A stretch of DNA of 32,253 nt from Bacteroidales bacterium (GTDB lineage: Bacteria > Bacteroidota > Bacteroidia > Bacteroidales > F082). The stretch spans positions 3,580-35,832 of the forward strand of contig JAOZOO010000021.1 of the NCBI GenBank assembly GCA_029933225.1. The letters are read 5' to 3'. Shown one piece after another: positions 1-32,253 of this stretch; position 1 is the first letter of the stretch, and every line of letters starts with the position of its first letter. The translations under genes were made by a program, and so were the position numbers. The notes below the pieces were generated by a model, which did not search any database, was not told the origin of the DNA, and worked only from the letters and a program-made list of their open reading frames with translations.

Positions 1-258
1 TCCGAAATAATCATGTATAAGCTTGTCCCGCATCCCGGCCATGTTTTTCCATTCAATATCTTTCCATTGATATTTAATATCTCCAGGGATTTTCTTTGTC
101 GCTTCACCAATTATTTCAAGACTTCTTACAATAGCCCTTTTTAACACTTCGTCTTTAAGAAATTCATCTTTAGTAAATTCAGGAGAAGTTGCTTCCTGAA
201 TAAAAATACATTCGTCGAGAATATGATTAAGCAGAACGATATAACTTTTTTCAGACAT
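1..258 (-). CDS. hepT: HepT-like HEPN toxin (DUF86), 3' end cut by window
   Basis: The reading frame starts at the ATG at 258-256 and runs off the window after 86 residues, so the C-terminus is missing. It is the HEPN ribonuclease partner of a HepT-MntA toxin-antitoxin system. The signature RX4HXY motif is visible: R77, H82 and Y84 in the stretch [10 protein letters not shown]. In this family R and H form the RNase site and the Tyr is the residue AMPylated by the antitoxin (established knowledge). The start overlaps the end of the upstream MntA gene by 8 nt, so the two are translationally coupled. Helical acidic/basic composition fits a HEPN fold. The assignment is strong; activity and target RNA are unknown. 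Confidence 0.85.
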
Positions 259-565
259 ATTCTGTTTCCTTTAAAATATGAGGGCCGATATATTTGCTCA
301 ATCCGTTTTTAGTAACAATTTCAACCCTGTAATTTTTAAACAGGTTTTCAAGAATATCGCTCACTGCCATCAGGTTATCAAAAGTTTCCTTTTCCGGAAA
401 AAAATCAATCAAAATGTCAATGTCACTTTTCTCGTTTTGGGTGTTTGTGGAATAAGAGCCAAACAAACCAATTTCTTTAACTCCGAATTGGGAAAAGGTT
501 TCTTTTTTTTCCTGTAGCGTATTCAGTATTTCTGTTTTTGTCAGCATCATTTCAGTTTTATACAA
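251..565 (-). CDS. mntA: MntA-like minimal nucleotidyltransferase antitoxin
   Basis: A 104-residue protein with the minimal nucleotidyltransferase motif GSX10DXD: Gly36-Ser37, then Asp48-Ile-Asp50, in a FGSYS...SDIDILIDF context. In the characterised pair, this enzyme transfers AMP onto the Tyr of the HepT RX4HXY motif and so silences it. The stop codon overlaps the hepT start, giving the usual order antitoxin-then-toxin. The start is uncertain: methionines at positions 1, 6 and 7 are all possible, and the shorter form (MLTKTEIL) is closer to the family's usual N-terminus. Only about 20 nt separate it from the neighbouring secreted-protein gene, which is on the same strand and reads towards it. 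Confidence 0.85.
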
Positions 566-589
566 AAATAAAACAAATTATATCAATTT

Positions 590-2068
590 TCATTGTTTTA
601 TCCATTTCCCTTTATCAACAATCCTGTTGTTTTGCTGGATAACATACGCGTACGCGCCCGGGGGTAACTGCCGGGTATTGATTTCTGAAATATGGCTTGT
701 AAGCGGTTCCGTCAACACTTCAGTGGCTTTCATATCGAAAAGGCGGATCACACAGTTTTTCAATGCGGTGCGCACCATCAGCTTGTCCTTTCCCGGGTTG
801 GGGTAAACCAATGCATCTTTGATTTGAATTGTGCTGTTTTCCGATAGCCCTGTAATACACCCCGTTGAATCCAGCTTGATGATGTACCCGTTGCGATGAT
901 AATCAGGAGCGCCGACTTCGGCACGCGTGCCGGCCAGCAATACCCCGCCGTCTTTGGTGGCAACAACCGAAAACAACATGTAATAATCATCACCACCGAT
1001 GTATTTTTCAAAATCAATATCCAATGAATCGTTCATCTTTGTTACATAAAACCAACTGGGTTGCCATCCTGAAAGGTCTTGTGCATTATGAGACCCTGCT
1101 ACATATATACAGGAAGGATAGTAATAATCAACCGAAATCGATTCACCGGCCCGGGAATTTGTGTCAGGATTGGTCAGGTTCTTTAAATACAACCTGTTGA
1201 ATGATGAATCATAGATAATTACAGTTATGTATTTTTCATAAACATTATCAGAAACAATAATATATGAATATCCTGCAGAAATTAGTCTGCCATCCGGTAA
1301 TAATTTTGATGTAAAAGGCGGCTGATAATATTCTTCGTTCAAATAAACACCTGTTTCTTCCAGGTTTTCATTGGCTACTATGCAGGTGCTAGTCTGAACT
1401 CCCTGGTATCGCCCAAACCGGTTGTGCAACCAATATGCGGTGGAGTCGGGATTGTAAGTTATGCTCTGTGCCTGACCTGCATTAATACCTTCATAAGCAC
1501 GATAAGCCAGACTGTCGCCTTCATAAGAAAGTTTAAACAAAAACATGTTAATGTTGAGGCGCGGTGAACAGTAATAAAGAAAAGAACTGTCCTTTAATTG
1601 CAGCATCCGCATAGACCAGGCCGAGTAATAATAATTGAAATTATATATCTTTTCCCATATAATATTCAGGGCTGTATCCAGCCGGGTGAATACAGTAAAA
1701 ATGTCGTTATTGTCCAGCGCTCTGCCCAACCCCGATAACATATAACCGGGTTCGCCCAGGTCAATGCGGATCATGTTGTAATAAACCAGTATTGTATCTG
1801 TCTTGCTGAATTCATAACTTACCGTATCCCCCGTTTCGCTGATCCTATATAAATAAGAGGTGTAATAAGTCTCTTCCGGTGGCTTATCCAATGGCGCTTT
1901 TTTGACCAACCCTATAATTCCAGTGTTTGTTTGATTCATAAAAAATGTGGGTAAAACATTCAAACTGTCATCGGCAATGTTGATCTCAAAAGCAGTTTCC
2001 TGGGGGAAAGCCCATAAACTGTAAAATGAAATAACAACAAAAAGTATGGTTCTTAAAAATGACTTCAC
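590..2068 (-). CDS. Secreted protein with T9SS type-A C-terminal sorting domain
   Basis: A 492-residue exported protein. The N-terminus has a signal peptide (Lys/Arg-containing start, then a hydrophobic stretch to about residue 21, AFPQ cleavage region). The last ~80 residues are a Por/T9SS type-A sorting domain: the VYPNPGKDKL motif, an alternating beta pattern, and a closing LPPGAYAYVIQQNN...KGKWIKQ segment. The centre is rich in Tyr, Asp, Trp and Asn with repeated beta-strand stretches (for example GGDDYYMLFSVVATKDGGVLLAGT), like the beta-propeller or 'delta-60 repeat'-type proteins common in this phylum. I do not recognise a catalytic motif. It is preceded by a roughly 230-nt leader with a strong candidate promoter at 2303-2333. 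Function is unknown; a surface or extracellular role is inferred from the sorting domain. Confidence 0.8.
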   Translation of the reverse strand: MKSFLRTILFVVISFYSLWAFPQETAFEINIADDSLNVLPTFFMNQTNTGIIGLVKKAPLDKPPEETYYTSYLYRISETGDTVSYEFSKTDTILVYYNMIRIDLGEPGYMLSGLGRALDNNDIFTVFTRLDTALNIIWEKIYNFNYYYSAWSMRMLQLKDSSFLYYCSPRLNINMFLFKLSYEGDSLAYRAYEGINAGQAQSITYNPDSTAYWLHNRFGRYQGVQTSTCIVANENLEETGVYLNEEYYQPPFTSKLLPDGRLISAGYSYIIVSDNVYEKYITVIIYDSSFNRLYLKNLTNPDTNSRAGESISVDYYYPSCIYVAGSHNAQDLSGWQPSWFYVTKMNDSLDIDFEKYIGGDDYYMLFSVVATKDGGVLLAGTRAEVGAPDYHRNGYIIKLDSTGCITGLSENSTIQIKDALVYPNPGKDKLMVRTALKNCVIRLFDMKATEVLTEPLTSHISEINTRQLPPGAYAYVIQQNNRIVDKGKWIKQ

Positions 2069-2300
2069 CGTTTTATTTTTTATTCTGTTGTTCAGCTAAT
2101 TTATCTTCATATTCCAAGTCACAATTTCTACCTGCCAAACCTTACACTGATATAACTGATAAATCCATAATCCCAACCCCACCGGCTTTGCAATGAAGTT
2201 CGACACACAAATAAATTTCCCAAAGTTTTTCCAGTAACAGGTAAGTTTCCAAGAGAGTCAGACAATCTTTGTCTGTAAACAGTTTTTGGTTAAAAGATGC
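2069..2300 (-). promoter_or_regulatory. Long 5' leader or separate small RNA upstream of the T9SS protein gene
   Basis: About 230 nt lie between the predicted transcription start (near 2297) and the start codon at 2068. No convincing ORF is present. A perfect 7-bp hairpin (CAGACAA/TTGTCTG on the minus strand) lies near 2261-2277, and TACCTG/CAGGTA segments can pair across the middle of the leader. No intrinsic terminator is visible before the gene. It could be a regulatory leader or an independent RNA processed from it. Confidence 0.3.
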
Positions 2301-2302
2301 AA

Positions 2303-2333
2303 CAAATATAGCGCCGAAAACAGCGGTTGTCAA
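2303..2333 (-). promoter_or_regulatory. Bacteroidota-type promoter
   Basis: On the minus strand TTGACA begins at 2333 and TATATTTG occupies 2310-2303, with 20 nt between TTG and the -7 box. This is a full match to the TTG-N19-21-TAnnTTTG pattern. It would start transcription at about 2297, towards the T9SS protein gene. Confidence 0.65.
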
Positions 2334-2369
2334 GTTTTTTCCTGTAGATGGCAAAAAGTGTCCCGGATA

Positions 2370-2460
2370 AAAACTGCCGGAGGCAGGAAATGTTATTGCC
2401 AGGGACGTGAGTCCCTGGAATAAAAATAAAAAAGGAATGAAGTTCCATCGGAACGACATG
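2370..2460 (+). repeat. Dispersed hairpin repeat, copy A
   Basis: About 90 nt with three successive small hairpins: CTGCC/GGCAG (2374-2386), CCAGGGAC...GTCCCTGG (2399-2418) and GTTCC-ATC-GGAAC (2442-2454). The same order and spacing recur at 4984-5073 (same orientation) and, inverted, at 4850-4940. It is a REP-like intergenic element with no coding capacity. Confidence 0.7.
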
Positions 2461-2473
2461 TTGTTATGTAGGC

Positions 2474-2501
2474 AAAAAAAAGCGGCTCGGGGAGAGCCGC
2501 T
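2474..2501 (-). terminator. Intrinsic terminator (minus strand)
   Basis: An 8-bp GC-rich stem AGCGGCTC (2481-2488) / GAGCCGCT (2494-2501) with a 5-nt loop, followed on the minus strand by eight U (A-run at 2474-2481). No coding gene reads into it on this strand. That is why a small RNA gene is proposed upstream. Confidence 0.65.
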
Positions 2502-2593
2502 GTAACCAAAAACCAACAATTATGAAATTAAGCAGAATTTTTACCCCTTATTGCAGATATGTTTAAGGAGTAAGAAATTTTATAATAATTTCT
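2474..2593 (-). ncRNA. Candidate small RNA (~118 nt)
   Basis: A good -7 box (TATATTTG, minus strand 2605-2598) lies just before a 7-bp hairpin (AGAAATT/AATTTCT, 2573-2593). About 120 nt later comes a strong intrinsic terminator with an eight-U tail. No plausible ORF lies between. There is no TTG at the expected -33 spacing, which lowers confidence. I do not recognise the RNA family. Confidence 0.35.
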
Positions 2594-2689
2594 GATGCAA
2601 ATATACATCGCCTGTTTTTTCTGAAATGTTAAGCAAGATTAACAAGTGTTAATAAAAGTTAAAAGCTGTAAATCAACACCTTGATGAAG

Positions 2690-2697
2690 TATTTTTG
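2690..2697 (+). promoter_or_regulatory. Possible -7 box before the histidine kinase
   Basis: TATTTTTG matches TAnnTTTG, but no TTG is present at -33 spacing and the ATG follows only 5 nt later, which would imply a leaderless or near-leaderless transcript. Weak. Confidence 0.25.
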
Positions 2698-2702
2698 TTT
2701 TC

Positions 2703-4124
2703 ATGAAAAAACGGGCGACAGCTATCATTATTGTACTCGTCAGTGTGGCTACCATCGGCCTGATGATCATTCAGGTTTATTGGATAAAAGATGCCGTAAA
2801 AGTCAAGCAGGCCCTTTTTTACCGTGATGTGAACGAAGCCATGATGAAAGTGGTTTATGACCTGGACCGGATGCGGCTGAAAGACCAGATCATCAAACGC
2901 AGAAACTTTTATGACCGGGAACAATCGTTTTTCGACACCTTCGACTCACTGAATAAAATTTTGTTCAGTAACGGGGATTTTGCTTCTCCGGCAGACATTA
3001 CAAAATGGATCAACAACTCGACAAAGGTTAACGATATCCTCGAACAACTCTCTTTAAACCAAACAAGTGACAAAGAAGGAAACTTTTACATCAACAGGAA
3101 AGACGAAATAGATTCACTGATAACAAAGGAGTTGAGGGCAAAGCGGGTAAACACCAAATTTGAATATGGAATTTACAACCCCATTACGCATTCGATGATA
3201 TTGCAACGAACGGGAAAATATCCGGAACAACTCCTGAACAACAGCTTTATTTATGACCTGACGAGGGTGGGCTCATTTTATACTTTTCCAAACAAACTTC
3301 TCATCTATTTTCCCAACGAGCAAAGTTTCATCATCAGTAAACTTTGGGAATTACTGGCCGTTTCGGTTTTCCTTTTTCTAATTATTATTTTATCTTTCCT
3401 CTTCAGCATTTACATCATTATCCGTCAAAAACGCCTCTCGGTGATGAAAAATGATTTCATCAACAACATGACCCACGAATTCAAAACGCCGATCTCAACG
3501 ATTGCGCTCGCCTGTGAAGCTTTAAAAGACAGGGATATCCAGAAATCGGAACCGATATACAATAGTTACATCAATGTGATCAGCGAAGAAAACAAGCGGC
3601 TGGGATCTATGGCCGAACAAATCCTGCAATCGGCGGTGATTGAAAAAGGACAGTTGAAGCTGAAGAAAACAAAGCTGGACATGCACAAAATAATCGAAGA
3701 TGCCGTCAACGCGAAAAAGATCGTTGCGGAAGAAAAAGGCGGCACCATCGAAACCCAGTTGAAAGCTACAAACCCGGAAGTTACGGGTGATAAAATCCAT
3801 CTGACTAACGTAATGAACAACCTGCTCGACAATGCACTGAAATACAACCTGAATAAACCGCATATTATTATAAATACCGTAAACCGCAACAACTCGCTGC
3901 TTATCAGGGTTCAGGATAACGGTATCGGGATCAGTAAATCAAACCAGAAAAAAATATTTGAAAAATTATACAGGGTACCTACCGGTAATGTTCATGATTT
4001 TAAAGGATTCGGACTGGGGCTGAATTATGTGAAAGCTACCACCGAATTGCATCATGGCACCATTACGGTTGATTCGGAACCGGGAAAAGGTTCTACATTT
4101 ACCATTCAGTTACCCCTTCACTAA
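2703..4124 (+). CDS. Membrane sensor histidine kinase
   Basis: A 473-residue two-component sensor. TM1 spans about residues 6-27 and TM2 about 215-240, enclosing a ~190-residue extracytoplasmic sensor region that I cannot match to a named domain. The HisKA H-box is NNMTHEFKTPIST with phospho-acceptor H258. The HATPase_c domain follows, with its N box (NVMNNLLDNALKYN), G1 (DNGIGI), F box and G2 (GFGLGLNYV). The start at 2703 is needed to keep TM1 whole. It is followed after 11 nt by its response regulator, so the two form one operon. The signal is unknown. The neighbouring exported hydrolases point to an envelope or extracellular stimulus only by association. Confidence 0.93.
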   Translation: MKKRATAIIIVLVSVATIGLMIIQVYWIKDAVKVKQALFYRDVNEAMMKVVYDLDRMRLKDQIIKRRNFYDREQSFFDTFDSLNKILFSNGDFASPADITKWINNSTKVNDILEQLSLNQTSDKEGNFYINRKDEIDSLITKELRAKRVNTKFEYGIYNPITHSMILQRTGKYPEQLLNNSFIYDLTRVGSFYTFPNKLLIYFPNEQSFIISKLWELLAVSVFLFLIIILSFLFSIYIIIRQKRLSVMKNDFINNMTHEFKTPISTIALACEALKDRDIQKSEPIYNSYINVISEENKRLGSMAEQILQSAVIEKGQLKLKKTKLDMHKIIEDAVNAKKIVAEEKGGTIETQLKATNPEVTGDKIHLTNVMNNLLDNALKYNLNKPHIIINTVNRNNSLLIRVQDNGIGISKSNQKKIFEKLYRVPTGNVHDFKGFGLGLNYVKATTELHHGTITVDSEPGKGSTFTIQLPLH

Positions 4125-4135
4125 ACCTGAAAAAG

Positions 4136-4831
4136 ATGACGACAAAAACAAAAATTTTATTGGCAGAAGATGACAAAAACCTGGGGAGTGTCCTGAAAGC
4201 ATATCTCGAAGCAAAAGGTTTTAACACAGTGTTATGCATGGACGGGAAAGAAGCCCTTGAAGCTTTTAAACGTAACAATTTTGATTTCTGTATCCTCGAT
4301 ATTATGATGCCGGTGATGGACGGGTTTACACTGGCTAAGGAGATCAGGAAACTGGATAAAAAAATTCCTTTCCTGTTTTTAACGGCTAAATCCATGCAGG
4401 AAGACAAAATCCAGGGGTTCGAGCTGGGGGCTGATGACTACCTGACCAAACCATTCAGCATGGAAGAGTTGCTGCTCAGGATCAAAGCCATCCGCCGGCG
4501 TATTGAGCAGGGAAAACCAAAGCAGCCGGAAAATCACATTTTTAAATTTGGGAAATATACTTTCGACTACCACAAACAGATGCTGATCATCGGCAATAAT
4601 AAACAAAAGCTTACGTCTAAGGAGGCCGACCTGCTGAAACTTTTGTGTCAAAATATGAACGAGGTGCTCGACCGCTCGGTTGCGCTGAACAAAATCTGGT
4701 TTGACGACAGCTATTTTAATGCCCGATCGATGGATGTTTACATCACCAAATTAAGGAAATATCTGAAGGATGATCCCAACGTGGAGCTGATCAATGTGCA
4801 TGGTGTGGGATTCAAGCTGGTGGTGGATTAA
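4136..4831 (+). CDS. OmpR/PhoB-type response regulator
   Basis: A 231-residue DNA-binding regulator paired with the upstream kinase. The receiver domain (about 1-120) has the acidic pocket (EDD at 11-13), phospho-acceptor D55 in CILDIMMPVMDG, T83 and K105 (LTKPF). The C-terminal winged-helix effector domain (about 135-231) shows the Trans_reg_C pattern: LTSKEADLLKLLCQN, then RSMDVYITKLRKYL, ending VHGVGFKLVVD. Targets cannot be read from the sequence. The operon ends here; 270 nt of repeat-containing DNA follow. Confidence 0.93.
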   Translation: MTTKTKILLAEDDKNLGSVLKAYLEAKGFNTVLCMDGKEALEAFKRNNFDFCILDIMMPVMDGFTLAKEIRKLDKKIPFLFLTAKSMQEDKIQGFELGADDYLTKPFSMEELLLRIKAIRRRIEQGKPKQPENHIFKFGKYTFDYHKQMLIIGNNKQKLTSKEADLLKLLCQNMNEVLDRSVALNKIWFDDSYFNARSMDVYITKLRKYLKDDPNVELINVHGVGFKLVVD

Positions 4832-4849
4832 AAAGGGTCAGGAGATTAT

Positions 4850-4940
4850 ACCGTTCCGCTGGAACTTGATGCTCTTGGTCACTAATCCAGGGACTCACGT
4901 CCCTGGCTATAACATTCCATCCCGATGGGATGGCTTTTTC
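4850..4940 (-). repeat. Dispersed hairpin repeat, copy C (inverted)
   Basis: Read on the minus strand this copy has the same middle hairpin as copy A (CCAGGGACGTGAGTCCCTGG, identical over 20 nt) and the closing GTTCC-AGC-GGAAC hairpin. Its first hairpin differs (CCATCCC/GGGATGG in place of CTGCC/GGCAG). It faces copy B about 45 nt away. Confidence 0.65.
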
Positions 4941-4983
4941 AAAATCGTTGTTAAAGACAACATTATTTGATCTTCAACATGTT

Positions 4984-5073
4984 AAACTGCCGTAGGCAGG
5001 ACATCTTCTTGCCAGGTGTCGTAAGACCCTGGTATTAAATAAGAAGTATAAATAAGTTCCATCGGAACGACAT
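4984..5073 (+). repeat. Dispersed hairpin repeat, copy B
   Basis: By eye roughly three quarters identical to copy A along its length, with an identical last 18 nt (AGTTCCATCGGAACGACA). The middle hairpin has changed on both arms but can still pair (CCAGG-T-GTC / GAC-CCTGG). This suggests the structure rather than the exact sequence is kept. Confidence 0.65.
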
Positions 5074-5103
5074 ATTTTTCAATCACAATTTTCCGGTTTA
5101 GTT

Positions 5104-6339
5104 TCACCACCGCCTCACCTTCCGTTTCAGATTTTCAGAAGGCCCGAGCAATAAAGTATCCGACCTGATGATATTCCAGAAGTTGTCCGATCCCGGACCT
5201 CTGTCTTTATTGGAAAGCACGATAAGTGTTTTGTGATGTTTCATGTCGCGGATATAAAATGTGCGGAAACCTTTCCACCACCCGAAATGAAATGCTGTGC
5301 TGTCCATCCCGTCTTTCAGGCGCCACCCGAAACCATAATTGTTTTTCCTTTTCCAGTATTTTTTGCTTCCCGGCTTAAATGCTTCGCGTAATATACTGTC
5401 AGGCAATAAAGTAAACTCGTCCAATGCGCGGTCATATTTAAACAGGTCGGTAACCGAAGTATAAACATTTTTATCTCCCATTACGCCGTTCAGATAGTCG
5501 TTTTCCATTTTGCGCCACCTCCAGCCCCGGTGGTAAAATCCCGGAACTCCTTTTCCGACATACAACGGAACAACTGTATCACCCCGCATATTATAAACGA
5601 AAGAATGTTTCATTCCCAGCGGCTTAAAAACCCTGTCGTTCATAAATTCCTCAAAATGATGTCCCGATACGGCTTCCACGATATTGGCCAGTAATGCATA
5701 ATTGGTATTGCAATAATGAAATCCCGTATTCGGTTTAAAATATCTGTCGGGATGATATTTGACGAACAGGTTTATCATATCGTCGTTGTCCATCGGCTTT
5801 TTTTTATCCGGCCATTTGTTGAATGCCAGGCTCATGTATCGCGGCAGACCCGAACGGTGGTTCATCAGCAACCGACAGGTTATCCCTTCGTACGGGAAAT
5901 CAGGGAGGTAAGTCCTGATGTCTTCATCGTAATCCAACCGCCCGTCATTTTTCAGGATCATGATGGCCATGGCCGAAAACATTTTGGAAACCGATGCCAG
6001 TTGAAAAGCATCTTCAATCCGCAAACTGTCGCGGCGGTGTCTTACATCCCTGAATCCGTAAGCTTTTTCAAAAACAATTCTTCCTTTTTCAGCATACAGG
6101 ACTGTCCCGTTAAAACCTGTTCGCTTTTGCAGATGAGTGAATAACCTGTCGAGTTCCCTGGCTTTTTTTGCCATTTCAATACTGTCAAGATCGATGTAAA
6201 ACCGGGTATCGATTGTGGGTATATTGCCTGAAACCTCCCGGTTGTCCCCTGGTGCGGTACAACCAAAATAAAAAATAGAGACAAAAAAAATGAACAGAAA
6301 GGTACCTGTCCTGATATGATTACTCACCCGTATTTCCAT
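5104..6339 (-). CDS. Serine beta-lactamase-family lipoprotein hydrolase
   Basis: A 411-residue class-C-beta-lactamase/DD-peptidase fold protein (Beta-lactamase family, Pfam-type). The N-terminus is a lipoprotein signal: a hydrophobic stretch at 12-26 and lipobox FYFGC with Cys27. The catalytic motifs are in order: S116-V-S-K119 (SxxK), Y209-C-N211 (YxN) and H351-F-G353 (HxG, in the KTG-box position). This is the usual arrangement for class-C esterases and peptidases rather than true beta-lactamases. The likely role is hydrolysis of an ester or D-amino-acid peptide bond in the envelope; the substrate is unknown. It is a single gene, in the same orientation as the M1 peptidase downstream of the 56-nt gap at 6340-6395. 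A -7 box (TAAATTTG, minus strand 6355-6348) lies just before the start. Confidence 0.88.
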   Translation of the reverse strand: MEIRVSNHIRTGTFLFIFFVSIFYFGCTAPGDNREVSGNIPTIDTRFYIDLDSIEMAKKARELDRLFTHLQKRTGFNGTVLYAEKGRIVFEKAYGFRDVRHRRDSLRIEDAFQLASVSKMFSAMAIMILKNDGRLDYDEDIRTYLPDFPYEGITCRLLMNHRSGLPRYMSLAFNKWPDKKKPMDNDDMINLFVKYHPDRYFKPNTGFHYCNTNYALLANIVEAVSGHHFEEFMNDRVFKPLGMKHSFVYNMRGDTVVPLYVGKGVPGFYHRGWRWRKMENDYLNGVMGDKNVYTSVTDLFKYDRALDEFTLLPDSILREAFKPGSKKYWKRKNNYGFGWRLKDGMDSTAFHFGWWKGFRTFYIRDMKHHKTLIVLSNKDRGPGSDNFWNIIRSDTLLLGPSENLKRKVRRW

Positions 6340-6347
6340 AAGGGGAG

Positions 6348-6355
6348 CAAATTTA
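6348..6355 (-). promoter_or_regulatory. Possible -7 box for the lipoprotein hydrolase
   Basis: TAAATTTG on the minus strand, ending 9 nt before the start codon. No clear TTG is visible upstream, so it is only a partial promoter match. Confidence 0.3.
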
Positions 6356-6395
6356 TTGAAATCAGATTATGTCAGGCAGAAATAGAAAAATAAAT

Positions 6396-8714
6396 TTACA
6401 GTTCAAGAAAGATCAGTTTCTTTTCGGTTAGCAAGTTTCTTTTCCGGTAAATCCGAACCAAAACCATACCTGAGTAGGCATCTGTTTTGCGTCGTTTCCA
6501 GGTATTTTGTTTACCGTTTAACGTAAACTTATCCAACACTTTACCCTGCATATCATAAAATACAATGCTGTATTTCCCTTTTTCCGAAAATTCAAAATTA
6601 ATCTGGTCTGTCACAGGATTGGGAAATATTGAAACCTGTTCCTGACCCGGGACGGTGGGGATGCCGACAATATATTTATCCCAGACGGCCAGTGTATATT
6701 CTCCCGGGGTCAGATGATCAACAACAATATACCCAAAGTTCCATGTCCCGACTCTGATCTGGGGTATTTCATGCCAGTCATCCCCGGCAGTTTCCCTGTA
6801 CAATATCACGACTGAATCTTTTGGTGAAACGATGAGATCATCATCAAGGTAGCCCATATTGTCGTAATAAAACTTTCCTGTGGCATCCAGACTTTCAGGA
6901 AATATACCTTCGATTTTCCAGTAACGGTAAGGCGACAATGTCAACCCTTCCACCGGGCTTTTCAGACTGTCGGGAGCAACCCAGTTGTGGACCACCCTGA
7001 CCATTGCCGAATCCGAAAGTTGCTGGATGACCAGTGTAAAATAGGTGTCGGGGAAGTCATATTCCAGAGGGTTGGTAAAAATCCGGTAATTATCTGTGGT
7101 GGCATCGTTTATTTTCTCAAAAAGATCAAGACATACTGTTTTTGGAGTAAAGCTGATATGCTTAACGGAATGTCCTGTTTTTCCTGAAAAATGAACAGTA
7201 TCAGTGACCATGTTAAAATATTCATCCACAAAAGTGACCTCCAGAACATTGTCATTGGCCAGGTAGTCAGCCCCTTTGTATTTTTGTTTCAGCCAGATAT
7301 CTACTTTATATCCATCACCTTCTGCAGTTGCTTTTGTTGAATCAATTGAAAACTGCGGCGTTCCGGGTGTAAACACCCAGGCGTCGAAAAAGCCGGTCAT
7401 ATCAATGCCGGTGGTATCCGACAGAAAGTCGCACATGTCCTCCGAAGAAACAGACTGAAAAGCAAAATGATTGAGATAAGCCGTCATGGCCGGGAAAAAG
7501 ATGGAATCGCCAAGATAACCACGCAAAGTATTGGTCACGGTGGCTCCTTTTTCGTAAGCATGACTACCATAAGTGATGGTTTGTGGCAGATTATTCAGGG
7601 CATAATAGCCGCCGTCAACGATGTGCGTCTTCCGCAACATTTCACGGTGTTTGTGCCGCATGGTGGTTAAAAAATTATTGTGACTGTAAATTCCTTCCCG
7701 GTAATACACTTCACAAAACGAGGCCCATCCTTCATTGAGCCACATATCTTCGGCAGTAGAACAGGTCACTTTGTCTCCAAACCACATGTGTGAGAGCTCG
7801 TGGGTGTAAAGCGATTCATAATTTGTATTGCCATTGATGGCAAAGTGTGGATAAAAGATATTGGCAGCATGCTCCATCGCGCCGATGGCCGTTCCGGTAT
7901 ATCCAACCCGTTCAAAAGGGTAAGGTCCGAACTTTTCTTCAAAAAACTGAAGAATGTCTTTTAGGTTTACAAACGAGCCTTTTACCCTGCCCGTATCAGA
8001 GGGTTTTGTGTAAATCGTAATTGGTACCGTATCCTGCATTCCCTCGAATTCATCGTCGAAAAGGCTGTATTTTCCCACAGCCACCGAGGCGAGGTAGGTC
8101 GGAATGGGATGCGATTCGTACCAGTGCCAGGTATGCGTTCCGTCACCGTTATCGGCAATGCCCGCCAATGACCCGCCGCCTGTTACTTTTTTACTGGTAT
8201 CCACCGTTACATAAAGGTCGTAAGTTGCCCTGTCGGTAAAATCATCCACACACGGAAACCAGGCTTTACCCAGATTATGCGGAATGGAAACAAAACCGAC
8301 ACCGAGGTTAAATGCATAGTCGCCCGAAAAATGAAATCCTCCCCAGCTTTCGTGAAAGGGCTGCCCGTGATAATAAACCGTAAGCGATAACGTATCATTC
8401 TCACCGACCGGAGAATCAAGATGTGTGCGGACAACCTCATCCTGATGGGTAAATGTGTTTGAGGACTGCCCGACAAATACGGAATCAACCGTCAGCTTTT
8501 TCAACTCAAGCGGAACATAATCCAGATCATTCACCAAAGGTGTCAGCTCAACCTCCGTAAAGCCGGTAATGGTTTTGTCAGCCGTATTCACATCCGTCAG
8601 GTGAATGGAATAATGAATGACATGAATGGTATCGCCGATACCGGGATCATAAGATTGTGCCTGTAAAAACGAAACCAGATTGAGAAAGGTAAAAGCCAAT
8701 AAAAAATAATTCAT
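6396..8714 (-). CDS. Secreted M1-family zinc aminopeptidase with T9SS sorting domain
   Basis: A 772-residue exported metallopeptidase. A signal peptide covers about residues 1-20. The substrate-binding GAMEH motif is at 278-282. The zinc site is H305-E-L-S-H309, followed by E328 in the LNEGWASF segment (HExxHx18E). The first ~230 residues form the M1 N-terminal beta domain. After the catalytic domain there is a beta-rich extension and then a T9SS type-A sorting domain (about 695-772, starting at VSIFPNPVTDQINF). It therefore should trim N-terminal residues from peptides at the cell surface or outside. A good promoter lies at 8737-8766, and no other gene appears to be in the operon. Family assignment is secure; peptide preference is unknown. 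Confidence 0.93.
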   Translation of the reverse strand: MNYFLLAFTFLNLVSFLQAQSYDPGIGDTIHVIHYSIHLTDVNTADKTITGFTEVELTPLVNDLDYVPLELKKLTVDSVFVGQSSNTFTHQDEVVRTHLDSPVGENDTLSLTVYYHGQPFHESWGGFHFSGDYAFNLGVGFVSIPHNLGKAWFPCVDDFTDRATYDLYVTVDTSKKVTGGGSLAGIADNGDGTHTWHWYESHPIPTYLASVAVGKYSLFDDEFEGMQDTVPITIYTKPSDTGRVKGSFVNLKDILQFFEEKFGPYPFERVGYTGTAIGAMEHAANIFYPHFAINGNTNYESLYTHELSHMWFGDKVTCSTAEDMWLNEGWASFCEVYYREGIYSHNNFLTTMRHKHREMLRKTHIVDGGYYALNNLPQTITYGSHAYEKGATVTNTLRGYLGDSIFFPAMTAYLNHFAFQSVSSEDMCDFLSDTTGIDMTGFFDAWVFTPGTPQFSIDSTKATAEGDGYKVDIWLKQKYKGADYLANDNVLEVTFVDEYFNMVTDTVHFSGKTGHSVKHISFTPKTVCLDLFEKINDATTDNYRIFTNPLEYDFPDTYFTLVIQQLSDSAMVRVVHNWVAPDSLKSPVEGLTLSPYRYWKIEGIFPESLDATGKFYYDNMGYLDDDLIVSPKDSVVILYRETAGDDWHEIPQIRVGTWNFGYIVVDHLTPGEYTLAVWDKYIVGIPTVPGQEQVSIFPNPVTDQINFEFSEKGKYSIVFYDMQGKVLDKFTLNGKQNTWKRRKTDAYSGMVLVRIYRKRNLLTEKKLIFLEL

Positions 8715-8736
8715 GGTCAGATAGTTATTGAAAAGA

Positions 8737-8766
8737 CAAAATTAGAATTTTTAAGGATATCAGCAA
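8737..8766 (-). promoter_or_regulatory. Promoter of the M1 peptidase gene
   Basis: Minus strand: TTG at 8766-8764, 19 nt, then TAATTTTG at 8744-8737. Full match to the Bacteroidota consensus, 22 nt before the start codon. Confidence 0.55.
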
Positions 8767-8917
8767 TTTAAACTCCAGGGAAAGAATTATCTCCTATTGA
8801 GTTACATTCAAGACATAATATCTTCTATTGAACTTCATTTGGATTAGCCGGGTTTTGTCTAAAATCCAATAGTTTCTCATGAGCAGCGCGCGAAAGGTCA
8901 CGTCACCAAAATTTTCG

Positions 8918-8925
8918 TAAATTTG
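8918..8925 (+). promoter_or_regulatory. -7 box before the helicase gene
   Basis: TAAATTTG, 22 nt before the ATG. No TTG is found at the expected distance, so this is a half-match only. Confidence 0.35.
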
Positions 8926-8947
8926 AAACCCTTATCCTAACCTGCCA

Positions 8948-11410
8948 ATGGACCAGCAAACCATCCATAATCAACCGTTGCAGCTTGCCTTTGATTTTGT
9001 GCAATACACAGGCAACAATATCTTTCTGACCGGGAGGGCGGGTACAGGAAAAACCACATTTCTGCACCGGTTGAAGGAGCTGTCCCCCAAGCGCATGATC
9101 GTAGTGGCGCCTACGGGTGTGGCAGCCATCAATGCCGGCGGAGTGACCATCCATTCTTTTTTCCAGCTTCCTTTCGGGCCAAGGGTACCCGGATATGCTG
9201 AAAATGAAGACAGAAAGGGTTTCCGTTTCAGTTCCCGGAAACGGGCCATCATCAAGAGTCTCGACCTGCTGGTCATTGATGAGATCAGCATGGTGCGGGC
9301 AGATCTGCTCGATAGCATTGACGAACGGCTGCGGAAATTCAGACGCAACGATCAACCTTTTGGTGGCGTGCAGTTGCTGATGATCGGTGACATGCAGCAG
9401 TTGCCGCCCGTGGTAAAAGGTGAAGAATGGACACTGTTGAGCAAATTTTACGAAACACCATTTTTCTTCAGCAGCCGGGCGCTGAAAAAATCAAATTACA
9501 TCACCATCACCCTCGAGCATGTTTACCGCCAGCAGGACCAGCATTTCATCGAACTGCTGAATAAGATCAGGGACAAGAAAATGGACCGGGAAGCCCTTGA
9601 CATCCTGAACAAAAGATACAAACCCGGCTTTGACCCCGGCGATGATAACTACATCATCCTCACCACCCACAATGCCAAGGCCAAAGCCATCAACGAGAAA
9701 AAGCTGAATGCGCTGAAAGGGAAAAAATCACACTATTACGCCACAGTTGAAGGCAATTTTCCCGAATACATGTATCCCACAGAGCCGGAGCTGGAAATGA
9801 AAGTGGGGGCGCAGGTGATGTTCGTAAAAAACGATCCCGATATGGAAAAACGGTTTTTCAACGGGAAGATCGGGACCATTACCAAATTGAGTACCGACTA
9901 TGTGGTTGTTCAATGCCCCGGCGATGACGATTCCATCCATGTGCAGCCGCTTGTTTGGGAAAATGTGAATTACACCATTGACGAAGAAACCAAAGAGATC
10001 AAGGAAACCGTGGAAGGCACTTTCACACAGATGCCGCTGAAGCTGGCCTGGGCCATCACCATCCACAAAAGCCAGGGACTCACTTTCGACAAGGCCATCA
10101 TTGATTCGGAGGCAACATTTGCCCACGGGCAGGTGTATGTGGCATTGAGTCGCTGCCGCTCGCTGGATGGAATGGTACTTAGTACACCTTTTTCGCCTTA
10201 CAGCTTAAAACAGGATAAGTCCATCGAAGGATTTAACGAACTGGTGAGCAAAAGCCAGCCGGATGAACAAAAACTGGAAGCGTCAAAGGCAAAATACCAG
10301 CTTGAGGTTATGGAAGACCTGTTTGACTTTTCTTCCCTGCGATATGCAATCAACGGTCTCGACAAAGCGCTTTATGACGGGAGGATGAGCTTACAACCGG
10401 ATGCTGATGTGCCGGTGAAATCAATGAAAGAAAAGGTGGGGAAAGAAATCGTTGAGGTATCCGGAAAATTTCAGGTCCAGGTTAGGAATCTTTTGTTAAA
10501 AAACAACAACGCCGAACAGAATCAGGAATTACAGGAAAGAGTCAAAAAAGCGGTTGATTATTTTTCCGGAAAAATAAAAGAGCACGTATCGGATATTCTG
10601 GAAACGCTGTCGTTTGAAACGGACAATGCGGAAGTCAGGAAAAAGATCAATAAGCAGGAAGAGCGCATCCATGAGATCACTCATTTTAAGCTGGCTTGTC
10701 TGGAAGCCTGCCGCGAAGGATTTGTTCTGAAAGATTACCTGAAAGCAAGGGCAAAAGCCACTCTCGGAGAGACACCGAAAAAAGTACCTTCCCGGAAAAC
10801 CAAACTCCCGGTCAGCAGGGAAATCTCCAATCCCGGTTTGTACGATCTGCTGAAAGAATGGCGCAATACCAGAGCCATTGAAGAGGGACTTCCTCATTAT
10901 ATGGTTTTGCCTCTGCGAACCATCCGTGCATTGAGCAACCAGGCGCCGTTCAATATGGACGAACTGAAAAGAGTTCATGGCTTCGGAAGAAAAAAACTAC
11001 AGAATTACGGCGAAGAGTTGCTTATACTGATCAACGAATACCGCAGCGATCATGAACTCAAAACCGAACCCCTGCCCGTACCGCTAAAAAAAGAAAAGAA
11101 ACCGAAAATCGACACGCGCAAAGCGAGTCTCGAACTGTGGCTGAAGCACAAAGACCTGAAAAAGGTTGCCGAAGAAAGGGATCTGGCCATTTCCACCATC
11201 GAAGGTCACCTGGCCCGGTTTGTGGGTACCGGGGAACTGCCGGTTACTGATTTTGTGGATGGTAAAAAACTTGAGAAGTTGGTGGCATTTTTCAGGAAAA
11301 ACCCGGACATCCCACTTGGCGAAGCCAAAGCACAGTTGGGTGACGATTATTCGTTTGGTGAGATGAGAATGGTCAGGCAGCATCTGGTTTGGGAGGCGGA
11401 AAAAAAGTAG
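8948..11410 (+). CDS. PIF1/RecD-like DNA helicase with HRDC and HTH C-terminal domains
   Basis: An 820-residue SF1B helicase. The Walker A motif GRAGTGKTT is at 29-37, followed by VAPTGVAA (Ia) and VIDEISMV (II, about 109-116), FGGVQLLMIGDMQQLPP (III), and the C-terminal WAITIHKSQGLTFDKAIID and YVALSRC segments (motifs V/VI). After about residue 430 comes a charged helical linker, then an HRDC-like domain (about 640-700; YDLLKEWRNTRAIEEGLPHY) and an HTH_40-like helix-turn-helix near the end (AISTIEGHLARFVGTGEL). The likely role is unwinding of structured DNA, for example G-quadruplexes, R-loops or stalled forks, judging from the PIF1 family. It is transcribed alone. The ATG at 8948 begins MDQQTIHNQPLQLAFDFV, right before the helicase core, so no upstream start is needed. 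Confidence 0.92.
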   Translation: MDQQTIHNQPLQLAFDFVQYTGNNIFLTGRAGTGKTTFLHRLKELSPKRMIVVAPTGVAAINAGGVTIHSFFQLPFGPRVPGYAENEDRKGFRFSSRKRAIIKSLDLLVIDEISMVRADLLDSIDERLRKFRRNDQPFGGVQLLMIGDMQQLPPVVKGEEWTLLSKFYETPFFFSSRALKKSNYITITLEHVYRQQDQHFIELLNKIRDKKMDREALDILNKRYKPGFDPGDDNYIILTTHNAKAKAINEKKLNALKGKKSHYYATVEGNFPEYMYPTEPELEMKVGAQVMFVKNDPDMEKRFFNGKIGTITKLSTDYVVVQCPGDDDSIHVQPLVWENVNYTIDEETKEIKETVEGTFTQMPLKLAWAITIHKSQGLTFDKAIIDSEATFAHGQVYVALSRCRSLDGMVLSTPFSPYSLKQDKSIEGFNELVSKSQPDEQKLEASKAKYQLEVMEDLFDFSSLRYAINGLDKALYDGRMSLQPDADVPVKSMKEKVGKEIVEVSGKFQVQVRNLLLKNNNAEQNQELQERVKKAVDYFSGKIKEHVSDILETLSFETDNAEVRKKINKQEERIHEITHFKLACLEACREGFVLKDYLKARAKATLGETPKKVPSRKTKLPVSREISNPGLYDLLKEWRNTRAIEEGLPHYMVLPLRTIRALSNQAPFNMDELKRVHGFGRKKLQNYGEELLILINEYRSDHELKTEPLPVPLKKEKKPKIDTRKASLELWLKHKDLKKVAEERDLAISTIEGHLARFVGTGELPVTDFVDGKKLEKLVAFFRKNPDIPLGEAKAQLGDDYSFGEMRMVRQHLVWEAEKK

Positions 11411-11733
11411 ATTGTGTTTTCGAATTGTGCCCCCGCAGAAAAGTATTTATAAAACTGTCATTAGTTTAACCGCAATGACGCCGTGAAATCGCAAAGCACG
11501 CAAAGATTTATAATTTTTCCTGTTTTCGTCATTCACTCCCACGCCGGCCCGCCGTTTTGGCTTTCCCGCCCGCATAAGCTTTTTTTAGAAAAAGCTTAAT
11601 GGTTGGTAGCACCCAAATGCGCGATGGCCCGTCACGCGGGATGCAGTGCCAGGGGGGAAATTCATTCTGGAACAGTTTCAGCAATGTGGGCCGGACTTAA
11701 AGATAATACATGAATTTGCCTTCTGGCTTTATT

Positions 11734-11816
11734 TTTCGACCCGCTGAATGCGAGGCCATTCATCGGGTTGTGGGCTTGCTGACCCGGCGGTAGGGCTTGC
11801 TCCTGCTGGGTCGAAA
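11734..11816. repeat. Multi-branched inverted-repeat structure
   Basis: Outer arms TTTCGACCC (11734-11742) and GGGTCGAAA (11808-11816) can close a ~65-nt interior. The left part can alternatively form ACCCG-C-TGAATG / CATTCA-T-CGGGT (11739-11768). The right part has a near-direct repeat GGGCTTGCT (11772-11780 and 11793-11801). It is not an attC site, riboswitch or tRNA that I recognise. Confidence 0.4.
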
Positions 11817-11828
11817 GATATGTGAATA

Positions 11829-11860
11829 AAAAAACCGACGGGTTAACCCGTCGGTTTTTT
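11829..11860. terminator. Bidirectional palindromic terminator ending the sulfur island
   Basis: A perfect 32-nt palindrome with the core GACGGGTTAACCCGTC (11837-11852), flanked by A6 on the left and T6 on the right, so it can terminate in both directions. It lies about 50 nt after the last gene of the island (stop at 11908). The same 16-nt core recurs at 27705-27720 behind another minus-strand operon. Confidence 0.8.
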
Positions 11861-11907
11861 CGCTGTTTTTTTAGTTCGTTGCAAAAATCAATGTTTGCAA
11901 GACAAAA

Positions 11908-12549
11908 TTAACATCCCCCCGAAGCTACTTTCGGTTTCTTTTTGCGGCGGACAACTACCGGTTTTTTATTCGCGACCTTTTGTGTATTGTCCACAGAACC
12001 AACGCTTTTAGCCACTTCGGCAAAGTCATATCTGGGCTCGCCTCTCAGGTAGCTGATGTCTTCAACGGTTTGTTCCAGCGCATCTTTGTGAGCAGCATAA
12101 TATTCGTATCCGCCGAGCAGTATCTTTACATTGTCGAAGCCCACCTGCCTGAACCACATCCACGGGCCATTGGCCTGAAGCTGGTCGTTCCCGTATAGTA
12201 CTACAGTCATCTCTTTGTCTTGCAACTCTTTCAGATGTTTTATGTTTTTCGGTTCACTCAGGTCGTAAGCCGAGATATTTTCCGCACCGGGAATGTGTCC
12301 CTGTCCGTAAGAAAACCTGTCGCGAATGTCGATGAAAACAACATTGTTGGTTTTTTTGCCGAGTACATCAGCCAGTTCAAAAGGATGAAAACCCGCTTCA
12401 TAATCATGTGCAAGTTCTACGGTTTGTTCGAGGGAGAGTTTATATTTAAAACGGGGTTTCTTCAGTGTGAGAAAACCGACAATGATAATCAACACAAAAA
12501 TGATTACTGTTACCAATGTTTTCCTGGGATTTAATTCATGAACATGCAT
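11908..12549 (-). CDS. Membrane-anchored rhodanese-like protein with C-terminal Gly-Gly-Cys tail (second copy)
   Basis: A 213-residue protein with an N-terminal membrane anchor (about 11-28) and a rhodanese-like domain (about 45-155: VVFIDIRDRFSYGQGHIPGAENI is the classic first half). The active-site loop, usually CxxG-like after 'VVY', reads VVLYGNDQL (116-124) and contains no Cys. The only cysteine in the whole protein is the last residue, C213. It closes a basic tail KKPVVVRRKKKPKVASGGC that is almost the same as in the neighbouring paralogue. N-in topology would put the domain and tail in the periplasm (inference). It is the last gene of the island, 52 nt after its paralogue and followed by a terminator. 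A role in passing sulfane sulfur, like the periplasmic Sud rhodanese of Wolinella, is possible, but the catalytic Cys would have moved to the tail. Standard rhodanese catalysis is unlikely. Confidence 0.82.
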   Translation of the reverse strand: MHVHELNPRKTLVTVIIFVLIIIVGFLTLKKPRFKYKLSLEQTVELAHDYEAGFHPFELADVLGKKTNNVVFIDIRDRFSYGQGHIPGAENISAYDLSEPKNIKHLKELQDKEMTVVLYGNDQLQANGPWMWFRQVGFDNVKILLGGYEYYAAHKDALEQTVEDISYLRGEPRYDFAEVAKSVGSVDNTQKVANKKPVVVRRKKKPKVASGGC

Positions 12550-12601
12550 CTTTTTATTTTTTTAACCGTTTTCAAAATAAAATATTCTTGATAGCTGTAT
12601 A

Positions 12602-13213
12602 TCAACAACCTCCTGCCGCTACTTTTTGTTTTTTCTTGCGCCTAACTGCTACTTTTTTCTTTTTTACAACAGAGTTATCCACCTTGGCACCTGTAAAATA
12701 CATCTGGGCTCCTTTTCTGAATTGATACAGTTCAAAGGCCGTATAAGGTGCATCTTCCGGTGGTTCTTTGGGTTGAATGATGGTTTCTATCCAGCAGTTA
12801 AGGCCTCCTTTCATCACATAAGTCTCATTTATTCCCATGCGTCGGGTGATCACCCATGCCTGATCGGCCAGGATGTCATCATTGGAATAAAACACCACTT
12901 TGGTTCCGGGAATACCGAAATAATCCTGGTAATTTGGAGACAGCAGGCTGTCGAAAGGAATATTTATCGCGTTGTTCAGCGAGAAATGGTCATAAGACGC
13001 TGCACTCCTGACATCCACCAGTTCCAGAGTAGGGTCTTTGTCAATAATAAATCGTGCAACCTGATCGGTAGTAACATACCGCGTGGGCTGGATGATGTCA
13101 TAAAGCAACTTCTCCGGTTTAATTTGTTCGTATTCCGGTTCCCGATTCAGGAAAAAAGTTCCGGCTGCCAGGACCAACATCAAAACGGTCAAGAAGAAAT
13201 AATTCCTGTTCAT
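12602..13213 (-). CDS. Membrane-anchored rhodanese-like protein with C-terminal Gly-Gly-Cys tail (first copy)
   Basis: A 203-residue paralogue of the protein at 11908-12549. Residues 5-22 form a single membrane anchor, and the rhodanese-like domain spans about 48-145 (LELVDVRSAASYDHFSLNNAINIPF). The active-site loop is VVFYSNDDI (106-114), without Cys. C140 sits late in the domain (GGLNCW), and the only other Cys is the C-terminal residue, C203, at the end of KKKVAVRRKKKQKVAAGGC. The tails of the two paralogues agree at most positions while the domains have diverged clearly, and the Gly-Gly-Cys codons differ (GGT GGA... versus other third bases), so the tail is kept at protein level. It starts 4 nt after the YedE-like gene. 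Whether the tail carries persulfide, binds a partner or is modified cannot be told. Confidence 0.82.
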   Translation of the reverse strand: MNRNYFFLTVLMLVLAAGTFFLNREPEYEQIKPEKLLYDIIQPTRYVTTDQVARFIIDKDPTLELVDVRSAASYDHFSLNNAINIPFDSLLSPNYQDYFGIPGTKVVFYSNDDILADQAWVITRRMGINETYVMKGGLNCWIETIIQPKEPPEDAPYTAFELYQFRKGAQMYFTGAKVDNSVVKKKKVAVRRKKKQKVAAGGC

Positions 13214-13217
13214 CGTT

Positions 13218-13820
13218 TTAGAATTTATATTCTTTAATATTTTTTCTTACTCTTTTTTCAATAAGCATGGTGATCCAGAAGGAGGCAAGGGCAATTACCG
13301 TAAAGGCAAAGGCGAACCACGCTGCCGGAATGCCGGTTACATCTGACAGGGTAACATTTCCGAGATAGCCACTGTAATAAAAGTCTTCAAACAACGGGAA
13401 AGCTTCGGAGAAAATAAAAATGCCAACAAACAAACCGACGGTAAATAACAATGCATCCATCTTCCCGATGGCAATGGCCGTGTAGCTTGTGCCCGGACAA
13501 AAGCCGCCAAGCACAAATCCAAATCCCATGATCACCGAGCCAACGATCATCGGTCCCAGATATGTGGGCAGGATGAATATTTTATCCAGGTCAAGCCATC
13601 CGAAATAATCAAAATATAGAAAACCGACCATAGCGACAATGACGGCCGTGAAGAAAACACGCAAAACCACAAAGTTGTATCCGTAAAACACGCCTGCGAT
13701 ATTACGCGAGGAGGAGAATCCGGAGGCCTCGAGGATAAATCCAAAGGCAATACCAAGAAGCAGGGCTATAACAAAGTCCCAGTTGCCTGTGATGATTCCG
13801 TTAGGTATTAATGGTCCCAT
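13218..13820 (-). CDS. YeeE/YedE half-transporter (sulfur-compound import), subunit B
   Basis: A 200-residue membrane protein with about five hydrophobic helices. Family hallmarks are visible: an EASGFSSSRNIAGVFY segment (31-46) and the pore-type GFVLGGFCPGTSYTA with Cys108. YeeE/YedE proteins such as TsuA import thiosulfate through conserved cysteines (established for the family). At 200 residues this is half of the usual ~350-residue single-chain protein, and the gene just upstream supplies the other half, so the two probably form one heteromeric pore. It lies between the partner subunit (21-nt gap) and the Cys-tailed rhodanese-like gene (4-nt gap), which ties transport to the sulfur carrier. 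Confidence 0.88.
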   Translation of the reverse strand: MGPLIPNGIITGNWDFVIALLLGIAFGFILEASGFSSSRNIAGVFYGYNFVVLRVFFTAVIVAMVGFLYFDYFGWLDLDKIFILPTYLGPMIVGSVIMGFGFVLGGFCPGTSYTAIAIGKMDALLFTVGLFVGIFIFSEAFPLFEDFYYSGYLGNVTLSDVTGIPAAWFAFAFTVIALASFWITMLIEKRVRKNIKEYKF

Positions 13821-13841
13821 TTTATTCTTTTTTAAAGTTTA

Positions 13842-14381
13842 TTAAATCCATAATTTCTTAAAAAACCAGGCAATGGCATAGCCCGTACCGAACAGCGCGA
13901 GCATGACGATCACTCCTCCGAGTGAAAAAGTAGCGCTACCGGCCAGCGCCGCACCGCTGGAACATCCGCGCCCGAACTGGCTTCCGATCCCGAAAAGGAT
14001 GCCCCCGATCAGGGCGGCGATCAAACGGGTTTTACTGGTGATCTTCGGTGATTTTTCCACCCACGGTTTTTTCACTCTTCCGAAAAGAATACCCGATAAC
14101 AATCCGCCGAAGAATATGCCCATTGATTCAAAAACCAGCCATGTGTACATGGGTGAGTGATCATCGCTGATGAATTTGCTGATATACGGATTGCTTTCCG
14201 CACTTTTCGGTGCAACGACGTCAACAGTTGTGACCACCGCACTTTTTACCGCACCACTGGCTCCCAGTCCCCTTCCGGTAATATAAACCGTCAGAATGAC
14301 CAGCAGGCCGAGAAGTACACCTCCGAGGTAAGGGTTTATATAGTGAGGCCTGTTATTGGTTACTGTGTTTTTTTCCATCAT
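13842..14381 (-). CDS. YeeE/YedE half-transporter (sulfur-compound import), subunit A
   Basis: A 179-residue membrane protein with about four or five hydrophobic helices and a hydrophilic loop at about 45-80. The pore motif QFGRGCSSGAALAG has Cys140, and a second Gly-rich motif, TGRGLGASGAV (35-45), lacks the Cys found in some family members at that site. It is the N-terminal-half counterpart of the adjacent subunit. Its start is 15 nt after the stop of the NrfD gene, so it is in the same transcript as psrABC. The substrate is most likely thiosulfate or another sulfane-sulfur compound; selenium or other roles known for YedE relatives cannot be excluded. Confidence 0.87.
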   Translation of the reverse strand: MMEKNTVTNNRPHYINPYLGGVLLGLLVILTVYITGRGLGASGAVKSAVVTTVDVVAPKSAESNPYISKFISDDHSPMYTWLVFESMGIFFGGLLSGILFGRVKKPWVEKSPKITSKTRLIAALIGGILFGIGSQFGRGCSSGAALAGSATFSLGGVIVMLALFGTGYAIAWFFKKLWI

Positions 14382-14396
14382 TTTATATATTTAAGA

Positions 14397-15338
14397 TCAA
14401 TATAAAAATCGTGTAATTTGTCCGGCTTCAACCATCACAAAGCGGAATACGAGACCGCCAAACAGTATCAGGAACGGCGGAACCCAGGCGGGGACATGAT
14501 AACCGCGTAATTCAAGGGCTTCAAGGGTGGCAGGAAATGCCAGTCCGAGGATAACAACAAATACCCAGAAAGTTACGGTAAATTCTCCGCCGAGGAAAAG
14601 TGCAGCCGCTTCGGTCTGAACCGCCGAGCTGGCCAGGAATCCCATAAACAGGTGAATGATCAAAAACAGCTCCACCAGGATAAGTATCAGGTCAATCCGG
14701 CTCAACAGCTTCCTCTCGTTTTTATCTTTTGATATCCAGATGATGGTAGCCAGACCGGTTGAAAGCCCGGAAGTAAGAAACAAGGGGCCGAGGATGGAGG
14801 TATTCCACAGGGGCCTGGCATTGAAAGCCGATAACAGGATTCCGGTGTAAACACCGAGAATAATTGACAATGCCATCATGATCCAGGCAAAAGGAACACG
14901 TACTTTGATGATCCATGCCTCAAATTTGTTTAATATTTCAAACTTCCAGTCCCAGTTCGGAAACATCTCTTTCATGTAGCTGGCCACCCAGATAAATGAC
15001 ATAGGTGTGATCAGCATCAGCGTCCAGGCTCCCCACGACATGGGTGAAGTAATTCGCACTGTAGTATATAGGCGCCAGAAATAAAGCTGGTGTTTCAAAT
15101 CCAAAAACAAAGCCCCCAAGCCGAGAACCAGGGCAAAGGGTGCAATGATCGGCGCCCATTTTACTGTATAAGGCATTTGTTTTTCTTTATCGGTAACTAC
15201 ATAATAGCTGGCAAAAAACAAAATACCGGCCGCAAGACCTCCCAGAAAAAGATACAACGGTATCTGCCAATGCCAGACATGAAGATAGGGGTCTATGTTG
15301 GGAATATTCCGGCCGCTAACAAATAATTCTTCTTTCAT
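14397..15338 (-). CDS. psrC: NrfD/PsrC-type membrane subunit of polysulfide/thiosulfate reductase
   Basis: A 313-residue integral membrane protein with about eight hydrophobic helices. It has the NrfD/PsrC character: a short cytoplasmic start (MKEELFVSGRNIPNIDPYLHVWHWQIPLYLFLGGLAAG), conserved small-residue helices (YLFLGGLAAGILFFASY) and a final Glu in helix 8 (FVMVEAGQITRFLY). This subunit exchanges electrons with menaquinone and anchors the PsrB and PsrA subunits. It contains no heme ligands of the NarI type that I can identify. It is 17 nt downstream of psrB. The NrfD family also serves tetrathionate, arsenate and DMSO reductases, so the substrate comes from the catalytic subunit and the context rather than from this gene. 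Confidence 0.9.
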   Translation of the reverse strand: MKEELFVSGRNIPNIDPYLHVWHWQIPLYLFLGGLAAGILFFASYYVVTDKEKQMPYTVKWAPIIAPFALVLGLGALFLDLKHQLYFWRLYTTVRITSPMSWGAWTLMLITPMSFIWVASYMKEMFPNWDWKFEILNKFEAWIIKVRVPFAWIMMALSIILGVYTGILLSAFNARPLWNTSILGPLFLTSGLSTGLATIIWISKDKNERKLLSRIDLILILVELFLIIHLFMGFLASSAVQTEAAALFLGGEFTVTFWVFVVILGLAFPATLEALELRGYHVPAWVPPFLILFGGLVFRFVMVEAGQITRFLY

Positions 15339-15355
15339 TTTCTCAAAATTTAATA

Positions 15356-15889
15356 TTAAATAAGAAAATACAATTGAGGTTTGGTTCCGGCTTCGGGAGC
15401 AAGCACCTTCCAGTTTCTGTTTTTCAAAGCTTTGGACACATCGCTGTTGGGGTCATCCAGGTCGCCGAAATGCAGGCAATGCGTGGGACAAACATCCACA
15501 CAGGCCGGATTCTGACCTTTGTCAACGCGATGTTTACAGAATGTACATTTGTCAACATAACCTTCAGGATGCGAGTACCGTGCGTCGTAAGGACACGACT
15601 CGATACAGGCGCCACAACCGATACATTCGTTGTGTGTAACCATCACAATGCCACCCTCGACAATGTGGCTGGCGCCCGTGGGGCAACAGCGGACACAGGG
15701 TGCATTGTCACAGTGATTACATCTTTCTGAACGCAACTCGATCTGAACATTGGGGTAGCTTCCGCTAACGGTTTCCACGATCCAGTCACGGCAATATCCA
15801 TGAGGAACATTGTTTTCTGTCTGACAGGCAACCACACAGTCGCCACAACCCACACATTTGGCGGTATCTATTGCCATAGCATATCTCAT
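15356..15889 (-). CDS. psrB: Four-cluster ferredoxin subunit (PsrB type)
   Basis: A 177-residue electron-transfer subunit. Four [4Fe-4S] motifs are visible: CVGCGDC...C (12-22), CNHCDNAPCVRCCP, CIGCGACIESCP and CTFCKHRVDKGQNPACVDVCP. That is the DMSO-reductase-family beta-subunit pattern, with the typical long spacing in the fourth motif. It passes electrons between the quinone-site subunit and the molybdenum subunit. It has no signal peptide, as expected for a protein exported as a hitch-hiker with Tat substrate PsrA. Its ATG overlaps the psrA stop by 4 nt, and a clear Shine-Dalgarno (GGAGG, 8 nt before the ATG) lies inside the end of psrA. A ~180-residue length is normal for PsrB/TtrB. Confidence 0.93.
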   Translation of the reverse strand: MRYAMAIDTAKCVGCGDCVVACQTENNVPHGYCRDWIVETVSGSYPNVQIELRSERCNHCDNAPCVRCCPTGASHIVEGGIVMVTHNECIGCGACIESCPYDARYSHPEGYVDKCTFCKHRVDKGQNPACVDVCPTHCLHFGDLDDPNSDVSKALKNRNWKVLAPEAGTKPQLYFLI

Positions 15890-18150
15890 GATTCAACCTC
15901 CTCTCTGTTATTTCCTGGTTTTTCTTTTAAAAAGGTAACAAAATTGCTTCGCATTCCTGTTCCGCCCATAACGGGATCCAGATAGACTTTTGAAACCAAT
16001 TCCGAGTCACTGGCTCCGCGTCCGTATGCTCTTCTTAACTTTTTATCGGTATGGCCAAATCCATGTACCATATATACTGAATCCCAGCGGATTCTTTCGG
16101 TAACCCTCACTTTTATTGGGAAAGAGGAAACAATGCCGTCCTGGTTTTTCAGCCAGACATACTGACCGTTTTTAATTTCCCATAAGTCAGCCACTTTCGG
16201 GTTAACCCAAACACTGTTTTCGTTCATCAAATCCCACAGGTTGTGATTGTTTGATGTACGGCTGAATGTATGCATGGGGGCCCGGCCGTAATTGAGGCGA
16301 TAGTAGCCCTCCGGTGGTTCGGGATGACGTGTATAATTGGGTAAAGGATCGAAACCTTCCATTTCCAACTCTGTGGAGTAAAGTTCGATTTTACCTGTAT
16401 TGGTATTGAATTCAAAATCTTCTAAATTTTCCAGATTATATAAATCATCGTATTCACGCGGGTATTTCTTAACACCCACACGTTTCATTTCGTCCAGGGA
16501 AGAACCGATTTTCTTCAATTGCCAGTCAAGTAACTCTTCAATATTTTCCCACTGAAAATAATCCTGCAATCCCAGACGGTTGGCCAGTTGTTTGGTAATC
16601 CACCAATTTGGTTTTGAGTCATATTTAGGCTTGGCAGCCGGCATACGCAATGCAATGACCGGCTCACGATGAGGTGATGTACGCAGGAAATCGTAACGTT
16701 CGAGATAAGTACATTCGGGTAAAACCACATCGGCATAGCCGGTTATGTCCATGGGCATAGTATCAATCACGACAAGGAAATCAAGATTATTGATGGCTGC
16801 GATTGTTTTCTTTTGATCGGGAAGTGAGGCCATCAGGTTGGTTCCGTAAACGATCCAGCCCCTCAAATGACAATCGAGATCGGGATTTGGGATAGTGGCA
16901 TCGCAAATACCCGTGGACAGGACTTCACTCACGAGTTTATATTTTCCGGGAGGATAAGCATCTTTCCACGACCTTTTGGGTTTCGGATAGGGCGGGTGCG
17001 GGTAGTTAGGCACATGAACACTCTCAGGATTGTAAAATCCCCCGCGACGTCCCCACGAACCGAGCAAAGCATTCAGAATGGCAATGGCCCTCGATCGCTG
17101 GGTGTCGTCACCATACCAGGTAACATGTCTGCCGGGATGTACCAAAACCCGCGGCGATGCGGCTGCCATTTCGCGGGCAGTACGGCGGATAATTTCCGGC
17201 TCGATGGTTGTAAGGCCGTATGCCCATTCGGGGGTCTTGTTTTTCACATGTTCTTTGAGTTCATCAAATCCAAAAGTGTATTTCTCTACATATTCTTTAT
17301 CGTACAAATTCTCATAGATTATTACATGCATCCAGGCAAGCAGCAAGGCCATATCGGTTGCCGGTTTAATGGGTAGCCAGTATTTGGAATGAGAAGCTGC
17401 TGTAGAAAAACGGGGATCAACAGTGATGATCGTGGCCCCGTTTTCAAGGGCTGCCGACATTTCCTGAATTTGCCCGTTATGCATGTTCTCACCGATATGT
17501 GAGCCGATAAGAACAAGGCATTTTGTGTCGCGGATGTCAGTACGTTCAGGTGACATAACATCTTCGCCAAAAGTAGCTGTAAAGCCTACCTCGCGCGGAC
17601 CGCGGCACTGTGCAAAAGAAGGGGCTGAAATATTGGGTGAACCATAGGCTTTTACCAGATGACTTACTAATTTTCCCCCTGTACCGTGCGAGAAAAGGGC
17701 AAGACACTCCGGACCATGTTCCTTGCGCAACTTGTCCATCTTTTCTGCAATCACGTCAAGAGCTTCGTCCCAGGATGCTTTCCTAAAATATTGAGTGCCA
17801 TCGGGTTTGGTTTCTCGGATCAGCGGATGTTTTAGCCGGTCTTCATCATAATACATGCCGATACCGCCGGTGCCCCGGGGACATAGTCGCCCATTGCAGT
17901 GCGGATCATTTTCATTTCCAATAACTTTGCGAATGTTGCCTTTTTTGTCAACATAAGTCCAGCCGGCACATTTCCAAAAACAAACTTCGCAATAGGTGGG
18001 ATATGGTGTCATCTCCTCATCACTGGCAGGAGTCTGTTCGTTTTCATCGCCCAACAGGCTGAAACCTCTCAACTTGAGCGAATGCAAACCAATGGCAGCG
18101 GCGCCGGTACCTGCTGCTGAAATTTTAATAAAATCTCGTCTTGTTTTCAT
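15886..18150 (-). CDS. psrA: Tat-exported molybdopterin oxidoreductase, PsrA/PhsA type
   Basis: A 754-residue catalytic subunit. The twin-arginine signal is KTRRDFIKISAAG (2-14) with a following hydrophobic stretch. The N-terminal [4Fe-4S] site is C54-x2-C57-x3-C61-x28-C90, followed by PRGTGG. The probable molybdenum ligand is C182 in PSFAQCRGPREVGF. A Cys ligand is shared by polysulfide/thiosulfate reductases, arsenate reductase and Nap, and argues against Ser-ligand (DMSO) or Asp-ligand (Nar) enzymes. Tat export places it outside the membrane. Neighbours (YedE pair, rhodanese-like proteins, TusA, DsrE) favour a sulfur compound: polysulfide, thiosulfate or tetrathionate. Distinguishing these, or an arsenate/sulfite role, needs phylogeny. 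It has its own promoter at 18206-18237. Confidence 0.9.
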   Translation of the reverse strand: MKTRRDFIKISAAGTGAAAIGLHSLKLRGFSLLGDENEQTPASDEEMTPYPTYCEVCFWKCAGWTYVDKKGNIRKVIGNENDPHCNGRLCPRGTGGIGMYYDEDRLKHPLIRETKPDGTQYFRKASWDEALDVIAEKMDKLRKEHGPECLALFSHGTGGKLVSHLVKAYGSPNISAPSFAQCRGPREVGFTATFGEDVMSPERTDIRDTKCLVLIGSHIGENMHNGQIQEMSAALENGATIITVDPRFSTAASHSKYWLPIKPATDMALLLAWMHVIIYENLYDKEYVEKYTFGFDELKEHVKNKTPEWAYGLTTIEPEIIRRTAREMAAASPRVLVHPGRHVTWYGDDTQRSRAIAILNALLGSWGRRGGFYNPESVHVPNYPHPPYPKPKRSWKDAYPPGKYKLVSEVLSTGICDATIPNPDLDCHLRGWIVYGTNLMASLPDQKKTIAAINNLDFLVVIDTMPMDITGYADVVLPECTYLERYDFLRTSPHREPVIALRMPAAKPKYDSKPNWWITKQLANRLGLQDYFQWENIEELLDWQLKKIGSSLDEMKRVGVKKYPREYDDLYNLENLEDFEFNTNTGKIELYSTELEMEGFDPLPNYTRHPEPPEGYYRLNYGRAPMHTFSRTSNNHNLWDLMNENSVWVNPKVADLWEIKNGQYVWLKNQDGIVSSFPIKVRVTERIRWDSVYMVHGFGHTDKKLRRAYGRGASDSELVSKVYLDPVMGGTGMRSNFVTFLKEKPGNNREEVES

Positions 18151-18205
18151 TCGGAATAATTCAATGTATTATATAAATATGTACATTCATGCATATTACA
18201 ACCAA

Positions 18206-18237
18206 CAAAATTAAATGCAATGGATTTAAAATGCCAA
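18206..18237 (-). promoter_or_regulatory. Promoter of psrABC / yedE / rhodanese block
   Basis: Minus strand: TTG at 18237-18235, 21 nt, then TAATTTTG at 18213-18206. Full consensus match; predicted transcription start near 18200, about 50 nt before the psrA ATG. Confidence 0.6.
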
Positions 18238-18251
18238 TTCGGGGAAGTTTT

Positions 18252-18270
18252 TTATAAAATTGTTTTATAA
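18252..18270. promoter_or_regulatory. Candidate operator upstream of psrA
   Basis: A perfect inverted repeat TTATAAAATTGTTTTATAA (8-bp arms, 3-nt centre) sits about 15 nt upstream of the -33 box of the psrA promoter, a typical activator position. It is AT-rich, so chance is possible. Confidence 0.3.
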
Positions 18271-18581
18271 TTGAGAATCAAGATAATAACGATATGCCGT
18301 TTTTTATGATAAAAATCACAAAACCATAACCAAAAGAATAACAGTTTGATACAAATTTTATTTAAAAAGAAAATAAATTACTGCTTACAAAGCCCTGTTA
18401 TTTTTAAATACCTGATAAAAAGGATATTAAGATTTATTTTGAGAGGCTATAAATTATTTTAACCCGTATTTCCTGAAATTGGATGTGTAAAAACTGAATG
18501 CGGATACGTCAATCGTTTGATGACTGATAATCAAATTAATTCATTAAACAGGATACCTGGTTTTTCCCCTCGCGACTACTT

Positions 18582-19658
18582 TTAACTTTTCTTCCCGTTT
18601 TGCTTTATGGCGGCCTGTTGCAAGGTGGCGAAATAGATGGCAAACGACCGGTACAGAAAATGAGTCCATTTTCCGAAAGGTACAATGATCAGAGCCCATT
18701 GAACCAGAATGATCAGGTGAACCAGATACAACCAAATGTTGTTTTCAAGGATATTCAGATCAACAAACAGACGTACAAAAAATGCAGATAAACCCATCAG
18801 GAATAACCAAATAACAAAGAACCAGTCGCTGGGGTGCGAATGTTTGCTTATTTCCTGGTCTTTCTGGATACGCCGGCGGATAAAGTCGAATGTGACAACA
18901 AATATGATAACACTTTCAATATATCCTAATATGATAACGAACAAACTCTGACTTGAAAACCAATCGAGAAATACGGTAGTAAATAACAGGAGCAGATATC
19001 CGAGTACAAGTACAAAGTGTTCGAACCAGCGCACCTGATTATCATCGCATCCGAGTGTGCGTTTTTGTGTGAACATATGTACCAACAGATCACTTAAGCA
19101 CCGGAAATAGGCAGATAGGGGAACTTTTACGCCGGGCTTATAGGTTGTGAGCCACCACATATGGATGATATTGGGAAGTAAAATGAATAAAAAAACTACC
19201 GAAATGGCTCCCATCTCGAAATAATGGCCGTAATGCATGATGGTTTCAAGGTGAAAACTTTCATAATATCCAAACCAGATGACAGCAACTGCCAGTAATA
19301 TAAAAGCTGAAACAGAAGCAACCAGATATTTATAAAGCAGACCCGATAAGCCGGTCCAGTCGTATTTGGCAATCAGCCATCTGCGCAACGACATCATCAG
19401 TTCTCCCGGGTCAGCTTCGCGCGGACAAGTGCTGCTGCATTCGCCACAATAGTAACAGAGCCAGGGATCAAGCGAAGCTTTGATCTCGCTATCGAGGCCA
19501 AGCACGCTGTACCGTACCATTTTCCGTGGAAAAGAATTATTTTCATCCGAGAGAGTGCAAACCGCCGTACAATTACCGCAATTATAACATGCGTTTGGAT
19601 CAAATGCACCATATTTTTTTAATTCATCCGTGAATTCAGGATTAATTCTTGCCATCAT
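18582..19658 (-). CDS. QmoC/HdrC-HdrE-like membrane iron-sulfur subunit
   Basis: A 358-residue fusion-type subunit. The N-terminal HdrC-like domain has two [4Fe-4S] motifs: C24-YN-C27-GN-C30-TAV-C34 and C68-YY-C71-GE-C74-SST-C78. From about residue 105 there are roughly six hydrophobic helices resembling HdrE/NarI-like cytochrome b, with several His in or near the helices (HYGHYFE, HMWW, WFEHFVLVLG, YLVHLIILVQW) as possible heme b ligands. This is the layout of QmoC in sulfate reducers (~380 residues), which exchanges electrons between menaquinone and cytoplasmic HdrA-like flavoproteins. It overlaps the winged-helix gene by 17 nt and ends block 1. Start alternatives are the first two Met codons. 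No Apr or Dsr partner is present in the window. Confidence 0.88.
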   Translation of the reverse strand: MMARINPEFTDELKKYGAFDPNACYNCGNCTAVCTLSDENNSFPRKMVRYSVLGLDSEIKASLDPWLCYYCGECSSTCPREADPGELMMSLRRWLIAKYDWTGLSGLLYKYLVASVSAFILLAVAVIWFGYYESFHLETIMHYGHYFEMGAISVVFLFILLPNIIHMWWLTTYKPGVKVPLSAYFRCLSDLLVHMFTQKRTLGCDDNQVRWFEHFVLVLGYLLLLFTTVFLDWFSSQSLFVIILGYIESVIIFVVTFDFIRRRIQKDQEISKHSHPSDWFFVIWLFLMGLSAFFVRLFVDLNILENNIWLYLVHLIILVQWALIIVPFGKWTHFLYRSFAIYFATLQQAAIKQNGKKS

Positions 19659-19932
19659 TCTTTATTTTATAATAAAAATACTCGTCCATGTCGTCTATTT
19701 CACCAGTTTCCACGAAACCATATTTCAGCAAACTCATCAGTTGAAACACAACTTCGTCCTTGGGTATCGCCAGTATTTCTGCAAGCTGAGGAATCGTTTT
19801 ATCACCCTCTTTCAGTGCATTTAAGATTGATTTCTTAGTCCTTGTAAAGTATTTCAACTGTTCGGTAACTTCCTTGGGAACAGGACGTTTTTCTTTAAGA
19901 TATTTTGCCGTTTTTCCTTTTTCAACATCCAT
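19642..19932 (-). CDS. Small winged-helix protein embedded in the Hdr/Qmo-like operon
   Basis: A 96-residue protein. After a basic N-terminal stretch there is a helix-turn-helix pattern: TKKSILNALKEGDKTIPQLAEILAIPKDEVVFQLMSLLKYGFVE, followed by a short wing-like, Tyr-rich end (MDEYFYYKIKN). The pattern matches MarR/ArsR-like winged-helix domains but I see no metal-binding cysteines (it has no Cys at all). It lies between the HdrA-type gene (11-nt gap) and the QmoC-like gene (17-nt overlap), so it is made in step with the complex. It could be a co-regulator or, given coupling to structural genes, an assembly or structural subunit using the fold for protein contacts. I cannot name a family. Confidence 0.75.
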   Translation of the reverse strand: MDVEKGKTAKYLKEKRPVPKEVTEQLKYFTRTKKSILNALKEGDKTIPQLAEILAIPKDEVVFQLMSLLKYGFVETGEIDDMDEYFYYKIKNDGKN

Positions 19933-19943
19933 GATAAATAATA

Positions 19944-21878
19944 TTAAACAGTGGGTATTAAAGCATCAATCATACTTTCCACGTCTTCATCGGTCAGACC
20001 GATAAGATCAAGTGCATTCACAGGGCATACAGGCAGGCACATGCCACAACCTTTGCAAACAGCAGCATTTACTCTGGCCACGAATTTTCCATCTTTTTCA
20101 ATTTTATCAAAGGCGCTGTAAGGACAGGCTTCTTCACATTTTCCACACCAATCACAACTTTGTTCGTCAACTTTGGCAACGGTCGGCTCCAAAGCCAGTT
20201 CACCGGAAGCCACCAGTTCGAATGATTTTGTGGCAGCAGCTAATGCCGAGTTCATGGATTCCATAATGTTTTTTGGTCCCTGGCTGGCCCCGGAAATAGT
20301 TACCCCGTCAATAACGGTTTCGACAGGCCTCAGTTTCATGTGGATTTCATTGAAAAAATTATCCCTTCCTTTGGGAATTTTCAGAAGGTTAGCAATTGAG
20401 TTATCCTTTCGGGGAACCATGCCGGTGACAAGCACCACCAGATCAGCAACGACTTCCAACTCTTTGTTTGTAGTAAGAATATCTTTGATCCTGACAAAGG
20501 TCTGGTCCCCTCTTTTTTCTATTACAGGCGGGTCATGTTCGAAAGATTGCAAATAAATATCACCGAGTCGTGATGATTCGTCATACCATATCTCCGCTTT
20601 GCCGTAAGTTCGGATTCCTCTGTTAAAATGAAAGTTGTGAATGTTTTTATATTTTTTCTTTACGGTAATGGCTGTGTGAATATTGGCCGTGCAACAATAG
20701 CGTGAGCAATATTTATTTTCCCCGTCCACCTGGCGGCTGCCGACACAATAAATGTAAGCGATGTTTTTAATTTCTTTTCCTTTATAAATAAGTTTATCAT
20801 CGCAATAGTGTACAATCCTTTTAAACTGTGGAAACGTAACTACATTCTCTATCTCACCATATCCGAATTCTCCGTGTTTCGGTTCGTAAGGATCAAATCC
20901 GGTAGCCAGCAAAATGGATCCTACTTTCAAATTAAGGTATTCGGTCTTCTGACTGAAATCAATGCTGTTACACACTTTTTCACACTCGCCGCACCGTGTG
21001 CAATTTTTCATGTCGATGGCCGGCAATTGTGGATACTCGCTGGGATAGTTGTGGTAAATAGCTTTTCGGGTAGTGATATTAAAGTTAAATTCATCGGGCA
21101 CTTCAACCGGGCATACATCAATGGCTTTTTGTAATTCATTACTGATGCAATTGAGTTTAAAATGCCGGGGTGTTACTTTTACTTTAAGTGTGAAATTACC
21201 AACACTGCCTTTGTTCTCAACCACTTCTGCCCCTGTAAAGAGGGTTACGTGTTTATGTTTCATTACTTCATCGTACAGGCGCGTAATCAATTCTTTTCCG
21301 GTTTCTTCGGTGATACACAGATCATCCCACTGAGCCACACGTCCTCCTACAAAGAATTCGCGTTCAATGAGGTAAACATCAGCTCCGGCTTCGGCCAGTT
21401 CGATGGCAGCACGCATGCCTGCCACACCGGCACCAATCACTGCCACGGCATTTGTAGCTTTTACTTTTATCGGTTCCAGAGATTCGGCATTCCGTACCTT
21501 TGCAATGGCTGCCTTAACAATCTGAATGGCTTTTTGAGTGGCCCCTTCTTTGTTGTCGGAATGTGCCCAGGAAACCTGTTCGCGGATATTGGCATGTACA
21601 TAGTTATATTTGTTAAGTCCGGCACGTTCGGTAACGGCCCTGAAAGTCAGCAGATGTAGTTTTGGAGAACAGGATGCGACAACTACACTATCTAATTTTT
21701 CATTTTCAATATCCTCCACCATTTCTTTTTGGTTGGAATCGGCACAGGCGAACATGGTGGTTTTGGCCAGAAATACGCCTTCGTCATGTTCTATAGATTG
21801 ACGCACCTTTTCCACGTCCACATAATCGGAGATGTTTCCTCCGCAATGGCAGATATATACTCCTATTTTTTGTTTCAT
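19944..21878 (-). CDS. HdrA-type iron-sulfur flavoprotein (QmoB-like), partly degenerate
   Basis: A 644-residue cytoplasmic flavoprotein. Domains in order: the HdrA N-terminal extension (GVYICHCGGNISDYVDV, C10 and C12; ASCSPKLH); an FAD-binding motif at 148-153 (VIGAGVAGMRAA); an inserted ferredoxin region; and a C-terminal two-cluster ferredoxin (C575 onwards CDWCGKCEEACP; C608 onwards CKGCGMCLPVCP). In the inserted region the second cluster is intact (C293-TR-C296-GE-C299-EKV-C303). The first is broken: only C244 and C256 remain where CxxCxxCxxxCP is normal. The 'DCAAC' motif of HdrA is replaced by WDDLCITEETG. A strong Shine-Dalgarno (AAGGAGGG) precedes the start and there is a 4-nt overlap with the upstream flavoprotein gene. 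It probably pairs with that second HdrA-like protein as QmoB pairs with QmoA. Confidence 0.88.
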   Translation of the reverse strand: MKQKIGVYICHCGGNISDYVDVEKVRQSIEHDEGVFLAKTTMFACADSNQKEMVEDIENEKLDSVVVASCSPKLHLLTFRAVTERAGLNKYNYVHANIREQVSWAHSDNKEGATQKAIQIVKAAIAKVRNAESLEPIKVKATNAVAVIGAGVAGMRAAIELAEAGADVYLIEREFFVGGRVAQWDDLCITEETGKELITRLYDEVMKHKHVTLFTGAEVVENKGSVGNFTLKVKVTPRHFKLNCISNELQKAIDVCPVEVPDEFNFNITTRKAIYHNYPSEYPQLPAIDMKNCTRCGECEKVCNSIDFSQKTEYLNLKVGSILLATGFDPYEPKHGEFGYGEIENVVTFPQFKRIVHYCDDKLIYKGKEIKNIAYIYCVGSRQVDGENKYCSRYCCTANIHTAITVKKKYKNIHNFHFNRGIRTYGKAEIWYDESSRLGDIYLQSFEHDPPVIEKRGDQTFVRIKDILTTNKELEVVADLVVLVTGMVPRKDNSIANLLKIPKGRDNFFNEIHMKLRPVETVIDGVTISGASQGPKNIMESMNSALAAATKSFELVASGELALEPTVAKVDEQSCDWCGKCEEACPYSAFDKIEKDGKFVARVNAAVCKGCGMCLPVCPVNALDLIGLTDEDVESMIDALIPTV

Positions 21879-23185
21879 AATAATGCCCTCCTTAAATAGC
21901 TGGTTGTTTCGGCAGAGGCTGCACCTCCTGATAAAATTGAATCGGGAATATCCATTGGGCCTGAAGCGGTTCCGGCAACAAATACACCATCGATACTTGT
22001 TTTGGCCGGACTCGCCAAAATGTCCGCCTGATTGATGAAATTAAACGGGTCAAGTTCAAGTTTTTTATTTTCGAAGGCATCGGAAATACCTTGATTGGGT
22101 AATACGCCAACCGAAAGGACAACCATGTCATGTTCGGCTTCCTGTACTTTTCCCTGCTCAATATCTTCATACCTCAGGATCAGGTTTCCGTTTTCTTTCT
22201 CAGTGATCTTTCCTACTTTTCCTTTGACAAATTCAACGCCCATATCCTGGGCCTGGGCATAAAACTCATTGAATCCTTTTCCAAATGCACGTATATGCAA
22301 ATAATAAATGGTGATATCAGCCATCGGCAAGGCCCCCATTAGTAGTTGCGCCTGTTTAACAGAATACATGCAGCAGATTTGTGAGCAAATAGGATTTCCT
22401 AATGATTTATCCCGCGATCCGGTACACAAGACATAAGCAATGTTATCCGGCATTTTGCCATCACCTGGACGCAGGATTGTGTTGTATGGACGTGTGGGAG
22501 CCAACTGGCGTTCCATTTGCATGGAAGTGATCACATTTTTAAAAGTTCCATAACCATAGCGTGGAATTTTTAAAGGATCGAACAAATCAAATCCGGTAGC
22601 TACAACAATTGATTTTATGGTAACCAGAAACTCTTCTTCAGTCTGGGTAAAATCAATGCATTGGGTTGGGCAAACCCGTTCACAAGCACCGCATAAAGTA
22701 CAGTTTTCAATATCAATGGCGGCAGCCCTGGGACTGGCAATACTGAATGGAATGTAAACAGCTTTCCGCCCGACAAGCCCGTACTGATACTGATCAGATA
22801 CACTAACCGGACAAGCCTGTTCACATAACTGACACCCTGTACAATCCGTGACATTTACGTAGCGCGGCTTTTGTAAAACGATTGCTTCAAAATGATGTTC
22901 TTCAATTTTTGTGATCTTCCGTGTTTCTGCACCGGTAAAGATGGTGATATTCGGATGACGGGCAATTTCAGATATTTTTGGGGTTGTGATACATGCTGCA
23001 CAATCAAGTGTTGGAAATACTTTACTGAGCATGATCATCTTTCCTCCTATGGAAAGTTCCTTTTCTACCAGCAATACTTTATAATTCAGGTTAGCCAGAT
23101 TTAGCGCGGCTTCACCTCCTGCAATACCACCGCCGATCACCAGAACATCAAACTCCAATGACTTCATTTGTTCAGACATACTCAT
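21875..23185 (-). CDS. HdrA-type iron-sulfur flavoprotein (QmoA-like)
   Basis: A 436-residue flavoprotein of the HdrA family, shorter than HdrA (~650) and close to QmoA in length. Features: an N-terminal FAD motif (LVIGGGIAGGEAALNLA, 15-31); the HdrA-specific FPTLDCAACITTPK with C62 and C65; two complete [4Fe-4S] motifs (C115, C118, C121, C125 and C162, C165, C168, C172); and the CTGSRDKSLGNPICSQICCMYSVKQA block typical of HdrA/Qmo. Unlike its partner downstream, all inserted-domain cysteines are present. It begins on the last base of the MvhD-like gene stop and ends overlapping the next flavoprotein gene by 4 nt. The role is cytoplasmic electron transfer between an iron-sulfur/quinone subunit and an unknown redox partner. 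Flavin-based bifurcation is possible but not shown. Confidence 0.88.
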   Translation of the reverse strand: MSMSEQMKSLEFDVLVIGGGIAGGEAALNLANLNYKVLLVEKELSIGGKMIMLSKVFPTLDCAACITTPKISEIARHPNITIFTGAETRKITKIEEHHFEAIVLQKPRYVNVTDCTGCQLCEQACPVSVSDQYQYGLVGRKAVYIPFSIASPRAAAIDIENCTLCGACERVCPTQCIDFTQTEEEFLVTIKSIVVATGFDLFDPLKIPRYGYGTFKNVITSMQMERQLAPTRPYNTILRPGDGKMPDNIAYVLCTGSRDKSLGNPICSQICCMYSVKQAQLLMGALPMADITIYYLHIRAFGKGFNEFYAQAQDMGVEFVKGKVGKITEKENGNLILRYEDIEQGKVQEAEHDMVVLSVGVLPNQGISDAFENKKLELDPFNFINQADILASPAKTSIDGVFVAGTASGPMDIPDSILSGGAASAETTSYLRRALL

Positions 23186-23592
23186 TAATTTGAGGATTGA
23201 CTTAAATACTGTGAAAAGCTTTTCACGTGCTTTACAAACGCTTCGCTACAAACCGAACATATTGCTGCCATTTTTAATCTCGCCGTATCCAATCCTTTTT
23301 CTTTCATCATTTCCATGGTACGGCTGACTAATTCTCCGGTTTTCTCAGTACAGGACTCACCATACGGGCAGTCGGTACCATCGGCAGCGATAAAAACCCC
23401 ATCGAAACCCTGTTCCAATGCATGTAAGATCCATTTTGGTTTTATTGCACTGGAACAGGGGACGGGTATAGTGTAAACAGTTGGTGGGTAATGTAACTTT
23501 AACAAGCCCGCCATATCAATGGCCGGATCAGAGATTTTTTCAGTGGAAAAAACCAATATGTTCGGACCATGATTTACTTTGCCACTAGCCAT
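23185..23592 (-). CDS. Free-standing MvhD-like protein lacking the N-terminal Cys cluster
   Basis: A 135-residue protein that follows the MvhD/FlpD (hydrogenase delta-subunit) pattern. It keeps the DMAGLLKLHYPPTVYTIPVPCSS segment (C46), GFDGVFIAADGTDCPYGESC (C75, C81) and a C-terminal helix. MvhD proteins carry a [2Fe-2S] cluster and hand electrons to HdrA; in QmoB the domain is fused at the C-terminus. Here the domain is separate. The CC-x2-C cluster near the N-terminus is gone (FSTEKISDPAIDMAG in its place), and the later GCHxGDCHY is changed to AADGTDCPYGES. Two extra Cys occur at 112 and 115 (ICSVC). It lies 1 nt after tusA and touches the QmoA-like start. It may no longer bind the usual cluster, and might instead be a docking or sulfur-handling subunit. 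Confidence 0.78.
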   Translation of the reverse strand: MASGKVNHGPNILVFSTEKISDPAIDMAGLLKLHYPPTVYTIPVPCSSAIKPKWILHALEQGFDGVFIAADGTDCPYGESCTEKTGELVSRTMEMMKEKGLDTARLKMAAICSVCSEAFVKHVKSFSQYLSQSSN

Positions 23593-23593
23593 T

Positions 23594-23842
23594 TTATTTT
23601 CTTAATAAGATCCTGAAAAATCCTGATTCTTCAATGGTTCCGAGGTATTCAAATCCTTTCTTGTTACACCATTTCGGGATGTCACGTTTTGTGCCTTCAT
23701 CGGCTGACAGGACTTCCATCACTTGTCCTTTTTCAATTTGACCAATAGCTTTCTTGGCAGCCAATAAGGGTCCGGGGCAGGAAGTCCCTCGTGCATCAAT
23801 AGTTTTGTCCACTTTGATCTCTTGTAATTCTTCCGCTGTCAT
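23594..23842 (-). CDS. tusA: TusA-family sulfur carrier
   Basis: An 82-residue protein with the complete TusA signature: DARGTSCPGPLLAAKKAI, in which C22 of CPGP carries the persulfide. The length and the beta-alpha-beta-alpha-beta-beta layout are typical. In tRNA thiolation TusA is a relay. In dissimilatory sulfur clusters TusA with DsrE proteins transfers sulfane sulfur to or from Hdr-like or Dsr enzymes (established knowledge), and the neighbours here favour that role. It has one more Cys (WCNKKG, C58) outside the motif. It lies 18 nt after the DsrE-like gene and 1 nt before the MvhD-like gene, so it is translated in the same operon. Confidence 0.92.
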   Translation of the reverse strand: MTAEELQEIKVDKTIDARGTSCPGPLLAAKKAIGQIEKGQVMEVLSADEGTKRDIPKWCNKKGFEYLGTIEESGFFRILLRK

Positions 23843-23860
23843 GATAATGAATTGTTAAGG

Positions 23861-24280
23861 TTAAATAAACAGGTTAATGTCAGCCTCTTCGGCTGAAGCC
23901 ATATATTCACCGATACCACAAATATCATCGGCGAGGTCGATAAAGTCATCCAGTTTTTCACCATGCCATACTTTGCCTGCAAATCCGCAGATATGGATCT
24001 TTACATTGGTCATTTCTTTGGCCTGGCGAAAAGCTTCAGTCCAGTGTGGGGTGTTCAGACGTTCCAGCGAAGCCAGAAATTCGTCTTTTTTATCGGTGAT
24101 CTCTGCCACACGGTCATTGACCATCGCATTTTCTTTTTTAAATGCAAAAGCAGCTTGTAACAGGACAAAGATTTCCACATCCATGTCCTCGGCGGCAGCG
24201 CCACCCAGAATTACACCGGCAGCCGTGAGTTTGTCCACGCTTCCGGAAAATAATGCTAATGTTAATTTTTTGTTTGCCAT
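23861..24280 (-). CDS. DsrE-family protein, first gene of the sulfur island
   Basis: A 139-residue protein of the DsrE/DsrF-like fold: an alternating beta/alpha pattern beginning KLTLALFSGSVDKLTAAGVILGGAAAEDMDVEIFVLL. Two cysteines are well placed: C98 in VKIHICGFAGKVW and C121 in DDICGIGEYM. In DsrE-type sulfurtransferases the Cys after the third or fourth strand accepts persulfide, and C98 is the better candidate. It begins the operon with a full Shine-Dalgarno (AGGAGG, 4 nt before the ATG) and a strong promoter 47 nt upstream. With TusA next to it, a sulfur relay is likely. It is a single-domain DsrE-like protein, not a DsrEFH trio. Confidence 0.85.
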   Translation of the reverse strand: MANKKLTLALFSGSVDKLTAAGVILGGAAAEDMDVEIFVLLQAAFAFKKENAMVNDRVAEITDKKDEFLASLERLNTPHWTEAFRQAKEMTNVKIHICGFAGKVWHGEKLDDFIDLADDICGIGEYMASAEEADINLFI

Positions 24281-24326
24281 TTTTCCTCCTTTTTTGAAAC
24301 AATTTATTGTTAAATAATTAACATTG

Positions 24327-24357
24327 CAAATGTATTTCCTGTTGAATTTGAAAACAA
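24327..24357 (-). promoter_or_regulatory. Promoter of sulfur island block 1
   Basis: Minus strand: TTG at 24357-24355, 20 nt, then TACATTTG at 24334-24327. Full consensus match; predicted transcription start near 24321, giving a ~40-nt leader before the DsrE-like gene. Confidence 0.7.
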
Positions 24358-24366
24358 GGGAATGGC

Positions 24367-24393
24367 TGTGAGGTTGATTTCACAATTATGTGA
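24367..24393. promoter_or_regulatory. TGTGA/TCACA half-site cluster, candidate Crp/Fnr-type operator
   Basis: Three alternating half-sites: TGTGA at 24367-24371, TCACA at 24380-24384 and TGTGA at 24389-24393. They form TGTGA-N8-TCACA and the inverted TCACA-N4-TGTGA. A TTGAT Fnr half-site lies inside (24374-24378). The cluster sits between the two divergent promoters. The regulator gene next door has an RETVSR recognition helix, and in Crp the corresponding Arg and Glu contact GTGA. Confidence 0.5.
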
Positions 24394-24412
24394 TTTAGGA
24401 CACATTTTGTTT

Positions 24413-24420
24413 TAACTTTG
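24413..24420 (+). promoter_or_regulatory. -7 box of the regulator gene
   Basis: TAACTTTG matches TAnnTTTG. At the -33 position there is no TTG; a TGTGA half-site (24389-24393) occupies it, which would fit autoregulation. Because the TTG at 24418 lies inside this box, it is unlikely to be a start codon. Confidence 0.5.
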
Positions 24421-24432
24421 TTTTCATTAAAT

Positions 24433-25119
24433 ATGATTATGGATACAATGAGTTGTTATGCCTGTCTGCTCAAATCCAGAGCGGCAGAAAACCTGGGAGA
24501 CCTGGAATTGAATATCATGGGAGAGAATTGTGTGGTGGTCGCTTTTGAGAAAGGAGAGACGATCTTCAAACAAAATGCTTTGTCTTCCAATATTATCTAT
24601 TTGCAGACAGGTTTGGTGAAACTGATCATTGACGGCCCACAACGTAAACAGATACTTCAGATAAAAAAAGCGCCCTGTTACCTCGGGCTTCCCACGACCA
24701 TGGGTGACAAGATCAATCATTATTCGGCGGTGGCGTTAGAACCTACTGCTGCGTGTTTTATTGATATTGAAACATTCAAGCAATTGCTCCGGATGAATAC
24801 GAATTTTTCTTATGAGATTATCTTAGAGCTCTGTAAAAATGAACTGGATCATTTCCACCGCTGTGTTAATCTTGTGCAAAGCCAGATTTTCGGCCGGCTG
24901 GCAGCCAACCTGCTTTATTTTGCCAATGAGATTTACGATTCGGATGAGTTTGACCTCCCTTTGTCCCGCAACGAGATGGCCGACCTGATTTGTACTTCAC
25001 GTGAAACGGTAAGCCGTTCCCTGAATGAGCTGGCCGAAGAAAACGTCATTGAGATTCAGGGGAAACACCTCCGCATTACCAATAAAGACATGCTCCGGAA
25101 GATTAAAGAAAAAGGGTAG
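24433..25119 (+). CDS. Crp/Fnr-family transcriptional regulator
   Basis: About 228 residues, divergent from the sulfur island. The N-terminal cyclic-nucleotide-type beta-roll (about 20-140) contains VAFEKGETIFKQNALSSNIIYLQTGLVKL, without an obvious cAMP pocket. The C-terminal HTH_Crp domain has LSRNEMADLICTSRETVSRSLNELAEENVIE, with the RETVSR recognition helix. Two closely spaced cysteines are near the N-terminus (SCYACLL), plus a Cys about 30 residues later and another at PCYLG. This is fewer than the four-Cys set of E. coli FNR but could hold a redox or persulfide switch. Start codons at 24433, 24439 and 24448 are all possible, and none has a clear Shine-Dalgarno. It is the probable regulator of the adjacent island (inference from divergence and from the half-sites between them). 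Confidence 0.88.
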   Translation: MIMDTMSCYACLLKSRAAENLGDLELNIMGENCVVVAFEKGETIFKQNALSSNIIYLQTGLVKLIIDGPQRKQILQIKKAPCYLGLPTTMGDKINHYSAVALEPTAACFIDIETFKQLLRMNTNFSYEIILELCKNELDHFHRCVNLVQSQIFGRLAANLLYFANEIYDSDEFDLPLSRNEMADLICTSRETVSRSLNELAEENVIEIQGKHLRITNKDMLRKIKEKG

Positions 25120-25229
25120 GTTCTGAGTTAAATGATTTAAAAACTCATCCCGGCGGCTTTCATCGTTATTTTGTTATTGACCCCTGTTTTAGTGGCTGGA
25201 ATCACCTGTACAACATTGCCTGTTTTAAA

Positions 25230-25237
25230 TATCTTTG
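25230..25237 (+). promoter_or_regulatory. -7 box of lysS
   Basis: TATCTTTG, 18 nt before the chosen ATG; no TTG at the right -33 distance. An in-frame TTG at 25235 lies in this box and so is not taken as the start. Confidence 0.4.
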
Positions 25238-25255
25238 CAAAAATTTTTTCGACCC

Positions 25256-26983
25256 ATGAGCATGCAATTGAGCGAACAGGAACAAATCAGGCGGCAGGCG
25301 CTGGCCGAGCTGAAAAAACTGGGCATTGACCCTTATCCGCAGGCAGAATATAAAGTCAATGTAACGGCAAAAGAGATTCTCGAAAATTTCCCGAAAGACA
25401 ATACATTGTATCAGGACGTCAGTTTTGCCGGCCGCATCATGAGCCGCCGCATCATGGGCGCCGCTTCGTTTGCCGAGTTGAAAGATCATACGGGTCGCAT
25501 CCAGATATACCTCAAACGGGACGACATCTGCCCCGGCGAGGACAAGACCATGTACAACACCGTTTTCAAACGGCTGCTCGACATCGGTGACTTCATCGGT
25601 GTGAAGGGCTATGTTTTTATTACCAAAATGGGAGAGATCACCATTCATGCGACTGAATTTACGGTGCTTTCCAAATCGCTCCGTCCCCTGCCCATCGTCA
25701 AGGAAAAGGACGGTAAAGTTTATGATGCTTTCACCGACCCCGACCAGCGTTTCCGGCAGCGGTATGTGGACCTGATCGTCAATGACCACGTAAAAGACAC
25801 TTTCATCAAAAGAGCGCAGATCATCCGTTCCATGCGTGAATTCCTCTATAAAAAAGGTTACCTCGAGGTGGAAACACCGGTTTTGCAACCCATTCCCGGC
25901 GGTGCGGCAGCCAGGCCGTTCGTTACGCATCACAATGCCCTCGACATGCCGTTGTACCTTCGGATTGCCGATGAACTGTACCTGAAACGGCTCATCGTCG
26001 GTGGTTACGAAGGGGTGTTTGAGTTTGCCAAGGACTTCCGCAATGAGGGGATGGACCGATTCCACAATCCGGAATTTACCCAGATGGAGATCTATGTGGC
26101 TTACAAGGATTATTTCTGGATGATGGAGCTGACCGAAAAAATGGTCGAGAAAATCGCACTGGATGTGCACGGCACCACGAAAGTTCAGATAGGAGACAAT
26201 GTCATTGATTTCAAAACCCCTTTCCGCCGGATCACCATCCTCGATGCCATCAAAGAATACACCGGCATTGACGTGAGCGGAATGGATGAAAAAGAATTGC
26301 GCGAAACCTGCAAAAAGCTGGGTGTTGAAACCGACGAGTACATGGGTAAAGGGAAACTGATAGACGCCATTTTCGGCGAGAAGTGCGAGCCGAACTTTAT
26401 CCAGCCGACTTTCATCATGGATTATCCCGTTGAGATGTCACCTTTGTGTAAGCGACACCGTCAAAACCCCGATCTGACCGAGCGTTTCGAGTTGATGGTC
26501 AACGGCAAAGAGCTGGCTAATGCCTATACCGAGCTGAACGATCCCATTGACCAGCTCGAGCGCTTCAAAGAGCAGGTGCGGCTGGCCGAAAAAGGGGATG
26601 ATGAAGCCATGTGGATTGATATGGATTTTGTCCGCGCCCTCGAGTATGGTATGCCGCCTACTTCGGGGATGGGCATCGGCATTGACCGGCTGACCATGTT
26701 CATGACCAATCAGCCCTCCATCCAGGAGGTGATCTTCTTCCCACAGATGCGGCCCGAGAAGAAGCAAAAAGTAATCACACCGGAGGACTTTGTCGCCCTC
26801 GGCGTACCGGAACACTGGGCCGAACACATCATGGCCGCCGGATTTACCACCCCCGCCCAACTGAAAGAAGCCAAACCCACTGCCGTGCAGCAAAAACTGA
26901 ACGGTTTCCGTAAGAAAAACAAACTGGATATCCCGGCTGTACAGGTGGAAGAGATTGAAAAGTGGCAGGAGGGGATTGAGTAA
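25256..26983 (+). CDS. lysS: Lysyl-tRNA synthetase, class II
   Basis: A protein of about 575 residues that charges tRNA-Lys. The anticodon-binding OB domain is at the N-terminus ([36 protein letters not shown]). The class II core follows with motif 1 ([18 protein letters not shown]), motif 2 ([23 protein letters not shown]) and motif 3 ([15 protein letters not shown]). After motif 3 there is a ~70-residue helical C-terminal extension ([33 protein letters not shown]...), which I associate with Bacteroidota enzymes. The start at 25256 is chosen because it follows the -7 box and gives the family-like [13 protein letters not shown]; an ATG at 25262 is equally acceptable. It ends 5 nt before the convergent DUF4252 gene. 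A housekeeping gene, not part of the sulfur island. Confidence 0.96.
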
Positions 26984-26988
26984 TATTT

Positions 26989-27414
26989 TTACCCTGCTCC
27001 GGCCCACAGGAACATTGCTGTTTCGTCTCCGCTGGTGATCATGAGGTAATCGGTGGTTTCGTCCCGGCTGTTTTTTCTGATCAGAATTTTTACGCTGCCT
27101 TCGCTGCTAATGTCCAGCATATTCTCAAAACCTTTTTTGCCGGTCTGTTTTTTCAGTTTTGCTTTGAATGTTTCAAGGTCGGACGGGTTTCCTGTTTCTT
27201 TATCAAACCGGAGGATATAAAGGCCGTTTATGCTGTTCAGGAAATTGCTGAAATCACCTTCGAGGTCAATGTTTAGATCGAAATCACCTTTTTCCAGTTT
27301 AAAGCCATCCACTTTGGCGTATTTTTCAAACAGCCGTTTTATTTCCCTGTCCTGACTGTGAAGCAGGCCGGGAATAATCATGAGTATAGATAATATTAAT
27401 GCTGTTTTTTTCAT
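26989..27414 (-). CDS. DUF4252 protein (shorter, divergent copy)
   Basis: A 141-residue exported protein: signal peptide about 1-20 (LILSILMIIPGLLHSQ) followed by the DUF4252 pattern (IKRLFEKYAKVDGFKLEKGDF; a central LYILRFD strand; ending SGDETAMFLWAGAG). The function of the domain is unknown. It is a distant paralogue of the protein at 27766-28308, from which it is separated by a MITE-like insertion and a terminator, so it may no longer be co-transcribed with the ECF sigma operon. It ends 5 nt from convergent lysS. Confidence 0.75.
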   Translation of the reverse strand: MKKTALILSILMIIPGLLHSQDREIKRLFEKYAKVDGFKLEKGDFDLNIDLEGDFSNFLNSINGLYILRFDKETGNPSDLETFKAKLKKQTGKKGFENMLDISSEGSVKILIRKNSRDETTDYLMITSGDETAMFLWAGAG

Positions 27415-27446
27415 CGGTTTATAATTTTGAAATAATTATTTTCCTG

Positions 27447-27655
27447 TATGGGGCTTTCTAAAAAGTCCTTCGTGTCTCTCCGTGTCTTCCCCGCCTGCCA
27501 TATCCGTCAACCGATGGTGGTGGGCAGGTTTGAGCATCTTTGTGACACAAACATAAAAAGCTATTACACAGAGGTTCACGAAGAAGCCGCAAAGAACCAC
27601 AAAGATTTTGTTCAATTAAGTTATTTGAAAAATTGACTTTTTAGACAGCCCCATA
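27447..27655. mobile_element. MITE-like non-autonomous element with terminal inverted repeats
   Basis: The ends are TATGGGGCTTTCTAAAAAGTC (27447-27467) and the inverted copy 27635-27655. They match at 20 of 21 positions (the mismatch is T versus G in CTTTC/CTGTC). The 209-nt element encodes nothing. Its interior includes a stretch resembling widespread 'CGTGTCTCTCCGTGTC' and 'CCGCAAAGAACCACAAAG' intergenic repeats. The outer TAT/ATA may belong to the target rather than the repeat; no longer target duplication is visible. The end sequence recalls IS1182-like ends, but I cannot confirm the parent element. Confidence 0.7.
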
Positions 27656-27699
27656 GTTGTTTCATGTGTTTATAATCTTGAATTCTTCTTTCATCGTGA

Positions 27700-27721
27700 G
27701 AAAAGACGGGTTAACCCGTCT
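27700..27721 (-). terminator. Palindromic terminator behind the ECF/DUF4252 operon
   Basis: AGACGGGTTAACCCGTCT (27704-27721) is a perfect palindrome, followed on the minus strand by TTTT (27703-27700). It ends the operon about 45 nt after the DUF4252 stop at 27766. Its 16-nt core is identical to that of the terminator at 11829-11860. Confidence 0.6.
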
Positions 27722-27765
27722 GTTAATGCAAGTCATTGCTTCCGGATCTTCGTTCCCTTCAAGCA

Positions 27766-28308
27766 CTATTTCTCATCCAGTTTCTCCAACTTGTCCATAC
27801 CTTCAATATCCAGTGATTTGGAGATGCCCGAAATGGTGCTCATGTCGAGGTTGCCCGTAAGACTCATCACCATGGCTTCGTTTTTGTCGAAAACCAGCAT
27901 CAGCATTTCGCTGACTTTGCCGTCTTTGCCCTTTTTCACAAGAAACTTCACCACCTCGTCTTCGCTGTTGATGGACATCAGCTCGGAAAAATCCTTTACA
28001 TTTTTATTCAGATTTTTTACATCATTTAGAAATGCATGGTTGGTTTCAAGGGAGTCGTATTCGTAAACGAGCATTTTCAGGCCGCTGAGCTGCTCCATGA
28101 TGTTTTGTGCTTCTTTGGCCGATTCGGCGCTGTCTTCCGTGTTAAACGAGGAAAGCATGCTGAACATCTCCGGCGATATGTTGATGCTCGTAAAACCTTT
28201 TTGCCCGGCATATTTTTTATACAACTGATCAATGGTTGACTGGGCAGTCAGGTTCATCCACGCACCCGTGATGATGAGCATGACCAATGTGATTACTGTC
28301 TTTTTCAT
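27766..28308 (-). CDS. DUF4252 protein
   Basis: A 180-residue exported protein: signal peptide about 1-22 (VITLVMLIITGAWMNLTAQ), then the DUF4252 domain (TIDQLYKKYAGQKGFTSINISPEMFSML; LKMLVYEYDS; EMLMLVFDKNEAMVMSLTGNLDMSTISGIS). It is the third gene of a sigma factor / anti-sigma / DUF4252 operon, 28 nt after the anti-sigma gene. DUF4252 proteins recur next to ECF sigma factors in Bacteroidota, so an envelope-stress or surface output is a plausible inference; molecular function is unknown. Confidence 0.82.
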   Translation of the reverse strand: MKKTVITLVMLIITGAWMNLTAQSTIDQLYKKYAGQKGFTSINISPEMFSMLSSFNTEDSAESAKEAQNIMEQLSGLKMLVYEYDSLETNHAFLNDVKNLNKNVKDFSELMSINSEDEVVKFLVKKGKDGKVSEMLMLVFDKNEAMVMSLTGNLDMSTISGISKSLDIEGMDKLEKLDEK

Positions 28309-28336
28309 GATTTTATTATTTTGAATGTTTAATTTT

Positions 28337-28924
28337 TTAAGATTTTCCGTTTTTTGTATTTTCTTTTTTCAATGGTTTTAAAAGGTCGTTAATTCTTTCC
28401 ACTTTAATAATGTATCCGACCTTTTGCAGAACTTCGTTTATTTTCTTTGCCTCACCGGCTTTTTTTACATTTTTCTCCACCGTTTTCACTGTTTTTTCAG
28501 CCGGCTCCAGTCCTTCGTTCATTTTGGCGGAAACTTCCTGAAGTATCCTTTTGGTTTCGGCAAAAGCTATTTTCGGGTCTTTGATGGTTCCGTAAACTTC
28601 CGTTGGCCGGAAAAGGTTAATCCCCATCCACACGGCAAGAAATACGGCAATTGTAGCCGCCACCGAAGTCAGTGAATAAATCCTGAATCTGCTTTTCCGG
28701 TCCGGTTCTTCTTTTGTGAGCCGTTCCATCAGTGTTTCCTCAAAAGCATCGTCCGGCTTTTCTTCCTTTAACTCATGCATTGCCTGAAAGTAGCTTTTGA
28801 CAGCTTCCAGCTCAGCGGGTACATCTTCCGTTTGCAGCCAGGATTTCAGTTGCGATTCTTCGCTTTCAGTAGTTTCCCCGGCAAAGAACTTTTCGAGCAG
28901 TTTATTGATCTCTTCCTGTTTCAT
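28337..28924 (-). CDS. Putative membrane anti-sigma factor
   Basis: A 195-residue protein with one membrane segment (about 84-105). The cytoplasmic N-terminal part has the anti-sigma pattern EINKLLEKFFAGETTESEESQLKSWL, without the HxxxCxxC zinc motif. The outer ~90 residues are Lys/Glu-rich and helical, possibly coiled coil. It overlaps the ECF sigma gene by 23 nt, the usual sign of a sigma/anti-sigma pair. I judge the assignment from context and topology; sequence similarity to a named anti-sigma family is weak. Confidence 0.7.
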   Translation of the reverse strand: MKQEEINKLLEKFFAGETTESEESQLKSWLQTEDVPAELEAVKSYFQAMHELKEEKPDDAFEETLMERLTKEEPDRKSRFRIYSLTSVAATIAVFLAVWMGINLFRPTEVYGTIKDPKIAFAETKRILQEVSAKMNEGLEPAEKTVKTVEKNVKKAGEAKKINEVLQKVGYIIKVERINDLLKPLKKENTKNGKS

Positions 28925-29411
28925 TTTGTTGCAGGTTTAACAGTGTTTCTTTAATTTTTTTCCTGCCCCTCGACAGGTTTACCCTGATGTAATTCAGGTC
29001 ATATCCGGTAATCTCCGTAATTTCTTCAAATGCATAACCCTCCACATCGCGCAAATGGACAATGGTTTTCTGCTGTTCGGGCAGTTGCCGGATGATCTGT
29101 TTGACCTTACCGACCAGGTCGGTGTGTTCCAGTGTATTATCAATGGTTGTGTTTTCGTGATCCGTGTTCAGTGTAAAAGCTTTATTCTTTTTCAGTTTCA
29201 GCTTATCAAGGCAATGGTTCCGCGTGATGGTCATCATCAGGGCTTCGGGGCTTTTGTATTTTCCAAGTTCATTACGCATTTTCCACATTTTCAGATAAAC
29301 TTCCTGCACTGCATCCTCTGCTTCTTCCCTGTTGGACAGGAAACTCAAAGCAAATCGAAACATTTTATTCCGGGCCGGCAACAGCCGGGACTTGAATTCT
29401 TCTGCAGTCAT
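28902..29411 (-). CDS. ECF-type RNA polymerase sigma factor
   Basis: A 169-residue sigma-70 family protein of ECF size. Region 2 is MFRFALSFLSNREEAEDAVQEVYLKMWKMRNEL (with the DAVQEVYLKMW promoter-binding helix), and region 4 is QLPEQQKTIVHLRDVEGYAFEEITEITGYDLNYIRVNLSRGRKKIKE with its helix-turn-helix. There is no extra C-terminal domain. It heads an operon with a putative anti-sigma and a DUF4252 gene. It probably autoregulates, but I see no TAnnTTTG box upstream, as would be expected if it uses its own promoter type. Confidence 0.92.
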   Translation of the reverse strand: MTAEEFKSRLLPARNKMFRFALSFLSNREEAEDAVQEVYLKMWKMRNELGKYKSPEALMMTITRNHCLDKLKLKKNKAFTLNTDHENTTIDNTLEHTDLVGKVKQIIRQLPEQQKTIVHLRDVEGYAFEEITEITGYDLNYIRVNLSRGRKKIKETLLNLQQNETGRDQ

Positions 29412-29518
29412 TTCAAAAGGGATGACGATGTAAAACCAAAGAAATTACACTTGTTGTAAAAATAATGGAAAATACAGGAAGGGGGATGAGCTGTTCATTA
29501 AAAAAATGTATATAATAC

Positions 29519-29549
29519 TTGACATTATGTTTATAATAGTTTACATTTG
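29519..29549 (+). promoter_or_regulatory. Promoter of the XRE/membrane-protein pair
   Basis: TTG at 29519-29521, 20 nt, then TACATTTG at 29542-29549. Full consensus, 23 nt before the start codon. Confidence 0.65.
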
Positions 29550-29572
29550 CAAAATATTTATTTGCATAACTT

Positions 29573-29788
29573 ATGAAAATGGTTTTAAAGAATAACTTAA
29601 AGATAATGCGGTTTAACAAAAATATGATGACCCAGGCACAACTTGCTGAAAAGGTTGATGTATCGAGGCAAACGATCATTGCCATTGAACAGGGGAAGTT
29701 CAATCCGTCTGTGAAACTGGCATTGAAAATGGCGAAATTGTTTGCGTGCCGGGTTGAAGAGATTTTTTACTTAAATATGGAGGATTAA
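29573..29788 (+). CDS. Small XRE-family HTH regulator
   Basis: A 71-residue single-domain repressor: NNLKIMRFNKNMMTQAQLAEKVDVSRQTIIAIEQGKFNPSVKLALKMAKLFACRVEEIFYLN is a complete HTH_3 (Cro/C1) domain, in the small YozG/YgzD-like class. A second Met at residue 3 could also be the start. Two nucleotides after its stop begins a small membrane protein gene, and the two should be co-transcribed. It probably represses its own promoter. No toxin is evident. Confidence 0.88.
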   Translation: MKMVLKNNLKIMRFNKNMMTQAQLAEKVDVSRQTIIAIEQGKFNPSVKLALKMAKLFACRVEEIFYLNMED

Positions 29789-29790
29789 AA

Positions 29791-30123
29791 ATGACAAAAC
29801 GATTTTTACTTGAACTGATCGTCGGCATAATTGGTGTGATTGCCGTGTTTTTATTTGGTAATGCAGGAACGGCTGTACTGGCCCTGCTTGCCATTCATCC
29901 CTTTATCGGTAAAAAGAAAGCTGATGAGCGGGAAAGTCAATTGTTTAACAAAGTCGGAAATGTAACGGCAGCCCTGACACTTCTTGCGGCTGTAGGCATC
30001 TATTTTGCATCCGATATTGTGGTTAACGGTTATCAAATCGGGGCACACTGGCTTATGCTTCTGGTTTTCTCTTTCCTGATAACCCACGGCGTTGCCGGAC
30101 TGGCGATTTTCAGGAGAGGATAG
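29791..30123 (+). CDS. Small membrane protein co-transcribed with the XRE regulator
   Basis: A 110-residue protein with about four hydrophobic helices: LLELIVGIIGVIAVFLFG, VLALLAIHPFIG, VTAALTLLAAVGIYFASDIV and LMLLVFSFLITHGVAGLAIF. A conserved-looking charged loop KKKADERESQLFNKVGN lies between helices 2 and 3, of the kind found in small membrane proteins (DUF2178-like) encoded beside short XRE regulators. I do not know its function. It ends 5 nt before the convergent deiminase gene. Confidence 0.75.
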   Translation: MTKRFLLELIVGIIGVIAVFLFGNAGTAVLALLAIHPFIGKKKADERESQLFNKVGNVTAALTLLAAVGIYFASDIVVNGYQIGAHWLMLLVFSFLITHGVAGLAIFRRG

Positions 30124-30128
30124 GGGGA

Positions 30129-32147
30129 TTATTCAAACACCACCTTCCCCGTTTTCACTTTTTTACCAACCTGCAAACGGTAAAGATAAGTGCCGGGGGT
30201 TAACTTCATTTGGTCAGCATTCACGCTCACCGTATGTTTCCCGGCCGGGAATTGTCTTGATTCATTGTAAACCGTTTTTCCGCTCAAATCATAGATTTGC
30301 AGACTCACCTGTGCGGCTGTGTTTAACCGGAAATCAAAGTTCAGTTGTTCATTGAAAGGATTAGGATAAACTGCAACAGAGCTGCCAACCGGGTTTTCCA
30401 CAATACCCACAAGGTCGCTGTCCACCATGAGGAGCGACGAGAAGCTGTCGTCCGGTGTATCCACCACGATGGTATCCTGAAGCATCTCACCCATATAATT
30501 TGTCGGGATGCCAATAAGAACATTTATTGTTAATGTGTCGCCGGCAGGCAGGTCATAAGGAAGTTCGGGCATTTCCTCCACCATCCACATAAACTCCCAG
30601 TCATCTTCCGGTTGCGACTGTATAAAACTGACCTCTACCGTGTCGCTGCTGATATTTATGATATGCAGCGGCAGGCCGTCCAGGCAATCTTCATAAGTCA
30701 GAAACAGCAGTGTGTCGGGGTCCAGCAGCAGATCATCCATGAAAAACGAGATCACGGTGAACTCATGCGGGTCCGGCTCACCGATATAAGGGTGTGTGGC
30801 GTGGCGGCCCGATTTGTCGGCAGCATACAAATAATAATCCACCTCATCACCGGGCTGCAGGCCGGTAATGGTTCCTGTCCAGGTGTTGCCATTTTCGTAA
30901 GTCATATTGGCAACCTGGTAATCCCCGCTGTCGATGCTGTACCAGATCAGTACGGAATCGGAATAAATGTCTTCGCCGCTGTAAGCATAAATATCGGCAG
31001 TCAGGTCAATGGCATTCTGGTAAGAAATGGTTCCCAGCACAGGCACATGATCAATATACAACATCCCCAGATCGGCAACGCCTTTGGTACGGCAATGCAG
31101 TGCATCCGTATTGATCCAGCCGCCGTAAGTAATCCCAATAACATCATAACCCGGCATGGCTTCTTCATAAGATTCGAGGGCTTCGTCATCCCACTGGCTG
31201 CCGGTGAGCGGCACAAAAACCTTGTTGTTCAGGATCAGTGAATTCGTATAAGGCGTATCTGTTGGCGAACCGGGAGTGAAAACACGAAAAACTTCATAGG
31301 GTACACCGTAAGGACTTGTTGTGGTCTTAAAGAAATTGGCAGCTGCTTCAAAATCTTCATACCTGTCATCGGTTTCAGGCACCTGCCCGATGATCACCTT
31401 TCCGGGTGACAGAAATTTTCCCCAGCAGTCTATGTGTTTGATGTATTCTCCCAGCGGATCGTCAACAATGTAATAGTCTTCAATACCCAGGTAGTTGTAC
31501 ACCAGCGAATCGATATCTTCTTCCGTCAGTGTCGGGTTTTCTTCTTCAATCAGTTCGGTGGAAGCCGACTGTCCCATGCCGGTGGTCATATAGTTCCCTC
31601 CGGTGGATATCAGGTTCATGCCATAAAGGTCAATGTCGAGATACTGGGCTACCTTAATAGGGATGTCATTGTCATAAGGACGGGGCCGGTTGTAAGGGAA
31701 ATTGACAATGCCCGGATCACCGTTCCCGTCAAAGACAAACCACGGGCCGTAATCCCTGACCCAGTAACTATTGGTGGGTGCATAAAGGAATGAGCAGTTA
31801 TCCAGGTTCACCCCGTTGCTGGTATATTGTGCCGTAACGGTTTGTTCTTCTGCCGCATTGGCCACAATGGTGATCACTTCAATATAGTCTGCCATGTCTT
31901 TGATCAAATCCATCGGAATACCAAAAGGATAGCGTACCAGCACGGCCTGCATCTGGTCGAATTCGGCGACATTCTTCACCGGACCTTCCGGCGGATCGGT
32001 TTCGTAAAAGTCCCTGTTGTCCAGGGGCTGATACATTTCTTCTTCAGAAAGATAGTGTAGTTTTCGCCAGTTGGGTTGATTTTTCTGGGCTGTCAGAAAA
32101 CCGGATAACAAGGTGAAAAAAATAAAAAACAGGGAATACTTCTTCAT
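30129..32147 (-). CDS. Secreted peptidylarginine-deiminase-like enzyme with T9SS sorting domain
   Basis: A 672-residue exported protein. A signal peptide covers 1-20. The catalytic domain (about 45-375) is of the agmatine deiminase / bacterial peptidylarginine deiminase family. Key residues can be placed: D132 (YWVRDYGPW), H238 and D240 (KHIDCWGKF), N302 (YTNSLILNN) and C352 (ALHCRTKG). These match the Asp/His/Asp/Asn/Cys set of Porphyromonas gingivalis PPAD in order and spacing. An Ig-like beta domain follows (about 385-470), then more beta structure, and finally a T9SS type-A sorting domain (about 600-672; VAVYPNPFNEQLNF). The export signals favour action on extracellular peptides or free guanidines rather than intracellular agmatine. 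Specificity cannot be read from the sequence. Confidence 0.9.
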   Translation of the reverse strand: MKKYSLFFIFFTLLSGFLTAQKNQPNWRKLHYLSEEEMYQPLDNRDFYETDPPEGPVKNVAEFDQMQAVLVRYPFGIPMDLIKDMADYIEVITIVANAAEEQTVTAQYTSNGVNLDNCSFLYAPTNSYWVRDYGPWFVFDGNGDPGIVNFPYNRPRPYDNDIPIKVAQYLDIDLYGMNLISTGGNYMTTGMGQSASTELIEEENPTLTEEDIDSLVYNYLGIEDYYIVDDPLGEYIKHIDCWGKFLSPGKVIIGQVPETDDRYEDFEAAANFFKTTTSPYGVPYEVFRVFTPGSPTDTPYTNSLILNNKVFVPLTGSQWDDEALESYEEAMPGYDVIGITYGGWINTDALHCRTKGVADLGMLYIDHVPVLGTISYQNAIDLTADIYAYSGEDIYSDSVLIWYSIDSGDYQVANMTYENGNTWTGTITGLQPGDEVDYYLYAADKSGRHATHPYIGEPDPHEFTVISFFMDDLLLDPDTLLFLTYEDCLDGLPLHIINISSDTVEVSFIQSQPEDDWEFMWMVEEMPELPYDLPAGDTLTINVLIGIPTNYMGEMLQDTIVVDTPDDSFSSLLMVDSDLVGIVENPVGSSVAVYPNPFNEQLNFDFRLNTAAQVSLQIYDLSGKTVYNESRQFPAGKHTVSVNADQMKLTPGTYLYRLQVGKKVKTGKVVFE

Positions 32148-32169
32148 TTTGTATCTTTTTTTAATGACA

Positions 32170-32200
32170 CAAAGTTAAAAACTGTTGGTCAGCTTTCCAA
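32170..32200 (-). promoter_or_regulatory. Promoter of the deiminase gene
   Basis: Minus strand: TTG at 32200-32198, 20 nt, then TAACTTTG at 32177-32170. Full consensus match, 22 nt before the start codon. Confidence 0.6.
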
Positions 32201-32253
32201 TTCATTTTCAACAATTAACAAAAATGAAGTGATGAAAATCCAATAATAGTGTG

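Follow-up and report, generated by a model that had tools for sequence, protein, structure and literature searches.

We describe here two rhodanese-fold genes, rhdB and rhdA, in the window, by which we mean the whole 32,253-nucleotide stretch of a Bacteroidales contig that was analysed. They stand at the end of an operon that reads, in transcription order, psrA-like molybdoenzyme, psrB-like, nrfD/psrC-like, YeeE_N, YeeE_C, rhdB and rhdA (Table 1). The molybdopterin, 4Fe-4S and NrfD subunits lie in a row and so meet the criterion for a Psr/Phs system, and the two PF04143 halves, each with a conserved Cys, meet that for a split YeeE/YedE (Sulf_transp) protein. The best NCBIfam match of the PsrA/PhsA-like protein is PhsA at 465.6 bits, and because this misses the equivalog cut-off of 694 the substrate of the Psr/Phs-like enzyme is left open; its TAT_signal match, at 21.8 bits, is also under the cut-off (22.7). 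Psr-like genes of Bacteroidia and Marinimicrobia were already known (PMC8359478). Further upstream on the same strand are genes for HdrA-like proteins, a FlpD-like protein, TusA and a DsrE-like protein, whose products plausibly handle sulfur in the cytoplasm. Although the window has all three families of the YTD cluster of sulfur disproportionation (YedE, TusA and DsrE), we do not claim membership, because the complete cluster is described only in Desulfobacterota and Nitrospirota (PMC12998232).

Table 1. Features of the rhd operon, in positions of the window.
Feature	Position	Strand	Remarks
RhdA, 213-aa membrane-anchored rhodanese-fold protein without loop Cys, GGC end	11908..12549	-	
RhdA tail KKPVVVRRKKKPKVASGGC	11911..11967	-	G211, G212, C213 and K205 invariant in 26 sequences
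RhdA active-site loop VVLYGNDQL, Gly at catalytic-Cys position	12178..12204	-	
RhdB, 203-aa membrane-anchored rhodanese-fold protein without loop Cys, GGC end	12602..13213	-	
RhdB tail KKKVAVRRKKKQKVAAGGC	12605..12661	-	G201, G202, C203 and K195 invariant in 25 sequences
RhdB active-site loop VVFYSNDDI, Ser at catalytic-Cys position	12872..12898	-	
YeeE_C, YedE2-like sulfur-pore half	13218..13820	-	Pfam PF04143; invariant C108 in GGFCPGT, 120/120 relatives
YeeE_N, YedE1-like sulfur-pore half	13842..14381	-	Pfam PF04143; invariant C140 in GRGCSSG, 121/121 relatives
NrfD/PsrC-like quinol-side membrane subunit	14397..15338	-	PF03916
PsrB-like 4Fe-4S subunit	15356..15889	-	PF13247
PsrA/PhsA-like molybdopterin enzyme, Tat-like start	15886..18150	-	PF00384

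Both proteins match the Pfam Rhodanese family (PF00581), with E values of 1.1e-16 for RhdA and 8.7e-13 for RhdB and scores of 61.6 and 49 bits against a cut-off of 22.2. At E 0.001 Pfam returns nothing besides Rhodanese for either of them, and specifically no SoxY domain (PF13501) and no DsrC match. The predicted RhdB fold matches rhodaneses in the PDB (3gk5, TM 0.82 by target), which make up most of its listed matches, and there is a weak profile match (E 9e-4) to 1qxn. Neither protein meets the rhodanese criterion of a catalytic Cys at the start of the loop, and an earlier sequence-only reading, which had pointed out the Cys-less loops VVLYGNDQL and VVFYSNDDI and the two 19-residue tails, holds exactly as quoted, as does its statement that the terminal Cys is the only one in the 213-residue protein; RhdB has two, the extra one in GGLNCW. 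The AlphaFold models begin with a single helix (residues 8-30 of RhdA and 3-21 of RhdB) followed by a globular domain, and pLDDT falls below 50 at residues 184-197 and 210-213 of RhdA and 177-203 of RhdB. We take this low-confidence basic arm to be disordered.

The Cys-tipped end is strictly conserved in RhdB. Among 158 RhdB sequences read from Bacteroidota and a second phylum, which we take to be Candidatus Neomarinimicrobiota (the phylum of genome G685, locus L039), all 158 keep a terminal or penultimate Cys: 123 end in GGC, 20 in GGC plus one residue (e.g. GGCG, GGCS), 14 in xGC and one in GSC, with EGC being the form of xGC in the 13 that had been classed in an earlier subset. The residue at the catalytic position is Ser in 126, Gly in 15, Ala in 13, Thr in one and Cys in two, so that the loop Cys is absent from 155 of the 157 readable loops; loop and tail Cys occur together only in L155 and L159. 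The one unreadable loop is cut off by a contig end. It had been stated beforehand that homologues mostly lacking the GGC end or retaining a loop Cys would speak against the design, and for RhdB that outcome is refuted. A quick tree of 157 RhdB domains requires at least 14 changes of ending class and at least four of fusion status, and we conclude that the ending itself varies in form whereas its Cys persists.

These counts cover fetched loci only and not every matching genome. Searched with RhdA, the window's own genome yields only RhdA and RhdB, and PF00581 gives nine domain hits in it altogether. Matches were found in 126 of 295 genomes of the order (RhdA, E 1e-3), 76 of 395 of the phylum (RhdB profile, 1e-8) and 36 of 199 of the second phylum (1e-10). 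The order sample consisted of 30 loci (29 from genome contigs) and then 60 regions from 60 matching genomes, partly overlapping; the phylum sample of 30 loci, one of them the window's own, and then 20 regions; and the second-phylum sample of 20 listed loci and then 21 regions. Only exact duplicates with the same last 130 residues were removed from the 158, so near copies remain, and ORFs matching under 60 bits were left out. Profile A1 includes the tail columns and could slightly favour tailed relatives; many hits aligned only to about position 171-190, yet they are tailed too.

Several observations bear on whether the ending is selected as protein. Among the tailed ORFs with a GGC end, 179 in number, 108 encode the Cys by TGT and 71 by TGC, and every one of the 16 possible Gly-Gly codon pairs is present, which shows that the end is conserved at the protein level, as the sequence-only reading had proposed. 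It had based this on third-base differences in the Gly-Gly-Cys codons of the two window copies, which is only partly correct: the Gly codons differ (GGG GGA versus GGA GGT) and the Cys codon is TGT in both. A frameshift or chance tail is excluded by the codon variation and by the Cys of all 158 RhdB. Selenocysteine in place of the tail Cys was also considered, and the sole in-frame TGA among the listed homologues (L006) stops the protein before the tail, although this search was not systematic. The fetched loci hold 939 non-redundant non-rhodanese ORFs of 150 aa or longer; two have Cys as last residue, and none has an end of the form [GE]GC, with or without one extra residue. An even sample of 400 kb from the one-contig relative G428 holds 335 ORFs of 100 aa or longer; one ends in Cys, and none has a GC or GC-plus-one end. 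In these samples, that is the neighbourhoods and about one tenth of one genome, the tail is a feature of rhodaneses only, and these zero counts likewise rule out a chance origin.

The pattern is looser in RhdA, and only RhdB has the arm strictly. The RhdA profile is the best match for 89 ORFs; the tail is present on 80 of these, including SseA-like rhodaneses of L048, L049, L050, L053 and L122, and missing from nine, namely four RhdA (L006, L097, L108 and L120) and five other rhodaneses. The loop Cys is present in five RhdA (L085, L087, L093, L097 and L098), and L097 is among the tail-less ones, so the conservation checks that RhdB passes are met less strictly here. The third gene in many loci encodes an envelope double rhodanese, examples of which keep Cys in both loops; a tail is present on 15 of the 23 ORFs that best match the double-rhodanese profile (one of the 23, in L046, is a single-domain protein) and missing from eight. 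This third tailed protein was at first guessed to be YeeE and proved to be the double rhodanese, the true YeeE fusions being found separately. The window's genome also encodes a secreted SseA-like rhodanese with an active-type loop (L122) that ends in GSGGGC, and the tail is absent in the 10 relatives read beside it (24 loci made).

The tails of the two paralogues match within a locus. In the 67 loci with one RhdA and one RhdB (L039 and L040 share one genome), the 14 residues before GGC have on average 8.21 identities between partners from the same locus and 3.97 between loci, and the maximum over 10,000 permutations of the pairing is 4.79. The domains of the 67 pairs are only 26% identical, and thus the earlier statement that the tails are more alike than the domains holds generally (8.2 of 14 residues). 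Matched to the nearest other locus, at a mean RhdB-domain identity of 65%, the tails share 5.97 residues, and the own pair is better in 45 cases, equal in 12 and worse in 10, so the matching reflects shared descent in part but not wholly. Recent gene conversion was considered and rejected, because codon agreement at identical residues is hardly higher in tails (342 of 750) than in domains (1047 of 2486); from per-residue domain rates 284 of 683 would be expected in the tails and 299 are observed. Odd endings can be common to a whole three-protein set (EVEGGCG in L091, VQGGCS in L098), and a residue after the Cys is shared among the rhodaneses of L091, L093, L098, L102 and L120; such a residue stands on only one member of the pair in L064 and L073, and those of L097 are not the same. 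The within-locus matching is most simply explained by a shared partner that reads the tails.

The association of RhdB with sulfur genes is confirmed, and the strongest is with the YeeE pore. A same-strand YeeE is present in 129 of 130 RhdB loci with flanks, a set that excludes the short-flank loci (L001-L031, L121-L159 and L182-L208) and L181. The redox enzyme varies, with psr genes in 109 of the 130, an octaheme cytochrome in 16 and neither in six; both are present in one locus, L102. Five of the six enzyme-less loci (L077, L099, L108, L216 and L222) lie within about 1.4 kb of the upstream contig end, and the other, L086, has RhdB and YeeE without psr or octaheme genes although it is away from a contig end. 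In L171 RhdB occurs with psr and there is no YeeE within the 9 kb read, which begins at the contig end. The octaheme protein matches PDB 1sp3 (E 3.6e-122), which we take to be the Shewanella octaheme tetrathionate reductase. YeeE_C::RhdB fusions, with RhdB as the C-terminal part, occur in 14 of the 130 loci, each of which carries the octaheme cytochrome and lacks psr; no fusion of RhdB to Psr was seen. Because the pore and the armed rhodanese are constant while the enzymes vary, we regard them as a fixed core with an exchangeable redox enzyme. One studied YedE1E2 pair is reported to move zero-valent sulfur inward, with one conserved Cys per half (Cys104 and Cys101) being essential, and yedE1E2 genes are associated with rhodanese genes in general (PMC10812762); we note that the window's C140 and C108 were not aligned to these residues.

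The compartment of RhdA and RhdB is inferred. With six Lys/Arg against two Asp/Glu, the last loop of YeeE_C (residues 188-200) is assigned to the cytoplasm under the positive-inside rule. In the fusions L101 and L166 the corresponding loop is also basic (6 versus 2 and 5 versus 1) and is followed by the RhdB helix, so that the rhodanese domain and tail would be outside; in L161 and L119 the loop before the helix is not basic (3 versus 3 and 3 versus 4) and the rule is silent. Judged by eye, tail-bearing sister proteins of L024, L025, L026 and L031 have a lipoprotein-type start and the tailed L122 rhodanese has a secretion signal. Both flanks of the RhdA membrane helix are basic, and its topology is ambiguous. 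We infer a periplasmic location from the rule as applied to YeeE_C and some of the fusions, together with the starts of the sister proteins.

On balance we lean towards a model in which RhdA and RhdB are SoxY-like carriers of the envelope, each with a swinging-arm Cys mounted on a catalytically dead rhodanese and serving YeeE. Each would be held to the inner membrane by its one N-terminal helix, and the rhodanese domain, no longer performing chemistry, would be a docking or anion-binding platform. The reactive thiol would sit in the Gly-Gly-Cys tip of a flexible basic arm of about 30 residues, which may accept sulfane sulfur from donors in the envelope (the Psr-like or octaheme enzyme, active rhodaneses or polysulfide) and present it at the entrance of the two-piece YeeE/YedE pore; the two conserved Cys of the pore would then pass it on to the cytoplasm. 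Persulfide loading, the import direction, and the donor and acceptor roles are all inferred, and there is no biochemistry. The sequence-only reading had proposed a membrane-tethered carrier with its Cys moved to a swinging arm, which is supported apart from sulfur loading, itself an inference, and it had left the client as either the YedE pore or PsrA. We favor YeeE, because RhdB is fused to it and occurs without psr beside the octaheme cytochrome.

Comparison with known systems favors SoxY as the closest model. SoxY binds its sulfur substrate through the Cys of a GGCGG sequence at the C-terminus (PMC6067878), a GGC motif has been used to accept SoxY sequences (PMC11237559), and divergent soxY genes lie near octaheme tetrathionate reductase and YeeE/D genes (PMC6067878, PMC11237559). 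The RhdA/RhdB family meets the SoxY feature of a Gly-flanked C-terminal Cys on a flexible arm and would, like SoxY, carry sulfur in the envelope on a Gly-rich swinging arm, but it differs in its rhodanese fold, membrane anchor and long basic arm, and in that the Cys is usually the very last residue. The carrier reading does not explain why the tail is so strongly basic. Passage of sulfur from the SoxY Cys into a YeeE-type pore and along its Cys has been called conceivable, with direct Cys-to-Cys transfer doubted (PMC11582611). A search for SoxY in 40 RhdB genomes, 36 of them with completeness of 90% or more and contamination of 5% or less, came up empty in 39; the single match, in G010, shows that the search was able to detect it.

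The models named earlier, DsrC/TusE and Sud, are weaker than SoxY, which had not been named. DsrC carries a reactive Cys on a mobile arm, and DsrC/TusE and LbpA are cytoplasmic proteins of unrelated folds. LbpA has a Cys near its C-terminus that often neighbours Gly (PMC6067878). All of these resemble the window proteins in having the reactive group on a mobile arm, but RhdA and RhdB lack a DsrC match and have the rhodanese fold instead. Sud, a periplasmic rhodanese-fold protein thought to feed Psr, binds polysulfide sulfur on its loop Cys and is not known to have a membrane helix or a GGC arm; in both window proteins the loop Cys is gone, and they fail the Sud-type criterion. The YeeE halves belong to the same family as YedE1E2, PmpAB, SoxT and TsuA and have one invariant Cys each, but the texts consulted describe no member that is joined to, or supplied by, a rhodanese whose Cys is C-terminal. 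In the open-access literature searched, subscription papers being outside the scope, we found neither a rhodanese with a GGC arm at its C-terminus nor its fusion to YeeE described, and to that extent the earlier remark that no described family with this design was known stands.

There are several alternatives to consider. It remains possible that the arm mainly serves the redox enzyme, either PsrA or the octaheme cytochrome, with the YeeE pore being a separate module. There is precedent in that Sud is thought to present sulfur to Psr in Wolinella and that SoxY presents it to SoxCD, and this view gains from the psr genes in 109 of the 130 RhdB loci, from L171 with its RhdB and psr and no YeeE, and from the weak profile match to 1qxn, which we take to be the Wolinella polysulfide-sulfur transferase Sud. 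However, 14 of the 130 RhdB are fused to YeeE and none was seen fused to Psr, and RhdB stays with YeeE where the octaheme cytochrome replaces Psr. An alternative already raised by the sequence-only reading, which we retain as a rival but regard as unlikely, is that the basic GGC tail is a tag, to which a lipid or a disulfide bond is added or which a processing or sorting enzyme recognises, and that it keeps the proteins together in one complex without carrying sulfur. The tails of different rhodaneses in one locus do share letters as if one partner reads them, and the residue after the Cys is shared in the five loci listed above. Against this, a general sorting tag should recur, and no tailed non-rhodanese ORF was found among the 939 or the 335 sampled, a check limited to neighbourhoods and about one tenth of one genome; where the Cys of the tail is retained, that of the loop has been lost; and the residue after the Cys is not shared in L064, L073 and L097.

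Least probable, and in our view very unlikely, is a role in gating or regulating the pore, in which a metal or polysulfide is bound or sensed by the Lys-rich arm and its terminal Cys and no sulfur is transferred. The presence of one Cys on a flexible arm attached to a pore subunit in the fusions is compatible with such a role, but the tail has only this Cys, without a conserved His or a further Cys beside it, which makes it a poor site for a metal, and the partner enzymes are sulfur redox enzymes.

Returning to the carrier model, its interest is that a rhodanese seems to have shifted its reactive Cys out of the catalytic loop and onto a swinging arm. As far as the open-access literature searched allows, this fold had not been known to serve as a swinging-arm carrier of sulfur, and sulfur carriage is inferred here. 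The authors of the SoxT study point out that the passage of sulfur from periplasmic reactions to the cytoplasm is poorly understood (PMC11582611), and a Cys-tipped arm encoded beside, and sometimes fused to, a YeeE-type pore makes that question testable by single-residue mutants. The RhdB family also offers a marker for sulfur handling in bacteria where SoxY is not found.

A bolder reading, which we offer tentatively and regard as less likely than not, is that Bacteroidota, the second phylum and possibly Gemmatimonadota run their own envelope protein-carrier sulfur pathway separate from Sox, in which sulfur would remain covalently on GGC arms while the Psr-like or octaheme enzyme acts and would then be unloaded into the YeeE pore. 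If true, this would be an independently evolved rhodanese-fold counterpart of SoxYZ, with transporter and carrier as its fixed core and with redox enzymes that can be exchanged. The inclusion of Gemmatimonadota rests on a plasmid search for RhdB that gave one distant match, in Gemmatirosa, a single case that lies outside all of the counts above. There the YeeE halves are followed by an RhdB with the loop VLYSEGG and the end RRRGC, a possible hint of the same design in another phylum.

In RhdA, a rhodanese-fold protein that lacks the loop Cys, nearly all positions of the N-terminal MHVHELNP, which includes two His, are invariant (n=26 sequences). A secreted SseA-like rhodanese encoded elsewhere in the same genome (locus L122) ends in a GSGGGC tail that is absent from all ten of the relatives read, and it is possible that this protein represents a natural transplant of the tail. 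Its gene lies next to one for Porin_O_P and one for a regulator that was classed by eye as Crp-like.

The gene row upstream of the psr operon likely constitutes a cytoplasmic set for sulfur trafficking, and in addition to two HdrA-like proteins it includes a 4Fe-4S membrane protein, an ArsR-like regulator, FlpD, TusA, and a DsrE-like protein.

Features located in the window and in locus L122 of the same genome
Feature	Location	Strand	Basis or context
Peptidase M1 with Por secretion C-terminal sorting domain	window 6396-8714	-	Pfam
RhdA N-terminus, MHVHELNP	window 12526-12549	-	
Gene row upstream of psr operon	window 18582-24280	-	
HdrA-like protein	window 19944-21878	-	in upstream row
HdrA-like protein	window 21875-23185	-	in upstream row
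Secreted SseA-like rhodanese, GSGGGC tail	L122 1420-2319		window's own genome

At loci L160-L169 and L226, an octaheme cytochrome (1sp3-like) and a cytochrome b replace psrABC ahead of the YeeE::RhdB fusion, in genomes of other Bacteroidota and one from a second phylum, which is called Candidatus Neomarinimicrobiota on the strength of a record title only. L039 and L040 are two 7-kb contigs from a genome labelled Neomarinimicrobiota, and their copies are far nearer to those of the window than is a third copy in that genome (on contig C50); binning contamination is the likely origin of both contigs. The Por sorting domain on the window Peptidase M1 is consistent with a Bacteroidota origin.
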